Shown here piece by piece: positions 1 to 64,000 of a stretch of 64,000 nt of DNA. Every line of letters starts with the position of its first letter. The stretch's first letter is position 1. Under the pieces are notes generated by a model. It searched no databases, was not told where the DNA came from, and saw only the letters and a program-made list of their open reading frames with translations. This DNA is from Alphaproteobacteria bacterium (GTDB lineage Bacteria; Pseudomonadota; Alphaproteobacteria; Rhodospirillales; WMHbin7): NCBI GenBank assembly GCA_015231795.1, contig JADGAX010000001.1, forward strand, positions 744,001 through 808,000, written 5' to 3'. A program made the position numbers and the translations under genes.

Positions 1-48
1 GCTTGGCGGCGTCATCCGTGTCTTGAAAGGTCAGGATCGAATAAGCGG

Positions 49-2463
49 TCAGTGCGTAATGACCGCCTGGGATTCCGCTTCTCCGCCCTTCTTCTTTTCG
101 GCGGCCTTGGCTTCTTCCAACGCCTCGTCCCATTCGATCGGCGCCAGTTCGCGCACCAAGGCGTGCTTCAGAACTTCGTCAACCGTGGTCATGGCCAGGA
201 TGGTCATTCCCTTCTTCACATTGTCGGGAATCTCGGCCAAGTCCTTTTCATTGTCCTTGGGAATCAGCACCGTCTTGATGCCCGCCCGCAGGGCCGCCAA
301 CAGTTTTTCCTTCAAGCCGCCGATGGGCAACACACGACCGCGCAAGGTGATCTCGCCGGTCATCGCCACATCCTTGCGCACCGGCACGCCGGTTAACGCT
401 GAAACGATGGCGGTGCACATGGCCACGCCCGCCGAAGGTCCGTCCTTGGGTGTCGCGCCCTCGGGCACATGCACATGGATGTCGCGCTTGTCGAAATAAG
501 GCGGCTTGATGCCCAGCGAGACCAGTCGTGAACGCACGTAAGAGCGCGCCGCCTGCACCGATTCCTGCATCACGTCGCCCAGCTTGCCGGTATGCGACAC
601 CGCACCCTTGCCGGGCATGACGACGGCTTCGATGTTCAAAATCTCGCCGCCCACTTCCGTCCAGGCCAAGCCGGTCACCACGCCGACCAGATCGTGATCT
701 TCCAACTCGCCATAGCGGAATTTGCGCACGCCCGCGTACTTCTCAAGGTTCTTGGGCGAAACGCGAACCTGCTTCAAATTCTTGACCAGGATGTCGCGGG
801 TCGCCTTGCGGGTGAGATTCGCCAATTCGCGTTCAAGGTTGCGCACGCCGGCTTCCCGCGTGTAATAGCGGATGACGTCGCGCAGGCCTTCCTCGGTGAT
901 GCTCCATTCGCCCTTTTTCAGCCCCGCCGCCTTGATCTGCTTGGGGATCAAGTGACGATGCGCGATCTCGACCTTCTCATCCTCGGTATAGCCGTGGATG
1001 CGGATGATCTCCATGCGGTCAAGCAAGGGCTGCGGCATATGCAGCGTGTTGGCGGTGGTGACGAACATCACCTCCGACAGGTCGTAATCGACCTCGAGAT
1101 AATGGTCGTTGAAGGTGTTGTTCTGCTCGGGGTCCAGCACCTCAAGCAGCGCCGACGACGGATCGCCCCGCCAGTCCTGGCCCAGCTTGTCGACCTCGTC
1201 CAGCAGGAACAGCGGGTTCGAGGTCTTGGCCTTCTTCATGCCCTGGATCACCTTGCCCGGCATCGAGCCGATATAGGTGCGCCGATGGCCGCGGATTTCC
1301 GATTCATCGCGCACGCCGCCCAGGCTCATGCGCACGAAATTGCGCCCCGTCGCCTTGGCCAGCGATTTGCCCAGCGAGGTCTTGCCGACGCCCGGCGGGC
1401 CGACCAAGCACAAGATGGGTCCCTTGACCGAATTGGTCCTGGCCTGCACGGCCAGATATTCCAAGATGCGCTCCTTGACCTTGTCCAGCCCGTAATGTTC
1501 GGCATCGAGAATCTTGGAAGCGGCCTTGATGTCGTGCTTGATCTTGGTGCGCTTCTTCCAGGGGATCGACAGCATCCAGTCCAGATAGTTGCGCACCACC
1601 GTGGCTTCTGCCGACATCGGACTCATGCTTTTCAGCTTCTTCAGTTCGCCCAGGGCCTTTTCCAGGGCCTCCTTGGACAGCTTGGTCTTCTTGATGCGTT
1701 CCTCGATCTCGCCAGCTTCGTCCTTGGCTTCCTCGCCCTCGCCCAGCTCCTTCTGAATCGCCTTCAACTGCTCGTTCAGGTAATATTCGCGCTGGGTCTT
1801 CTCCATCTGGCGCTTGACCCGGTTGCGGATCTTGCGCTCGACCTGCAGCATGCCGATCTCGGCTTCCATATAGCCGAAGACGCGCTCCAGCCTTTCCGGC
1901 ACCGACACGGTTTCCAAAAGCTCCTGCTTCTCGGAAATCTTCAGCGCCAGATGCGAGGCCACGGTATCGGCCATCTTGCTGGTGTCTTCGATCTGGTTCA
2001 GCGAAACCAGCACCTCGGGCGGAATCTTCTTGTTCAGCTTGATGTATTGCTCGAACTGCCCGACCACCGAACGGCCCAGCGCCTCAAGCTCTTGCGGCTC
2101 GCCGGGCTTTTCGTCCAGCACCTGGGCATAAGCCTCGAAGAAGCTGTCATTGTCGGAAAAGCCCTGGATCTTGGCGCGCTTGCCGCCCTCGACCAGAACC
2201 TTCACGGTTCCGTCGGGCAGGCGCAGAAGCTGCAGCACGGTGGAGACCGTGCCCACCTGATAAATGTCGTCGGATGACGGATCGTCCTGCGCCGCGTTCT
2301 TCTGGGCGACCAGCAGAATCTGCTTGTCGTCCTTCATCACGTCTTCAAGGGCGCGCACCGATTTTTCGCGGCCCACGAAGAGCGGCACGATCATGTGCGG
2401 GAAGACCACGATGTCCCGGAGCGGCAAAACCGGAAATAGATCACCGCGCGGCAATTCAGACAT
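49..2463 (-). CDS. lon: ATP-dependent protease Lon
   Basis: Cytosolic AAA+ serine protease that degrades misfolded and short-lived regulatory proteins. About 804 residues, the usual length for LonA. The order is an N-terminal substrate-binding domain ([20 protein letters not shown] near the start), an AAA+ module with Walker A GPPGVGKT (about residue 355) and Walker [10 protein letters not shown], then the protease domain with catalytic Ser in DGPSAG (about 676) and Lys in GGLKEKLLA (about 719), matching E. coli S679/K722. I chose the ATG at 2463 (MSELPRG) because AGAGG lies four bases upstream; an in-frame ATG at 2478 has no ribosome site. It lies downstream of clpX on the same strand, a common alphaproteobacterial order. 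Confidence 0.97.
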
Positions 2464-2511
2464 AAAACCTCTTCTCATCTATTGGGCGGCCAGGAATTCC
2501 CCCGCCGCCGA

Positions 2512-2548
2512 CACCTTATAAGGTGGATCAGGAATTTCAGATGTTCAA
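2512..2548 (-). promoter_or_regulatory. Candidate lon promoter/operator region
   Basis: Upstream of lon there is a perfect 14-base palindrome, CACCTTATAAGGTG (2512-2525). On the minus strand TTGAAC (2543-2548) lies 16 bases before CCACCT (2521-2526). This loosely resembles a heat-shock sigma-32 promoter, which would fit lon. The palindrome could equally be a repressor site or an extended -10. This is inference from motif resemblance only. Confidence 0.35.
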
Positions 2549-2605
2549 TAGGGGTTTAAGGGAAATGGCGAAAAATGCGCTTCTTGAAGATAGGACCGCG
2601 AACGG

Positions 2606-2642
2606 GAGATTCCCGGAGCTTATAAAAACTCCGTGGAATCTC
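2606..2642 (-). terminator. Hairpin downstream of clpX
   Basis: On the minus strand about 30 bases after the clpX stop codon, GAGATTCC-A-CGGAG pairs with CTCCGGGAATCTC across a TTTTTATAAG loop. The stem is about 13 bp with one bulge. There is no clear T-run after it, so it may be an inefficient terminator or a processing/stability structure between clpX and lon. Confidence 0.4.
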
Positions 2643-2670
2643 AGGAATCTTCAGGCGAGTCTAGAAAACG

Positions 2671-3930
<1,260 letters not shown>

Positions 3931-4126
3931 AGAAACATCCTTTTTATCCGCATGGGGGGCGCGCCAGCGATGACGGGCACCCGCGAATCAACATATTAAC
4001 GCCAAGCCCACGCCCCCCACAACCGGCAAAATGGGGGCTGGAACGAAGGCGAACGAAGGAAGAATGCGAAAATTGGGCGTCCGCGACGCCATCAGGGTGA
4101 TTCAGATGCGGAATTACCCGAAATTA

Positions 4127-4203
4127 TGGTCGGAGTGAGAGGATTCGAACCTCCGGCCCCTAGCTCCCGAAGCTAGTGCTCTACCAGGCTGAGCTACACT
4201 CCG
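4127..4203 (-). tRNA. tRNA-Pro (anticodon CGG)
   Basis: The minus strand folds as a cloverleaf. The acceptor stem pairs CGGAGTG with CACTCCG, the D arm contains AGCTCAGCCTGGTAGAGC, the anticodon stem CTAGC/GCTAG closes the loop TTCGGGA (anticodon CGG, reading CCG proline codons), and the T arm contains GGTTCGAATCC. Discriminator A is at 4130 and the 3' CCA is encoded (4127-4129). Confidence 0.95.
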
Positions 4204-4219
4204 CCGACGCGAAGGCGCG

Positions 4220-4248
4220 TATATATCCTTAAGGAAGCCTCATGGCAA
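4220..4248 (-). promoter_or_regulatory. Sigma-70-type promoter for tRNA-Pro
   Basis: On the minus strand TTGCCA (4243-4248) and TATATA (4220-4225) are separated by exactly 17 bases and lie about 17 bases upstream of the mature tRNA 5' end. The GC-rich stretch between the -10 and the tRNA resembles a stringent discriminator. Confidence 0.6.
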
Positions 4249-4262
4249 GGGGGGCATTATTG

Positions 4263-4343
4263 CGTCATGCCCAGACTTGTTCCGGGCATCCACGCCCAGT
4301 GGGCCGTCAGAACATGGATGGCCGGGTCAAGCCCGGCCATGAC
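4263..4343. repeat. Dispersed palindromic repeat, CGTCATGCCC type, copy 1
   Basis: It starts CGTCATGCCC and ends with GCCCGGCCATGACA, so the outer ends pair (GTCATG/CATGAC). It contains a left hairpin around CCGGGCAT and a right hairpin GCCGGGtcaaGCCCGGC. The same family recurs at 14628-14687. Such intergenic repeats are common in alphaproteobacterial genomes. No protein is encoded. Confidence 0.75.
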
Positions 4344-4352
4344 ATTGAAGAA

Positions 4353-4560
4353 CCGGCGTCTGAGGGCAAACAATGGGAGCGCAGCGACCTAGGCCCAACG
4401 GGCCGCGCGCCTAATGGCGCGAGAGCCAAGGGTTGCGGAGCAACCCGCCCGGCGCTTGAGGGCAAACAATGGGAGCGCAGCGACCTAGGCCCAACGGGCC
4501 GCGCGCCTAATGGCGCGAGAGCCAAGGGTTGCGGAGCAACCCGCCCGGCGCCTGAGGGCA
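4353..4560. repeat. 96-bp tandem repeat related to the structured repeat family
   Basis: TGAGGGCA begins at 4361, 4457 and 4553, an exact 96-base period giving two full units and the start of a third. Each unit carries hairpins GGCCCaacGGGCC, CGCGCCtaatGGCGCG and GGGTTGCggaGCAACCC followed by GCCCGGCGC(C/T)TGAGG. The last hairpin and tail are shared with the larger repeat at 17020, 42841 and 46770. With 4263-4343 it fills the 360-base gap between the tRNA and the prenyl synthase gene. Not a CRISPR: the unit is too long and there are no variable spacers. Confidence 0.85.
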
Positions 4561-4563
4561 GAA

Positions 4564-5586
4564 CTAATAAGCCCGTTCGATGCAGAAATCGACGATGTCC
4601 AGCAGGGCTTGCTTTTCCGGGCCTTGCTTGAAGATGCCCAGGGCGTCGCGGGCCATGGCGCCGTAATGACGCGCCCGGTCCACGGTATCGGACAGGCAGG
4701 CATGGCGGGTCATCAGCCCGATGGCGCGTTCCAAATCGCCCTCGGCCTGATCGAGGTCTTCCAATGTGCGCCGCCAGAAGGCGCGCTCTTCCTCGTCGCC
4801 GCGCAAATAGGCCAGAATGACCGGCAGCGTGATCTTGCCTTCGCGGAAATCGTCGCCCACCGCCTTGCCCAGCACGGCCTGCTTGGCCGAATAATCCAGC
4901 ACATCGTCGATCAGCTGGAAGGCGATGCCCAGATTGAGGCCATAGCTTTCCAACGCCAGTTCCTCGGTCATCGGACGGTCGGCCACCACGCCGCCCACCC
5001 GGCAGGCGGCGGCGAACAGGGCGGCCGTCTTGGCGCGGATCACTTCCAGATAAGAAGCCTCGCTGGTGCCGGTATCGTTGGCGGTGATCAATTGCAGCAC
5101 CTCGCCCTCGGCGATCACCGAACTGGCGCGCGACAGAATGGCCAGCACGGAAAGCGAGCCGTCCTCGACCATCAGCTCGAACGAGCGCGAGAACAAGAAG
5201 TCGCCGACCAGCACGCTGGCCTTGTTGCCCCACACGGCGTTGGCGCTTTCCTGGCCGCGACGCAGATCGCTTTCGTCGACCACGTCGTCATGCAACAGTG
5301 TGGCGGTATGGATGAATTCGACGCAGGCCGCCAGCCTGACGCTGCGGTCGCCCGCGCGATAGCCGCACATCTTGGCCGAAGCCAAGGTCAGCATGGGTCG
5401 CAAACGCTTGCCGCCCGCGGCAATGATATGGCTGGCCAATTGGGGGATCAGGGCGACCGGACTATGCATGCGCTCGACGATGGTGCGGTTGACCCGCTCG
5501 AGGTCATCCTTCACCAGTCCCAATAGCACATTGAAGCTGTCAGCGCGCTTTTCGCGCTCACCTTCCAGACTGACGACGACAGCCAC
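4564..5586 (-). CDS. ispB: Polyprenyl (octaprenyl/decaprenyl) diphosphate synthase
   Basis: Trans-prenyltransferase that makes the long isoprenoid tail of ubiquinone. About 340 residues. It has the first aspartate-rich motif LLHDDVVDESD, the GGKRLRP substrate-binding motif, and the second motif LIDDVLDY. The frame opens further upstream at a TTG, but GAGAGG at 5597-5602 best serves GTG at 5586 (protein starts VAVVVSLEGE) or GTG at 5592. It diverges from the methyltransferase gene at 5676, so the 89 bases between them should carry both promoters. The chain length of the product cannot be read from sequence. Confidence 0.9.
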   Translation of the reverse strand: MAVVVSLEGEREKRADSFNVLLGLVKDDLERVNRTIVERMHSPVALIPQLASHIIAAGGKRLRPMLTLASAKMCGYRAGDRSVRLAACVEFIHTATLLHDDVVDESDLRRGQESANAVWGNKASVLVGDFLFSRSFELMVEDGSLSVLAILSRASSVIAEGEVLQLITANDTGTSEASYLEVIRAKTAALFAAACRVGGVVADRPMTEELALESYGLNLGIAFQLIDDVLDYSAKQAVLGKAVGDDFREGKITLPVILAYLRGDEEERAFWRRTLEDLDQAEGDLERAIGLMTRHACLSDTVDRARHYGAMARDALGIFKQGPEKQALLDIVDFCIERAY

Positions 5587-5675
5587 GCGCACCCATCCTC
5601 TCAAAACACATCGGCCCGGTTGACGCGGACCCTGGATGGCTTGAGCATAGGGGGGTCACAAAGCCCAGGTCAAGC

Positions 5676-6437
5676 ATGAGCACTCTTTCATGTAGCGAGA
5701 AATTCACCGAAGACGCGCTTCTCGGCGGGCGCGTGAAGTTGCTGCAACCGCGAAATGGCTATCGGGCGGCCATCGATCCGGTGCTGCTGGCCGCCGCCAT
5801 CCCTGCAAAAGCAGGACAATCCGCAATCGAACTGGGCCTGGGATCGGGAGCGGCGGCGCTGTGCCTGTTGATCCGGGTTGCGGGGATGAAACAGATCACC
5901 GGCCTTGAATTTGACTTTGGTCAAGCCGAATTGGCGCGCCGCAACGCTTGCCTGAACGGCATGCAGGACCTGTTGCGCGTCGTCGAGGGCGATGCCGCCC
6001 ATCCGCCAAGCGATATCCCGCGCAATCATTTCGACCACGCCTTCATGAATCCTCCCTTTCTGGAAGGCGGGCGACATGATGCGCCGCCCGACCCGGGCAA
6101 GGCGCTGGCCCATATCGACACCAAGGACTTGCTTGCCGCTTGGATCAGCGTGGCCGGAAAATTGCTGAAACCCAAAGGCACGCTGACTTTGATTCATCGC
6201 GCCGACCGATTGGATCAGATACTTGGGGCGCTGGCGCCGGGCTTTGGCAGCCCCGTCATCCTGCCCCTTTGGCCGCGCGCCAACGAAAGCGCCAAACGCG
6301 TCATCGTGCAGGCGGTCAAGACGGGCCGGGCGGCTTGTAAGTTGCTTCCCGGACTGGTACTGCATGACGCCAACGGCTACACGGTGGAGGCAATGAGCGT
6401 CCTGCGTGACGCCGCCCCCCTCGATCTTAGCCGATAA
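5676..6437 (+). CDS. TrmN6-like SAM-dependent methyltransferase
   Basis: The 253 residues show the Rossmann methyltransferase signature: motif I IELGLGSGAAALCL near residue 50 and the N6-adenine catalytic motif NPPF near residue 127. The N-terminal LLQPRNGYRAAIDPVLLAAA is typical of the tRNA1(Val) A37 N6-methyltransferase family (TrmN6/YfiC, COG4123). The tRNA target is inferred from the family. Its position opposite a polyprenyl synthase gene is common in alphaproteobacteria. The next gene starts two bases after its stop codon. Confidence 0.8.
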   Translation: MSTLSCSEKFTEDALLGGRVKLLQPRNGYRAAIDPVLLAAAIPAKAGQSAIELGLGSGAAALCLLIRVAGMKQITGLEFDFGQAELARRNACLNGMQDLLRVVEGDAAHPPSDIPRNHFDHAFMNPPFLEGGRHDAPPDPGKALAHIDTKDLLAAWISVAGKLLKPKGTLTLIHRADRLDQILGALAPGFGSPVILPLWPRANESAKRVIVQAVKTGRAACKLLPGLVLHDANGYTVEAMSVLRDAAPLDLSR

Positions 6438-6439
6438 GC

Positions 6440-8134
6440 ATGGACAACAAGAGCCATCTCTTTGAAATCGTTCTTCTTCTAAGCGCGGCCGTGGCTGCGG
6501 TCCCCTTGTTTCGCCGTCTGAAGCTGGGGGCCATCCTGGGTTATCTGGCCGCCGGAACCCTGATCGGCCCCTGGGGCGTCGGCCTGATCAAAGAAACCGA
6601 GGACATGCGCCAACTTTCCGAGTTCGGCGTCGTTTTCCTGCTGTTCCTGATCGGACTTGATCTCAAACCGTCGCGCCTCAAGGTCATGCACCGCCAGATT
6701 TTCGGCTTGGGAACCGCGCAATTGCTGGTGACCGGCCTGGTCCTGACGGTGGCGGCCAATATGCTGGGGCTGGCTGGCGGCGCTTCACTGGTGGTGGGTT
6801 TCGCCCTGGCCCTGTCTTCCACCGCCTTCGGCCTGCAAATGCTGACCGAGCGCAACGAACTGTCGTCGCGCCACGGTCGGGCCAGTTTCGCCGTGCTGCT
6901 GTTGCAAGACATCGCCGTCGTCCCCCTGCTGCTTTTGGTGACCTTGCTGGCGGGCGACGCCAGCTTCTCCTGGACCGCCATCGGCAAGGCGGCGGCCACC
7001 GCAGCGATCGCCCTGGGCGGCATGATCTTGCTTGGCCGCACGCTGCTAAGACCCCTGATGCGTCTGGTGGCGGGCGCCAAGAATCCGGAAATCTTCACCG
7101 CCCTGGCCGTGCTGCTGATTTTGGGTTCTGCCGCCTTGTTCGAACATCTGGGCATGTCGATGGCGTTGGGCGCCTTTTTGGCGGGACTGATGCTGGCCGA
7201 TTCAGAATTCCGCCATCAAGTCGAAGCCGATATCCAACCCTTCCGTGGCTTCCTGCTGGGCCTGTTTTTCATGTCGGTCGGCATGACGACCGATTTCGGC
7301 CTGCTGGCCAAGGACGGGCTTAAGATCGCCGCACTGGTCCTGGGCCTGCTGACCATCAAGGGCGCCATCCTCTATGGGCTTTCCCTGATATTCGGCCATA
7401 CAAAGTCGGATTCCTTGCGCATTTCCGTTCTGCTATGTCAAAGCGGCGAATTCGCCTTCGTCCTTTTCGGACTGGCCCAAAGGGAAGGCATTCTGGCAGG
7501 CGACACCGGCCGCATGCTGGTTCTGGCCGTCTCGCTGTCGATGGCGGCAACGCCTCTGGTCGATCTGCTGGGGGCGAAACTTCTGAAGCGCTTCAAGCGC
7601 GGCGAACCGGTCATCGACCTGCCCGAGATCGCCAAAGACATTTCGGCAAAGCCCCCCGTGCTGATCGCCGGATTCGGCCGCGTCGGCAAAACGGTCGCCC
7701 GCATGCTGGCCAGCAACGGCATTCCCTATATCGGCCTGGACAAAGACCCCGACCGCGTTCTGGAATGCCGCAACCAGGGATTCGAGGTCTTCTACGGCGA
7801 CGCCAGCCACCCCACCGTTCTGAAAGCGGCGGGGGCCACCGAGACATGCCTGGCCGTGGTGACGCTGGATCAGACGGCGGCGGCCGAGCGCACCGTGCAC
7901 GCGCTGCGCCACCATTTTCCCAAGGCCAACATCTTCGCGCGCGCCCGCGATCACCGTCAGGGCAACGCCCTGATGGCCGCCGGGGCTTCGGTTTGCGTGC
8001 CGGAAACATTGGAAGCCAGCTTGCAATTGGGCGGTGCTGCGCTGCGCGAATTGGGCGCTGGCGAGAACGATGTGGAAGGACTGATCTCCGAACTTCGTAA
8101 GGAGAATTACCTACGGGTTCATCAGGGGAGGTAA
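6440..8134 (+). CDS. KefB/KefC-type monovalent cation:proton antiporter with RCK domain
   Basis: A 564-residue CPA2-family inner-membrane antiporter. The first ~380 residues form about 12 hydrophobic segments including the FLLFLIGLDLKPSRL motif. From about residue 405 a cytosolic TrkA-N/RCK domain follows, with the nucleotide-binding motif GFGRVGKTVARML and acidic D in IGLDKDPDR. The likely role is K+ efflux in exchange for H+ under electrophile or pH stress. No KefF/KefG oxidoreductase is adjacent. It begins two bases after the methyltransferase gene and is probably co-transcribed. Confidence 0.88.
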   Translation: MDNKSHLFEIVLLLSAAVAAVPLFRRLKLGAILGYLAAGTLIGPWGVGLIKETEDMRQLSEFGVVFLLFLIGLDLKPSRLKVMHRQIFGLGTAQLLVTGLVLTVAANMLGLAGGASLVVGFALALSSTAFGLQMLTERNELSSRHGRASFAVLLLQDIAVVPLLLLVTLLAGDASFSWTAIGKAAATAAIALGGMILLGRTLLRPLMRLVAGAKNPEIFTALAVLLILGSAALFEHLGMSMALGAFLAGLMLADSEFRHQVEADIQPFRGFLLGLFFMSVGMTTDFGLLAKDGLKIAALVLGLLTIKGAILYGLSLIFGHTKSDSLRISVLLCQSGEFAFVLFGLAQREGILAGDTGRMLVLAVSLSMAATPLVDLLGAKLLKRFKRGEPVIDLPEIAKDISAKPPVLIAGFGRVGKTVARMLASNGIPYIGLDKDPDRVLECRNQGFEVFYGDASHPTVLKAAGATETCLAVVTLDQTAAAERTVHALRHHFPKANIFARARDHRQGNALMAAGASVCVPETLEASLQLGGAALRELGAGENDVEGLISELRKENYLRVHQGR

Positions 8135-8190
8135 TCGACCGCGTTTTTGGCAACCATGACGCGGAAACAAAAATACAGGGATTCCAACCG

Positions 8191-9522
8191 ATGCACCATG
8201 TGCCCGCCACCTTGTTTGGCCTTGACCCGTTATGGCTGTCCAGCCTGATCCTGATCGTCACCTACGCCGTCATCATTTCCGAGAAGATCAACCGCGCCAT
8301 CGCGGCACTGGCGGGGGCCGGCGTCATGATTCTCGCCGGAGCGCTCAATCAGGAAATGGCGGTCAGGGGCATCGACTTCAACACCATAGCGCTTCTGACC
8401 GGCATGATGATCATCGTGGCCATCACCAGAAAATGCGGCGTCTTCCAGTATGTCGCCGTCGTCTCGGCCAAACTCGTCAAGGCCAATCCGGCGGGCGTTC
8501 TGCTGATGCTGCAAGTCATCACAGCTGTCTTTTCCGCCCTGCTGGACAATGTGACGACGGTGCTGTTGATCGTGCCGGTCACGCTGGTGATCTGCGAAGA
8601 ATTGAAGATCAAGCCCTATCCGGTGCTGGTGGCGGAAATCTTCGCCTCGAACGTCGGCGGCACGGCGACCTTGATCGGCGACCCGCCCAATATCCTGATC
8701 GGCTCGGCGACCGGCATGTCCTTCAACGAGTTTGTCTTCAATCTGGCCCCCATCGCCATCGTTCTGCAGGTCATGTATCTGGGCATCTTCCACTTCATAT
8801 GGGGCCGCAAGATGCGCGCCTCGGACGAGAATCGCGCCCGCGTCATGGCGATGGACGAAAGACTGGCGATTACCGACGCGCGGCTGTTGAAGCAATCGAT
8901 GGGCGTTCTGGCCCTTGTCATTCTGGGCTTCGTGATGGCGCATCCTTTGCACCTGGAACCCGGCACCATCGCCATGACCGGAGCGGCCATCTTGATGCTG
9001 CTCAACAATTTCGGCAAAAAGGCCGAAGACCAGTCGGAACATGTCCATCACACATTCGGCGAAGTGGAATGGGTGACCATCTTCTTCTTCGTCGGCCTGT
9101 TCATCGTGGTGGCGGGCGTTGAGCATGCCGGGCTTTTGAACCTGCTGGCCGAAAAGATGCTGGCCCTGACCGGCGGCGACATGAAAGCGACCGCCCTGGC
9201 CATTCTGTGGTCGTCGGCCATTCTGTCGGCCATCGTCGACAACATTCCCTTCGTCGCCACCATGATTCCGCTGATTGAAAGCATGGCGCCTGCCTTTGGC
9301 GGCCCAGAAGCGCTGAAACCCCTTTGGTGGTCGCTGTCGCTGGGGGCCTGCCTGGGCGGCAACGGCACCTTGATCGGCGCTTCGGCCAATCTGACCGTGG
9401 CGGGACTGGCCGAGCGCGGCGGCGTTACCTTCCGCTTTCTGCCCTTCATGAAACTGGCTTTCCCTTTAATGCTGATTAGCATCGCCATTTCAAACATCTA
9501 TGTGATGTGGCGTTACCTGTAA
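8191..9522 (+). CDS. ArsB/NhaD-family ion transporter, paralogue 1
   Basis: A 443-residue polytopic membrane protein of the IT superfamily, with about 11-12 hydrophobic segments. It carries the two family signatures LLDNVTTVLLIVPVT and LIGDPPNILIGSA in the first half and counterparts AIVDNIPFVATMIP and GNGTLIGASANLTVAGLAE in the second half, showing the internal inverted repeat. Substrate is not readable; Na+/H+ exchange or anion transport are both possible. It is clearly a duplicate of the gene at 10043-11386, with near-identical blocks such as EKINRAI, LNQEMAVRG and DFNTIALLTGMMIIV. MamN of magnetosome islands belongs to the same broad family, but no other mam gene is here. Confidence 0.85.
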   Translation: MHHVPATLFGLDPLWLSSLILIVTYAVIISEKINRAIAALAGAGVMILAGALNQEMAVRGIDFNTIALLTGMMIIVAITRKCGVFQYVAVVSAKLVKANPAGVLLMLQVITAVFSALLDNVTTVLLIVPVTLVICEELKIKPYPVLVAEIFASNVGGTATLIGDPPNILIGSATGMSFNEFVFNLAPIAIVLQVMYLGIFHFIWGRKMRASDENRARVMAMDERLAITDARLLKQSMGVLALVILGFVMAHPLHLEPGTIAMTGAAILMLLNNFGKKAEDQSEHVHHTFGEVEWVTIFFFVGLFIVVAGVEHAGLLNLLAEKMLALTGGDMKATALAILWSSAILSAIVDNIPFVATMIPLIESMAPAFGGPEALKPLWWSLSLGACLGGNGTLIGASANLTVAGLAERGGVTFRFLPFMKLAFPLMLISIAISNIYVMWRYL

Positions 9523-9590
9523 CTGCAGGAACAGAGCACTTGCCAAGCGAACAGCCTGACGTCATCATGATAAATACCTAGGGGAATACC

Positions 9591-10043
9591 ATGAGCTGCA
9601 AAGACATCATGAACAGTGCGCCGCCGGTCCTTCAAAAGGGGACCACCGTGGCTGATGCCCTGGCGCTGCTGTGCCAGGAAAAGCGCATGAATCTGCCCGT
9701 GACCGACGCCAAGGGGCGTTATCTCGGCCTGTTCGGGGCGCATCAGATTTTGATGCTGGCCTTGCCCAAGGGCGCCAGGGCCGACGACGAGCAGCGCCTC
9801 GCCTTCATTGCCGACACAGTTGGCGACGTTGTCAGCCGGTTGAAGTCGGTGGCGGCACATCCGGTCGAACGCTATATGGACAGCGAATCGGAAACGCTGA
9901 CTCCCGATACCCCCTTGGTTGAAACCTTGCATATTTTATATCTGCGCCGCGAGGACCTGCCCGTGGTCGATCCCGCCAGCCAGCAATTGGTGGGCATCGT
10001 CACCATCCGCAGCTCGCTAGGCAAATTGATGGTGAGCGGATAA
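9591..10043 (+). CDS. CBS-domain pair protein
   Basis: A 150-residue soluble protein made of two CBS motifs: one near the N-terminus (IMNSAPPVLQKGTTVADALALLC...NLPVTDAKGRYLGLF) and one after residue 95 (VERYMDSESETLTPDTPLVE...DLPVVDPASQQLVGIVT). CBS pairs bind adenine nucleotides and gate transporters and enzymes. It sits between two near-identical transporters, and its TAA shares a base with the ATG of the second (TAATG). That placement suggests an adenylate-sensing regulatory subunit for one or both; this is inference. Confidence 0.85.
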   Translation: MSCKDIMNSAPPVLQKGTTVADALALLCQEKRMNLPVTDAKGRYLGLFGAHQILMLALPKGARADDEQRLAFIADTVGDVVSRLKSVAAHPVERYMDSESETLTPDTPLVETLHILYLRREDLPVVDPASQQLVGIVTIRSSLGKLMVSG

Positions 10044-11386
10044 TGCATCCAGAAGGCGGCGCTGTGACGACCATTCTGTTTGGCCTCGACCCCATGTGGG
10101 TGTCCGGCGTCATTCTGATCGCCACCTACGCCGCCATCATGAGCGAAAAGATCAACCGCGCCATCGTCTCATTGCTGGGCGCTGGCGTCATGATCCTGGT
10201 GGGCGTGCTCAATCAGGAAATGGCCGTGCGCGGGGTGGACTTCAACACCATCGCCCTTTTGACCGGCATGATGATCATTGTGTCCGTCACCAGAAAATCC
10301 GGCGTCTTTCAGTATGTCGCCATTTGGTCGGCCAAACAGGTCAAGGCCAATCCGGCGGGCATCATGCTGATGCTGCAAATCGTCACCGCCGTCTTTTCGG
10401 CCCTGCTCGACAACGTGACCACCGTGCTTTTGATCGTGCCGGTCACCATGGTCATTTGCGACGAATTGAAGATCAAACCCTATCCCATCCTGGTCGCCGA
10501 AATCTTCGCCTCCAATATCGGCGGCACCTCGACCCTGATCGGCGATCCGCCCAACATCATCATCGGCTCGGCCACCGGCCTGACCTTCAACGACTTCCTG
10601 TTCAACTTGGCCCCCGTGGCCATTGTGGTGCAGATCGTCACCGCCGCCATTTTCCATGTCATGTGGGGCAGAAAACTGCACGCCACGGCGGAAAACCGCG
10701 AGCGGGTGATGAAGTTCAACGAGCTTGAAGCCATCACCGACTGGCGGCTCTTGAAACAGTCTTTGTCCGTGGTTTTTCTGGTCATTCTGGGCTTCGTGCT
10801 GGCTCGCCAGCTGCATCTTGAACCCGGCACCATCGCCATGACCGGCGCCGCCGTGCTGATGCTGCTGGCCAATTTCGGGCGCGACGCCGAAACCCAAAGC
10901 CATGAAGTGCATCACACCTTCACCGAAGTCGAATGGATCACCATTTTCTTCTTCGTCGGCCTTTTCATGGTGGTCAGCGGCGTCGAACATGCGGGCGTTT
11001 TGAAGATGCTGGCCGAGCACTTGATCGCCGCCACCGGCGGCGACTTGGCCGTGACCGCCATCGCCATCCTTTGGTCGTCGGCCATCCTGTCGGCGGTCAT
11101 CGACAACATTCCCTTCGTCGCCACCATGATCCCGCTGATCAAGAACATGGCGCCCACCTTCGGCGGACCTGAAGGGCTGCTTCCTCTTTGGTGGTGCCTA
11201 AGCCTGGGCGCCTGCCTGGGCGGCAACGGCACCTTGATCGGCGCCTCGGCCAACCTGACCGTGGCCGGACTGGCCGAGCGCGGCGGCACGGCCTTCAAAT
11301 TCATCCCTTATATGAAAATCGCCTTCCCCTTGATGCTGATCAGCATCGTGATCAGCACCTTTTACGTCTGGTGGCGCTATCTTTAG
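10043..11386 (+). CDS. ArsB/NhaD-family ion transporter, paralogue 2
   Basis: A 447-residue polytopic transporter closely resembling the protein at 8191-9522 along its whole length and sharing the motifs LLDNVTTVLLIVPVT, LIGDPPNIIIGSATG, VIDNIPFVATMIP and GNGTLIGASANLTVAGLAE. Differences are mostly conservative, concentrated in the N-terminal leader (MHPEGGAVTTILFGLD) and the central loop (KLHATAENRERVMKFNELEAI). Translation is coupled to the CBS gene by a one-base stop/start overlap. A terminator-like hairpin follows. Confidence 0.85.
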   Translation: MHPEGGAVTTILFGLDPMWVSGVILIATYAAIMSEKINRAIVSLLGAGVMILVGVLNQEMAVRGVDFNTIALLTGMMIIVSVTRKSGVFQYVAIWSAKQVKANPAGIMLMLQIVTAVFSALLDNVTTVLLIVPVTMVICDELKIKPYPILVAEIFASNIGGTSTLIGDPPNIIIGSATGLTFNDFLFNLAPVAIVVQIVTAAIFHVMWGRKLHATAENRERVMKFNELEAITDWRLLKQSLSVVFLVILGFVLARQLHLEPGTIAMTGAAVLMLLANFGRDAETQSHEVHHTFTEVEWITIFFFVGLFMVVSGVEHAGVLKMLAEHLIAATGGDLAVTAIAILWSSAILSAVIDNIPFVATMIPLIKNMAPTFGGPEGLLPLWWCLSLGACLGGNGTLIGASANLTVAGLAERGGTAFKFIPYMKIAFPLMLISIVISTFYVWWRYL

Positions 11387-11400
11387 CTGGCTGCGCGAAT

Positions 11401-11430
11401 AATCGCCTTGGGGCACCCCCCAAGGCGATT
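11401..11430 (+). terminator. Hairpin between convergent genes
   Basis: AATCGCCTTGGGG pairs perfectly with CCCCAAGGCGATT (13 bp) across a CACC loop. It lies 15 bases after the second transporter and 17 bases after the DUF1476 gene reading the other way, so it could serve both. No T-run follows on either strand. Confidence 0.55.
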
Positions 11431-11446
11431 GTGTCGGCGATGCGAA

Positions 11447-11767
11447 TCAGGACTTATGCTCGTCTTGCACTTGCTTCCTGGCGATGTGCAGGAACTCGCC
11501 CAGTTTCTCGCGGATGGTCTGGTGGTCGGCCTTGCCGTCCAGATCCTTGGCCAGCTTGCGCACCACGTCCTCGTCGCCCTTTTCCTCGAAATCGGCATGC
11601 ACGACGTCCTTGGCGTAATCCATCGCCGCCTGGCCGATCAGCCCCAGCAATTCGGCGGCCCACAGGCCTGCCAGCTTGTTCCTGCGGGCTACCGCCTTGA
11701 ATTCCAAGGCCTCGTCTTGCTGATGCTTTTGCTCGTGGGCTTTGCTTGTCTTGCGAATGTCAACCAT
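11447..11767 (-). CDS. DUF1476 protein, F1F0-ATPase inhibitor (zeta) subunit
   Basis: A 106-residue soluble, largely helical protein with the DUF1476 hallmark sequence FKAVARRNKLAGLWAAELLG and DFEEKGDEDVVRKLAKDL. In Paracoccus and other alphaproteobacteria this family is the zeta subunit that binds F1-ATPase and blocks ATP hydrolysis. The frame opens further upstream, but the ATG at 11767 (MVDIRKTSKAHEQKHQQDE) matches the family start and has AAGGA seven bases before it. It diverges from the cupredoxin-like gene. Confidence 0.88.
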   Translation of the reverse strand: MVDIRKTSKAHEQKHQQDEALEFKAVARRNKLAGLWAAELLGLIGQAAMDYAKDVVHADFEEKGDEDVVRKLAKDLDGKADHQTIREKLGEFLHIARKQVQDEHKS

Positions 11768-11887
11768 GGTGGCGTCCTTGTTTGTGATTTGAAGCGCATT
11801 GTGATCCAGCCCGGTCAGGGCCGCAAGCGCCCTGCTTGCCCTGCCAGCGGGTTTCACGTATGATCCCAACACTTTGTCGTTACGGGG

Positions 11888-12430
11888 ATGTCCATGTTCA
11901 AGCCCTTGCGTTTGCCCGCCATTGCTCTGGCCGCGTCCGTGGCCATGACCGCCCTTCCCGCCCATGCCGTGGCGCCGGGAATAGCACCCGCTGTGTTCAT
12001 CGGCGTCTTCACCGCCGCCGGACCCGTACTGACCTTGGGCCAGGAAGCCCTGGCCAGCGTCGGCTTTTCCAATTCCGAGCAGCGCGCCAAGGCCGAGGAA
12101 GCCCTGAAAACCGCCGATTGGGAAAAAGCCAAGCGCGTTTCCCTCAAGCTGGAAGACGATCTCATCAGCCCGGCTTGGCTGCGCCTGAAGGCTGGACAGC
12201 CCTATATTCTGGTTCTGGAGAATACCGACGGCGATTCGGGCACCCTGCGCGCCGCCGATTTCTTCGCCAATGCCGCCTCCAACTCCTCCTCCACCCTGGG
12301 CATGGTGGGCGTAGGCGCCGAAGAAAAGCGCGAAATCCGCCTGCTGGTCCTGGAGAAGGGCGTCTATGACATGGATATGGGCCTGTTCTCCACCGCCTGG
12401 GGCATTCTGGGCAAGATCGAAGTTTACTGA
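11888..12430 (+). CDS. Secreted cupredoxin-like protein
   Basis: A 180-residue protein with a Sec signal peptide (LRLPAIALAASVAMTALPAHA, probable cleavage after AHA). The second half, LKAGQPYILVLENTDGDSG...RAADFFANA...KREIRLLVLEKGVYDMDMG, resembles the beta-sandwich of cupredoxin_1/EfeO-like domains. The usual copper ligands (paired His, Cys) are missing, so it may be a cupredoxin fold without copper. Start is ATG at 11888, or ATG at 11894 two codons later. Its stop codon lies just before the SRP RNA promoter. Confidence 0.6.
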   Translation: MSMFKPLRLPAIALAASVAMTALPAHAVAPGIAPAVFIGVFTAAGPVLTLGQEALASVGFSNSEQRAKAEEALKTADWEKAKRVSLKLEDDLISPAWLRLKAGQPYILVLENTDGDSGTLRAADFFANAASNSSSTLGMVGVGAEEKREIRLLVLEKGVYDMDMGLFSTAWGILGKIEVY

Positions 12431-12437
12431 TTGACGC

Positions 12438-12465
12438 TTGATTCCCGAACCGGGGTCGCTATGCT
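12438..12465 (+). promoter_or_regulatory. Promoter for SRP RNA
   Basis: TTGATT (12438-12443) and TATGCT (12460-12465) are spaced by 16 bases. The -10 ends six bases before the predicted first base of the SRP RNA at 12472, the expected geometry for a sigma-70-type promoter. Confidence 0.65.
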
Positions 12466-12471
12466 GCCCCC

Positions 12472-12567
12472 GGGAGACCGGCGACGGACGAGTTCCTCGC
12501 CAACCCGGTCAGGTCCGGAAGGAAGCAGCCGTAACGAGTTCAGATTCGGGTCGGCGTCCGGTCTCCC
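12472..12567 (+). ncRNA. ffs: Signal recognition particle RNA (4.5S, small type)
   Basis: A 96-base segment whose ends pair (GGGAGACCGG at the 5' end with CCGGTCTCCC at the 3' end) and which contains the invariant SRP domain IV core: GGTCAGGTCCGGAAGGAAGCAGCC, split here as GGTCAGGTCCGGAAGG and AAGCAGCC, with the tetraloop in the middle. It forms the RNA scaffold for Ffh in membrane-protein targeting. Its position directly before dnaX is typical of proteobacteria. Confidence 0.95.
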
Positions 12568-12594
12568 ACCCTTTAGGCTTCCTTTGAACTCGCC

Positions 12595-14292
12595 ATGACA
12601 GAACCCGCCGCCTACCGCGTTCTGGCGCGCAAGTACCGCCCGACCACCTTCGCCGACTTGATCGGCCAGGAAGCGATGGTGCGCACGCTGAGAAACGCCA
12701 TCGCCAGCGGCAGGCTTGCCCACGCCTTCGTGCTGACCGGCGTGCGCGGCGTCGGCAAAACCACCACGGCCCGCATCATCGCCCGCGCCCTCAACTGCGC
12801 CGAAGGCCCCACCGACAAGCCTTGCGGCATCTGCGCCCACTGCACCTCGATCGCCGAAGACCGGCATGTCGATGTGCTGGAAATGGACGCCGCCAGCCGC
12901 ACGGGCGTCAACGACATCCGCGAGATCATCGAAGGGGTGCGCTACCGCCCCACCCAGGCCCGTTTCAAGATCTACATCATCGACGAAGTGCATATGCTGT
13001 CGACCGCCGCCTTCAACGCGTTGTTGAAAACGCTGGAAGAGCCGCCCGAGCATGTGAAATTCATCTTCGCCACCACCGAAATCCGCAAGGTGCCGATCAC
13101 CGTTTTGTCGCGCTGCCAGCGCTTCGACCTGAAGCGCGTCGATTCCGACATGCTGGCCGCCCATTTCGCTAATATCGCCGAAAAGGAAGGCGCTGCCGCC
13201 GAGCCGGGCGCCTTGGCCCTGATCGCCAGAGCCGCCGACGGCTCGGTGCGTGACGGCTTGTCGCTGCTGGATCAGGCGATTTCGCATGGCGAAGGCAAGA
13301 TCGACGAGGCCCTGGTGCGCGACATGCTGGGATTGGCCGACCGGGTGCGCACCTTCGATCTTTTCGAATCCGTGATGAAGGGCGAGATGGCTCAGGCCCT
13401 TGATCTGCTTGGCCAATCCTATGCCAGCGGGGCCGATCCCGCCGTGGTGCTGGAAGACATGCTGGAACTGGTGCATTGGCTGACCCGGGTCAAACTGGCC
13501 CCGCAGTTGGCCGAAGCGCCGGGCGTTGCGGAAGCGGAACGCGTGCGCGGAGGTGGGATGGCCTCCAGCCTGTCCATGGCCTCGCTGACCCGCGCTTGGC
13601 AAATGCTGCTGAAGGGGCTTTCGGAGGCCAGAAGCGCCCCCTCGCCCTTGCAGGCCGCCGAAATGGTGCTGATCCGCTTGGCCTTCGCCGCCGATCTGCC
13701 CAGCCCCGCCGACGCGGTGGAAGCGGTGCGGCGCAACCCGCCCGCCAATCCGGGCGGCCCCATGACGTCGCCCTCCCCGTCCGGTGGCGGAGCCAGGGCC
13801 GTGGCTGGCGGAGGAAGCGTCAGCTACGACAGCGCGCCCGCCCCAGCGCCCCGCGCCGCCATCGCCATGCCGCAGACCTTTGCCGAGGCGGTGGCCTTGT
13901 TCGCCGAACGCCTCGAGCCGGTGATCACCGCCCATTTGCAGGCCAGCGTGCATCTGGTTCATTTCGAGCCGGGGCGTATCGAGATCAATCCCATGGCGCA
14001 TGCGCCCAAGGATTTGGCCAACCGGGCAGGCGCGCTGCTGACCGAATGGACCGGCAAACGCTGGGTGGTCAGCGTTTCGAACAAGCCGGGCCAGGAAACC
14101 CTGCGCGGCCAGGAACTGGCCGAAGTCGCCAAGAAAAAAGCTGATGCGGCAAGACACCCGCTGGTGCAGGCCGTGCTGGCCGCCTTTCCCGACGCCAGCA
14201 TCGAAGCCGTGCGCGCCGCAGCGATTCCCGAAGCCGAAGCCGTGGTTTTCGACACCCTTCCCGACATGCCAACCCAGGACGAGGACCTATGA
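12595..14292 (+). CDS. dnaX: DNA polymerase III subunits gamma/tau
   Basis: Clamp-loader ATPase, 565 residues. The N-terminal RFC-like AAA+ module has [16 protein letters not shown], Walker [14 protein letters not shown], the four-cysteine zinc module ([16 protein letters not shown]), Walker [11 protein letters not shown] and the SRC sensor motif [10 protein letters not shown] Gly/Pro/Ala-rich linker near residues 380-425 leads to the tau-specific C-terminal domain that contacts the polymerase. I see no obvious slippery sequence, so a separate gamma product is not supported. The stop overlaps the next start as ATGA. Confidence 0.96.
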
Positions 14293-14612
14293 AGAATATC
14301 GGACAGTTGATGAAGCAGGCCCAGCAGATGCAAAGCAAGATGGCCGAGATGCAGGCCAAGCTGGCCGAAGCCGAAATGAGCGGCGCTTCCGGCGGCGGCA
14401 TGGTCGCCATCACCGTCAACGGCAAGGGCGACATCAAAAAGATCTCCATCGACCCCAAGATTTTGAATGCCGACGACAAGGAAATGGTGGAAGACCTGAT
14501 CGTCGCCGCCTACAACGACGCCAAGGCCAAGGTGGAAGCCTTCATGCAAGAAGAGATGGCGAAGATGACGGGCGGCTTGCAGTTGCCGCCTGGAATGAAA
14601 TTGCCGTTTTAA
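14289..14612 (+). CDS. YbaB/EbfC family nucleoid-associated protein
   Basis: A small (107 aa) DNA-binding protein of the YbaB/EbfC family. It has a long N-terminal helix ([25 protein letters not shown]) and the core [22 protein letters not shown] followed by [14 protein letters not shown]. It forms dimers that bind and bend DNA. It overlaps dnaX by four bases (ATGA) and precedes recR, the standard dnaX-ybaB-recR operon. Confidence 0.95.
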
Positions 14613-14627
14613 TGCGTCCATTCCATT

Positions 14628-14687
14628 CGTCATGCCCGGACTTGATCCGGGCATCCATGGATCGCCGGGTCAAGCCCGGCGATGACG
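14628..14687. repeat. Dispersed palindromic repeat, CGTCATGCCC type, copy 2
   Basis: About 60 bases between ybaB and recR. CGTCAT pairs with ATGACG at the ends, with inner hairpins GCCCGGacttgatCCGGGC and GCCGGGtcaaGCCCGGC and a central ATCCATGGAT palindrome. Same family as 4263-4343. Inside an operon it probably persists as a folded mRNA segment and may tune recR expression. Confidence 0.8.
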
Positions 14688-14703
14688 ACAAGGGAATATC
14701 ACC

Positions 14704-15297
14704 TTGAACAGCCCGGAAATCGAACATCTCATCCATCTTCTGTCGCGCCTGCCGGGCCTGGGGCCGCGCTCGGCCAGACGCGCCGCGCTGACGCTGCTGA
14801 AAAAGCGCGACACGTTGCTGGAACCTTTGGCCAAGGCGATGAGCGATGCGGCGGCGGCCATTCGCACCTGCCCCGACTGCGGTAATCTGGATACGCAAAC
14901 GCCCTGCGCCATCTGCGCGGACCAACGGCGCGACGCCAGCATCATCTGCGTGGTGGCCGATGTCGCCGATCTGTGGGCGCTGGATCGCTCGGGTTCTTAT
15001 CGCGGGCTTTACCATGTGCTGGGCGGAACGCTGTCGGCGTTGGATGGCATCGGCCCCGACGATCTGAACCTAACCCGCCTGATCGAGCGCGTGGCGGACA
15101 AAAGCGTCAATGAAGTCATCCTGGCCCTGGGCGCCACCGTCGCCGGTCAGGCGACGGCGCATTATCTGGCCGAACGGCTGGAACGTCCCGATTTGCAGAT
15201 TTCCGGCCTGGCCCATGGCGTGCCGGTGGGCGGCGAACTCGACTATCTGGACGATGGCACGCTAAGTGCGGCCATGACGGCCAGAAGACCGGTGTGA
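14704..15297 (+). CDS. recR: Recombination mediator protein RecR
   Basis: Part of the RecFOR pathway that loads RecA at gaps. The 197 residues are full length: helix-hairpin-helix [19 protein letters not shown], a four-Cys zinc finger ([16 protein letters not shown]), and a Toprim domain with [26 protein letters not shown]. Start is TTG at 14704 (LNSPEIEHL) with AAGGGA upstream; there is no nearby in-frame ATG. A TTG start plus an upstream palindromic repeat suggests weak translation. Confidence 0.95.
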
Positions 15298-15298
15298 T

Positions 15299-15562
15299 CT
15301 ACTTTCCGTTGGTGGCCGACAGGACCACCGTATCGCCGGTGATGACGAAGGTGACTTCGCCGTCCTTGGCCTTGTAGGTCCAACGTTCGACCGGTCCCAG
15401 CTTGTCCACGCTTTGCGGACGCCCCAGAACGGACTCCAGCTTGGCGCGGGTTTCGACGCCTTCAGACTTCTTGACGATATCCGCCTTGGTCGGATCGCCG
15501 CAGGCGATTAGCAGCAGCGGCAAAGCCAGGATCAATCGGCGCATGGCAAAATTTCCTTTCAT
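15299..15562 (-). CDS. Small lipoprotein, SmpA/OmlA-like
   Basis: An 87-residue predicted lipoprotein. After a short basic start (MKGNFAMRR) comes a hydrophobic stretch ending in the lipobox LLIAC, so the mature protein should begin with lipidated Cys. The rest (KADIVKKSEGVETRAKLESVLGRP...VERWTYKAKDGEVTFVI) resembles the BamE/SmpA-type repeat. I chose ATG 15562 because it overlaps the NfeD stop as ATGA; ATG at 15544 is an alternative. It is the last gene of the qmcA-nfeD operon. Confidence 0.7.
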   Translation of the reverse strand: MKGNFAMRRLILALPLLLIACGDPTKADIVKKSEGVETRAKLESVLGRPQSVDKLGPVERWTYKAKDGEVTFVITGDTVVLSATNGK

Positions 15563-16014
15563 ACAGCTTCCACCGTCAGCACGGAACCATCGGCGCCCGT
15601 GATGCGCACCTGAACACCCGCCGGCAGATCGGGTCCCCTTACTTTCCAACTAGTGTCGCCCAGCTTCAAACGGCCCACCCCGTTGGCGATGGGGTCTTCC
15701 AATGTGCCCGTTCTTCCGATCAGCGTTTTGGCGCGCTCGTTCAGTTCCGGGTGATCGGTGCGCTGGCGCATCTTGTCCCACCAATTGCGGCCCACGACGG
15801 CGCTGGCCATCGAAACGCCCGCCAGAACCATGCTTTCATGACGCCAGCCATAGCCCGGAAAGCCCAGCGAGAAAAATCCCGCCGCCACCGCGCCGACGCC
15901 CAGCCACAAGAACAGCACGCCGGGAACGACGAGTTCGAGGACGAAACAGGCGGCGGCAACGATCCACCAATGCCAGAAGAGAATGTCTTGTACCGGAGAC
16001 GCGTCGATGACCAT
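15559..16014 (-). CDS. NfeD-like membrane protein
   Basis: A 151-residue short NfeD homologue (YbbK class). The N-terminal half has two or three hydrophobic helices (HWWIVAAACFVLELVVPGVLFLWLGVGAVAAGFFSLG), and the C-terminal part is an OB-fold (LIGRTGTLEDPIANGVGRLKLGDTSWKVRG...VRITGADGSVLTVEAV). These proteins partner SPFH-domain proteins encoded next door, as here with the QmcA-like gene three bases upstream. The pair is thought to organise membrane microdomains and protein quality control. Confidence 0.88.
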   Translation of the reverse strand: MVIDASPVQDILFWHWWIVAAACFVLELVVPGVLFLWLGVGAVAAGFFSLGFPGYGWRHESMVLAGVSMASAVVGRNWWDKMRQRTDHPELNERAKTLIGRTGTLEDPIANGVGRLKLGDTSWKVRGPDLPAGVQVRITGADGSVLTVEAV

Positions 16015-16017
16015 GAA

Positions 16018-16935
16018 TTACTCCCTGCCCGGAAAGGCTTTCTTCGCCAGATCGGCGACGCCGCCCAGGGCGCCGATGACGCTGGCCGCTTCCAGAGGCA
16101 TCAATACCAGCTTCTCGTTGGGGGCCGAAGCGATCTCTTTGAGCGCATCGACATATTTCTGCGCCACGAAATAGTTGACCGCCTGCACATTGCCCTTGGC
16201 GATGGCGTCGGACACCGAGGACACCGCCCTGGCTTCGGCCTCGGCCTCGCGCTCGCGGGCTTCGGCGTCGCGGAAGGCGGCTTCGCGCCTGCCCTCGGCC
16301 GATAGGATTTGCGCCTGTTTCTCGCCCTCGGCCTTCAGAATGGCGGCTTGGCGCAGGCCTTCGGCTTCCAGGATGGCGGCGCGCTTGTCGCGTTCTGCCT
16401 TCATCTGGCGGGCCATGGCGTCGACCAGATCGCGGGGCGGCGCGATATCCTTGATCTCGATGCGCGTGACCTTGACCCCCCAAGATTCGGTCGCCTCGTC
16501 AACCACCCTGAGAAGCTGGGTGTTGATCTTGTCGCGCTGTGACAATAATTCGTCGAGATCCATGCCGCCCATCACGGTGCGGATGTTGGTCATGGTCAGA
16601 TTGAGGATGGCGTTATTGAGATTGGTGACTTCATAGGCCGCCTTGGCGGCGTCCAGCACCTGAAAGAAGACAACACCGTCCACGGTGACCATGGCGTTGT
16701 CGCGGGTAATCACCTCTTGCGACGGCACATCCACCACCTGTTCCATCATGTTCAGCTTGGCGCCGATGCTGTCGACGAAGGGAATGATCAGGCTTAGGCC
16801 TGGTTTCAAGGTCGTGGTGTAGCGGCCGAAGCGCTCGACGGTGAATTCGGCGCCCTGCGGCACGATCTTGACGCCCATGGTCAGAATGGCGACCGCCAGA
16901 GCGACGATGGCCAGGGCAAAAACGGATAGCTCCAT
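16018..16935 (-). CDS. SPFH/Band 7 membrane protein, QmcA-like
   Basis: About 305 residues. One N-terminal membrane helix ([22 protein letters not shown]) precedes an SPFH domain starting [22 protein letters not shown], with [27 protein letters not shown] long Ala/Glu-rich coiled coil follows (about residues 185-250), typical of the stomatin/QmcA group. These proteins oligomerise into membrane rings around FtsH-type proteases. ATG at 16935 (MELSVFAL) has GGGAGAG before it; an in-frame ATG at 16989 lacks a ribosome site and lengthens the protein atypically. Confidence 0.9.
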
Positions 16936-17019
16936 AGGTCTCTCCCCACAACTTCTATCATTCCCTGGCGCATGATAGCCGGAATGCACAGAATAAGGGA
17001 GTCTTCCCGGACGATGGAA

Positions 17020-17163
17020 TTATACCAAGCGGCAGAAAGAATGGCTCATTGCCGCTTGGACGCGGGCAAGGCCCGCGCGCGCCCATAGGCGCGGGAGCCA
17101 AGGGATGCGGAGCATCCCGCCCGGCGCATGAGGCTTGCATTAATCGGTTACGATTAATGCAAA
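17020..17163. repeat. Structured palindromic element, copy B
   Basis: Between qmcA and the SGNH gene. Successive hairpins: CCAAGCGGCA/TGCCGCTTGG, CGCGGGCaagGCCCGCG, CGCGCCcataGGCGCG, GGGATGCggaGCATCCC, then TTGCATTAATCGgttaCGATTAATGCAA. Order and loops match copies at 42841-42975 and 46770-46921 (the last in reverse orientation), while the stem sequences differ but stay complementary. The minus strand is open in a frame encoding LAPAPMGARGPCPRPSGNE, matching the peptide encoded by the copy inside the chaN-like gene. Confidence 0.85.
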
Positions 17164-17167
17164 CGTA

Positions 17168-17872
17168 TTAAGCGATCAGAACGGATTTTGGTCCGGGAAA
17201 GTGCAAACCCTCGGCCCTGGCGGAACCCGGCGCCGTGGGATTGAGATAGGAACGCCAAGCCGACCAGCGTCCGATATGATTGGCCAACGCCGCATGGCCT
17301 TCCGATGTCGGATGGACGCCATTGCCGCTGTCCAGGCTGCGCAGCCAGCGCCTGTCGCGCCCCAAGGTCGCCATCAGATCGAGATAGGGAATGTTCAGCC
17401 GCTCGGCCAGCATATGGTAGGCATCGTTCAAACAAGCCATGCGTCCTTGATTGAGCGACCAGACATGGCCTTCGGCATCGCGCCAAGCCGCCTTCATCCT
17501 GACCGGCGGCGGCCCCACCCACAAAGTGTGATAGCGGCGAAGACTGGTGCGCAAGGCGGTTTCGGCCCAATACAGGCTTTCCGGCAGCGACAGACGAACG
17601 CCGTCCTTTTCGCTGGCCGCCATGTCGGCAACGCCAAAGCAGAAAAGGACAAGAGCCTGAGCGCCCACCGGCAAGCGGGCCGCCAGTTCATCTTCGACGC
17701 GGGAAGCCAAATCGCGCGAGGTTTCGCAAGGAACGCCCAGCGACATCAGCTCGAACCGCCCGCCGAACGATGTTTCCGAGCGCGACAGTTGGCCCGTCCA
17801 GCCGACGCCGCCGGAATCGCCCAACGCCGTGGCCAAATCGTCGCCCAAAATGCAGATACGTAAACGGCTCAT
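17168..17872 (-). CDS. SGNH/GDSL hydrolase-fold protein with degenerate catalytic site
   Basis: A 234-residue protein with the SGNH-hydrolase layout. Block I is ILGDDLATALGDSGGVGWTG, and the C-terminal block is SGNGVHPTSEGHAALANHI. In active family members block I reads GDSL with the nucleophile Ser, and the last block has DxxH; here Ser is replaced by Asp and the Asp by Asn (NGVH), with only His left. It may be non-catalytic or use another mechanism. ATG at 17872 has AGGAGG upstream. No signal peptide is visible. Two FNR/CRP-like palindromes lie 12-62 bases upstream. Confidence 0.75.
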   Translation of the reverse strand: MSRLRICILGDDLATALGDSGGVGWTGQLSRSETSFGGRFELMSLGVPCETSRDLASRVEDELAARLPVGAQALVLFCFGVADMAASEKDGVRLSLPESLYWAETALRTSLRRYHTLWVGPPPVRMKAAWRDAEGHVWSLNQGRMACLNDAYHMLAERLNIPYLDLMATLGRDRRWLRSLDSGNGVHPTSEGHAALANHIGRWSAWRSYLNPTAPGSARAEGLHFPGPKSVLIA

Positions 17873-17883
17873 GAAAACCTCCT

Positions 17884-17895
17884 GATTCGAATCAT
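17884..17895. promoter_or_regulatory. FNR/CRP-like palindrome 1
   Basis: Perfect 12-base palindrome TGATTCGAATCA (TGAT-N4-ATCA), the core pattern of FNR/Crp-family operators. It lies 12 bases upstream of the SGNH start codon and so overlaps the ribosome-binding region. Its centre is 37 bases from that of a second, near-identical palindrome. Confidence 0.45.
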
Positions 17896-17918
17896 CGCAC
17901 CTGCGGTTCTGCCGCGCT

Positions 17919-17934
17919 GTGATCCGAATCACAT
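17919..17934. promoter_or_regulatory. FNR/CRP-like palindrome 2
   Basis: TGTGATCCGAATCACA matches the CRP consensus half-sites TGTGA-N6-TCACA, and its core TGATCCGAATCA differs by one base from palindrome 1. It is 47 bases upstream of the SGNH gene and 45 bases downstream of the cca stop codon. Control of the SGNH gene by an Fnr/Crp-family regulator is inference. Confidence 0.5.
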
Positions 17935-17979
17935 GATTTTCAAGATGTTGGGCCGCGATGGTAAATTTTTTGTTAAGGA

Positions 17980-19311
17980 CTACTGTATCTTCGACTCGAC
18001 GGCCGCACGCAGACGCTCCAGGCAGGCCGCACGGTCTGCCCTGAAACCGTCGTTTTCCCACCAAGCCTGCACTTGGCCCAAAAGCTCGCCGACGCGAGGG
18101 CCAGGGGGAACGCCCAGCGCCAGGGCATCGCGCCCCTTCAAGGGAAATTCCGGCGCGTTCCAGCCCAGGGCTTGGCCCAGCAGCTTGGTCCAAGTGCCGC
18201 TGGCCGCCGAAGGGGCGCGCGGGTCGATGTCGCGCTCGGCCGACCAGACGATCAGCGCCCGATCCAGATAGGCCTGCTTGCCCATCCGGTACAGCAGCAG
18301 GCGCCGCTCCTTGCCGCTCATGGCAAGACTGAGCGGCAGTTGCGAATGGCGGCAGATCGTGGCCAGTCGGTTCTTGTCGCGGTTCGACAGCTTGAATCTG
18401 TCGGCGATTTCCACGGCCCCCTTGGCGTCGCATTCGACCAGACAGGCCAGACGTCTGGTGGGATCGCGCTCGATGCCCTCCAGGCGCAGCCCCCTGTCCT
18501 CAAGCCAAGCCAATTGCCTGAGGCGTCCGAAATGTTTGGCTTCGGGCAGGATGTACGGCAACACCTTTTCCGCCTGCATCAAGGTCAGAACGCCAGCCGG
18601 ATCGGGCGCCATCAAGAGGCGCATCATCTCGCCCCGGATACGCTCTCCGGAAAGGTTGGGCAGCAGATGGGCGCTGGCCCGGCAAGCCGCCAGCGAAGGC
18701 ACTTGCGCGGGCGGATGGCCGTAATAGGCATAGAAGCGGAAATAGCGCAGCAGGCGCAGCACGTCTTCTTGGATGCGCTGCTTGGGATCGCCCACGAAGC
18801 GCACGCGCCCGCGCCCCAGATCGGCCAAGCCGTTCACCGGATCATAGATGCGCCCATCCTCGGTCATCGACAGGGCGTTGATGGTGAAATCGCGCCTGAG
18901 CGCATCGGCCCGCCAATCGTCGGTGAAGGCGACGCGCGCATGGCGGCCGAAATTCTCGACATCGTGGCGCAGCGTGGTGATCTCGAAATGATCCTTGCCG
19001 ATCACCGCCGTGATGGTGCCGTGCGCGATGCCGGTGGGAATGGCGTGGATGCCGTTGGCCTCTAGAAGACGGATGACCTCGTTCGGCTCCAGGGGGGTGG
19101 CGATGTCGATATCCTTGACGGGGCGCTTGAGCAGGGAATCGCGCACGCAGCCCCCCACGAAACGCGCCTCAATGCCGGTACCGGTGATCGCCGCCATCAC
19201 CGCTTTGGTGGTCGGCGCCTCCATCCAGGGCTGGGGGGCAAGCTGACCCATCGGCCCCTCGATCTGGGCCGTTTCACCATCTTGCGCGAATGGACTGTGC
19301 TGGCTGGACAT
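17980..19311 (-). CDS. cca: CCA tRNA nucleotidyltransferase / poly(A) polymerase family
   Basis: Class II nucleotidyltransferase of 443 residues, expected to add or repair the CCA end of tRNAs. The head domain has VGGCVRDSLLKRPVKDIDIATPL with the catalytic DxD, then RRDFTINALSMTEDGRIYDPVNGLADLGRGRVRFVGDPKQRIQEDVLRLLRYFRF (read as consecutive motifs) for nucleotide selection. The C-terminal half is helical. Poly(A) polymerase activity cannot be excluded by sequence, but the alphaproteobacterial family usually acts as the CCA enzyme. One tRNA in this window already encodes CCA. Confidence 0.9.
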   Translation of the reverse strand: MSSQHSPFAQDGETAQIEGPMGQLAPQPWMEAPTTKAVMAAITGTGIEARFVGGCVRDSLLKRPVKDIDIATPLEPNEVIRLLEANGIHAIPTGIAHGTITAVIGKDHFEITTLRHDVENFGRHARVAFTDDWRADALRRDFTINALSMTEDGRIYDPVNGLADLGRGRVRFVGDPKQRIQEDVLRLLRYFRFYAYYGHPPAQVPSLAACRASAHLLPNLSGERIRGEMMRLLMAPDPAGVLTLMQAEKVLPYILPEAKHFGRLRQLAWLEDRGLRLEGIERDPTRRLACLVECDAKGAVEIADRFKLSNRDKNRLATICRHSQLPLSLAMSGKERRLLLYRMGKQAYLDRALIVWSAERDIDPRAPSAASGTWTKLLGQALGWNAPEFPLKGRDALALGVPPGPRVGELLGQVQAWWENDGFRADRAACLERLRAAVESKIQ

Positions 19312-19435
19312 GACGCCAGTATGCCACGCCCAAACTTAACCGTCAGCTAAGCGGTATCGCGTGCAGAGCGTATCTTGCCACCACCCCTCGGTTGTGCAAG
19401 GTTGTCAGTGGGCAATTTGGGTGGGAAATGCCGAG

Positions 19436-20140
19436 ATGAAGAAGTGGGTGCAAACTCCGATTGGCTGCCTTTCCGTTGGAATGATCTTCATCGTCTGGAT
19501 CGTGTTGGAGATTGCAACGCCATTTCCGGATTACTTTCGCAGCTTGATTACCGGCTATAGCCCGACTAGCCACAATATCCGTGTGGCTTACGCATACGAT
19601 CAATGTCCCCCTATCACGCTGCTTGGTGTCAAGCTTCACAGATTTATCGGCTATTTCGAGGGAATGCCACCGGATGCCGAGGTTATCGACTTTCTAAACC
19701 AAAATCAAAAAGACATGGAACGGGTCGTCGAACTTTTCTACGACAACGTTGGCATAAATTATGGCGGCGACCGCTTTTCAATCCAAGAAGAAGAAGAATA
19801 TCTTGGCCTTCTGCGTAAACTGTGCATGGCGGTGATGACTGTCGCATTTGAACCAAATCCAGTTCGACGTCTCAATGATGGTACACCCGGGGCATATGGA
19901 GATGTTATCGCATTTAACGGGCGCACCTTTGCTGCCCAGGAGCGGGCTGGTGCAGTCATGAAGATGGGCAAAACACTTGTCTACTGGCCACCCGGTGAAT
20001 TCAGCAATCGCTTTCGCTCATGTTCGCAGTTCAGCCTAAATAACTACGTTCCGAAAACCCGTGAAGAAACGACTGTTTGGGATGACAGATGTTGCCGCAT
20101 TTCCGGTACTTGGCACTTGTGTGTCTCGACATTGCTCTAG
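19436..20140 (+). CDS. Hypothetical membrane-anchored protein (orphan)
   Basis: I do not recognise this 234-residue protein. It starts MKKWVQTP and has one N-terminal hydrophobic helix (IGCLSVGMIFIVWIVLEIA), then a mostly soluble domain with several Cys residues (C in YDQCPPI, RSCSQF, DDRCCRI, WHLCV), suggesting an exported, disulphide-bonded domain. Codon use is visibly AT-richer than the neighbours, and it sits in an islet with a palindromic element and a broken toxin-antitoxin pair, so recent acquisition is likely. The start is uncertain; the frame also opens at 19361. Confidence 0.55.
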   Translation: MKKWVQTPIGCLSVGMIFIVWIVLEIATPFPDYFRSLITGYSPTSHNIRVAYAYDQCPPITLLGVKLHRFIGYFEGMPPDAEVIDFLNQNQKDMERVVELFYDNVGINYGGDRFSIQEEEEYLGLLRKLCMAVMTVAFEPNPVRRLNDGTPGAYGDVIAFNGRTFAAQERAGAVMKMGKTLVYWPPGEFSNRFRSCSQFSLNNYVPKTREETTVWDDRCCRISGTWHLCVSTLL

Positions 20141-20275
20141 GCGGGGTCGTTTAACCCCGAGTCACTAGGGTGATGAGGGGTTAAGCGTGAATCCTTCGCT
20201 AAACATATAGATAGAGCAGATTCACGCCATCAATCGAAGCCGTTTAACGGCTTCGATTTCAAGCGATCTGCTCTA
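20141..20275. repeat. Nested palindromic (MITE-like) element
   Basis: Four nested or successive inverted repeats: TTAACCCC (20151) with GGGGTTAA (20177); GCGTGAATC (20185) with GATTCACGC (20219); TAGAGCAGAT (20212) with ATCTGCTCTA (20266); and inside that AATCGAAGCCG/CGGCTTCGATT (20232-20258). TGCTCTAGG also occurs at both 20134 and 20269. The motif TAGAGC(A/G)GATTCACG recurs at 62437. The structure looks like a small non-autonomous element. It may also terminate the hypothetical gene upstream, whose stop codon it touches. Confidence 0.65.
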
Positions 20276-20306
20276 GGTCGCCCGTCCCGGATGGGCTGCA
20301 TATTTC

Positions 20307-20518
20307 TCACGCTTCATGCGAACCTTTTTCATCTTGCATCATCCGCTCATGCCGCCGGGCACCATGCAGGATGTGCGCTATCTCGATTCCCTGCCCATGA
20401 TCCAGAACGAAATAATAGATGACGTAGCTTTTGTGGATAAAGCTTCTTAAGCCCGGCGCCAGCTTTTCGCAATCGCGCCCAGAAAGCGGGAAAGACGAAA
20501 GACGACGCGCCACGTCAT
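20307..20518 (-). pseudogene. Truncated ParE/RelE-type toxin remnant
   Basis: A GTG-started frame at 20513 encodes 68 residues whose end (APGLRSFIHKSYVIYYFV then IEIAHILHGARRHERM) matches the C-terminal half of ParE-type ribonuclease-fold toxins, normally about 95-100 aa. The expected toxin start is the ATG at 20518, three bases after the antitoxin stop, and it encodes a typical ParE beginning (MTWRVVFR) in a different frame that soon stops. This indicates a deletion and frameshift removing about 30-40 residues. Probably non-functional. Confidence 0.65.
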
Positions 20519-20521
20519 GAT

Positions 20522-20743
20522 TTAGAACTGACGGGAATTTTCGTTGGCACGCAGCCTCGCTCGTGCTTCGGCAAACACCTGTTTGGCGTCGATGCTGGGG
20601 GCAGGGTCGTTCATGGCTTGCAGAACGGCCCCGCGCACCCGCTCGCTTTCCATTTCCCCAAGCATCAAAGAGGCCAGCGTCTCCTGCGCGTCTTCGGGAA
20701 GACGGACAGCCTGGGCAATGGCGCGTTCCAGCATCTTGTTCAT
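20522..20743 (-). CDS. Probable antitoxin of a broken type II toxin-antitoxin pair
   Basis: A 73-residue protein (MNKMLERAIAQAVRLPEDAQ...) with the helical N-terminal pattern LPEDAQETLASLMLGEME common to RelB/ParD-like addiction antitoxins, and a charged C-terminal tail (FAEARARLRANENSRQF) likely to wrap the toxin. The stop is three bases before the remnant toxin start. With the toxin truncated it would be an orphan. ATG 20743 is preferred over the frame's upstream opening, which runs into the dxs end. Confidence 0.6.
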   Translation of the reverse strand: MNKMLERAIAQAVRLPEDAQETLASLMLGEMESERVRGAVLQAMNDPAPSIDAKQVFAEARARLRANENSRQF

Positions 20744-20795
20744 GGGTCGATGATAACCGAAACCGGCGGTTGCGCCAAGCGACAGACGATTGAGG

Positions 20796-22682
20796 TTATG
20801 TCCCAAGGGCTTGGTTGACAGCCGCCACGATGCCAGCAGCATCGATTCCGGCATCGGCCAACTGGCGGGCCTGGCTGTCATGCTCGATGAAATGGTCGGG
20901 CAGGCACAAGGCGCGCAGCTTCAACCCCTTGTCCAGCAGGCCTTGATTGACCAGGAAGTGCATCACTTGTGCCGCGAAGCCGCCAACGGCGTTCTCTTCC
21001 ACCGTGATCAGCAATTCATGATTTCTGGCCAGATCGGCGATCAGCTCCTCGTCGATCGGCTTGGCGAAACGCGCATCGGCCACGGTCGTCGAAATCCCCT
21101 GCGCCGCCAATTGATCCGCCGCCTTCAAGGCGTCGCCCAATCTTGTGCCCAGGCTTAGGATCGCAACCCGAGAGCCTTGGCGCAGCACGCGGCCCTTGCC
21201 GATGGGCAGCGCCATGCCGCGGGCGGGCATTTCCACGCCGCTTCCATCGCCCCTGGGATAACGCAAGAAGCTGGGCTTGTCGTCGATGGCGACCTGGGTG
21301 GCCACCATATGCGCCAGCTCCGCCTCGTCGGCGGGCGCCATGATCACCACGCCGGGCAAACAACCAAGATAGGACAGATCGTAGGAGCCGTGATGGGTGG
21401 CCCCATCGGCCCCCACCAGCCCGGCGCGATCCAGCACGAAGCGCACCGGCAGATGCTGCAGCACGACATCGTGCATGACCTGATCGTAACCGCGCTGCAG
21501 GAAGGTAGAATAGATGGCGCAGAAGGGCTTCAGACCCTCGCAGGCCAGACCGGCGGCGAAGGTGACCGCATGCTGCTCGGCGATGCCGACGTCGAACAGG
21601 CGGTCGGGATGGGCGCGCCCGAAAATGTCCAACCCGGTGCCCGAAGGCATGGCGGCCGTAATGGCGCAAATTGTTTCGTCGCGCCTAGCTTCGTCGGTCA
21701 AGGCCTGGCCGAACACGCCGGTCAGGCTGGGCGCATTGCTCTTGGGCTTGCTTTGCTCGCCGGTCTTGACGTTGAATTTCGAAACGCCGTGATATTTGTC
21801 ATGCGCTTCCTCGGCGGGCGCATATCCCCGCCCCTTCTGCGTCACCACATGCACGAGCACCGGCGCCGGTTCCTCGAAATCGCGAACATTGCGCAGCACG
21901 GGCAGCAGATGGTCGAAATTATGACCGTCGATGGGACCGACGTAATAGAAACCCAATTCCTCGAACAAAGTGCCGCCCGCCACCAAGCCCTTGGCGTATT
22001 CCTCGACCTTGCGCGCCGCCAGTTCGATGGGACGCGGGAAGATTTCCGCCACGTCCTTGGCGAAGTGCCTGAAATGCTGATAGGACTTCGACGACCACAG
22101 CTTCGAGAGATAGGCGCTAAGGCCTCCCACCGGCTTGGCGATCGACATGTCGTTGTCGTTCAAGATCACGATCAGGCGCGTTTTCTGGGGACCGGCATTG
22201 TTCAGCGCTTCGAATGCCTGGCCAGCGCTCATCGAACCGTCGCCGATGACGGCGATGGCGCAGCGCTCGCGCCCCTGCATCTGGCTGCCCACCGCCATGC
22301 CCAGCGCCGCCGAAATCGAGGTCGAACTGTGCCCGGCGCCAAAAGGATCGTAGATGCTTTCGTCGCGCTTGGTGAAACCGGAAATGCCCCCGGCCTGCCT
22401 GAGCGTGTGCATTTGCTCGCGCCTGCCGGTCAGGATCTTGTGGGGATAGCTTTGATGGCCGACATCCCAGATCAGCCGATCATCGGGCGTATTGAAGACG
22501 TGATGCAGGGCCACGGTCAGTTCGACCACGCCTAGGCCAGCCCCCAGATGACCGCCGGTTTCCGCCACGGCGCCGATCATTTCCTGGCGCACTTCCCCAG
22601 CCAATTGCCTGAGCTGGTCGGGCGTGAAGTCCCTGAAGTCGGAAGGGAACTTGATCTGATCGAGAAGACGCCCGGACGCCAT
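20796..22682 (-). CDS. dxs: 1-deoxy-D-xylulose-5-phosphate synthase
   Basis: First enzyme of the MEP isoprenoid pathway; a thiamine diphosphate enzyme that condenses pyruvate and glyceraldehyde 3-phosphate. 628 residues. It has [15 protein letters not shown], the ThDP motif beginning [18 protein letters not shown], the transketolase-like pyrimidine domain ([33 protein letters not shown]) and the C-terminal domain. It follows ispA by three bases, forming the xseB-ispA-dxs operon. Confidence 0.97.
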
Positions 22683-22685
22683 GGC

Positions 22686-23585
22686 CTAGTTCCGCCTGGT
22701 CAGCACGTAGCGCACGGTGTCGCCTAGCAGATGCGCCGCGTCGCAATCGCCAAAGACGTCCAGATGTTTGATCGCCTGATCGCCTAGCGCCTGAGCCTGG
22801 GCCTTGGCGCGCTCGACGCCCAACAGCGATACAAAGGTGGCCTTGCCCTGGTCGGCATCCTTGCCGGTCTTCTTGCCCATTTCCTCGGTCGAGGCTTCGA
22901 CGTCCAGAAGATCGTCGGTGATCTGAAACACCAGTCCCAGATCGTGCGCATAGCCCTCCAGCGCTTGGCGCTGATTGGAATGCGCCTTGCCCAGAATGGG
23001 GCCTGCCACGCAGGAAAAAGCGATCAAACGGCCGGTCTTCATGCGTTGCAGGCGGGTGATGGCCGGAATGTCCATCGGCTGCTTCGAGGTGGACGCCAGC
23101 ATGTCGATCATCTGGCCGCCCACCATGCCCTGATGGCCCGCCGCCTCGGCCATGGCCACCACCAGATCGGCGCGCACGCTGGGATCGGGATGGGTGGCGC
23201 TTCCGCCCAGCACTTCGAAGGCCTTGGTCAAAAGCGCGTCGCCCGCCAGAATGGCGGTGGCTTCGTCGAAGGCCTTGTGGCAGGTGGGTATGCCACGGCG
23301 CAAGTCGTCATTGTCCATGGCGGGAAGATCGTCATGAACCAGCGAATAGCAATGCACGAATTCGATGGCCGCCGCGACGCGCGCCGCCGATTGACGGGCC
23401 ACGTTGAACAGGGCCGCCGTAGTCAGAACCAGAAAGGGGCGCAGACGCTTGCCGCCGTTCAAGGTGGCGTAGCGCATGGCCTGAACGACGCGGGCCTCGG
23501 GCGCATTGCTTTCCGGCAGCAGGCGCTCGACTTCCAGGACCAGGGTGGCCTGCGCCTCTTCCAGGGCTTTTTCCAAACGGTTCAT
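22686..23585 (-). CDS. ispA: Farnesyl diphosphate synthase (geranyltranstransferase)
   Basis: Short-chain trans-prenyltransferase of about 299 residues, making FPP from IPP and DMAPP. It has GGKRLRPFL, the first Asp-rich motif LVHDDLPAMDNDDLRRG (with the two-residue insertion typical of bacterial FPP synthases) and the second motif FQITDDLLDVEA. ATG at 23585 (MNRLEKALEEA) fits the family; upstream in-frame sequence overlaps xseB and is not family-like. Confidence 0.93.
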   Translation of the reverse strand: MNRLEKALEEAQATLVLEVERLLPESNAPEARVVQAMRYATLNGGKRLRPFLVLTTAALFNVARQSAARVAAAIEFVHCYSLVHDDLPAMDNDDLRRGIPTCHKAFDEATAILAGDALLTKAFEVLGGSATHPDPSVRADLVVAMAEAAGHQGMVGGQMIDMLASTSKQPMDIPAITRLQRMKTGRLIAFSCVAGPILGKAHSNQRQALEGYAHDLGLVFQITDDLLDVEASTEEMGKKTGKDADQGKATFVSLLGVERAKAQAQALGDQAIKHLDVFGDCDAAHLLGDTVRYVLTRRN

Positions 23586-23601
23586 GGTCGGTGATCTTCC
23601 T

Positions 23602-23847
23602 TCAAGCGGGATCGAGGGGAGCGGCGGCAAGCGTGCCATCCGGCGACAGCACGATGCGCTCGACCTTGGCCTTGGCCTCGGCCAACTTGGATTCACAGTG
23701 ACGCTTGAGCGCGGCCCCGCGCTCATAGGCGCCCACCGCCTCGTCCAGCTTGACCTTGCCCGCTTCCAGCCCGCGCACGATCTGCTCGAGTTCGGCCAAG
23801 GCCTCCTCGAAGCTGAGCTTGGCGATATCTGTTTTGGCGGCTGTCAC
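23602..23847 (-). CDS. xseB: Exodeoxyribonuclease VII small subunit
   Basis: About 81 residues with the family signature LSFEEALAELEQIVRGLEAG and LDEAVGAYERGAALKRHCE. XseB assembles with XseA to degrade single-stranded DNA. I chose GTG 23847 (protein MTAAKTDIAKLS), giving the standard length; a TTG at 23877 would add ten unconserved residues. xseA is not in the window. Confidence 0.9.
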   Translation of the reverse strand: MTAAKTDIAKLSFEEALAELEQIVRGLEAGKVKLDEAVGAYERGAALKRHCESKLAEAKAKVERIVLSPDGTLAAAPLDPA

Positions 23848-23879
23848 GTCAGAAACCCGTTCCCCAGTTGATCGCAATC

Positions 23880-25172
23880 TTAGTCAGCGAAGGGGTCCTG
23901 GACAAGGACCGTATCCTCGCGCTCGGGGCTGGTCGAGAACAGCGCCACCGGCACGCCCACCAGTTCCTCGAGATGACGGATGTACTTGACCGCCTCGGCG
24001 GGCAGTTCGGCCCAGGAACGAGCACCCCGGGTCGATCCCTTCCAACCGGGCAGGGTCTCGTAGACCGGCTTGGCCTTGGCCTGCAGCGAAGCCAGGGCGG
24101 GCAGGTAATCATAGCGCCGCCCGTCGATTTCATACGACGTGCAGACCTTCAACTCGTCGAAACCGTCCAGCACGTCCAGCTTGGTCAGGGCCAAGCCGTG
24201 AATGCCGCTGACCTTGCAGGCCTGGCGGACCAGCACGGCGTCGAACCAGCCGCAACGCCTGGGCCTGCCGGTGACGGTGCCGAATTCATGGCCGCGCTCG
24301 CCGATGGTCTTGCCGACATCGTCGAACAGTTCGCTGGGGAACGGCCCCGAACCCACGCGCGTCGTGTAGGCCTTGCAGATGCCCAGCACATAGCCCACCG
24401 CCGACGGCCCCTGACCCGAACCGGTGGCGGCGTTGCCCGCCACGGTGTTGGACGAGGTAACATAGGGATAGGTGCCGTGATCGATATCCAGCAGCATGCC
24501 CTGCGCGCCTTCGTACAGAATGCGCCGTCCGCGCTTGCGCAAATCGTCCAGACGCAGCCACACCACGTCGGCATAGGGCAGGATGCGCGGCGCCAATTCC
24601 TTCAACTTGACGAACAAGGCGTCGCCGTCGATCAGTTCGGCGCCCAACCCCTTCAGCAGCGCGTTGTGATGCGACAGCATGTTGGCGATCTTGGCCTTCA
24701 AAGACGCATCATCGTCGGCCAGATCGCACAGGCGAATGGCGCGCCTTGCCACCTTGTCTTCATAAGCAGGGCCGATGCCGCGCCCGGTGGTGCCGATCTT
24801 GCCGCCGCCCGCGGCTTCCTCGCGGGCGCGGTCCAGATGTCCGTGCAGGGGCAGAATCAGGGGCACGTTCTCGGCCACCTTCAACAGGTCGGGCGATACG
24901 GTCACCCCCTGGCCGCGCAGCTTCTCGATTTCTTCCAGCAGCGCCCAGGGGTCCAGCACCAACCCGTTGCCGATGATCGACAGCTTGCCGCGCACGATGC
25001 CCGAAGGCAGCAGGGACAGCTTATAGGTGACGCCGCCGATGACCAGCGTATGTCCGGCATTGTGGCCGCCCTGGAAACGCACCACCACATCGGCGCGTTC
25101 CGAAAGCCAATCCACCACCTTGCCTTTGCCTTCGTCGCCCCACTGGGCGCCGATCACAGCCACATTCGCCAT
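23880..25172 (-). CDS. purA: Adenylosuccinate synthetase
   Basis: Catalyses the GTP-dependent first committed step from IMP to AMP. 430 residues. It begins [20 protein letters not shown] (GTP-binding and catalytic Asp), followed by [15 protein letters not shown] with catalytic His, [17 protein letters not shown] and the GTP-specificity motif [20 protein letters not shown]. Starts four bases after hisZ, so the two are co-transcribed, an arrangement seen in many alphaproteobacteria. Confidence 0.97.
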
Positions 25173-25176
25173 CGGA

Positions 25177-26313
25177 CTAACTCTCCTTGATGTCCTTGAT
25201 TTCGTTATTGTTCAGCCAGAAAACGCACCCCAGGCGCCTAGCTTCGGCCGCTGCATCCGTCACGGCTTCCAAACCCGCCACGGTGGCATAGCCTTTGGCC
25301 CGCCAGGACCGCCCGCTTTCCCACGAGGTCCCCACCGGCAGATATAGCCGGGGACGCGTTGCTTTCAAAGGGGTGCATTTCAGCACCGTATCCATGAACA
25401 AAGTGACCCCGGTCGCCGCTTCGCCATCGACGGCATAGCGCCCGCCGCGCCCCAGTTCGAAACTTTGACCCTTGGCGAACAGGGTAAAGGCCACCCCGCA
25501 ATGATATTCGAATCCCCTGGATTCCACGGCATCGACGGTCAGCGTCATGCCGGGCGCGTCGCGCTGGATGGCCGCCGCCACCGCCTTCAAGCGTCCGATT
25601 TCGCTTAGGGCGGCGTCCGAGAGCTTCAGTTTCTCCAGTGCCGCCAAGGCCTTGCCGACCGGCCCGCTGGCGCGCAGCAATCCTTCGAACAAGGCCTGCC
25701 CCGGCAAACCGGCCAATCTTGCGGGATCCTTATGGTCCAGCGCATCGCGCAGGCGGACCAGATCGTCGGCTGTAAGATCAAGCCCCTGGCACAGGGCGGG
25801 AACCAGAGTCGGCAAGGTCAGATCGACCGACACGCCCTCAATCCCCAGGCTTTCCAACCCCTCATGGGCCAAGCGGACCACTTCGGCGTCGGCCTCGCAA
25901 CTGGCCGAGCCGATAAGCTCGATCCCCGCCTGAACGAACTGGCGTTCGGGACGCAACTGGCTGGCCTTGACCCTTAACACCTCGCCCGCATAGGACAGGC
26001 GCAAGGGCCGGGGCGCGTCGCTCATCCTTGTGGCGGCGATCCTGGATATCTGGGGGGTCATGTCGGGCCGCACGGCCAGCATACGGCCAGAGGCCGGGTC
26101 CATCAGACGAAAACTGGAGCGGGCCAGAGCGGCCCCAGGGCCTGCAAACAGGCTGTCTTCGAATTCGATCAGGGGCGGCTTGACCGGATCGAAGCCCTGT
26201 CCCGCGAAGCCTTCCATCAATAGGGCGACCACCGAGGCCTCGTGCTGGGCTTCGGGCGGCAGGATGTCGGGCAGGCCGGCGGGCAGCAAGGCCCGGTTGG
26301 CCGAATCGTTCAT
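25177..26313 (-). CDS. hisZ: ATP phosphoribosyltransferase regulatory subunit
   Basis: HisRS-like subunit that activates the short-form HisG enzyme in histidine synthesis. About 378 residues. Class II synthetase-type motifs are recognisable ([51 protein letters not shown]) without full HisRS catalytic residues. ATG at 26313 ([10 protein letters not shown]) has only a weak ribosome site; a strong hairpin (26320-26349) lies immediately before it. Confidence 0.9.
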
Positions 26314-26319
26314 AATCAA

Positions 26320-26349
26320 AGACCCCCTGGAAAAGGTTCCAGGGGGTCT
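26320..26349 (-). terminator. Perfect 13-bp hairpin upstream of hisZ
   Basis: AGACCCCCTGGAA pairs with TTCCAGGGGGTCT around a four-base loop. On the minus strand it comes about 95 bases after the chemoreceptor stop and six bases before the hisZ ATG, and is followed by TTTGATT. It could terminate the chemoreceptor transcript, or occlude the hisZ ribosome-binding site as an attenuator-like structure. Confidence 0.55.
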
Positions 26350-26444
26350 GGTTACCCCGTTCAGGGCAAAAAGAAAAGAGCTATCAGCAGCCAGCAATCA
26401 GCCGTCAGCCCAAAATGCGGAGGCTGATGGCTGATCGCCGAGGG

Positions 26445-27833
26445 CTATCTGCGGTTGGCCAACTCGTCGAGCAGGCGCATGACGTCAACCGAGGCCTGCG
26501 AAGCCTTTTCGATCTCGGCCAAAGCCCCATCGAAATCGCCTTGGTTGTATTTGCGAACCGCCGATATGCCGAAGGCATGCACTTTTTCGTGCGGGGCCAA
26601 AATGGCGCCGTAAGCCGGATGGTTCTTGATCGAGGCGTCGGTAATGCCATTGTACCATTTGCCCAAGCGGCAGGTGTTGTGGTTGGTCAGTTGCTCCGGA
26701 TCGAGCTTGATGCGCCCGGCGGCCATGGCGGCCAGCTTCTTCAGCCAGAGTTTGTGATCCGATTTGGCGACATGGATGGTGATGTCCTTGACCTCGGCCT
26801 TCACGGCCTCGGCGATGCTTTCGGTCACCACGGTTTCGCTTTTGTCCATGACGTCCAGAATGCCGATGACGGCCTGCACGCCATGCTCGGTCCTGCTTGC
26901 GATCGAATTGATGCGATTGGCCACTTCCTCGGACGTCTGGCTTTGCTGGTCGAGAATGCCTGCGATATCGCGCACCATAGCCGAGATGTGGTCGATCTGC
27001 TCGGACACTGTTTGCATGCCCTGGCCGGTGGCGGCGATCACCTCCTGGCCCTGCTGAACGGCGTTGGCGCCCTGCTCCATCGAACTGACGATGGCCGCCA
27101 TTTCGCCGCGCAGATTTTCGATGCGCTTGCGAATGTCGTCGGTCGCCTTGGCGGTCTGGTTGGCGAGATTCTTGACTTCGCTGGCCACGACGGCGAATCC
27201 CTTGCCCGCCTCGCCCGCCCTGGCGGCCTCAATCGTCGCGTTCAAGGCTAGCAGGTTGGTCTGCTTGGCGATGGCTTCGATCTGATCGACGATGCCGCCG
27301 ATCTGGGTCGATGCCTCGGCCAACGTCTCGACGCGCCCGGCAGCCTCGCTGACGGCGCGCGAAATGCCGTCCATCGACGCCACGGCGCGTTCGGCGGAAT
27401 GGCGGCTTTCCGAAGCCTGGTCCTGGGCCGCCGCCACATCCTGCGACGCCTGACCGGCGCTGGCCGCGATTTGGTGCACCGAGGACACCAATTCCTCGGC
27501 CGCCGCCGCGATCGATTGCGTCTGGTGATCGACATCGCGCAGATCGCGCAGCAATTGGGCGGTTTGCACCACCGCCTCGTTGCTTTCGACCGACAGCACG
27601 ACCATACGCTTCACGCTATCCAGCGCCCGCTGTTCGTAGGCCGCCGCCACTTGGCGCAGCTTCTGGCAGATGGCGCTGTCCTTGTCGGGCATCGAATGAA
27701 AGGCTTGGCGCTCTAATAGATCAAGCGCCTCAAGAAGCGCCGATTCATCTACGGTGCCGGAAGGTGGCGTTTCAATGGAAAGACTCGACGTTGAACGCGG
27801 CAAATCCGCTGGCTTGGACCCGAAGAAACCCAT
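26445..27833 (-). CDS. Cytosolic methyl-accepting chemotaxis protein with C-terminal CZB domain
   Basis: 462 residues with no transmembrane segment, so a soluble chemoreceptor. Residues ~90-330 form the coiled-coil signalling domain, with hairpin tip [20 protein letters not shown] then [20 protein letters not shown]. The C-terminal ~110 residues match the chemoreceptor zinc-binding domain: HKLW, CRLGKWY and HEKVH supply the His/Cys zinc ligands. Such receptors sense zinc or hypochlorous acid in other bacteria. No che operon is adjacent. Confidence 0.9.
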
Positions 27834-28011
27834 TTGACCCCCTGTTTGATTTTGATTCGGATTCTGTCATTCCCGCCTTGGCAGGGCAAAACCCTCTATT
27901 TTCTTGAGGGTAACATGACGTTTTTATAATTTACAACCAATCTGTCTAATTTTTCGTAAATATAGCGGTAGATAAAATAACTTGTCACAAAATGTAGAAA
28001 TAAGATGCAAC

Positions 28012-28041
28012 AAAAAAGGGTGCCTGATTTAGGGCACCCTT
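28012..28041 (-). terminator. Rho-independent terminator of serA
   Basis: On the minus strand AAGGGTGCC pairs with GGCACCCTT around an eight-base loop and runs straight into TTTTTT (28012-28017). It lies about 35 bases after the serA stop. The remaining gap to the chemoreceptor (27834-28011) is AT-rich and probably holds its promoter; I see no gene there. Confidence 0.85.
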
Positions 28042-28073
28042 CTCCGTATAGACTGTACAGACCGTAAAAAGAT

Positions 28074-29651
28074 TTAGAAAGCCAGGGCCTTCGCCTGCAC
28101 CACCAAAGGAATGGCGCGAACTTTTTCAACGACTTCCGGCGTTACAGGCTGATCGACCTGGATCAGCGCGATGGCGTCGCCGCCCGCCTCGTTGCGGCCC
28201 AGATGGAAGGTGGCGATATTCACCCCCGCCTCGCCCAGCACGGCGCCCAGACGACCGATGAACCCCGGCTTGTCCTGGTTGGTGACGTAAAGCATGTTGG
28301 GTCCCACCTCGGCTTCGATGGCGATGCCCTTGATTTCGACGATGCGCGGCTTGGTGCCGCCGAACAGCGTGCCCGACAGGCTGCGCACGCGGTCGTCCGA
28401 GGTCACTTCCAGACGGATCAGCGTGTGGTAATCGCCGCTGGCGTCCTTCTTCATTTCGGTCACTTCGATGCCGCGCTCCTTGGCCAACACCGGCGCGTTG
28501 ACCATGTTCACACTTTCCAACTGCGGCTTGAACAAGCCCATCAGCACCAGTTGGGTGAGCGGGCGGGTATTCAATTTGGCGACGTCGCCTTCATAGGCGA
28601 TGGTCACTTTCTTGATGCCCTGCTCGGTCAACTGACCGGCGAAGCTGCCGATCTGTTCGGCCAGAGCGGTGTATGGCTTCAGCTTGGGCGCTTCCTCCGC
28701 CGTGACCGAGGGCATGTTGATGGCGTTGGTGACAGCACCCGTCAGCAGATAATCGCTCATCTGCTCGGCCACTTGCAGCGCCACGTTTTCCTGGGCCTCG
28801 GTGGTGGAGGCACCCAGATGCGGGGTGGCGATAATTTTGTCATTGCCGAACAGCGCGTTGTCCTTTGCCGGTTCGACGGCGAAAACATCAAGCGCCGCCC
28901 CCGCCACATGGCCGGACTCGATGGCCGCCTTCAGAGCCGCTTCATCGACCAATCCGCCTCGGGCGCAATTGATGATGCGAACGCCCTTCTTCATCTTGGC
29001 CATCGCCTTGGCATCGATGATGTTGCGCGTCGATTCGGTCAGCGGCGTATGCAGGGTAATGATGTCGGCCCGCTTGAACAGGTCTTCAAGCTCGACCTTC
29101 TCGACCCCCAGATCGCGGGCGCGGTCATGCGATAGATAAGGATCGAAGGCGATGACGCGCATCTTAAGGCCCAAGGCGCGGTCGGCGACGATGGAACCGA
29201 TATTGCCGCAACCCACCACGCCCAAGGTTTTGCCTGTGATTTCCACGCCCATGAAGCGGCTTTTTTCCCACTTGCCCGCATGGGTCGATGCGTTGGCTTC
29301 CGGAATGTCACGGGCCAAAGCGAACATCAAGGACAAAGCATGTTCGGCGGTGGTGATGGAATTGCCGAAAGGCGTATTCATCACCACGATGCCCTTGGCG
29401 GTGGCCGAGGGCACATCGACGTTGTCCACGCCGATGCCCGCCCGCCCCACCACTTTCAGATTGGTCGCCGCCTTCAACACGTCGGCGGTGACTTTGGTGG
29501 CCGAACGAATGGCCAGCCCGTCATACTGGCCGATGACGGCCTTCAATTCGTCCGGCGTCATGCCGGTCTTCACATCCACCTCAAGCCCGCGGTCCTTGAA
29601 AATCTGGACAGCGGCAGGCGACAGCTTGTCTGAAATCAGAACCTTGGGCAT
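28074..29651 (-). CDS. serA: D-3-phosphoglycerate dehydrogenase
   Basis: First enzyme of phosphorylated serine biosynthesis, 525 residues, the long bacterial form. The substrate and NAD domains contain VGRAGIGVDNVDVPSATAKG, the Rossmann motif GKTLGVVGCGNIGSIVADRA and catalytic NCARGGLVDE and HLGAST regions. An intervening domain follows, then a C-terminal ACT domain (NMLYVTNQDKPGFIGRLGAVLG), which in other enzymes binds serine for feedback control. It is 14 bases downstream of serC. Confidence 0.96.
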   Translation of the reverse strand: MPKVLISDKLSPAAVQIFKDRGLEVDVKTGMTPDELKAVIGQYDGLAIRSATKVTADVLKAATNLKVVGRAGIGVDNVDVPSATAKGIVVMNTPFGNSITTAEHALSLMFALARDIPEANASTHAGKWEKSRFMGVEITGKTLGVVGCGNIGSIVADRALGLKMRVIAFDPYLSHDRARDLGVEKVELEDLFKRADIITLHTPLTESTRNIIDAKAMAKMKKGVRIINCARGGLVDEAALKAAIESGHVAGAALDVFAVEPAKDNALFGNDKIIATPHLGASTTEAQENVALQVAEQMSDYLLTGAVTNAINMPSVTAEEAPKLKPYTALAEQIGSFAGQLTEQGIKKVTIAYEGDVAKLNTRPLTQLVLMGLFKPQLESVNMVNAPVLAKERGIEVTEMKKDASGDYHTLIRLEVTSDDRVRSLSGTLFGGTKPRIVEIKGIAIEAEVGPNMLYVTNQDKPGFIGRLGAVLGEAGVNIATFHLGRNEAGGDAIALIQVDQPVTPEVVEKVRAIPLVVQAKALAF

Positions 29652-29665
29652 GAGAGCTTTTCCCC

Positions 29666-30847
29666 CTATTGAGCTTTGGATGCGAATTCGGCCTCGACCT
29701 GGGCGAAGGCCCAGTCAAGCCAGGGCAACAAGGCCTGGATGTCGCTGGTTTCCACCGTCGCCCCACCCCAGATGCGAAGACCCGCAGGCGCGTCGCGATA
29801 GGCGCCGATATCGAAGGCGACGCCCTCTTTCTCCAGCAGCGACGCGATCTTCTTGGCCGCAGCCGCCTGATCGTCGTGCGAGAGGTTGCAAAACCAAGCG
29901 GCCTTGTTGGCGACCAGACAGATCGAGGTGCAAGAGCGCGTGGCCTTGTCGTCAGCCAGGAAACCCGCCCAAGTCGATTTGGCGACCCAAGCCTCGATGG
30001 CGGCCAGATTGGCCTCGGAACGCCCAACCAACGCCTTGAAGCCCCCCAGATTCTGCGCCCATTTCAAGGCATCGATCTGATCTTCCACGCACAGCATCGA
30101 GGGCGTGTTGATGGTCTCGCCCTTGAAGATGCCCTCGATCAGCTTGCCGCCCTTGGTCATCTTGAAAATCTTGGGCATCGGCCAGGGTGGCGTGTAGCTT
30201 TCCAGACGCGCCACGGCGCGCGGAGACAGAACCAGCATGCCGTGCTGCGCCTCGCCGCCCAGCACCTTTTGCCAGGACCAGGTGGTGACGTCCAGCTTGT
30301 CCCAGGGCAGATCCATCGCGAAGGCCGCCGAGGTGGCGTCGCAGATGGTCAGACCTTCGCGATTGGCGGGAATCCAGTCGCCGTTGGGCACGCGCACGCC
30401 CGACGTGGTGCCGTTCCAGGCGAAAACCACGTCATGCGAAAAATCTGCCTGCTTCAAATCGGGCAGTTTGCCGTAATCGGCCTTGAAGACGCGAGCGTCC
30501 TTCAGCTTCAATTCCTTGGTGATGTCTGTTCCCCAGCCCGAACCGAAACTTTCCCAGGCCAGCACATCGACGGGGCGCGCGCCCAGCAGCGACCACAGGG
30601 CCATTTCGACCGCGCCGGTATCCGAAGCGGGAACGATGCCGATCCGGTAGTCGTCGGGAATGCCCAGAACCGAGCGCGACAGATTGATGGCTTCCTCCAG
30701 CTTGGCCTTGCCCGCCTTGGCGCGGTGCGAACGGCCCAGGCAAGCCCCCTTCAGCGCATCGGCCGACCAGCCGGGACGCTTGGCGCAGGGACCAGAGGAA
30801 AAGCAAGGATTGTGCGGCCCTTGGGCCGGCTTGGCGACAGTCGTCAT
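29666..30847 (-). CDS. serC: Phosphoserine aminotransferase
   Basis: PLP-dependent class V aminotransferase converting 3-phosphohydroxypyruvate to phosphoserine. About 393 residues, of the alphaproteobacterial type (begins [16 protein letters not shown]). The PLP lysine lies in [18 protein letters not shown]. Start ATG 30847 ([11 protein letters not shown]) has GGGGG upstream. Forms an operon with serA. It is divergent from the cytochrome c gene across about 275 bases with no further gene. Confidence 0.94.
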
Positions 30848-31122
30848 ATGACCCCCTTCGAGAAACGAAAGGGCTTCGGCCCGTTGGGAGGCCGCGGCCC
30901 GCACGAACCCTAGACCCGCCTTTTGGAAAGCGCAACACCCGTCGAGAAGGGATTCGAAGATAGCCAAGCGGCGCCCCGGAAAGGCCCGGCGCAGCGCCCT
31001 TCGCGCGGTTTCGTCGCCATTTTCCCTCCCCCCGGACCTTGACTTATGTTAGGGTTTTCTTGTGTGAGCCGGTCCGCAAGGGTCTTGGCAGACATCCACT
31101 CATTGTCAAACTGGGAGTTGCT

Positions 31123-31518
31123 ATGTTGTTTCGTTCTTCCCTTGCCCTTGTCCTTGGCGCTTTCTGCCTGACCGTGGCTGTTGGCGCCCAGGCCGCGCCG
31201 CCCAAGAAGAAACCCAAGGTCAGCTTCGCCGAGGACGTGCTGCCCCTGCTTCAGTTCCGTTGCGGAGCCTGTCATACCGGCGAAGGCGACGGCGTGAAGA
31301 TCAGCGGCCTTGACCTTAGCTCGTACGAAGGGCTGATGAAGGGCACCAAGCATGGCGCCATCGTGGTGCCGGGCGACGTGCTGACCAGCAATCTGATGGT
31401 TCTTCTGGACGGCAAGGCCGACAAGTCGATCCAGATGCCGCACGGCCAGAAAAAACTGTCCACCTGCGACCGCGACCTGATCCGCACCTGGATTCACGAA
31501 GGCGCTCAGAACAACTAA
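31123..31518 (+). CDS. Secreted monohaem cytochrome c-like protein
   Basis: 131 residues. A signal peptide (FRSSLALVLGAFCLTVAVGAQA) directs it to the periplasm, followed by a basic stretch (PPKKKPK) and one haem-c site CGACH in LLQFRCGACHTGEGDGVKISGLDL. This matches the cytochrome-c domain often called PSCyt1-like. A downstream Met (IQMPHGQKKLS) could be the sixth ligand. Start ATG 31123 has GGGAG upstream. Its redox partner is not evident from neighbours. Confidence 0.8.
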   Translation: MLFRSSLALVLGAFCLTVAVGAQAAPPKKKPKVSFAEDVLPLLQFRCGACHTGEGDGVKISGLDLSSYEGLMKGTKHGAIVVPGDVLTSNLMVLLDGKADKSIQMPHGQKKLSTCDRDLIRTWIHEGAQNN

Positions 31519-31548
31519 GCTGACAGCTTTCAGCCATCGGCTATCGGC

Positions 31549-31584
31549 AAAAACGGCCCCGGATTGCTCCGGGGCCGTTTTTCT
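31549..31584 (+). terminator. Rho-independent terminator after cytochrome gene
   Basis: AAAAACGGCCCCGG pairs with CCGGGGCCGTTTTT around ATTGCT, ending in TTTTTCTT. It is almost the same sequence as the hairpin at 34168-34198. Confidence 0.88.
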
Positions 31585-31747
31585 TATGCCAACCTGCCGA
31601 TGCTTGGCCGGGACATCAGCGGCTATCTGGGATGACCGAGGTTAAGCTACTTATCGTAGATATATGATTTAATACTTGACCGATTGAGAGAAGTCGGTTA
31701 CTTATCTCTCATTACCGCCCTTATTGCGCCCAGGAAGGATCGCCGTC

Positions 31748-32380
31748 ATGAAGCGAAGCCGCCGATTGCTTGCGCTTTGCGTGATTGCCGCTGTCTGTTT
31801 GCTACAGGATTCGAAGACGACTTGGGCGGAAGGCGACAAGCCTCCGAAGCTGAGCAGGGAAGAAAAAGCCTACATTAAGCGCATGATCGAACATGGGAGG
31901 GAGGAGAAACAGTATCCGGATCGCAACTGGATGCTCCAAGGCTGCCGCCTCAACATGCATGGTACTTGGTATCCGTTCACTCCATTCGGAAATGAATGGC
32001 TGGGAAGAATGGTCATCACGGGCGACAGCATCATTTTTGAGAAGCTCGGCGAATTCCCCTACGAGATATTGAGAAGCGAATATGGACCAGAGATTCCGCC
32101 GTACGGGGCATTGCCGAGGCGCGAGAGGCATCTCTACAAGCTGGATCGCTCAGTGTATCTAGGCGCATATTGGCGGAAGGAAAACAATGTTTATGTTGTC
32201 ATCGCACATCCGCCCTGGAGCAAGCACAGAAACGATCCAATAAACTGGATATTCCGCTGTGTTCCAGACTTTGCATTATGCAACACGCTTGAGAAGGCCT
32301 GGGAGTTTTTTGAGAATCGTGATGGAACAGGAAACCATAGCTGCAACACTTTTACTTTTATGCCTTACGATGATGACTAA
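31748..32380 (+). CDS. Secreted hypothetical protein (orphan)
   Basis: A 210-residue protein that I do not recognise. It has a Sec signal peptide (KRSRRLLALCVIAAVCLLQ, mature start near WAEGD) and four Cys residues outside it (QGCRLNM, FRCVPDFALC, NHSCNTF), suggesting disulphides in the periplasm. The sequence is Trp/Tyr-rich (NWMLQGCRLNMHGTWYPF). Base use is AT-richer than the surroundings. ATG 31748 has AGGAAGGA before it. Its own terminator follows. Confidence 0.65.
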   Translation: MKRSRRLLALCVIAAVCLLQDSKTTWAEGDKPPKLSREEKAYIKRMIEHGREEKQYPDRNWMLQGCRLNMHGTWYPFTPFGNEWLGRMVITGDSIIFEKLGEFPYEILRSEYGPEIPPYGALPRRERHLYKLDRSVYLGAYWRKENNVYVVIAHPPWSKHRNDPINWIFRCVPDFALCNTLEKAWEFFENRDGTGNHSCNTFTFMPYDDD

Positions 32381-32418
32381 AATTTCGTTGTCCTGAATTG
32401 TCCGGGCAACGTTCCCAC

Positions 32419-32447
32419 AAGGCGGCGCATGGTGCGCCGCCTTTTTT
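32419..32447 (+). terminator. Rho-independent terminator
   Basis: AAGGCGGCGCA pairs perfectly with TGCGCCGCCTT across TGG, followed by a T6 run. It separates the secreted orphan from the lysozyme/LysM gene. Confidence 0.9.
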
Positions 32448-32468
32448 GTTGACTAAAGGAGACATACG

Positions 32469-33488
32469 ACGAGCGAGCAACTGAGAGTCAAGCTGTTCAA
32501 TGGGCTTCGTGACCATGAAGACAATAAGCCAAACTTCTACATCGACGCCAAGAAGCACAACAACGCCACCATCGGCGTCGGCTATACGCCGGTGGTGAAA
32601 GGCCAGGGTGGCGTGTGGAAAGTGCGGCCTGAAGCCGAAGCCGATTTCAAGGCTGCGGGGATAACGCTATCCAAAACGCACAAACAGGCCTTTGAAGACC
32701 TGGCCTACGCCAAGAACAATCCTTCGGCCAAGGATGCCGCGGCGCGACAAGATGCCGCCATGAAGACTCTTGGCGACATCTCTATCGGCGAGAAGCAAGC
32801 CAAGGCCTTGTCTGGCCGCGAAATAGACGCCAGCATCGCTCATGCGGAAAAGACATTGGGCAAGGATCGCTTCGACAAGCTGGATGATGGGCGTAAGGCT
32901 GCACTGGCAGGCGCCGCCTATCAATCGCCCGCCAACGTGACAAAAATTGGTCCCGATCTCGTCAAGGCGGTCGATGCCAAGGATTGGGACAAGGCCGCCA
33001 AGGTCCTGGAGGATTCCGGCAAGCGCCTGGGCGATCCCTCTCGCTATAAAAGTTACGGGCAGGACATGCGCGATCCCGAGGCGAAGGGAAAAATCCAGGC
33101 CAGCAATGGTGACAATCTGTGGAGCATGTCGAAGCGGCTGGGCGTTTCCGTCGATGAACTTCGCGCCGCCAATCCCGATCTGAACAAGAACGGCAGTATT
33201 CGCGCCGGAGACTATTTGAATCTGCCCAAGCAGGAAGAGAAGAAGACGGAAGAGGTAAAGCCGCAGGAACAGCCCCAACCTCCAGAGCAGCAACAGCAAG
33301 AACCACAACCCCAATCAACCGAACCGCCGCAGGAAGCGGAACCCGAGCAAAAGCAGGAACTGGGCGCTGACGGCCAATCGTTCTTGGGACGCATCGGCAA
33401 GCCCAATGCGCGCCCAGCGCTGGACATCGCGGCGAAAGAGCCAGGGCACTGGACGAAAGACGAAGCGGATACGGTGATCCAAGACTAA
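32469..33488 (+). CDS. Lysozyme-like (GH24-type) + LysM protein, N-terminal part; no normal start codon
   Basis: The frame from 32454 to 33488 encodes a lysozyme-like N-terminus (EQLRVKLFNGLRDHEDNKPN, then FYIDAKKHNNATIGVGYTP, with Glu, Asp and Thr placed as in T4-type lysozymes). A helical domain, a LysM repeat (ASNGDNLWSMSKRLGVSVDE) and a Gln/Pro/Glu-rich linker follow. AAAGGAG (32455-32461) is an excellent ribosome site, but the expected start position holds ACG (32466 and 32469). The first GTG (32592) would delete the catalytic Glu. Ends at a TAA after DEADTVIQD; the same frame continues beyond it. Confidence 0.6.
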   Translation, partial: TSEQLRVKLFNGLRDHEDNKPNFYIDAKKHNNATIGVGYTPVVKGQGGVWKVRPEAEADFKAAGITLSKTHKQAFEDLAYAKNNPSAKDAAARQDAAMKTLGDISIGEKQAKALSGREIDASIAHAEKTLGKDRFDKLDDGRKAALAGAAYQSPANVTKIGPDLVKAVDAKDWDKAAKVLEDSGKRLGDPSRYKSYGQDMRDPEAKGKIQASNGDNLWSMSKRLGVSVDELRAANPDLNKNGSIRAGDYLNLPKQEEKKTEEVKPQEQPQPPEQQQQEPQPQSTEPPQEAEPEQKQELGADGQSFLGRIGKPNARPALDIAAKEPGHWTKDEADTVIQD

Positions 33489-33512
33489 CAGCGCATCCGG
33501 CGTCCAGAATCT

Positions 33513-34130
33513 TTGAACGCATGGCTGCGCGAGCGGGCCAGCGACTATTTCAAAGTCATGCACGGCAATAATGGCATGACGCCGCCTTTCGCGCCTGAGC
33601 CTAACAAGCGAGCGGCGCAAGAATCTCTTGATGCCATAAGCAAACGTCTGGCTCCCGCCTTCGATGCCGATGGCATGAGCGCTGCCGCCAAATCCATGCA
33701 GCAAGGCCTCAATCTGCTCAATCAGGGCAAGATGCCGCGCTTGAAGGAAGACGGCGACTGGGGACCGATCACAGATTTCAGCTTCAAGAAAAGCGTCGCC
33801 AGCCATGGTGCAGCCAAGGTCGATGAAGGCTTCGCGCTGGGCCGCTTGCAAACATTGGCCGAGAAGCCGCAACAGCCTGAAGACCTTGCCAAGCAGACGC
33901 AGACCATTTTCGGCCCGCTCTATGGCAGCCAGGAAAAGGGCGACGATCATGCGCTGGCCCTGCAGGCGGGGTTGAATCAGATCGGCCCGAAATATCAAAA
34001 CGATTGGCAGGAACTGAAACAAGACGGCGAGATCGGACCCAAGACCACCGACGCCTTCAACCGCGTCTCGGCCAGCGCTGGACCGATGGCGATGGCCGAA
34101 GGCATCGGCAATTTCCTGGGATGGCTGTGA
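33513..34130 (+). CDS. Peptidoglycan-binding-like C-terminal part of the lysozyme/LysM gene
   Basis: 205 residues in the same reading frame as the preceding segment, separated only by one TAA and eight codons. It starts at TTG 33513 (LNAWLRERASDYF) without a convincing ribosome site. Two repeats of the form LKEDGDWGPITDFSFKKSV and LKQDGEIGPKTTDAFNRVS resemble peptidoglycan-binding modules of endolysins. Most likely it was once the C-terminus of a single ~550-residue protein; separate translation or readthrough is possible but unproven. Confidence 0.55.
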   Translation: MNAWLRERASDYFKVMHGNNGMTPPFAPEPNKRAAQESLDAISKRLAPAFDADGMSAAAKSMQQGLNLLNQGKMPRLKEDGDWGPITDFSFKKSVASHGAAKVDEGFALGRLQTLAEKPQQPEDLAKQTQTIFGPLYGSQEKGDDHALALQAGLNQIGPKYQNDWQELKQDGEIGPKTTDAFNRVSASAGPMAMAEGIGNFLGWL

Positions 34131-34167
34131 AAAGCTGTCCGCCGCCAGCAATCAGCCGCCAGCAAGC

Positions 34168-34198
34168 AAAACGGCCCCGGATTTCTCCGGGGCCGTTT
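34168..34198. terminator. Hairpin between convergent genes
   Basis: AAACGGCCCCGG pairs with CCGGGGCCGTTT around ATTTCT. Serves the lysozyme gene and possibly the OmpA-like gene from the other side. Nearly identical to 31549-31584. Confidence 0.8.
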
Positions 34199-34225
34199 GC
34201 GTTGGCTGCGAGGAGTGCGCCTGCC

Positions 34226-35308
34226 TTACGGCAGAACGATCTCGACGCGACGGTTCTGCGGCTCGCGCACGCCATCGGGCGTCGGAACCAAAGGCTGCTC
34301 TTCGCCCTTGGCGGTCAGGCCGATCGCGCTGGCATTCATGCCCAGCTTGACCATGGTGTCCTGCACGGCCTTGGCGCGGCGCATCGAAAGCGCCATGTTG
34401 TACTTGTTCGAACCCGAGCGATCGGCGTGACCGGTCAGCTCAACGCGGGACATGTTGCCCGCCTTGGCATAGGCCACGGCCTGCTCGATGATCTTCAGGG
34501 CTTCAGGCGTGATATCCGCCTTGTCGAAGTCGAAGAAGACCAGGAAGTTCTTGGGTTCGGCAGGCTTCTTGACCGGCGCCGGAGCGGGCGCAGGCGCAGG
34601 AGCCGGTTGAGCCACCGGCTGGACCTGGGCCACAGGGACCGGGGCCGGAGCGGCGAACTTGTAGGCAAAGCCCAGCATCACGGCATGGGTTTTGTATTCG
34701 GTGTCCACGCCCGTTCCGCTGCCATGGCTCACGCTGGGATCCAGGGTCGCGAAATAGCGATAGTCAAGGGCGGCGCGCCAGTTGTTGGTGACGTCCCAAC
34801 CCAGACCGACGATGCCCTGGTAGGCGAACTGATAATCGCTGTCCTTGAGGAAGGTTCCCGCCGAGGTCTTGACATTGTCGAAGTCAACCCTGGCCGCGCC
34901 GATGCCGGCGCCCAGGTAAGGACGAACCGGGAAATTGACCGGCATATCCCACAAGCCGTTCAGCATCAGGCTGATGGCGCTGGCATCGCCGGAAGCGCTG
35001 CCCGTGCCGACGCCCGTCGCCGTTCCGGAAATGCTGTCGGCGCCATTGCGGCGATAACCGAGTTCAAGCTCGGAACGCAGGTTGCCCCAGTTGTACCGGC
35101 CGTAGTCGTAGCCGAGGTTGCCCAGAACGGCGAAACCACCATCATAGTCGGCAGAGCCGTTGATCGCGCCACCCGAGGTGTCGCCATCCTGCAGCAAGTT
35201 GTAGCCGCCCATCAGGCCGGTATAAACGCCGCTGCCCGATTGCGCCTGAGCGCCGCCGGCAAAGCCAAGCACCAAAGCCGCACCCAGCATTGCTGAGGAA
35301 ATTCGCAT
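34226..35308 (-). CDS. OmpA-family outer membrane protein
   Basis: About 360 residues. A signal peptide (RISSAMLGAALVLGFAGGAQA) is followed by an N-terminal eight-strand-type beta-barrel (GVYTGLMGGYNLL...GLGWDVTNNWRAALDYRYFAT), a Pro/Ala linker near residues 220-250, and a C-terminal OmpA domain that binds peptidoglycan (FFDFDKADITPEALKIIEQA, then VELTGHADRSGSNKYNMALS and RRVEI at the end). It anchors the outer membrane to the wall. ATG 35308 has AAGGA seven bases upstream. The 290-base gap to dctP carries both divergent promoters; I see no gene there. Confidence 0.93.
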   Translation of the reverse strand: MRISSAMLGAALVLGFAGGAQAQSGSGVYTGLMGGYNLLQDGDTSGGAINGSADYDGGFAVLGNLGYDYGRYNWGNLRSELELGYRRNGADSISGTATGVGTGSASGDASAISLMLNGLWDMPVNFPVRPYLGAGIGAARVDFDNVKTSAGTFLKDSDYQFAYQGIVGLGWDVTNNWRAALDYRYFATLDPSVSHGSGTGVDTEYKTHAVMLGFAYKFAAPAPVPVAQVQPVAQPAPAPAPAPAPVKKPAEPKNFLVFFDFDKADITPEALKIIEQAVAYAKAGNMSRVELTGHADRSGSNKYNMALSMRRAKAVQDTMVKLGMNASAIGLTAKGEEQPLVPTPDGVREPQNRRVEIVLP

Positions 35309-35600
35309 GTCCTGATCCTTCCACGGTAACTGAACTGAGGGCTCTTCTACCAAATCTGGGGGGCAGGGCGCAACCGCTCATCAAGCGATTATCCAGCAAA
35401 TGCAGATTTATACGCTCACCTGTTGCACCCTGATCACAGGTAAATCTACCCTATGCGCCCCCAATCGAAACAAATTCAAAGGTAGCTGTTGCCTCCCCGA
35501 AAGAGCGGCATTAACTTAACATTAATCTTTTGGCGGCGTGGCGCCGGGAGTTTTGACCCAATACCCCTGCCACGACAAGATGTTAAAAGGAGGACTGCAC

Positions 35601-36635
35601 ATGCGCATCCAATTGAAATGTCTAACGCTTCTGGCAGGCGCCGCCGCTCTGGTGGCCAGCCTCCCCGGTTTTGCCCAGGCCGCCGACCCCATTGTCATCA
35701 AATTTTCGCATGTGGTTGCCCCCAACACGCCTAAGGGCAAGGGCGCCGAATTTTTCAAGAAGCTGGCTGAAGAGCGCACCAAAGGCGCTGTGAAAGTTGA
35801 GGTCTACCCCAACAGCCAACTGTACAAAGACAAGGAAGAGATGGAAATGCTGCAGCTGGGCGCCGTCCAGATGCTGGCGCCGTCTTTGGCCAAATTCGGC
35901 CCGCTGGGCGTCAAGGAATTCGAAGCTTTCGATCTGCCCTTCATCCTGCCCTCGAAGGAAGCGCTGCGCTCGGTGACCGAAGGACCGGTCGGCCAGGGCC
36001 TGCTGAAGAAACTGGAAGCCAAGGGCATCATCGGCCTTGGCTATTGGGACAACGGCTTCAAGATCATGAGCGCCAACAAGCCGCTGAGGAAGGTCGAAGA
36101 CTTCAAGGGCCAGAAGATGCGCATCCAGTCTTCGAAGGTTCTGGAAGCCCAGATGAAGTCCTTGGGCGCATTGCCGCAGGTGATGGCCTTCTCGGAAGTC
36201 TATCAGGCACTGCAGACCGGCGTGGTGGACGGCACGGAAAACCCGCCCTCCAACATGTTCACCCAGAAAATGCATGAAGTGCAGAAGCACGCCACGATGT
36301 CCAACCACGGCTATCTGGGCTATGCGGTCATCGTGAACAAGAAGTTCTGGGAAGGCCTGCCGCCCGACATCCGCGCCACGCTGGAAGGGGCGATGAACGA
36401 AGCGACTCGCTTTGCCAACGCCATCGCGGAAACCGAGAACGCCGATGCGCTGGCCGGCATGAAGGCTTCGGGCAAGACCGAGTTCTATGAACTCACCGCC
36501 GAGGAAAAGGCCGCCTGGAGAAAGGCCCTGCTGCCGGTGCATCAGGAAATGGAAAGCCGCGTCGGCAAGGATCTGCTGCAAGCCTTCTACGCCGAAGGCG
36601 AAAAGGCGGACAAAGCCGCCGCCAAAAAGAAGTAA
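35601..36635 (+). CDS. dctP: TRAP transporter solute-binding protein DctP
   Basis: Periplasmic receptor, 344 residues, with signal peptide (LTLLAGAAALVASLPGFAQAA). DctP family features: IKFSHVVAPNTPKGKGAEFF, LYKDKEEMEMLQLGAVQM, the carboxylate-binding region KMRIQSSKVLEAQMKSLGA and VYQALQTGVVDGTENP. C4-dicarboxylates (malate, succinate, fumarate) are the likely ligands by similarity. ATG 35601 follows AAAGGAGG. A hairpin separates it from the membrane subunits. Confidence 0.92.
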   Translation: MRIQLKCLTLLAGAAALVASLPGFAQAADPIVIKFSHVVAPNTPKGKGAEFFKKLAEERTKGAVKVEVYPNSQLYKDKEEMEMLQLGAVQMLAPSLAKFGPLGVKEFEAFDLPFILPSKEALRSVTEGPVGQGLLKKLEAKGIIGLGYWDNGFKIMSANKPLRKVEDFKGQKMRIQSSKVLEAQMKSLGALPQVMAFSEVYQALQTGVVDGTENPPSNMFTQKMHEVQKHATMSNHGYLGYAVIVNKKFWEGLPPDIRATLEGAMNEATRFANAIAETENADALAGMKASGKTEFYELTAEEKAAWRKALLPVHQEMESRVGKDLLQAFYAEGEKADKAAAKKK

Positions 36636-36653
36636 GACTGACTGTCTTGGAAG

Positions 36654-36683
36654 CCGGGACGTCCTGCCGATCGGACGTCCCGG
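36654..36683 (+). promoter_or_regulatory. Intercistronic hairpin dctP-dctQ
   Basis: CCGGGACGTCC pairs perfectly with GGACGTCCCGG (11 bp) around TGCCGATC, with no T-run. In binding-protein transporter operons such structures raise the level of the receptor mRNA relative to the membrane genes; that role is inferred here. Confidence 0.6.
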
Positions 36684-36716
36684 TCCTTGCCTGCAGAACA
36701 TTACGGGGAGCAAACG

Positions 36717-37400
36717 GTGCTTAAACTTCTCGATCATCTCGAGGAATGGCTGATCGCCTTTCTCATGGGGGCGGCGACGCTGATCATTTTCGCCGCCGTC
36801 GTTCACCGTTACGCGTCAGGCGTTCCCCTGTTCTACGATTTCATGCGCCTGTTCAATTTCGCCTGGGCGCAGGAGTTGTGCATCTACATGTTCGTCTGGA
36901 TGGCCAAGTTCGGCGCCGCCTACGGCGTGCGCACCGGCATCCATGTCGGCGTCGACGTTCTGATCAACCGCATGGGTCCCAACCTGCGCGGCAAATTCAT
37001 CATCTTCGGTCTGTTGTGCGGCGCCGTCTTTACCGGCATCATCGCCACCCTGGGCGCCTATTTCGTTTGGGAAAACGGCGCGCATTACAGCATCTTCACC
37101 AGCCTGGGCCTGAATACCGGCGACCTGTACGAAGGCCCGATCACGCCCGATCTGGAATGGCCCACCTGGATCATCTACATGGCCATTCCCCTAGGCTCGT
37201 CGCTGATGTGCTTTCGTTTCCTACAGGTTTGCGTTTCCTTCCTGCGCACCGGGGAACTGCCCCATCACGATCACGGGCATGTCGACGGCATCGAAAAGGA
37301 CGACAAAGGCCAGGTGAAAGACGTCAACTGGTTCGAGATGCAAGACAACCTGCATCCCAAGGACCCATCGCACGAAACAGACAAGCCGGAGGGCCGTTGA
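36717..37400 (+). CDS. dctQ: TRAP transporter small membrane subunit DctQ
   Basis: 227 residues with four predicted membrane helices, larger than typical DctQ because of a hydrophilic His/Asp-rich C-terminal tail (GELPHHDHGHVDGIEKDD). Start is GTG 36717 (LKLLDHLEEWLIAF) with GGGGAG upstream; an in-frame ATG at 36687 lies in the hairpin and lacks a ribosome site. Couples to DctM; one base separates the two genes. Confidence 0.88.
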   Translation: MLKLLDHLEEWLIAFLMGAATLIIFAAVVHRYASGVPLFYDFMRLFNFAWAQELCIYMFVWMAKFGAAYGVRTGIHVGVDVLINRMGPNLRGKFIIFGLLCGAVFTGIIATLGAYFVWENGAHYSIFTSLGLNTGDLYEGPITPDLEWPTWIIYMAIPLGSSLMCFRFLQVCVSFLRTGELPHHDHGHVDGIEKDDKGQVKDVNWFEMQDNLHPKDPSHETDKPEGR

Positions 37401-37401
37401 C

Positions 37402-38685
37402 ATGAACGCCGCCATCATCTTCGGCTTGCTGCTGGCCCTTATGCTGACCGGCATGCCCATTTCGATTTCGCTGGGCCTGACCGTTCTGACCTTCCTGTTC
37501 ACCATGACCCATGTTCCCATCGAAGCCGTGGCGCTCAAGCTGTTCACCGGCATCGAGAAGTTCGAGATCATGGCCATCCCGTTCTTCATCCTGGCGGGCA
37601 ACTTTCTGACGCATGGCGGGGTCGCCAAGCGCATGATCAATTTCGCCACCGCCATGATCGGCCATTGGCATGGCGGTTTGGGCTTGGCTGGCGTCATGGC
37701 CTGCGCACTGTTCGCCGCGGTGTCGGGTTCCAGCCCGGCCACCGTGGTCGCCATCGGCTCGATCCTGCTGCCCGCCATGGTCAAGCAGGGCTTCCCATCG
37801 CGCTTCGGTGCTGGCGTCATCACCACCTCGGGCGCCCTGGGCATTCTGATACCGCCCTCGATCGTCATGGTCATGTATGCCGTGGCCACCAACAGCTCGG
37901 TCGGCCAATTGTTCATGGCGGGCGTGATTCCCGGCCTGATCCTGGCCACCATGCTGGGGCTGACCACCTTCTGGCGGGCCTGGAAGAACAATTATCCGCG
38001 CTGTCCCGAAGCCAGCCTCAAGGAAAAGCTGACCAGCTTCAAAGACGCCATCTGGGGTTTGGCGCTGATCATCATCGTCATCGGGGGCATCTATACGGGC
38101 ATTTTCACGCCCACCGAGGCGGCGGCCATGAGCGCCGTCTACGCCTTCATCATTGCCATTTTCGTCTATAAGGACATGCCGCTTTCGCAAGTGCCGAAAA
38201 TCCTGCTCAACTCGGCCAACATGTCGGCGATGCTGCTGTACATCATCACCAACGCGGTCCTTTTCTCCTTCGTGCTGGCCAACGAGAACATTCCGCACGC
38301 CATCGCCGACTGGATCGTCGAGAAGGATCTGGGCGTCATCGCCTTCCTGCTGGTAGTCAACGTGCTGCTGCTGATGGCGGGCAACTTCATGGAACCCAGT
38401 TCGATCGTGCTGATCATGGCGCCCATTCTGTTCCCGGTGGCCATGAAGCTGGGCATCGACCCCATTCACTTCGGCATCATGATGGTGGTCAATATGGAGG
38501 TCGGCATGTGCCATCCGCCGGTCGGCCTCAATCTTTACGTCGCGTCAGGCATCACCAAGATGGGCATTACCGAGCTGACCGTGGCCGTCATGCCCTGGCT
38601 GCTGACCATGCTCGTTTTCCTGGTCATGATCACCTACATCCCTGAAATTTCGCTCTGGCTGCCCAAAATGCTGGGAATGATGTAA
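37402..38685 (+). CDS. dctM: TRAP transporter large membrane subunit DctM
   Basis: 427-residue, about 12-helix Na+-driven transport subunit. Family features: LLLALMLTGMPISISLGLTV, FFILAGNFLTHGGVAKRM, VSGSSPATVVAIGSILLPAM and GALGILIPPSIVMVMYAV. Completes the DctPQM uptake system. Confidence 0.94.
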   Translation: MNAAIIFGLLLALMLTGMPISISLGLTVLTFLFTMTHVPIEAVALKLFTGIEKFEIMAIPFFILAGNFLTHGGVAKRMINFATAMIGHWHGGLGLAGVMACALFAAVSGSSPATVVAIGSILLPAMVKQGFPSRFGAGVITTSGALGILIPPSIVMVMYAVATNSSVGQLFMAGVIPGLILATMLGLTTFWRAWKNNYPRCPEASLKEKLTSFKDAIWGLALIIIVIGGIYTGIFTPTEAAAMSAVYAFIIAIFVYKDMPLSQVPKILLNSANMSAMLLYIITNAVLFSFVLANENIPHAIADWIVEKDLGVIAFLLVVNVLLLMAGNFMEPSSIVLIMAPILFPVAMKLGIDPIHFGIMMVVNMEVGMCHPPVGLNLYVASGITKMGITELTVAVMPWLLTMLVFLVMITYIPEISLWLPKMLGMM

Positions 38686-38788
38686 TGAAAAATAACTCTG
38701 AGCGATTCTAAAGAGAGCTGACACGACGAACGGCGCCTGATACACTTCAACCTGAAATCGATAGAGGCATTATTTCTCTGGGGTTAGG

Positions 38789-41700
38789 ATGCCTTTCGAA
38801 ATGCCTGAAAATACTTCCTTAACGGAAGAGAAACAGACGGGTCGCGCCAAGAGCAACGTTGCGCCTCAAGCGTCCAAACCTTTCATTGTAGGGGTTGGCG
38901 CCTCGGCCGGCGGGCTGGAGGCGTTGGAACGTTTCTTCAGCTCCCTCCCCCCCAGCACCGGCATGTCTTTCGTGGTCATCCAGCATCTGTCGCCGGACCA
39001 TAAAAGCATGATGGTCGATCTGCTGGCCAAGCGGACCAATATGGTGGTGACGCAGGCCGAGCATGGGCTTCGGGTGGCGACCGACACCATTTACGTCATT
39101 CCCCCCGGTAAATTGATCACCATCGATCATGGCGTGCTGTATCTGTCGGCCAAGACGACGGCGGGCGTCACCCTGCCCATCGACATTTTTCTGACTTCGC
39201 TGGCCAAGGATCAAGGATCGCAGGCCATCGGCATCATCTTGTCGGGCACGGGCAGCGACGGCACCAGGGGCATTCGCGCCATTCACGAACAGGGCGGCAT
39301 GGTGGTGGTGCAAGACCCGCTGACCGCCAGATTCGACGGCATGCCACGCTCGGCCATCGAAACCGGCATCGTCGACGACGTGATGATGCCCGAGCGCATC
39401 TTCGAGCGCTTGCAGTCCTATGTGCGCTTGGCCAACACGACGACGGACAGTTCAAGCCTGGAAGCCGAAGGCGACGCGCCGACGGCCGGCCTAACGCGCA
39501 TCCTTAATCTATTGAACGCGCAGACCGGCACCGATTTCACCCACTATAAGAAAACCACGCTGATCCGGCGCATCGAACGGCGCATGCATCTCAATCAGGT
39601 ATCCAGCCACGAGGATTACGCCACCCTTCTCTCGGCCAACAAGTTGGAAGCCGAGAATCTGAAGCGCGAGCTTCTGATCAGCGTCACCAATTTCTTTCGC
39701 GACACCGACGCCTTCGCCGACCTGAACAAGCATGTCATCGCCGAGTTGGTGCGCAAGGCGGAAGACAACGGCACTATCCGCGCCTGGGTTTGCGGCTGCG
39801 CCACCGGCGAAGAGGCCTATTCGGTCGCCATTCTCTTCTGCGAAGAGATGGAGCGCCAGGAAAAGACGGTGGAAATCAAGATTTTCGCCACCGACATCGA
39901 TCGCAACGCGCTGGAAGTGGCGGGCGGCGGCACCTATCCGGAAAGCATCGTCTCTGAAGTTGACGAACAGCGGCGCGGCAAGTTTTTCACCAAAAACGTC
40001 TCGTCCTACAAGATCAAGCCCGATGTCCGGCGCATGGTCGTCTTCGCGCCCCACAATGTGATCAAGGACCCGCCCTTCACCAAGCTGGACTTGGTGTGCT
40101 GCCGCAATCTGCTGATCTACTTTGAAGCCAATCTGCAGCAGGCGGTGCTGTCACGCTTCCAGTTCGCCCTCAGGCAAGGCGCATTTTTATTCCTGGGGTC
40201 CAGCGAAACGCTGGGGCCGCAATCGGTGGATTTCGAGGCGATCAGCGCCAAACACCGCGTCTATCGTCTGCTGCATGGACGCTCGCTGCCGCTAACCGAG
40301 GTCAGAAACGAGAATGTGCGCAGCCCAGAATCGGTTCGCACCTATGCGCAGCCCGCCGCAGACTCGAACCGCCGCGAGGGGATGAAGGCGGTCGAGGAAG
40401 GAACGCGCCAGCTTCTAACCAGCTACTGCCCGCCGTCGTTGCTGGTCGATGACAGGCAGGAAATCGTCCATAATTACGGTGGCGTCGAACGCTATTTGCG
40501 CATACCGGCGGGCGAAGCGACATTGGACGTTTGCCGCCATCTGCCGACGTCGATCGGAACGCTGGTCGCCGCCACCTTGCACCGCGTCTTTCGCGAGTGG
40601 AAGGAAATCTGCATTCAGCAGGTCGATCTGGAGCGCGATTCCCCCGCTGAGGATGGCCGCAAGGAATTAGTGCAACTGCGCTTCCGTCCGCTTTCCTTGC
40701 CAAAGGGCGGCCAGCGCTTCGTGATGATTCACTTCATCGCCTCCCAGGGATCCGACGTTCCTGTTTCGACGACCTCGATCGACATCAGCGTCGAAACCGT
40801 CGAGCGCATCAAACTCCTGGAAGCCGAACTGCAGTCTTCGCGCGAGAACCAGCAGGCGGTGATCGAAGAGCTTGAAACCACCAACGAGGAATTGCAGGCC
40901 ACCAACGAGGAACTGCTGGCGTCGAACGAGGAGTTGCAAAGCACCAACGAAGAACTGCAATCGGTCAATGAAGAGCTTTACACCGTCAATTCCGAGTTGA
41001 AGGAAAAGGTCGACGAACTGACCAACCTCAACAACGACCTTGACAACTTCATGCGCACGACCAAGATCGGCACGATCTTCATTGACGCCAAGGGCACGTT
41101 GCGCCGCTTCACCCCCGCCTCGGCCGAGTTCGTCAATCTGATGGACCGCGACATCGGACGCCCCTTCTCAGACATTTCGACCAATATCGACTACCCTGAT
41201 TTCGACACCGACATCGCAAATGTCATCCGCACCGGCGCGGAGATCGAGAAGCACATCGTCCGCCAGAACGGCAAGGCCATTCATGTGCGCGTTTTACCCT
41301 ACGCCACGGAAACAGGCGCCATCGGCGGGGCCGTCGTGACCTTTGTCGACACCACCGATCTGACACAGGCACGCCTGCGCGTTCAGTCCTATATCGACTC
41401 GCTGCCGCATCACATCGCAGCCCTCGACAAGGGCGGAACGATCATAGCCGTCAATGCAGCCTGGAAGCGCTTCGGCGAAGAATGCGGCATGGACAAGAAT
41501 TACGATTGGGTCGGCAAGAGCTATCTGGAATCCTGCGTTCCGGCGGGCGGGCCGATGGTGACCGACCACACCGACGGCGCCAGGGCCGTGGGCGGCCTCA
41601 GGTCGGTTCTTGAGCGCAAGGCCAGGCATTTCTCATTGGAATACATCAACCGCGCGTCGGGATCGAAGCGCTGGTTCCAGATGAATGTCTCGCCCCTGCT

Positions 41701-42835
41701 GCCCGACGAGGGCGGCGTCATCGTCACGCATCACGAAATCACCAACCGCGTGATGAACGAGGCGCGCCTCAAGCTCTCGGGAAAGATCATCGAGAATTCC
41801 AGCGAAGCCATCGTCATCACCGACGCCGACGAGAAGATTCTTTACGTCAACAACGCCTTCACCAACATCACCGGCTATACCGAGGAAGACATTATCGGCA
41901 AATCGCCGCGCATTCTGTCTTCCGGCAGGCATGACAAGGCCTTTTACGCCAAGATGTGGAATGCGCTTTTGTCGCAGGGCCGTTGGTCGGGAGAATGCTG
42001 GAACAAGAAAAAGAACGGCGAGGTCTATCCCGAATTGGTGTCGATCAACGCGATCCGCGACGACAAGGGTTCCGTCATCAATTACGTTTCCTTCTTCTCG
42101 GACATTACTGGCTTAAAGCAGACCGAACGCCTTTTGCGCCAGAAGAACGCCGATTTGCAGCAATTCGCCCATGTCGCTTCGCATGATCTGCAAGAGCCAT
42201 TGCGTATGGTGACCAGCTTCTTGCAGCTTCTAAAGAAGCGTCATGACGGCGACCTGTCGAAAGAAGCGCAGGAATACATCTCGTTTGCCGTTGACGGCGC
42301 ATTGCGCATGAACACTTTGGTGCGCGATCTGCTGGAATTCTCGCGCGTCGATTCCAGGCAAGAAACGCCCGCCTTGCTCGATATCTCGAAAGTCGTAAGC
42401 GACAGCCTCAAGAATTTGGAGATGGCCATTCAAGAATCGGGAGCCAAAATTGCGCTGCCCGAGCAATTTCCAAGACTGCAAGGCGATGAGCATCTGCTGG
42501 TCAGCCTGTTCCAGAACTTGTTCTCGAACGCACTTAAATACCGCCATCCCGACCGTCCCTGCGAAATCCGCCTTGAGGTTCGCAGCGAACAAGGCATGGC
42601 CAGATTCTCGGTCATCGACAATGGGATCGGCATCGAGCCTGACTATTTCGAGAAGATCTTCCTGATTTTCCAGCGCCTGCATACCAGAGAGGAATACCCC
42701 GGCACCGGCATCGGCCTGGCGCTTTGCAGGCGCATCGTCGAGCGCCATGGCGGCCTGATCTGGGTGGAAAGCAAGCACGGCCAGGGCAGCACGTTCCACT
42801 TCACCCTGCCCCTGTTCATCATGGCTGCCGCGTAA
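38789..42835 (+). CDS. CheB-CheR-PAS-histidine kinase fusion
   Basis: 1348 residues, cytosolic. Order: CheB methylesterase (~30-215; catalytic Ser in VGASAGG, His in VIQHLSPDH, Asp in [10 protein letters not shown]); CheR methyltransferase (~235-500; [14 protein letters not shown] site and NLLIYF); a linker; a heptad-repeat coiled coil of NEEL repeats (~675-757); two or three PAS domains (~760-1110); then HisKA with phospho-accepting His in [11 protein letters not shown] (~1131) and HATPase_c with [19 protein letters not shown] and [12 protein letters not shown]. No receiver domain is present and no che gene is nearby. Known CheB-CheR-kinase fusions link methylation-type sensing to phosphorelay; its partner regulator is not identifiable here. 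Confidence 0.92.
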
Positions 42836-42840
42836 CTGTT

Positions 42841-42975
42841 ACAGGCGGCAAAAGGCAGACTCTTTGCCGCTTGGACGCGGGCGAGGCCCGCGCGCCGTTG
42901 CTGCGGGAGCCAAGGGGTGCGGAGCATCCCGCCCGGCGCTTGAGGCTTGCGCTTATCGGCTACGATGAGCGCAAC
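42841..42975. repeat. Structured palindromic element, copy C
   Basis: Begins GGCGGCAAA, pairing with TTTGCCGC, then GGACGCGGGCgagGCCCGCG, a degenerate middle hairpin, GGGGTGCggaGCATCCC, and TTGCGCTTATCGgctaCGATGAGCGCAA. Same plan and orientation as copy B at 17020, with altered but still pairable stems (one G-T wobble in each of the last two). Confidence 0.8.
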
Positions 42976-42981
42976 CAGCTA

Positions 42982-43320
42982 TTAAGGACAGGCGGTTAGT
43001 TCCACCGTCGGCGCATCGGGCGCCAGCTCGCTCATCGCGTGGCATTCACCAAACCAACACAGGCGATAATCCGTGGCGTAGTAGGATTGGGTCAAGATCA
43101 GCCTGTCCAGGGGGGGGATCTTGGGCCGCCAGCGCCAGAAGCCGTTTTTGAGCACGGCGTCCTCGCCCGGTTCCATGCCGGCACCCGAGCCTTGGATTCT
43201 GGCCTCGACAAGAACCAGACGCCCCTTTGCCGCTTGCCAGTCTTCTTCCCAGGTCACTTTCTCGACCGAATGCGTCCAGGCCAGCGTGTAAAGAACCCCA
43301 GCCAGCAGACAGACATTCAT
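42982..43320 (-). CDS. DUF1850 protein of a TAXI-TRAP operon
   Basis: 112 residues with a hydrophobic N-terminus (MNVCLLAGVLYTLAWTHS) that is a signal peptide or anchor. The remainder (KVTWEEDWQAAKGRLVLVEARIQGSGAGMEPG) matches DUF1850, a family regularly encoded next to TAXI-type TRAP permeases. Its start overlaps the permease stop as ATGA. Function is unknown; an accessory role in substrate uptake is inferred. Confidence 0.85.
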   Translation of the reverse strand: MNVCLLAGVLYTLAWTHSVEKVTWEEDWQAAKGRLVLVEARIQGSGAGMEPGEDAVLKNGFWRWRPKIPPLDRLILTQSYYATDYRLCWFGECHAMSELAPDAPTVELTACP

Positions 43321-45359
43321 GCCGCTACCTGCATCCGCCTGGATTTCCAGGCATGGTACCCCACGAACAAGGCTGACGCCGCGAAACCCAATTCATCGGT
43401 AATCGGGATCGCCGCCACCAGCAGGAAGGCCGCCCCGGTGGCCCAGACTCTTTCCGCCAGATTGAGCGGCAGGAACAAAAATCCGATCGAGGCCGCCCCC
43501 CACAGGAAGATGGCGATCAGGGCCTTCGCCACTATGTAGCTGGCGCCGATCCAGGTCCAGTCGCCCTGCAACATCAAGGAATTGTCGTAGACGGCCATGT
43601 AGGGAATGACGAAACCGGCAATTGCGATGCGCACCGCCCACAGGCCGGTTTTCATGAAGCTGGACTTGGCGATGGTGGCGGCGGCAAAGGCGGCCAGGGC
43701 CACGGGCGGCGTCAGATCGGCCATGATGCCGAAATAGAAGACGAACATGTGCGAGACGATCAATGGCACGCCCATCTTAAGCAGGGTGGGCGCCACCAGC
43801 GAACTGGTGATGATGTAGTTGGGAATGGTGGGAATGCCCATGCCCAGAATCAGACAGGCCACCATGGTCAGAACCAGGGTCAGGAACAGGCTGCCGCCCG
43901 ACAGCGCCACTACGCCCTGGGTAAAGGCGCCGGCGGCACCGGTCAGCGTCATGGTGCCGATGATCACGCCGACCAGCGCGCAAGCCACGCCGACCGGCAC
44001 GGCGGACCTAGCGCCCTCGGCCAAGGCGTTCAAGCATAAGGAAAGCGTTTCTCGCCCGCCTTTCAGAAGGAAATTCCCGGCGATCAAAGCGGCCAGCAGG
44101 CCCGCCATGACGTCGATTCCATATTCGAAGAAGGCGGAAGCGCCCAGTCCCAGGGCGATCCAGAAGGCGAACTGAAAGACCCGCGATCCGAAATGGCGAG
44201 CCAGCGGCACGCCCAGGATCAAGAGCGCCGTCATCGCCAGACCCACGGTGCCCGAATACATCGGCGTATAGCCGCTCAGCAGCAGAAAGACCAAAACGGC
44301 CAGCGGCAGGATCAGGAACCAGTCGCGCTTCAGGGCAGCCAGCGCGCTGGGGCAATCTTCCTTGGCAAGGCCCAGCAGCTTGGCTCTTCCTGCTTCCAGA
44401 TGCACCATCCAGAAGGCGGTGACGTAGTATAAAACGGCGGGAATGACGGCGGCCTTGACGACCTCGATATAGGGAATGTCCAGCGTCTCAGCCATGATGA
44501 AGGCCACCGCCCCCATCACCGGCGGCATGATCTGCCCGCCCATGCTGGACGTGGCTTCGACCGCGCCCGCGAATTCGGCGCGGTAGCCGAATTTTTTCAT
44601 CAAAGGGATGGTGAACTGGCCGGTGGTGACGACGTTGGCGACCCCCGAGCCGTTGATGGTGCCCATCAGGCAAGAAGAAATCACCGACACTTTGGCAGGC
44701 CCGCCCTTGGTGTGGCCCACGGTTCCCAGGGCCATGTCGGTGAACAGGCGGATCATGCCCGCCTGTTCCAGGAAACTTCCGAACAGGATGAACAGAAAAA
44801 TATAGGTCGCAGACACGTAGGCGGGCGTGCCAAACACGCCTTCGGTGCCTAGCATGTACTGATTGACGACTTGGTCGAGGCCATAGCCCCGGTGATTGAA
44901 GGGCGCCGGAAAATACTGGCCCAACAGGGCGTAGGTGGCGAAGGCCAGACAGATCAGCGGCAGGGCCAACCCCATCATGCGCCTGGCCCCCTCGAACACC
45001 AAGACCAGCATGCAGATGCCGAAGGCCAGATCGGCCAAGCTGGGATCGCCGGAACGCTGAATCAGATCGCCTTCGAATATCCAGTGATAGAAGGACAGCG
45101 AAAAGGCCAGGATGCCAAGCAGCCAGTCGGACAGATTGCGCAGCAGACTGTGCCGGTGCATGGCGGCATTGATGGCGAACACCATCAGCAGCAGGAACCC
45201 CACATGCACCGACCTTAGAACCTGGGTCGACAGCGGCGAATAGGCCGCGGTGAACAACTGAAAGGACGAGAAGGCCACGCCGATCCAGAAAATCTGTTTG
45301 CTGGTTATGCCATGCCCAAAAGCGTCGCCCTTGGCTTCGATCTCGCCTTGCTTGCTCAT
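43317..45359 (-). CDS. TRAP transporter fused 12TM/4TM permease (TAXI type)
   Basis: 680-residue inner-membrane protein combining DctQ-like and DctM-like parts, with about 16-18 hydrophobic segments. Recognisable: GYGLDQVVNQYMLGTEGVFG, the conserved SVISSCLMGTINGSGVANVV and ATSSMGGQIMPPVMGAVAFIMAE (read in segments), and GMGIPTIPNYIITS. Works with the periplasmic TAXI receptor encoded upstream. Substrates of this class (glutamate or other organic acids in characterised cases) cannot be assigned from sequence. Confidence 0.93.
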   Translation of the reverse strand: MSKQGEIEAKGDAFGHGITSKQIFWIGVAFSSFQLFTAAYSPLSTQVLRSVHVGFLLLMVFAINAAMHRHSLLRNLSDWLLGILAFSLSFYHWIFEGDLIQRSGDPSLADLAFGICMLVLVFEGARRMMGLALPLICLAFATYALLGQYFPAPFNHRGYGLDQVVNQYMLGTEGVFGTPAYVSATYIFLFILFGSFLEQAGMIRLFTDMALGTVGHTKGGPAKVSVISSCLMGTINGSGVANVVTTGQFTIPLMKKFGYRAEFAGAVEATSSMGGQIMPPVMGAVAFIMAETLDIPYIEVVKAAVIPAVLYYVTAFWMVHLEAGRAKLLGLAKEDCPSALAALKRDWFLILPLAVLVFLLLSGYTPMYSGTVGLAMTALLILGVPLARHFGSRVFQFAFWIALGLGASAFFEYGIDVMAGLLAALIAGNFLLKGGRETLSLCLNALAEGARSAVPVGVACALVGVIIGTMTLTGAAGAFTQGVVALSGGSLFLTLVLTMVACLILGMGIPTIPNYIITSSLVAPTLLKMGVPLIVSHMFVFYFGIMADLTPPVALAAFAAATIAKSSFMKTGLWAVRIAIAGFVIPYMAVYDNSLMLQGDWTWIGASYIVAKALIAIFLWGAASIGFLFLPLNLAERVWATGAAFLLVAAIPITDELGFAASALFVGYHAWKSRRMQVAA

Positions 45360-45389
45360 CCCCGCGTCACCCCTATGACAAAGAAGAAA

Positions 45390-45414
45390 CGGCCCGAAGT
45401 TTGACTTCGGGCCG
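45390..45414 (-). promoter_or_regulatory. Intercistronic hairpin between TAXI receptor and permease
   Basis: CGGCCCGAAGT pairs with ACTTCGGGCCG (11 bp, 3-base loop); on the minus strand it is followed by TTTCTTCTTT, so it may be a partial terminator that lowers permease relative to receptor expression. Confidence 0.65.
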
Positions 45415-45434
45415 CCGATGAGAGTGGATTTGGC

Positions 45435-46373
45435 CTATTTAATCAGGCCCTTTTCACGGTAATATTTCTCGGCGCCGGGATGCAAGGGCACCGGCATGGC
45501 CTTGGCCGCGTTCTCAAGGGTAATGTCCTTGCCCGCCGAATGAGCGGCTTTCAGATCGGGCAGATTCTCGAAGATGGCCTTGGTCATCTTATAGACCGTG
45601 TCGTCCGAAACGCCCTGATGCGTGACCAGGAAGTTGTTGATCGCCACCGTGGGAATCGGCTTGTCCTGGCCCAGATAGGTGCCCGCCGGAATGGACGCCG
45701 GAACATAGGCCGCGTCGCCGGTCTTGGCCACCGTGGCGGCGGGAATCTCCACGATATGGATGGCGATGGTGCTGGCCAGATCGCGGATCGAGGCGACGCC
45801 CAGCCCCGCCGATTGCAGCGTGGCGTCAAGCTGGCGGTTCTTCATCAATTCAACCGACTCGCCGAAGGGAAGATACTGCACCTTCATGTCGTCGTAGCTA
45901 AGGCCCGCCGCCTTGAACACCGCCCTGGCGTTCAACTCGGTCCCCGACTTCGGTGCGCCCACCGACACCCGCTTGCCCTTAAGATCGGCCAGCGTCTTGA
46001 TGCCCGATTCTTGTGAAGAAACGATCTGGATGTAATTGGGATAGATGCCGGCCACGCCGCGCAGCTTCTTCAGCGGAGCCTTGAAGCCCGCATCCTCGAC
46101 GCCAACCCAGGCGTTGGACAGGGAATCGCCCAACGTGAAGGCCAATTCGCCGCGCCCGGCCTCCAGAAGATTGAGATTCTCGACCGAGGCCTTGGTCGCC
46201 TGCACGGTCACTTTGGCGTTGGGCATCGCTTTCCCGAACAGGTTCGACATGGCGTTGCCCATCGGATAATAGACGCCGCTGGTGCCGCCGGTAAGGACGT
46301 TGACGAACTGCTGGGCCTGGGCGGTCCCGCTCATCGCCACCAAGGCGGCGACGAGAAAAGCAATCTTGCGCAT
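45435..46373 (-). CDS. TAXI family TRAP transporter solute-binding protein
   Basis: 312 residues with signal peptide (RKIAFLVAALVAMSGTAQA). TAXI signature: NVLTGGTSGVYYPMGNAMSN, ELAFTLGDSLSNAW, GIYPNYIQIV, DLKGKRVSVGAPKSGTELNA. Periplasmic receptor for the fused permease. ATG 46373 follows AGGAG. Transcribed divergently from the chaN-like gene, with a 30-base inverted repeat between. Confidence 0.93.
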   Translation of the reverse strand: MRKIAFLVAALVAMSGTAQAQQFVNVLTGGTSGVYYPMGNAMSNLFGKAMPNAKVTVQATKASVENLNLLEAGRGELAFTLGDSLSNAWVGVEDAGFKAPLKKLRGVAGIYPNYIQIVSSQESGIKTLADLKGKRVSVGAPKSGTELNARAVFKAAGLSYDDMKVQYLPFGESVELMKNRQLDATLQSAGLGVASIRDLASTIAIHIVEIPAATVAKTGDAAYVPASIPAGTYLGQDKPIPTVAINNFLVTHQGVSDDTVYKMTKAIFENLPDLKAAHSAGKDITLENAAKAMPVPLHPGAEKYYREKGLIK

Positions 46374-46398
46374 GACGTTTCTCCTGGCTGGTGTTATT

Positions 46399-46428
46399 TG
46401 ATCCAAGGATAGCTTATAGCTTGGATCA
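46399..46428. promoter_or_regulatory. Inverted repeat in divergent promoter region
   Basis: TGATCCAAG and CTTGGATCA form a perfect 9-base inverted repeat with a 12-base spacer, centred about 40 bases from each of the two divergent start codons. Candidate operator for a dimeric regulator controlling the TAXI-TRAP operon and/or the chaN-like gene. Confidence 0.5.
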
Positions 46429-46456
46429 CTTCCAAGCGAAGACAAGGGCAAAGTCA

Positions 46457-47521
46457 ATGCGGATGCGTCATTTTCTTGTTTTGGCATCTTTCGTCATGAT
46501 GGGGGGCTGCGCCCTTTCCCCGCCAGAGCAACAAACCATCTGGCTGGTCGGTGAAAAGCGCTATATCTCCGAATCCGATGCCTTGGAACGCATGGCCGCC
46601 GCTCCACTGCTGCTGCTGGGCGAAAGCCACGACAACCAGGAACATCACCGCCTTCAAGCCCATGTCGTGAAAAAACTGGCTGACAGGGGCCAGACGCGCG
46701 CGCTGGCCTTCGAGATGATCGAACGCGACCGGCAACCCGTCATTGATGCGCATCTGGCCAAGCAGATCGTTATACCAAGTTGCGTTAATCGTGACCGATT
46801 AACGCAAGCCTCAGGCGCCGGGCGCGTTCCTCCGGAACGCTTGGCTCCCGCGCCTATGGGCGCGCGCGAGCCTTGCTCGCGTCCAAGCGGCGATGAGTCA
46901 AAAGTTCCGCCACTTGGCATTACGGCGGAAAGTTTGGGGCAAGCGTTGGACTGGGACAAAAGCGGCTGGCCCGATTTCGCCCTCTATGCCCCTGTTTTTC
47001 AGGCTGGTCTGGATGGCGGCTGGCCGATCCGCGCCGCCAATCTGCCAAAATCGCTGTACAAGGCCGTCGGAAAAGCCGGAGGGCTGGACGCGCCGCAAGA
47101 AGCGCGGCTGGGGCTGGATCGCCCCTTGCCCCCAGAAATCGCCGCTGGCCTAAGGCAGAATTTGATCGACAGCCATTGCGGTCTGCTTCCCGAAACCGCC
47201 CTGCCCGCCATGATGCGCCTGCAAACCGCCTGGGATGGGGCAATGGCCCTGACCATGACGGAAAGCCTGCAAAAGGATGGCGTCGTGTTGATCGCGGGGT
47301 CGGAACATGCGCGCCTGGACCGCGCCGTCCCCTTACATCTGGCCCGCCTGCTGCCTGAGGTGAAACGGCTGGCCGTGGCCTTCAAGGAACAGACCGATCC
47401 GCCCACGCCGCCCGAAAGCGAAGACTGGCCTTTTGATCTGATTTGGTTCACGCCGCCCACGCCGACAGTGGACCATTGCGCCCAATTGAAAGAGCGGATG
47501 AAAAAGAAGAAAGGAGGCTGA
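46457..47521 (+). CDS. ChaN-family (DUF399) lipoprotein with in-frame repeat insertion
   Basis: 354 residues. Starts RMRHFLVLASFVMMGGCALS with a lipobox (MGGC), so a lipid-anchored envelope protein. ChaN features: LLLLGESHDNQEHHRLQ, ALAFEMIERDRQPVI, LGQALDWDKSGWPDFALY and VVLIAGSEHARLDRAVP. ChaN-type proteins bind haem and are linked to iron uptake. Between HLAKQ and ITAESLG about 50 extra residues (IPSCVNRDRLTQASGAG through ESKVPPLG) are encoded by a copy of the palindromic element; the frame stays open. Whether the enlarged protein folds is unknown. ATG 46457 has AAGGG before it. Confidence 0.8.
   Translation: MRMRHFLVLASFVMMGGCALSPPEQQTIWLVGEKRYISESDALERMAAAPLLLLGESHDNQEHHRLQAHVVKKLADRGQTRALAFEMIERDRQPVIDAHLAKQIVIPSCVNRDRLTQASGAGRVPPERLAPAPMGAREPCSRPSGDESKVPPLGITAESLGQALDWDKSGWPDFALYAPVFQAGLDGGWPIRAANLPKSLYKAVGKAGGLDAPQEARLGLDRPLPPEIAAGLRQNLIDSHCGLLPETALPAMMRLQTAWDGAMALTMTESLQKDGVVLIAGSEHARLDRAVPLHLARLLPEVKRLAVAFKEQTDPPTPPESEDWPFDLIWFTPPTPTVDHCAQLKERMKKKKGG
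46770..46921 (-). repeat. Structured palindromic element, copy D, inside the chaN-like gene
   Basis: Reverse-orientation copy. On the plus strand: TTATACCAAG, then TTGCGTTAATCGtgacCGATTAACGCAA, GCGTTCCtccGGAACGC, GGCTCCCGCGCCTATGGGCG, CGCGAGCcttGCTCGCG, and CCAAGCGGC with GCCACTTGG, ending GGCATTA. TTATACCAAG and CTTGGCATTA form imperfect terminal inverted repeats. Its stems differ from copies B and C by paired changes. Confidence 0.85.
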
Positions 47522-47707
47522 CTACCGGTCGGAAAACAGCTTGCCGCCGGTCGCCCAGTCTTCGCGCTCGTATTCCTCGAACAGCACGGTCACGGTTTCA
47601 GGCGCCAGATCGATCGTCTCGGCGACTGCCTCGGTCACCTTGGCCGCCAAAAGGCGCTTGGACTCGACGCTGCGCCCCTTGAACAACTGGATGGTGACGA
47701 TTGGCAT
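47522..47707 (-). CDS. Tautomerase family protein (4-oxalocrotonate tautomerase-like)
   Basis: 61 residues, the standard size of a 4-OT subunit, with the catalytic N-terminal Pro exposed after Met removal (M-PIVTIQLFKGRSVESKRLLA) and ETVTVLFEEYEREDWATGG downstream. Family members form hexamers and use Pro1 as general base; the substrate here is unknown. It is convergent with the chaN-like gene (adjacent ends) and seven bases downstream of the secreted-protein gene. Confidence 0.9.
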   Translation of the reverse strand: MPIVTIQLFKGRSVESKRLLAAKVTEAVAETIDLAPETVTVLFEEYEREDWATGGKLFSDR

Positions 47708-47714
47708 GAAGACT

Positions 47715-48173
47715 TCAGTTGCTGCAGCGCGTGGGCGCCGACGTATGGCCGTTGATGGTGCTGGCGGCGAAGCTGGGAAGTTCGTTGCCCCTCAGCCCCT
47801 GAACCGATGCGAAGGTGGCGGCCACGCTTTCGCAGAAATCCGGGGTATTGATGCTGACCGTCGAGGCGTCGTTGGCCAATTGCGTGATGAACCGGTCGAA
47901 ACTTTTCTGCGGCGTCGGCGAAGTGCGCTTGAAATGCGCCATCAGCACCTTGGCGCTATCGGAAATCTGCGGCCCGAAGGAGCGCACGAAGCTGTTGTAA
48001 CTGGCGGCATGCTGGGGCATATGCGAACATTTCAGGGCGGCGACCATCAACTGGGTCTGCAATTGGCGGACCTGTGTCGCGCTGACCACCTCCGGCGCCG
48101 AACAATTGGCCTTGGCCGCCTCCGTCACCGTCAAGCCGCCAACCAATACCGCCGCCGCCAGAATGAGCTTCAT
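47715..48173 (-). CDS. Secreted hypothetical protein
   Basis: 152 residues with a signal peptide (KLILAAAVLVGGLTVTEAAKA) and Cys residues at the mature N-terminus (NCSAPEV), middle (LKCSHMP), C-terminal part (DFCESVA) and end (TRCSN), suggesting two disulphides. The rest is predicted helical (VVSATQVRQLQTQLMVAAL). I do not recognise a family. Possibly co-transcribed with the tautomerase gene. Confidence 0.7.
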   Translation of the reverse strand: MKLILAAAVLVGGLTVTEAAKANCSAPEVVSATQVRQLQTQLMVAALKCSHMPQHAASYNSFVRSFGPQISDSAKVLMAHFKRTSPTPQKSFDRFITQLANDASTVSINTPDFCESVAATFASVQGLRGNELPSFAASTINGHTSAPTRCSN

Positions 48174-48260
48174 TGGGCTTGTTTCCTTGAGCCAGATGGT
48201 GAATCGAATCGCCGCATTCTACCCGCTTGTCGGCTTGAAAATCAACGTCCGGTTAAACGC

Positions 48261-48830
48261 TTATTTTTTAACGGGATTCGCTGGACGGGCGGGCGGCATC
48301 CACTTATGAACGCTGACCGGCCTGCCGGTATGCGAGCGCATGACCTTGGGTCTGAGCACCTGTCCGATGGGCGGCGCGCCACCGGGAGCTGCCTGTTCAT
48401 GCTTCTTGGCGCCGTAGAATTCCTGCATGGCGTCCAAAAGGATGGGCGTGCCCACGCCGTTGGCCAGGGCATCGGTAAATGGCTGGTGCCCTCTGATTTG
48501 GCGAGACAGGTAATCCGAGGAATGCTGGCCAAAGCGCCGCCAGATGCTGTCTAGGAAATCGCTGGCCGCCCCGGTCATGGGTTTGGTTTCGAAGTAAGGG
48601 CGCCCAGGCTCGAAGGCCCGGTAGACATCGGGGGCCACCGGCCCGGTTTCGAAGGCCACGAACAAGGTGGGCATGAAATAGCGGCCATGGTTGGCCACGG
48701 CGAAATAGGCCTGGGAAAGATACAAAAGCCTATGCATCTTCTGGGGTTGCAGATATTCGCCATCGTTGAGCGCCCGGTCGATGAACCAAGCGGCAACGTC
48801 GAGCGATGAATCAACGGCGCAGGTTTGCAT
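48261..48830 (-). CDS. Panacea-domain (DUF4065/SocA-like) protein
   Basis: 189 residues. The first ~125 match the Panacea domain: LDVAAWFIDRALNDGEYLQP, KMHRLLYLSQAYFAVA and AFETGPVAPDVYRAFE. This domain forms antitoxins paired with many unrelated toxins and includes Caulobacter SocA, a ClpXP adaptor that targets the toxin SocB. The C-terminal ~60 residues are basic and Pro-rich (PPIGQVLRPKVMRSH, PPARPANPVKK). No adjacent gene looks like a toxin, so it may be a stand-alone adaptor. Confidence 0.8.
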   Translation of the reverse strand: MQTCAVDSSLDVAAWFIDRALNDGEYLQPQKMHRLLYLSQAYFAVANHGRYFMPTLFVAFETGPVAPDVYRAFEPGRPYFETKPMTGAASDFLDSIWRRFGQHSSDYLSRQIRGHQPFTDALANGVGTPILLDAMQEFYGAKKHEQAAPGGAPPIGQVLRPKVMRSHTGRPVSVHKWMPPARPANPVKK

Positions 48831-48908
48831 TCTAATTCTTACCTTAACTTTGCCTTATTCCGAAGCCATCATGGGGTTCGTCCGGTAAAGGTTTGGTGAA
48901 TCGTTCCA

Positions 48909-50459
48909 ATGGATGCAAGGCGCAAGCGATTCTTGTCGATAACAGCCCTGGCGCTGACCGCCGGGCTGCTGGCCGCCGTTTTCGCCCTGCCCACGATCCT
49001 AGCCGCTTTTTTGCCCGAAGTCCTGCGTCAGGCCGGTTTCAAGGATGTATCGCTGACGGTTCTCCATTTAAGTTGGGACCGGCTGGAGCTTGAGGCGGTT
49101 TCCTTGGATCAGGCGGTTTCGGCCAAGCGCCTGACCATCACCTTCTCCCCTTTCGGCTTGACCGGTTTGGAGGCGAAGAACCTGAACCTGAAGGCCAAGA
49201 CCGACGGCAAAAGCCTGCGCTTGGGGCATCTTGTTCTGCCTTTTGCAGGCAACGCCCAGGGCGACGACTTCAATCTGCCGCACATCAAACTGGATCAGGC
49301 GCGCTTCGACCTGGATACGCAAATGGGTCCGGTGCGGGGCATTCTGAATTCGGAACATGAAGGCGCCGCCACGCGCCTGCGCCTGGAATTGTCCAGCGGA
49401 GCGAAGCCGGCCTTGTTCCAACCCCTGATTCTAACTGGCCTGCTGACCGCTGAAGGACCGGAACTCAGTTTCGTGGGAAGGCTTAACGATCCGATGCACC
49501 GGCTGGTGATCGGCATCAAGGGCCATCAGAATCAGCAAACAGCGGCGGGCGAAGCCAAAATCGACCTGAAGCGGATCGAATTCGACCAAAGCGGCCTGCA
49601 GCCGCACGACCTGTTCCCGATCCTGGAACCTTTCCTGAAAGACGTGTCAGGCCCCTTCGAGGGGCAAGCGCAACTGGCTTGGCAGAATGGAAAAGTGACC
49701 AGCCAAGCCAATCTGCACAGTCATGGCCTGTCCTTCGAAAGCCAGGGAGCCGCAGTGCGCAACCTGATGGGCACGCTTAGCCTGAACCGCCTTTGGCCGT
49801 TGCGCACGCCAGCGCCGCAAAGTTTCAGCTTTGGCATGTTGTCTGCCGGAGCGCCCCTGGGTTCCGGCGCCGTCGCCTTTTCGCTGGAAGACGACGGATC
49901 GATCTTCTTCAAACGGGCGGTGCTCAATCTGGCGGACGGCAAGTTAAGGCTGGACCCGGTGCGGATCGATCCCGACCTGAACGGCACGCTCAATTTCCAG
50001 GCCAGCAACGTCCATCTATCCAGCTTGGCCCCCTTGTTTCAGATCGAGGGCATCGCGCTGGACGGCATCGTCGATGGCGTCATTCCCGTCCATCTGACAA
50101 GGGACGGCATGAAAATCATCGGGGCGAAACTGAGCGCAAGGGACAAGGGTTTCGTGCGCTATCGCCCCGCCAACGCGCCCGCCACATTGCAAGACAGTCA
50201 GGAAGGGGTTAGCCTGATGATGGCGGCGCTCAAGGATTTCCGCTACGACAGCCTCGCCCTGGGTCTTGACGGCCAAGCCGGGGGTGAAACGACCGTCACC
50301 TTTCAGATCAAGGGGCGCAATCCGGGACTGCACAACGGCGTTCCCTTCGAACTCAATTTCCGCCTTTCCGGTCCCCTGGACCGCTTGGCCAAACAGGCTT
50401 ACGGCATTATCTCGCTACCCGAACAAATCGAGGCCGCCCTTGCTGAAACCAATCGTTAA
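48909..50459 (+). CDS. ydbH: YdbH-family AsmA-like protein
   Basis: 516 residues. One N-terminal membrane anchor (FLSITALALTAGLLAAVFALP) followed by a long beta-rich periplasmic region of repeated amphipathic strands. YdbH in E. coli (~880 aa) is a bridge-like protein that, with TamB and YhdP, moves phospholipids to the outer membrane; this is a shorter homologue. Identification rests on the C-terminal region and on the following ynbE-ydbL genes, which complete the known cluster. ynbE begins within its last codons. Confidence 0.75.
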   Translation: MDARRKRFLSITALALTAGLLAAVFALPTILAAFLPEVLRQAGFKDVSLTVLHLSWDRLELEAVSLDQAVSAKRLTITFSPFGLTGLEAKNLNLKAKTDGKSLRLGHLVLPFAGNAQGDDFNLPHIKLDQARFDLDTQMGPVRGILNSEHEGAATRLRLELSSGAKPALFQPLILTGLLTAEGPELSFVGRLNDPMHRLVIGIKGHQNQQTAAGEAKIDLKRIEFDQSGLQPHDLFPILEPFLKDVSGPFEGQAQLAWQNGKVTSQANLHSHGLSFESQGAAVRNLMGTLSLNRLWPLRTPAPQSFSFGMLSAGAPLGSGAVAFSLEDDGSIFFKRAVLNLADGKLRLDPVRIDPDLNGTLNFQASNVHLSSLAPLFQIEGIALDGIVDGVIPVHLTRDGMKIIGAKLSARDKGFVRYRPANAPATLQDSQEGVSLMMAALKDFRYDSLALGLDGQAGGETTVTFQIKGRNPGLHNGVPFELNFRLSGPLDRLAKQAYGIISLPEQIEAALAETNR

Positions 50460-50634
50460 ACCGCTGCTGGCAAGCCTTCTGCTGCTGGCGGCCTGCACAC
50501 CCACGGTGAAGATCGAAGCGCCCGACAAGCCGATCGTCATCAATCTCAATGTCAAAATCGAGCAGGAAGTGCGCGTGCGCGTCGAACGCGACGTTGATAA
50601 GCTGCTTGTGGACAAGAAGGATCTGTTCGAATGA
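50440..50634 (+). CDS. ynbE: YnbE-like lipoprotein
   Basis: 64 residues. Signal and lipobox LLASLLLLAAC, then TPTVKIEAPDKPIVINLNVK, the YnbE signature. Start is TTG 50440 with GAGG seven bases upstream, overlapping the end of ydbH by 20 bases in another frame. In E. coli YnbE is an outer-membrane lipoprotein that caps the YdbH bridge. The stop overlaps the ydbL start (ATGA). Confidence 0.82.
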   Translation: MLKPIVKPLLASLLLLAACTPTVKIEAPDKPIVINLNVKIEQEVRVRVERDVDKLLVDKKDLFE

Positions 50635-50951
50635 TGGGACGACATCTGCTACTTCTATCGTTGCTGCTGTTCGCCGCCCCTGTCCTGGCGGGTCCATTGG
50701 AAGACGCCAAGCGCCAAGGCCAAGTCGGCGAGCGCGCCGACGGCTATCTGGGCGCACCGCCGGGAACCAGCGGCCACGGGGCGCTGATCAACGACATCAA
50801 CGTCAAGCGCCGTCAGGCTTATGGAGACATCGCCAGCCGCAACGGCACCAATTCGGACGCGGTGGGCGTTTTGACCGGCCAGCGCCTGATCGAACAATCG
50901 CCTTCCGGCACTTGGGTCATGGACGCCAATGGCACTTGGCGCAGGAAGTAA
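50631..50951 (+). CDS. ydbL: YdbL-family (DUF1318) periplasmic protein
   Basis: 106 residues with a signal peptide (GRHLLLLSLLLFAAPVLA). Mature region LEDAKRQGQVGERADGYLG and VKRRQAYGDIASRNGT matches YdbL/DUF1318. In E. coli YdbL modulates YdbH-YnbE assembly. Its last ~23 bases overlap the start of the XdhC-like gene in another frame. Confidence 0.85.
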   Translation: MMGRHLLLLSLLLFAAPVLAGPLEDAKRQGQVGERADGYLGAPPGTSGHGALINDINVKRRQAYGDIASRNGTNSDAVGVLTGQRLIEQSPSGTWVMDANGTWRRK

Positions 50952-51912
50952 CCCCGACCTCGACGCGCTTAAGGCGGCCGCCCGCTGGCAAGCGGACGGC
51001 ATGGGCGTGGCCCTTTCCATCGTCATGAAAACCTGGGGATCGTCGCCCAGGCCGGTGGGCAGCCTGCTGGCCGCCAACGATCTGGGACAATTCGCAGGAT
51101 CGGTTTCGGGGGGCTGCGTCGAGGGAGCCGTGCTGCTGGACGCCAAGAAGGCCATCATGCTGGGCAAACCCGTGCGCCAGACCTTTGGCGTCAGCGACGA
51201 GGAAGCCTGGGCGGCCAGCCTTGCCTGCGGCGGACAGATGGAAGTACTGACCGTCCGCCCGCCCCCTTTGGCTCCCCTTCTTGACGCCAAGCGCCAGCGC
51301 ATCCCCGCCGCCTTGGCAGTCCGCATGCAAGACGGCGTTTCAACCATCGTCACGAATTCCGATGCAAGCGATGATGGAAGACTGGTGCTGTCCATGCTGG
51401 CCCGCAACGAAACGGGGATGAGCGAAGACGACAGGCTGTTCGTTCTAAGCCTGCCGCCCCAGCCGCGCATTCTGATCGTCGGCGCCACCCATATCGGGCA
51501 AATCCTGGCCGAGATGGCCGTGCTGGCCGGTTTCGATGTCGCCGTCATCGATCCCCGCCACGCCTTCAACGACCCATCCCGCTTTCCCGGTCTGCGCCAT
51601 TCCAAGGAAGAACCGGCCAAGGCCCTGACCCAATTGGGTCTGGACGGCTCGAGCGCCCTTGTCACCCTGACCCACCAATCCAGGATCGACGACGAAGCGC
51701 TGGCCTTTGCCTTGAACAGCCCTTGCTTTTATATTGGCGCCCTGGGCGGCAAGAAGACGCATGCGGCCCGCCTGACGCGCCTGGGACAAGGCGAAGACCG
51801 CATTCACGGCCCCATCGGCCTGGATATCGGCGCCGTAACGGCCAGCGAAATCGCTGTCGCCATTCTGGCCCAGATCGTTCAGTCCTGGCGCCAACGGGGC
51901 AAGGACGCATGA
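50929..51912 (+). CDS. XdhC/CoxF family protein
   Basis: 327 residues. N-terminal XdhC-CoxI domain (ALSIVMKTWGSSPRPVGS and GSVSGGCVEGAVL) and a C-terminal Rossmann-like domain (PRILIVGATHIGQILAEMA, then YIGALGGKKTHAARL and GPIGLDIGAVTASEIAVAIL). XdhC-type proteins bind molybdenum cofactor, oversee its sulfuration and insert it into xanthine dehydrogenase-like enzymes. The start at ATG 50929, inside ydbL, is uncertain. It couples to the next gene by ATGA. No molybdenum hydroxylase genes are in the window. Confidence 0.85.
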   Translation: MALGAGSNPDLDALKAAARWQADGMGVALSIVMKTWGSSPRPVGSLLAANDLGQFAGSVSGGCVEGAVLLDAKKAIMLGKPVRQTFGVSDEEAWAASLACGGQMEVLTVRPPPLAPLLDAKRQRIPAALAVRMQDGVSTIVTNSDASDDGRLVLSMLARNETGMSEDDRLFVLSLPPQPRILIVGATHIGQILAEMAVLAGFDVAVIDPRHAFNDPSRFPGLRHSKEEPAKALTQLGLDGSSALVTLTHQSRIDDEALAFALNSPCFYIGALGGKKTHAARLTRLGQGEDRIHGPIGLDIGAVTASEIAVAILAQIVQSWRQRGKDA

Positions 51913-53522
51913 TTTTTTCGGAATTCGATCTCGATCAGGCGGAAGGCATTCTGCTGGCCCATTCCTTGCGCATCGAAGGGCGCAAGCTGGCCAAGGGCAA
52001 GAAGCTGTCGCCAGACGATCTGGCGCTGATGGCCCGGGGTGGACTTCGCAAAGTGACCGGAGCGCGCCTTGAAGAGGGCGACGTCGGCGAACATGAAGCT
52101 GCCTTCGAACTGGCCGACCGGCTGATGGGGGTCAATCTGGAATGCGGCCCGGCGCTGACGGGACGCTGCAATCTGATCGCCCAACAGGCCGGATTGGCAG
52201 TCATCGACGCCGAGAAGCTGGCCCGCCTGAACCGGGTCGATGAAGCGGTGACGGTCGCCACCCTGTCGCCCTTTGAAGTGGTCGAGGCGGGACAGATCGT
52301 CGCCACGGTCAAGATCATTCCCTTCGCCGTCCCTAGGACCGTGCTGGATACCTGCCTAGCCGTCGGCGGCCCTTCGATCGTGCGCGTCCTTCCCTTCCTG
52401 CCCCTGCGTGTCGGCGTCATCGCCAGCCTGTTGCCGGGCCTGCCCGACAGCGTCGTGCGTTCGACCTTCGAGGTCACGCGCCTGCGCGTCGAATCATTGG
52501 GCGGCAAAATTACCGATGAAATTCAGGTTCCGCACGAAGTGGGGGCCTTGTCGCGCGCCATCAAGAAAATGGCCGAACAGAATCTCGATCTCATGCTGAT
52601 CTCGGGCGCCTCGGCCACCTTGGACCGGCGCGACGTGGTGCCCGAGGCGTTGACGCATGCGGGCGGCGTGATCGATCATTTCGGCATGCCGGTCGATCCG
52701 GGCAATCTGATGCTGATCGGGCGCTTGGGGAAATTGCCGGTCATCGACATGCCGGGCTGCGGCCGCTCGGCGCGCCTGAATGGGCTTGATCTGGTTCTCA
52801 GGCGCTTGTTCGCTGGCCTGCCGGTCAGCGGCGACGACATGATGCGGCTTGGCGCCGGAGGCTTGCTGAAGGATATCGGATGCCGCCCCATGCCCAGGCG
52901 CGCCGAAGACACCTTCGCGGCTGCGCCCAGAAAAGCGCGCGTGGCGGCCATCGTGCTGGCTGCGGGGCGTTCAGTGCGCATGAAGGGATCGAACAAGCTG
53001 CTGGCCAAGCTGAACGGCCAGCCGATGATCCGCCTGGTTGCGCAAGCCGCCCTGGAGTCCATGGCGCAACATGTCATCGTGGTCACCGGCCATCAGGAAG
53101 ACGAGGTGCGCGAAGCCTTGAGCGGGCTTGGCGTGTCGCTGGTCTCGAACCCGCGCTTTGCGGAAGGGCTGTCAGGGTCGTTGAAGGCGGGGCTGCACGC
53201 CTTGCCGCAGGATGTCGATGCGGCGCTGATCTTGCTGGGCGACATGCCGATGATCGCAGCCACGCAGATCGACCGGCTGATCGGCGCCTTCGATCCCGAT
53301 GAAGGGCGCTCGATCATCGTTCCCACCTTGAAAGGCAAGCGCGGAAATCCCGTTTTGTGGGCCAAGCGCTTTTTCGGTCCCATGTTGGCCATCGAGGGCG
53401 ACGTGGGGGCGCGCCATCTGATCGGCGAGAACATGAATCAGGTCTTCGAGGTCGAGATGGACGACGAGTCCGTGCTTACCGATATCGACAAGCCGGAAGA
53501 CTTGCGCGCCGTATCAGAATAG
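51909..53522 (+). CDS. MoeA-like molybdopterin-binding / MobA-like nucleotidyltransferase fusion
   Basis: 537 residues. The first ~335 residues carry a MoeA/MogA-type molybdopterin-binding core (GALSRAIKKMAEQNLDLMLI, SGASATLDRRDVVPEAL, GMPVDPGNLMLIGRLG). From about residue 345 a nucleotidyltransferase domain follows (VAAIVLAAGRSVRMKGSNKL, with acidic LLGDMPMIA), as in MobA/MocA, which attach CMP or GMP to molybdenum cofactor. With XdhC this suggests maturation of a molybdenum hydroxylase. ATG 51909 overlaps the xdhC stop. Confidence 0.88.
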   Translation: MIFSEFDLDQAEGILLAHSLRIEGRKLAKGKKLSPDDLALMARGGLRKVTGARLEEGDVGEHEAAFELADRLMGVNLECGPALTGRCNLIAQQAGLAVIDAEKLARLNRVDEAVTVATLSPFEVVEAGQIVATVKIIPFAVPRTVLDTCLAVGGPSIVRVLPFLPLRVGVIASLLPGLPDSVVRSTFEVTRLRVESLGGKITDEIQVPHEVGALSRAIKKMAEQNLDLMLISGASATLDRRDVVPEALTHAGGVIDHFGMPVDPGNLMLIGRLGKLPVIDMPGCGRSARLNGLDLVLRRLFAGLPVSGDDMMRLGAGGLLKDIGCRPMPRRAEDTFAAAPRKARVAAIVLAAGRSVRMKGSNKLLAKLNGQPMIRLVAQAALESMAQHVIVVTGHQEDEVREALSGLGVSLVSNPRFAEGLSGSLKAGLHALPQDVDAALILLGDMPMIAATQIDRLIGAFDPDEGRSIIVPTLKGKRGNPVLWAKRFFGPMLAIEGDVGARHLIGENMNQVFEVEMDDESVLTDIDKPEDLRAVSE

Positions 53523-53526
53523 CCTG

Positions 53527-53955
53527 TCACGAATAGCGGTAGTTGGCCTCAGGCCCGCCTTCGATATTGCGTTTGGCCGATTCGTAAGTGCCAGCCCCCT
53601 TACCCGCCGCATGGGGGCCAAGGCCGCGCGCCAAGGAATTGTTCGACTGGGCAGTCGCTTCGGAACGTTCCTGGGCGAAGAAGGCCATCGGAACCAAACC
53701 CTGACTGCCGAAACTGGGGATCTGCGCCTGTCTGGTCTGTTGCTGTTGGGCGGCAAGCCGGTGCTGAACGCCCAATCCCTCGAAACCGTCCGGGGTCGAA
53801 GCATCGGCCCTGGTTCCGGTAAGTTGTGCGCCGCTAAGTTCGCTGATCTGAGAGGATTGGGAAAAGGCCGCGTCGCGCACGACGCCGGAAGCACGGGCCG
53901 TTGTCATTGGCCCGTAACCGATGCTCGCCGTCCCTCTGACGGTGTTGACCGCCAT
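53527..53955 (-). CDS. Hypothetical low-complexity protein
   Basis: 142 residues, not recognised. No signal peptide or membrane segment. Rich in Ala, Gly, Ser and Gln, including QQQQ, with an N-terminal VNTVRGTASIGYGPMTTARA and a C-terminal NNSLARGLGPHAAGKGAGTY, likely disordered. It is convergent with the MoeA/MobA gene (5-base gap) and preceded by an AT-rich segment that could be a promoter. Reading frame and codon bias look real, but function is open. Confidence 0.5.
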   Translation of the reverse strand: MAVNTVRGTASIGYGPMTTARASGVVRDAAFSQSSQISELSGAQLTGTRADASTPDGFEGLGVQHRLAAQQQQTRQAQIPSFGSQGLVPMAFFAQERSEATAQSNNSLARGLGPHAAGKGAGTYESAKRNIEGGPEANYRYS

Positions 53956-54022
53956 TTTCCGCGTCCTACAAATTAAAACCGTAGGGTCATTATAGTCAGA
54001 TTATAGGATTTTTACAAGGAAA

Positions 54023-54047
54023 TGTCGAAACCGGTCAACTTTCGACA
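54023..54047 (-). terminator. Hairpin after the alpha/beta hydrolase gene
   Basis: TGTCGAAA pairs with TTTCGACA (8 bp, 9-base loop), starting 10 bases beyond the hydrolase stop; on the minus strand TTTCC and further T-rich sequence follow. Moderate candidate terminator. Confidence 0.5.
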
Positions 54048-54056
54048 TGCGCTGCG

Positions 54057-54860
54057 TTAATTTCTCTCAAATATCCGCTTAATAAAAGTCAAAGCGACTT
54101 CTTTGCCCCCTTGATCGAAGACTCCCATATGCCCACCCTGGGCGAAGAACCGTCCTTCGGCCTTGGGTCCGGCGGCGGCCAGCAGGGTTTGTCCATGCGA
54201 AACCGGCACCGTCCGATCATCGGAACAGTGCAGAATCAGCAGCGGAACCGTGATCTTGCCGATGCGCGCCAGACTGTCGAAACGATCCTTCACCAACCAG
54301 CGGGCGGGCAGATAGGGATAATGGTGCTGGGCCGTCTCGGCGACCGAGATGAAGGGGGCCTCGAGGACCAGCCCGGCCAACTGGTTTTCCACCGCCAACA
54401 AGGTGGCGACGCCGGACCCCAAGGATTCCCCATGCAAGACGACCCGCGACAAGGGAACGCCCTTCTCGGCCAGAAAGGCCAGGGCGGCCCGTCCATCGGC
54501 GTAAAGCCCTTCTTCGCTGGGCGAACCAGCGCTTTTGCCGTAACCCCGCCAATCGATCGCCAGAACGCCCAGACCGGCGCCAAGATAAGCGGCCAGCTTG
54601 TCTTCCAACATTCCCAGATTGCCCGCATTGCCGTGCAGATAGACGATGACGCCCGCATTGCCCTGGGCGGGAGCGAACCAGCCGTTCAAGCGCACGCCAT
54701 CAGCCGCTTGCAGCCAAATCTCGGCCATGCCCCGCAAAGGCGCGGGAGAGGATCTGTCCGGATGGTAAAGCAGACGACGCTGGAAAACATACATCCCTAC
54801 AAGAAGGGTTAAGTATCCCAGCGCCGCCGCAGTCAGAAACGTCAGCAGGAACGAACGCAA
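54057..54860 (-). CDS. Membrane-anchored alpha/beta hydrolase (ABHD13/BEM46-like)
   Basis: 267 residues. One N-terminal helix (FLLTFLTAAALGYLTLLVGMYVF) anchors the protein, followed by an alpha/beta hydrolase fold: oxyanion region YLHGNAGNLG, nucleophile elbow HGESLGSG, catalytic Asp in LILHCSDDRTVP and His in FFAQGGHMGVF. Resembles the BEM46/ABHD13-17 group of serine hydrolases; substrate unknown. It starts three bases after trpB2. Confidence 0.87.
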   Translation of the reverse strand: MRSFLLTFLTAAALGYLTLLVGMYVFQRRLLYHPDRSSPAPLRGMAEIWLQAADGVRLNGWFAPAQGNAGVIVYLHGNAGNLGMLEDKLAAYLGAGLGVLAIDWRGYGKSAGSPSEEGLYADGRAALAFLAEKGVPLSRVVLHGESLGSGVATLLAVENQLAGLVLEAPFISVAETAQHHYPYLPARWLVKDRFDSLARIGKITVPLLILHCSDDRTVPVSHGQTLLAAAGPKAEGRFFAQGGHMGVFDQGGKEVALTFIKRIFERN

Positions 54861-54862
54861 GA

Positions 54863-56224
54863 TCAGGCCACCTGCGGCAATTCGCTTAAAGCCCTGTCAA
54901 GCTCTTGTTCGTCATAGGGCTGATCGACCAGCTTGCCCGCGAAATAATCGGTGTAGGCCTGCATGTCGAAATGGCCATGGCCGGACAGGCCGAACAGAAT
55001 GACCGGCGAGGTGCCCGCTTCCTTGGCCTTAAGCGCATGATGGATGGCGCTTTTGACGGCATGGTTGCTTTCGGGTGCCGGCACGATTCCTTCCGCCCTG
55101 GCAAAGGCGACGCCAGCTGCGAAACAATCGGTCTGATGCCAAGCCTCGGCCTCGATCAAGCCCAACTGCTTCAGATGGCTGACCATGGGCGCCATGCCGT
55201 GATAGCGCAACCCCCCGGCATGGAAGCCGGGCGGAATGAAGGTCGAACCCAGCGTATGCATCTTGACCAGGGGTGTCAGATGGGCCGTATCGCCGAAATC
55301 ATAGGCGTAATGGCCCCGCGTCAGCGTGGGACAGGCCGCCGGTTCCACGGCGATCACGCGCGGCTTCTTGCCACCGTGCAAGGACCGGCCAATGAACGGG
55401 AAGGCCAGACCGGCGAAGTTCGATCCGCCGCCGGCGCAACCGATCACGAAATCGGGATAGTCGTCGGCCATGTCCAATTGAGCAAGCGCCTCAAGGCCGA
55501 TTATCGTCTGATGGGTCAACACATGGTTAAGCACGCTGCCCAGCGCATATTTTGTATCGTCGCGCTTGGCCGCCACCTCGACGGCTTCCGAAATAGCGAT
55601 GCCCAGGCTGCCCGTGCTGTCGGGATGCGCCTTCAAGATGGCGCGTCCGGCCTCGGTTTCCTCGCTGGGGCTGGCGACGCAGCGTGCCCCATAGGTTTCC
55701 ATCAAAGCCCGGCGATAAGGCTTTTGCTGATAGCTGACCTTGACCATGAAGACTTCAACCGTCAGGCCAAACAGCGAACCTGCGAAGGCCAGGGAACTGC
55801 CCCACTGCCCTGCCCCGGTTTCGGTGGACAGGCGCTTGATCCCCGCCTGGCTGTTGTAGAAGGCCTGGGGCACGGCGGTATTGGGCTTGTGGCTGCCCGA
55901 CGGGCTGACGCCCTCGTATTTGTAATAGATGCGGGCCGTAGTGCCCAAGACCTGCTCCAGCCTGCGCGCCCGATACAGGGGGGCCGGACGCCATTGGCGA
56001 TAGACGTCGCGCACCGGCTTGGGAATTTCGATTTCCCGCTCCTCGCTGACTTCCTGAAGGATGATGTCCATCGGAAACAACGGCTCGAGATCGCTTGGCC
56101 CGATCGGCTGGCCGGTGCCAGGATGCAGGGGTGGTGGCAGGGGAACCGGCAGGTCGGCGGCAATATTGTACCAGTGGGTGGGGATTTTGCTTTCGTCGAG
56201 CTGGTATTTGACGGTCCCGGTCAT
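54863..56224 (-). CDS. TrpB-like pyridoxal-phosphate enzyme (TrpB2)
   Basis: 453 residues, longer than the canonical TrpB (~400) and not next to trpA, as is typical for TrpB2. PLP Lys lies in [20 protein letters not shown]; the phosphate-binding loop is [11 protein letters not shown]. TrpB2 makes tryptophan from indole and serine without TrpA, probably salvaging indole. ATG 56224 ([13 protein letters not shown]) has GGAG upstream. Confidence 0.9.
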
Positions 56225-56360
56225 GGTGCGCTCCGGATGGGGGGTTTGTTGGCGCAAGGTTAGCAGAGGTCTAAGAGAAGGCAAAGCAGCAGCTTGGCAC
56301 GCCGTCCGCTTTCAACTACCCTGGCGGCAACCAAAAACCGCGCACCACAAGGACAAATCC

Positions 56361-57362
56361 ATGCCCTATAAAAGGCTTACGCTTAGTCACAATCTGATCG
56401 AGGAACAGCGCCGCCTGGGAGGCTCGGGCGCTTTTACCGCGCTCATGACCGACATCATCACCGCCTGCAAGATGGTCTCGCGCGAGGTCAACCGGGGCGC
56501 GCTGCTCGGTAATCTGGGAGTGGCGGGCAGCGAGAACGTGCAGGGCGAAGAGCAGAAAAAACTGGATGTGTTGGCCAACGACATTTTCCTGCATATGAAT
56601 TCGCTGGGCGGAAACTATGCCGCCATGGCGTCAGAAGAGTTGGAGGACGTCTTTTCGGTGACCGGGCAGGCCGATGGCCGCTATCTGCTGCTGTTCGATC
56701 CCCTGGACGGCTCGTCCAACATCGACATCAACGTCTCGGTGGGGTCGATCTTCTCGATCCTGCGCCTGCCCGAGGGCGCCAAACCCGGCGCGGCTGAAAC
56801 TTTTCTTCAACCGGGCGTCAAACAAGTGGCCGCCGGATACGCGCTTTATGGCCCCTCGACCATGCTGGTGCTGACCACCGGCAACGGCGTGCACGGCTAT
56901 ACGCTGGACCGCGGCGTCGGCATGTTCTTTCTGACCCACCCCAACATGACGGTGCCCGAAGACACCAAGGAATTCGCCATCAACGCCTCGCGCCAGCGCT
57001 TCTGGGAACCGCCGATCAAACGCTATGTCGATGAATGTCTGGCGGGCAAGGACGGTCCCAGGGGCAAGAATTTCAACATGCGCTGGGTGGCTTCGATGGT
57101 GGCCGAGGTGCATCGCATTCTGGTGCGCGGCGGCGTGTTCATGTATCCGATGGATGCCGAAAACGCCAAAACCGGCGGCAAGCTGCGCCTGATGTACGAA
57201 GCCAATCCCATGTCCTTCATCATCGAGCAAGCGGGCGGCATGGCCAGCACGGGACAAAGCCGCATCATGGAACTGCAGCCCACCGGCCTGCATCAGCGCG
57301 TGCCGGTGATCCTGGGATCGAAGAACGAGGTCCAACGCATCGTCGATTATCACAAGGGATAA
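56361..57362 (+). CDS. fbp: Class I fructose-1,6-bisphosphatase
   Basis: 333 residues. Gluconeogenic or Calvin-cycle enzyme that hydrolyses fructose 1,6-bisphosphate. Metal-site motif [18 protein letters not shown] and ASEELED region intact; C-terminal [19 protein letters not shown] and substrate-binding KTGGKL. ATG 56361 ([11 protein letters not shown]) has AAGGA seven bases upstream. No Calvin-cycle genes are adjacent. The gene is convergent with the polyamine transporter, ending 10 bases away. Confidence 0.96.
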
Positions 57363-57372
57363 GCGAAACCGG

Positions 57373-58164
57373 TTAGCGCCGACGGCACTGAAGGCGCCAG
57401 GCGATCCAGACGGCGGCGGCAGCGGCAGCGGCCAGCAGGGTGCCCAGGGCGTTGATCTTGGGGCTGACTCCCAGGCGCATCGACGAGAAAATCTCCATCG
57501 GCAGCGTGGTGGCGCCGGGGCCGGTCACGAACTGGGCCACCACCACGTCGTCGAGCGACAAGGTGAAGGCCAGCAGCCATCCGGCCAGCAGGGCGGGCGT
57601 CAAAAGCGGCAGGGTGACGGATGTGAAAACCGCGAAGGGGCGCGCGCCAAGATCAAGGGCTGCTTCTTCCAGCGAACGGTCAAGATCGGACAATCTGGCG
57701 CGCACCACCACCACCACGTAAGAAGTGGCAATCGTGGCGTGCGCGATCACGATGGTGGACATGCCGCGTTCCGCTGGCCATCCGATGGCCTTGCCTGCCT
57801 CGACGAAAGCCAGCAGCAACGCCAAGCCGATCACCACGTCGGGCAGAACCAACGGCACGTTCAGCAGAAACCCGAACATCGACCGGCCCCAGAAACGCCG
57901 GTTGCGGTCAAAGGACAAGGCCGCCAAAGTTCCCAGCAACAAAGCCAGCGTGGCGCTGATCGCCGCCACTTGGAAGGACAGCCAGGCCGCTTCCAAAAAG
58001 CGCTCGTCCTTGAACAATTCCCCATACCAGCGCAAGGACAGGCCCGACCAGACCGCGACCAGCCGTGAGTCGTTGAAGGAATAGAGAACCAGCAGCGCGA
58101 TCGGCGCGTAGAGGAAGGCGTATCCGAACATCAAGAGCGACAGGGGAAAGCGCGACTGTTTCAT
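57373..58164 (-). CDS. Polyamine ABC transporter permease (PotC/PotI-like)
   Basis: 263 residues, about six helices. Contains the ABC permease EAA loop (LEEAALDLGARPFAVFTSVT LPLLTP, read in two parts). Begins KQSRFPLSLLMFGYAFLYAP, typical of PotC/PotI. Overlaps the PotB/PotH-like gene by ATGA. Pairs with it to form the membrane channel. Confidence 0.92.
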   Translation of the reverse strand: MKQSRFPLSLLMFGYAFLYAPIALLVLYSFNDSRLVAVWSGLSLRWYGELFKDERFLEAAWLSFQVAAISATLALLLGTLAALSFDRNRRFWGRSMFGFLLNVPLVLPDVVIGLALLLAFVEAGKAIGWPAERGMSTIVIAHATIATSYVVVVVRARLSDLDRSLEEAALDLGARPFAVFTSVTLPLLTPALLAGWLLAFTLSLDDVVVAQFVTGPGATTLPMEIFSSMRLGVSPKINALGTLLAAAAAAAVWIAWRLQCRRR

Positions 58165-59051
58165 GAATCGCGCCCCGCCAAACGGTGGCGCGCGCGCTGA
58201 AGGAAAACCAATGGAACGGCGACGACGGCCAGAAGCGCCATGGCCAAAGCCGCCGCCGCTGGCCAATCGCGGGTCAAGGCGAAAACGTCCCACAGCATCT
58301 TGCCCATCATCGCCGAGCCGCCGCCGCCCATCATTTCCGGAATCACGTATTCGCCCAACGCCGGAACGAAGACCAGGGCCGAACCGGCCAATATTCCCGG
58401 CATCGACAAGGGCAGCAGCACGGAAAGAAAGGTTCTGGCCGGGCCAGCGCCCAGATCGGCCGAGGCTTCGAGAAGGCTTTGATCGATCCGTTCCAGAACG
58501 GCGAAAAGCGGCAGCACCATGAAAGGCAAATAGGCATAGACCATGCCGATCAGAATGGCCTTGTCGGTATTCATGATCGCCCAGGGCTGATCGATCAGCC
58601 CCAGCCACAACAGGAAATTGTTCAGAAGTCCGTCATCGCCAAGAATGGTCATCCAGGCATAGATGCGCACCAGGAACGAAGTCCAGAAGGGCAGCATGAT
58701 CAGCAGCAGCAAGGGGCCTCGTTGCTCCCGCCTTGCCCTGGCGATGGCCCAGGCCATCGGCCAACCGACGACAAGGCAGATCAGCGTGGTCAATCCCGCC
58801 AGCGTCAGCGATTCCTGAAGAGACTGCGCCAACATCCCATCTTCGGCCAGTTGGACATAACTGTTCAGGCTGGCGGCCAATGCGGCTTGGCCATCTTCCG
58901 ACCAGTTCAGAAGCGGCTTGTAGGGCGGGATGCCGACTTGAGATTCGGAGAGCGACACCATGGCCAGGATCAGCACCGGCACCAGAACGAACAAGAGCAG
59001 CCAAAGCAGCGGCAAGCCAAGAACGATCCGGGTGGCGATCCGCTGCTTCAT
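58161..59051 (-). CDS. Polyamine ABC transporter permease (PotB/PotH-like)
   Basis: 296 residues with six predicted helices (WLLLFVLVPVLILAMVSLSE first). EAA loop EASADLGAGPARTFLSVLLP. PotB/PotH type. ATG 59051 overlaps the PotA/PotG-like stop (ATGA); an upstream in-frame start would run further into the ATPase gene. Confidence 0.92.
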   Translation of the reverse strand: MKQRIATRIVLGLPLLWLLLFVLVPVLILAMVSLSESQVGIPPYKPLLNWSEDGQAALAASLNSYVQLAEDGMLAQSLQESLTLAGLTTLICLVVGWPMAWAIARARREQRGPLLLLIMLPFWTSFLVRIYAWMTILGDDGLLNNFLLWLGLIDQPWAIMNTDKAILIGMVYAYLPFMVLPLFAVLERIDQSLLEASADLGAGPARTFLSVLLPLSMPGILAGSALVFVPALGEYVIPEMMGGGGSAMMGKMLWDVFALTRDWPAAAALAMALLAVVAVPLVFLQRARHRLAGRDS

Positions 59052-60127
59052 GGCAAGGCCACGCCGTCGGTGGGATGCCAAGACAAACTCACGGTCTCGC
59101 CCAGGGCGACGGGGGCCGAGACGGCATGACGCAGATTGGCCGCCATGACGATGACCACTTTGCCCGAAGCAAGCCGCACCCTGTATTCCGACGCCCCGCC
59201 CAGATAGGCGATTTCCTGAACCTGTCCCGCCAGCAGATTGTCGCCGGTCTGCGTTCCCTGACCGATGGAAATCTTTTCGGGGCGCACCATCGCGGCCAGT
59301 CTGGTTCCGGGCTGGAAATCTCCCGGCACGTTCAGATCGATCCCTTCCGCGTCACAGTGCAGCAGCACGCCGGACGGCGACGTGCCGGTGACGACGCCTT
59401 CGAACAGATTGGCGGTGCCGACGAACTCGGCCACCGCCCGGCTGTTGGGACATTCATAGATTTCGCGCGGGCGGCCCACTTGAAGAACATGCCCCGCCTC
59501 CATGACGGCGATGCGCGTCGACACCGACATCGCCTCTTCCTGATCGTGGGTCACCATCACGAATGTCGTGCCCACGCGCTTTTGAATTTCCATCAGCTCG
59601 AAACGCGTTTGCTCGCGCAACCGCTTGTCAAGGGCGGCCATCGGCTCGTCGAGCAGCACCACCACCGGCCTGCGGGCCAGGCAACGGGCCAAAGCGGCGC
59701 GTTGGCGCTCGCCGCCGGACAGTTGATGCGGCTTTCTGGAAGCCAAGCGTTCCATGCGCACCAAGGCCAGCATTTCTCCCGTCCGCCTGCGCACCTCGCG
59801 CGGATCGACGCCCTGTTGCCTAGGGCCGAAAGCCACGTTCTCGGCCACCGTCATATGCGGAAACAAGGCGTAGGACTGGAACATCATGTTGACCGGGCGG
59901 TCGTAGGGCGCAACACCCGACATGTTGCGCCCGGCAATGTCGATCCGTCCGCCATCGGCCTCGACGAATCCCGCCAGCAGGCGAAGCAGCGTCGTCTTGC
60001 CGCAGCCCGATGGGCCAAGCAGCGAGAAGAATTCGCCCGCCTCGATGTCGAGATCGATGGCAGACAGCGCCGTCAGGCCGCCATATGCCTTCGATACGCC
60101 CTGAATTCGGATGACCGGGGCGGTCAC
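59048..60127 (-). CDS. Polyamine ABC transporter ATP-binding protein (PotA/PotG-like)
   Basis: 359 residues. Walker A GPSGCGKTTLLRLLAG, signature LSGGERQRAALARCLA, Walker B VVVLLDEPMAALDKRL, and a C-terminal TOBE-type regulatory domain (from ~ residue 275). Start is GTG 60127, overlapping the receptor stop codon (GTGA). Confidence 0.94.
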   Translation of the reverse strand: MTAPVIRIQGVSKAYGGLTALSAIDLDIEAGEFFSLLGPSGCGKTTLLRLLAGFVEADGGRIDIAGRNMSGVAPYDRPVNMMFQSYALFPHMTVAENVAFGPRQQGVDPREVRRRTGEMLALVRMERLASRKPHQLSGGERQRAALARCLARRPVVVLLDEPMAALDKRLREQTRFELMEIQKRVGTTFVMVTHDQEEAMSVSTRIAVMEAGHVLQVGRPREIYECPNSRAVAEFVGTANLFEGVVTGTSPSGVLLHCDAEGIDLNVPGDFQPGTRLAAMVRPEKISIGQGTQTGDNLLAGQVQEIAYLGGASEYRVRLASGKVVIVMAANLRHAVSAPVALGETVSLSWHPTDGVALP

Positions 60128-61227
60128 TTCTTGGCGGTACGGAACTTGGTCCAGGCCCTGGCCCGGCTGCGTTCGTAATCCTTGCTCGCCACCGGCAGGG
60201 TAAACAGCTTGGCTTGCGATTCAGGGGGCGGATAGATCACCGGGTCCGACTTGATTTCTGGCGCGATGAGCTTGGAGGAGGCCAGAACCGCGTTGGCGTA
60301 GCCGGTTTCGTTGGTGATGTCGGCGATCACGTCGGGGCGCAGCAAAAAGTCGATGAAGCGGTGCGCATTTTCGGGATGTTTAGCGTCCTTGGGAATGGCC
60401 ATCACGTCGATATTCACCTCGGCGCCCTCTTTGGGAATGAAGATGGCGATCTCCTGCGGCTTCTTGCCTTCCTTGCCGCGCGCCCTGGCCTGCACCAGAT
60501 CGCCCGCATAACCCAAGGCGACGCAGATTTCGCCGTTGGCCAGATCGTTGATGTATTTCGAACTGTGGATGTATTTGTAGTATTTGCGCAGCGAGATCAG
60601 TTCCGCCGCCGCCGCGTCCAGATCCTCAATGTTCTCTGAAACGGGATTGCGCTTCTGATAGGCCAACATCGCCGGAATGACTTCGGTGGGCGTGTCGAGA
60701 AGCGAAACGCCGCAGGACTTCAGTTTCTCGAGAACGGCGGGCTGGAACAACATCTTCCACGAGCCGATGGGGGCGTCGGGCAGCAGGCTTTTCACCTTCT
60801 CGACATTATAGCCGATGCCGGTCGCCGCCATCATATAGGGCAGGCCGTATTCGTTGCCGGGGTCCGAGCGGGTCAAATTGGCCATCACCATCTTGTCGAG
60901 ACCGACGGCGTTGGGCAGCTTCTTCTTGTCCAGCTTCAGATAGGCCCCCGCCTTGACCTGCTGCGCAAAGAAGGGCGTCGCCGACGGAAAGACCAGATCG
61001 TAGCCCGACTTGCCGGTCATCAACTTGGTGTCGAGCACTTCGTTGGAATCATAGACGTCGTACTTGACCTTGATGCCGGTCTCCTTGGTGAAACGCTCAA
61101 GCGTATCCTTGGCGACATAGTCCGACCAGTTGTAGACATTGAGCACCGGCTCTTCCGCTTTTGCATTGGCAAAGGACGCCAGCAGCGAAGCCAGGATCGC
61201 GAACGACCGCAAATGTGAAACAGACAT
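60124..61227 (-). CDS. Polyamine ABC transporter substrate-binding protein (PotF/PotD-like)
   Basis: 367 residues with signal peptide (SHLRSFAILASLLASFANAKA). PotF/SpuD features: LNVYNWSDYVAKDTLERFTK, GYDLVFPSATPFFAQQVKAG and YMMAATGIGYNVEKV. The periplasmic putrescine or spermidine receptor of the four-gene operon receptor-ATPase-permease-permease, in which each gene overlaps the next. ATG 61227 follows GGGGGG. Confidence 0.93.
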   Translation of the reverse strand: MSVSHLRSFAILASLLASFANAKAEEPVLNVYNWSDYVAKDTLERFTKETGIKVKYDVYDSNEVLDTKLMTGKSGYDLVFPSATPFFAQQVKAGAYLKLDKKKLPNAVGLDKMVMANLTRSDPGNEYGLPYMMAATGIGYNVEKVKSLLPDAPIGSWKMLFQPAVLEKLKSCGVSLLDTPTEVIPAMLAYQKRNPVSENIEDLDAAAAELISLRKYYKYIHSSKYINDLANGEICVALGYAGDLVQARARGKEGKKPQEIAIFIPKEGAEVNIDVMAIPKDAKHPENAHRFIDFLLRPDVIADITNETGYANAVLASSKLIAPEIKSDPVIYPPPESQAKLFTLPVASKDYERSRARAWTKFRTAKK

Positions 61228-61338
61228 TGATCCCCCCAGGGTGAAACCTACTCTCCAGGCCGGATTTTGCGGGCGAGCGGACGGGCAAGTCAACCCCGCA
61301 TCAAGCATGACAGTCTTTTGAAATTGTGGGCCAAAACG

Positions 61339-62277
61339 TCAGGGACGGTCGGGAACCGGGATATCCAGGCACGGCTTGCCCGCATGGGCCAGGACCTCGA
61401 TGGTCACATGGTCAAGCCCGGGAACGGAAACCAGCAAGGCCTTGTAATGTTCGGGCGGGCGCGGAAAATGCGTCACCACCGACAGAATCACGGCCAGTCG
61501 GCCCGGCTCGAACGACCAAAGATGCAGATCGGCAATGCGGTTGTCGGCGTCCGCCTCGATCCGCTGGCGGATATCCTCGATCAAGGCAGGGTCGGCGATT
61601 TCATCCAGCAAGACGCCGCTTGCGCTCTTGATCAGGCCGCGCGCCCAGATGAAAATCACCAGAGCGCTCGCCATGCCCACCACGGGATCAAGCCAATCCC
61701 AAGACAGGAACATGCCCGCCGCCAGAGCCAGAATGGCCCCAATCGAGGTTAGCAAATCGGCCAGCACATGCAGATAGGTGGCGCGCATGCTGTGGCCTTC
61801 GCCATGCCCGTGATCATGGCCGCCAGGGGGGTCCAGGATCAAAACGCTGACCAGATTGACCGCCAAGCCGATGGCGGCGACCACCAGCGCCTCGACATAG
61901 GCGATGGGCGTGGGATTGAACAGGCGGCTTAAGGCCTCCCACACCATAAAAAGGGCGACCATCCCCAGAAAAATGGCGCTGGCGAATCCTCCCAGCGCAT
62001 CCACCTTGCCCATGCCGAAGGTGAATCTTGGGTCGTCCTTGTGGCGCCTAGCAAAGGCGTAGGCGAACAAAGCGATGAACATGGCCAAGCCATGGCTGGC
62101 CATATGCCAGCCGTCGGCCAGCAGGGCCAACGATCCGAAAACCCACCCGGCGCCGATCTCGGCAACCATGGTCGCCACGGTCAGCCCCATCACCCAGCGG
62201 ATGCGCCGCTCGAGACCATGCGTATCGGAACGCAAGCCATGGGAATGCCGGTAGCTGTCCATACAGTAAATATGCAA
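61339..62277 (-). CDS. Cation diffusion facilitator (CDF) family metal exporter
   Basis: 312 residues with six predicted helices. Transport-site motifs ALLADGWHMASHG (HxxxD-type site in TM2) and LHVLADLLTSIGAI (TM5), a His-rich cytoplasmic loop GGHDHGHGEGHS between TM4 and TM5, and a cytosolic C-terminal domain. It exchanges Zn2+, Co2+ or related metals for protons. Start is TTG 62277 with GGAGG five bases upstream; ATG 62262 lacks a well-spaced site. The His-rich loop and DmeF-like N-terminus (MDSYRHSHGL) suggest Co/Ni/Zn. Confidence 0.88.
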   Translation of the reverse strand: MHIYCMDSYRHSHGLRSDTHGLERRIRWVMGLTVATMVAEIGAGWVFGSLALLADGWHMASHGLAMFIALFAYAFARRHKDDPRFTFGMGKVDALGGFASAIFLGMVALFMVWEALSRLFNPTPIAYVEALVVAAIGLAVNLVSVLILDPPGGHDHGHGEGHSMRATYLHVLADLLTSIGAILALAAGMFLSWDWLDPVVGMASALVIFIWARGLIKSASGVLLDEIADPALIEDIRQRIEADADNRIADLHLWSFEPGRLAVILSVVTHFPRPPEHYKALLVSVPGLDHVTIEVLAHAGKPCLDIPVPDRP

Positions 62278-62435
62278 ACGCCCCTCCCGGATCGAAACGT
62301 CCGAATGCTGATTGCCACTATATGCGCCGCCGGAGGCCCTCCGGCAATTTCCTAAAATTTATGTTGACTTGGGAGGGGTTGCAAACGCCTCTCACTCACA
62401 GATTTCGTCTAATGATCATGCGATAACGAAGATAC

Positions 62436-62451
62436 CTAGAGCGGATTCACG
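62436..62451. repeat. Short copy of the TAGAGC-GATTCACG motif
   Basis: CTAGAGCGGATTCACG matches TAGAGCAGATTCACG in the nested palindromic element at 20212-20226 with one difference. It lies in the 243-base CDF-TMEM43 gap, followed by GCGCTAGGG (62483), so may be a degenerate element end. No gene is visible in this gap. Confidence 0.4.
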
Positions 62452-62520
62452 ACTGAAGTGACTGCGCTTTCTTGCAGCCTGCGCTAGGGTGGTTGCCCAA
62501 TTGGCAGCGCGAGGCGGATT

Positions 62521-63669
62521 GTGCAAAGCGAAGACACATTTACCAAAGTGACCCACAAAAGCTGGCTTGGCCGTTTCGGCAACTCGATAGGCGGCGCGAT
62601 TGTTGGCCTGATCTTGTTCATCGCCAGCTTCGTCCTGCTCTATTGGAATGAAGGAAGGGCGGTCGATGCGATCATAGCGCTCGACGCCGCTTCCAAACAG
62701 ATCGTGTCCGTATCCGCAGAAACGGTCGATCCCGCCCACGAGGGGCGGCTGGTTCACCTTTCAGGGATGGTCGATGTCGCGTCAGACCTTGTCGATCCGG
62801 TTTTCCACGTCACGGCCACCGACGCCGTTCGCCTGGAACGGCGCGTTGAGATGTTCCAGTGGCGAGAGAATAAAGAAACCAGAACCGAGAAAAAGCTGGG
62901 CGGCGGTGAAACTGAAACAACGACCTATAACTATGTCAAGGAATGGTCCGATAAAACCATCAATTCCAATTCCTTCGAAAAGCAACAGGGACACGCAAAC
63001 CCCGACATGCCCTATCAGGGCAAGGTCCTTAATGTAAAAAGTGCCAGAATTGGCGGCTTTATCCTGGATCAAAGCCAAATTGCGCAAATGTCGAATTTCG
63101 AACCCCTGGCCGTGGACGCGCAAGATGGCGACCTGCCGCGCGGTTTTCGCTGGGAGGGTGAGTATCTTTATCGCGGCAAGTCGCCCGACCAACCGCAAAT
63201 CGGCGACCTGCGCATTGCCTTTCATCAGGTGCCGGTTCAGACCATTAGCGTCATCGCACAGCAACGCGGGTCGACCCTGGCGGGTTTCAAGGGCGAAAGG
63301 GAGCGCATTATAAACATGGTTTCCTTGGGCGCCCTTGGCGCGGATGCGATGATCGAACAAGCCAAAGCGGACGAGGCGATCCTGACCTGGATTCTGCGCG
63401 TCGCCGGATTCTTCATGATGCTGTTCGGTCTGACGCTCATGGCAAGTCCGCTAGCCTGGCTGGCCAGTCTGCTGCCTTTCCTGGAAAGCCTGGTCAATGC
63501 CGCCAGCTTCGGCGTGGCCTTCATGATCGCCGCCCCGCTGACCCTGACCATTATTGCGGCCGCCTGGCTGATCCATCGCCCCCTGATCGGCGCAGCCCTG
63601 CTTGCTGTCGGACTTGCAACGGCCTTCATCATCAAGCGCCTCATCCTGCCCGCACGCGCGAAGGGCTGA
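62521..63669 (+). CDS. TMEM43 family membrane protein
   Basis: 382 residues. An N-terminal helix (IGGAIVGLILFIASFVLLYWNEGRA) is followed by a ~230-residue extracytoplasmic domain (LVHLSGMVDVASDLVDPVF, VEMFQWRENKETRTEKKLGG) and three C-terminal helices (WILRVAGFFMMLFGLTLMAS, VAFMIAAPLTLTIIAAAWLI, LLAVGLATAFIIKRLIL). This is the TMEM43/LUMA (DUF1625) layout. The eukaryotic protein acts in the inner nuclear envelope/ER; the bacterial role is unknown. Start GTG 62521 with GAGG upstream. Confidence 0.85.
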   Translation: MQSEDTFTKVTHKSWLGRFGNSIGGAIVGLILFIASFVLLYWNEGRAVDAIIALDAASKQIVSVSAETVDPAHEGRLVHLSGMVDVASDLVDPVFHVTATDAVRLERRVEMFQWRENKETRTEKKLGGGETETTTYNYVKEWSDKTINSNSFEKQQGHANPDMPYQGKVLNVKSARIGGFILDQSQIAQMSNFEPLAVDAQDGDLPRGFRWEGEYLYRGKSPDQPQIGDLRIAFHQVPVQTISVIAQQRGSTLAGFKGERERIINMVSLGALGADAMIEQAKADEAILTWILRVAGFFMMLFGLTLMASPLAWLASLLPFLESLVNAASFGVAFMIAAPLTLTIIAAAWLIHRPLIGAALLAVGLATAFIIKRLILPARAKG

Positions 63670-64000
63670 TGGGACCCGCACAGACAAGATAAGACCTGTT
63701 TTCCTCTCCTGTCAGCAAGCAACCGCGCTGGTCGACGCGTCGATCAACAGGTGCGTGGGCAGATCAAAGAATGTCGATGTTGGAAAGTCGGTCTTGCTTC
63801 CAATTCGCCCCTATCAATTCCTTTGAAGCCGGGCATGATAGACGTCAATGTGTTTTAAGAATGGCCTGCAACGACCGACACATATCTTGAATTGCATGAT
63901 GTATGTCAATGATGCGCGGTGCCCCTCAGAATTCATTTTATGGCGATTTCATTGGGACAAACGAAACAAGCGCCTGTGAATCGGCTTCTCGCTTTCTGCA
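63670..64000. other. Right-end non-coding segment
   Basis: I see no gene in these 331 bases. The only candidate site is ATGATGTATGTCAA at 63896-63909, which fits an FNR-type box (TTGAT-N4-(A/G)TCAA) with one mismatch and would control a gene beyond the window end. Confidence in that site is low. Confidence 0.3.

What the first reader, a model, noticed from the sequence alone, without database searches (positions are those of the whole stretch)
17020..17163. Dispersed hairpin element whose stems covary between copies
Copies at 17020-17163 (B), 42841-42975 (C) and 46770-46921 (D, reversed) share plan, loops and spacing, but the paired arms differ. The last stem is TTGCATTAATCG/CGATTAATGCAA in B, TTGCGTTAATCG/CGATTAACGCAA in D and TTGCGCTTATCG/CGATGAGCGCAA in C. 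The stem around the GGA loop is GGGATGC/GCATCCC in B, GGGGTGC/GCATCCC in C, GCGTTCC/GGAACGC in D and GGGTTGC/GCAACCC in the tandem relative at 4353. CGCGGGC/GCCCGCG in B is CGCGAGC/GCTCGCG in D. Paired changes on both arms argue that the fold itself is maintained, as in a structured RNA or a palindromic transposable element.
Basis: seen in the sequence. Interest (0 to 1): 0.82.

Follow-up and report, generated by a model that had tools for sequence, protein, structure and literature searches.

The report
Mobile five-hairpin element of Alphaproteobacteria
A short piece of mobile DNA, present in dozens of copies in this bacterium and scattered across its class, keeps folding into the same row of hairpins while the letters of the hairpins change, and the pattern of change says that one particular strand, probably as RNA, is what has to fold.

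Summary
Copies B, C, D and the tandem pair at 4353 are real, and the paired arms change together. They belong to a ~145 bp family with 46 core matches in this 3.63 Mb genome and matches in 36 of 385 sampled genomes of its class, its own included. Full-length copies run TACC...GGTA, carry five hairpins, and are flanked by a 3-bp TNA repeat: of 34 copies with TNA on both sides, 29 match. Copy D is a clean insertion: sister genome LM-1 has the site with one TTA. D adds exactly 50 codons in frame to a chaN-like gene.

Arms covary beyond shuffled and slid controls. Stem mismatches are strand-asymmetric: G-T 104, A-C 28; flanking control hairpins 185, 204. Copies antisense to host genes lean the same way (11 to 3), sense copies do not (9 to 7). 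So one strand folds, for the element rather than for host mRNA. It works like a MITE with a maintained one-strand fold, most likely RNA. No transposase was found; transcription was not tested. Caulobacter CIR repeats are the nearest described relative; identity could not be tested.

The parts
17023..17167 (+). Copy B, full element, 145 bp, TACC...CGTA
   Evidence: absent from the LM-1 ortholog
17020..17022 (.). Copy B, left target duplication TTA
17168..17170 (.). Copy B, right target duplication TTA
17025..17059 (+). P1 of B: CCAAGCGGCA...TGCCGCTTGG; its outer arm carries the terminal inverted repeat
17061..17077 (+). P2 of B: CGCGGGC-AAG-GCCCGCG
17078..17093 (+). P3 of B: CGCGCC-CATA-GGCGCG (the lowest-energy fold of B alone pairs this stretch otherwise)
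17095..17101 (+). Conserved single-stranded motif GAGCCAA
   Evidence: AGCC invariant
17102..17118 (+). P4 of B: GGGATGC-GGA-GCATCCC, the most variable arms with a conserved GGA loop
17119..17133 (+). Conserved single-stranded motif GCCCGGCGCATGAGG
17135..17162 (+). P5 of B: TTGCATTAATCG-GTTA-CGATTAATGCAA
42842..42981 (+). Copy C, about 140 bp, worn ends, TTA on both sides (42839-42841 and 42982-42984); present at the same site in LM-1; P3 partly deleted here
   Evidence: limits read by eye
46773..46919 (-). Copy D, full element, 147 bp, inserted in a chaN-like gene
46770..46772 (.). Copy D, target duplication TTA (single TTA in LM-1)
46920..46922 (.). Copy D, target duplication TTA
46391..47521 (+). 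chaN-like gene (PF04187), 376 aa here and 326 aa in LM-1; copy D adds 50 codons in frame
4375..4462 (+). Tandem unit 1 of the short form (GGGAGCGCAGCGACC-P2-P3-GAGCCAA-P4-GCCCGGCGCTTGAGGG)
4471..4558 (+). Tandem unit 2 of the short form, period 96

Best explanation
A non-autonomous mobile element of about 145 bp. Shown: it inserts at TNA and duplicates those 3 bp; its ends are TACC...GGTA, and each end is the outer arm of a hairpin; between lie three more hairpins and conserved unpaired motifs (RAGCCAAG, a GGA loop, CGCCCGGCGNNTGAGGG); the hairpins are kept while their letters change; mismatches in the stems favour G-T and A-G over A-C and C-T on one fixed strand, and copies lying antisense to their neighbours do not show the opposite lean. 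Inferred: a DDE-type transposase acting in trans on the TACC ends moves it; the folded strand is RNA made from the element, and the fold is needed by the element itself (for mobility, or for stability of its transcript), not for regulating the gene next door.
For: Mobility: 29 of 34 TNA-flanked copies have identical TNA on both sides; clean empty site for D; B absent from LM-1. Fold: 15 full-length copies, 87.1% of cells paired, against 71.0% shuffled and 33-40% slid, 26 of 44 pairs with changes on both sides; 10 further full-length copies, mostly of Acetobacteraceae, four helices, 96.8% against 86.7% shuffled and 36-42% slid; 54 cores, covariation score 0.629 against 0.140 shuffled. Strand: G-T 104 to A-C 28 over all helices, each of P1, P4 and P5 significant alone; controls 185 to 204; 70 to 20 in copies not found by the covariance model; 30 genome groups with more G-T, 7 with more A-C, 33 tied; single-mismatch variants seen once 24 to 3. 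Host gene direction: antisense 11 to 3 (p 0.06), divergent 13 to 1, convergent 19 to 3.
Against: No transposase with such ends was found (in one search the control also stayed silent). No transcript data. Folded single-stranded DNA would also favour G-T and A-G over A-C and C-T. Copies lying sense to their neighbours show 9 to 7, and those called inside genes in sense 3 to 4, so no lean there. P3 gives no lean (1:0; 8:6 by a laxer rule), and A-G has no excess in P5 (11:9). Short tandem forms lack the TACC ends and P5. At shared sites some arm changes look like exchange between copies.
Confidence: 0.58

Rival explanations
1. Single-stranded DNA element: the one strand that folds is a DNA strand used during transposition or exposed at replication, as in IS200/IS605 ends or integron attC sites.
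For: Explains the one-strand lean, its persistence in antisense copies and the hairpins at both ends.
Against: Known single-strand transposition makes no target duplication (recalled), whereas copy D and others have one: 29 of 34 TNA-flanked copies. No Y1 transposase (PF01797) in this genome; the control rings in 6 of 14 genomes.
Confidence: 0.22
2. Host-maintained mRNA hairpins: copies are kept because their hairpins stabilise or end the mRNAs around them, like REP/BIME elements.
For: 39 of 40 own loci are intergenic by home-made gene calls; 14 lie between convergent genes and 3 between divergent ones.
Against: The strand lean is present in copies antisense to their neighbours (11 to 3) and not in sense ones (9 to 7), the reverse of what host transcription would impose. 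Over all larger loci the convergent excess shrinks: 50 convergent, 32 divergent, 33 sense, 31 antisense, 21 called inside. Of 16 LM-1 loci with the core, 7 line up with an own copy held, so sites turn over between sister species.
Confidence: 0.11
3. No selection on a fold: palindromes keep themselves perfect by templated repair between their arms (quasipalindrome correction) and by gene conversion between copies.
For: At L031/L090 and L036/L232 arms differ wholesale at one site between sister genomes, as exchange would give.
Against: Such repair is strand-symmetric and should give equal G-T and A-C; observed 104 to 28 against 185 to 204 in controls. It does not explain conserved unpaired motifs.
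Confidence: 0.09

Closest known systems
CIR repeats (Caulobacter and Brucella; Chen and Shapiro 2003, known here only through passages of PMC2229807 and PMC10969869)
   Same: Alphaproteobacterial intergenic repeat of 100-150 bp, TA at the termini, RNA model with two long end hairpins, GANTC at a hairpin loop; here 17 of 41 long copies have GANTC at the same place in P1.
   Different: CIR is described as about 110 bp, two arms and a linker, no terminal repeats, not found intragenically, GANTC conserved. Here mostly 137-150 bp, five hairpins, TNA duplication, one copy inside a gene, GANTC anywhere in only 20 of 41.
Correia/NEMIS, ERIC, RUP (bacterial MITEs; passages of PMC2229807)
   Same: Non-autonomous, under 200 bp, inverted ends, target duplication, stable transcript folds.
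   Different: Those are described as forming one stem loop from end to end and as mostly A+T-rich with TA termini; this one is G+C-rich, a row of five hairpins, with a TNA duplication.
REP/BIME with RAYT transposases (passages of PMC2817692, PMC3733652)
   Same: Many G+C-rich intergenic palindromes in mosaics and tandems.
   Different: REPs are 20-40 bp, most with a GTAG or CGTC tag, GTAG ones linked to a Y1 transposase; none found here.
Rickettsia palindromic elements (passages of PMC2229807, PMC5656822)
   Same: Alphaproteobacterial palindromic insert found in frame inside a protein gene (copy D).
   Different: Here 25 of 38 copies of 137-150 bp are not a multiple of three once 3 bp are added; in-frame insertion is not a rule of this family.

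Membership tests
MITE (miniature inverted-repeat transposable element) | Short, non-coding, terminal inverted repeats | tested here: met
   137-150 bp, TACC...GGTA; 9 to 14 of the outer 20 bases agree between the ends
MITE (miniature inverted-repeat transposable element) | Target site duplication and empty sites | tested here: met
   3-bp TNA, 29 of 34; empty site of D in LM-1
MITE (miniature inverted-repeat transposable element) | Ends shared with an autonomous transposon | tested here: inconclusive
   14 DDE_Tnp_1 loci in 5 genomes, some cut by contig ends: no TACC ends; PF07592 none in 8 genomes, control silent
CIR repeat | About 110 bp, two arms joined by a linker | tested here: not met
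   Five hairpins, mostly 137-150 bp; one 101-bp copy lacking P3 and P4 exists
CIR repeat | Conserved GANTC at one hairpin loop | tested here: inconclusive
   17 of 41 at the same P1 position, 20 of 41 anywhere
CIR repeat | Sequence match to CIR1-CIR4 | not testable with these tools
   Original paper not held; no named Caulobacter genome was searched with the model
REP/BIME | Cognate Y1 (RAYT) transposase in the genome | tested here: not met
   PF01797: 0 matches in G000, control rings in 6 of 14
Rickettsia palindromic element | Recurrent in-frame insertion in protein genes | tested here: inconclusive
   1 of 40 own loci inside a gene, in frame; 21 of 167 called inside in the larger loci by a crude gene caller, frame not checked
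Any Rfam family | Match at gathering score | tested here: not met
   No element matched in the window or in the 5 loci given of those held

The most novel reading that the evidence does not exclude
A bacterial transposable element whose spread depends on its own structured RNA: a double-strand transposon with target duplication that must also be transcribed and folded, the RNA serving its partner enzyme as scaffold, guide or regulator, so that selection on the RNA fold persists over a whole class of bacteria without any protein gene in the element.
Probability: 0.2. Interest if true: 0.88.

Novelty: new variant of a known kind. Interest (0 to 1): 0.63.

Why it matters
Small palindromic repeats are common in bacteria, and whether their folds are selected or are by-products is usually left open. 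Here a strand-specific mismatch test, with flanking hairpins as control, says that one strand's fold is favoured, and the host-orientation split suggests that the constraint belongs to the element. If this is RNA, a widespread family of mobile elements carries a structured RNA of unknown role with no Rfam match, and its copy number (174 core matches within one mismatch in one genome) makes it testable by RNA-seq and mobility assays.

Tried and rejected
Partner enzyme: Y1 transposase in G000, DDE_Tnp_1 in 5 genomes and ISAzo13 in 8 gave no element with TACC ends; a scan of the loci then held for TACC...GGTA pairs with equal TNA found no larger relative (one 1426-bp hit in L075 appears to be two separate copies). 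Plasmids: no match with three single-element queries; phages: none with one.

Reading-frame constraint like RPE: rejected as a rule, 25 of 38 lengths plus 3 are not multiples of three. Ribosome-binding role of the 3' GAGGG: suggested by copies just upstream of ATG, dropped because copies lie about equally sense and antisense (10 and 12 of 40 loci). Conserved GANTC as the function: present in only 20 of 41.

Compensation at shared sites: looked for in 8 pairs with LM-1. In C the two stem changes are G-T, and in P1 of L024/L068 one is A-G; two pairs (L031/L090, L036/L232) look like exchange or unequal crossing-over; L033/L245 is probably not the same insertion. Too few to use as proof.

Rows left out before counts: of 91 cores non-redundant at 86% I gave 66 to the alignment, leaving out 25 with irregular P2 or P3 or chance matches, and 54 of those 66, leaving out 12 with long or irregular P3; P3 counts are therefore flattering.

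Failed script steps: a first core pattern was mistyped by one base and corrected; a regex error gave an empty result, repeated.

Full report
Observation. B is 17023-17167, D 46773-46919 on the minus strand, C about 42842-42981, and the tandem pair lies at 4375-4462 and 4471-4558. Rfam has no match at gathering score (one search gave three matches far below it, judged chance).

Family. A 62-position covariance model (R1) finds 46 matches at E <= 0.01 in this genome. With R1, 36 of 385 genomes drawn evenly from the class match, G000 among them (only 14 candidates per genome were scored, so copy numbers are floors), and 13 of 299 drawn from the phylum; all 13 lie in the same class (the class of the 266 unlisted genomes was not shown). 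One record, L165, is labelled Stygiobacter, outside Proteobacteria by my recall; mislabelling or contamination is possible. L074 and L177 look like chance matches. Among 80 genomes (G000 and relatives) 13 had the core within one mismatch, one (G025) with 174 matches; the reversed control pattern gave 1 match in all 80.

Anatomy. Full-length copies run TACC(A/G)...(C/T)GGTA. In order: P1 (up to 15 bp), P2 (loop AAG, GAC or TTGAG), P3 (4-base loop, sometimes with two adjacent G-A mismatches), RAGCCAAG, P4 (4 to 7 bp, loop mostly GGA or GGAT), CGCCCGGCGNNTGAGGG, P5 (about 10 bp). Both ends are outer arms of hairpins. Short forms, often in tandem, often start GGAGCGNAGCGACT, lack P5 and the TACC ends, and keep P2 to P4. 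A 101-bp copy flanked by TAA has lost P3 and P4.

Mobility. Of 159 distinct cores with room, 50 had both ends recognised; 34 have TNA on both sides, and in 29 the two are identical (ends were chosen to favour equality, so this is somewhat generous). In D, LM-1 has the contiguous site with a single TTA where this genome has TTA-element-TTA. The gene around D is chaN-like (PF04187, E 2.5e-42): 376 aa here, 326 aa in LM-1, an exact 50-codon insertion in frame without stop. B is missing in LM-1, though about 17 bp beside it also differ there, so that site is not perfectly clean. Of 16 LM-1 loci with the core within one mismatch, 7 line up with one of the own copies then held and 9 do not (own copies found later by R1 were not compared). 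At the tandem site LM-1 has one unit with different P4 arms.

Covariation. The motif leaves 12 arm letters of P4 free, so pairing there is not built in: 150 of 168 distinct contexts pair 6 of 6, with 68 arm pairs. For 15 full-length copies and a five-hairpin structure, 87.1% of cells pair, against 71.0% shuffled and 33.4-40.0% slid; 26 of 44 pairs change on both sides. The structure was taken from one of the rows (L101), which favours it against the slid versions. Ten further full-length copies, mostly of Acetobacteraceae, give 96.8% for P1 to P4, against 86.7% shuffled and 35.8-41.9% slid, with 9 of 28 pairs changed on both sides (structure taken from its first row). For 54 cores: 93.2%, covariation score 0.629, shuffled 0.140, best slid 0.139; two of the five shuffle measures (pairs changed on both sides, further pair types) were not exceptional there (220 and 56 of 500 shuffles). 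Rows left out before these counts are listed under Tried and rejected.

Which strand. In a palindrome kept as double-stranded DNA, G-T and A-C mismatches should be equal. Hairpins were located by Watson-Crick pairs alone, so the choice does not favour either; a P1 or P5 found so may now and then be a neighbouring hairpin. Over distinct arms of 291 records: G-T 104, A-C 28, p 2e-11; A-G 55, C-T 19. Alone, P1 gives 31:10, P4 29:8, P5 40:9; P2 (3:1) and P3 (1:0) are uninformative, and A-G shows no excess in P5 (11:9). A first, smaller count with other rules gave P4 20:7, P3 8:6, P5 6:3. Hairpins from flanking sequence (781, from 1500 of 2502 windows) give 185:204 and 188:164; element against control p 2e-10. 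Since the covariance model itself tolerates G-T, copies were split: not found by it 70:20, found by it 42:11. By genome group 30 have more G-T, 7 more A-C, 33 tie (one group pools the genus; L177 is among the ties). Among arms seen once and differing from a perfect arm pair by one letter: G-T 24, A-C 3, A-G 12, C-T 1, other 9 (not all copies of each genome were sampled). Arms are related by descent, so the p-values are optimistic. A strand-specific mutation bias was not tested in unpaired positions; it would have to be several-fold and cover A-G as well.

Whose fold. If neighbouring transcription imposed the lean, copies antisense to their neighbours should show it reversed and sense copies most strongly. 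Neither is seen: antisense 11:3 (p 0.06), called inside antisense 5:0, convergent 19:3, divergent 13:1, sense 9:7, called inside sense 3:4 (167 copies, home-made gene calls). In this genome 40 loci divide into 10 sense, 12 antisense, 14 convergent, 3 divergent, 1 inside (the window's own intergenic regions are 20 co-directional, 4 convergent, 7 divergent). An earlier count on 29 core places had found no divergent one; the fuller sets do not support a general avoidance of divergent regions.

Reading. The element moves like a MITE and carries a fold maintained on one strand, apparently for its own sake. RNA is the likeliest form, since the element has target duplications of the double-strand kind. 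Single-stranded DNA is the main rival.

Literature. Seen as passages: PMC2229807 and PMC10969869 (CIR and other bacterial MITEs), PMC3733652 and PMC2817692 (REPs), PMC2873474, PMC5656822. Chen and Shapiro 2003 was not held; what is said of CIR comes from the two reviews. Searches showed no listing that I recognised as this five-hairpin family; subscription journals are largely missing from that library.

Noticed in passing
window 4263-4343: Another repeat (around GGATGGCCGGGTCAAGCCCGGCCATGAC) just before the tandem units, matched in many places of G001-G004.
   Followed up: no
window 14628-14696: A separate short palindromic repeat with many matches in G001-G004, some on both strands at one place.
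   Followed up: no
window 8213-11393: Tandem paralogous stretches of about 1.3 kb; LM-1 holds about 4.6 kb where this window has 72 bp (11387-11458).
   Followed up: no
L219 3815-4231: At the site of copy C, genome G002 carries an unrelated ~400-bp insert with long inverted ends starting TATACCAGTTTGCAGAATGAATAA; possibly the same enzyme's target.
   Followed up: no
L212, about 3332-3847: At the site of copy B, genome G002 carries another insert of some hundreds of bases with inverted ends.
   Followed up: no
L168 1107-1207: 101-bp element with both TACC ends and TAA duplication that has lost P3 and P4; shows either later deletion or mobility without the core.
   Followed up: partly
L165, about 3914: One core lies in a record labelled Stygiobacter; contamination or transfer not resolved.
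   Followed up: no
window 12472-12570: Small SRP RNA gene (RF00169).
   Followed up: no
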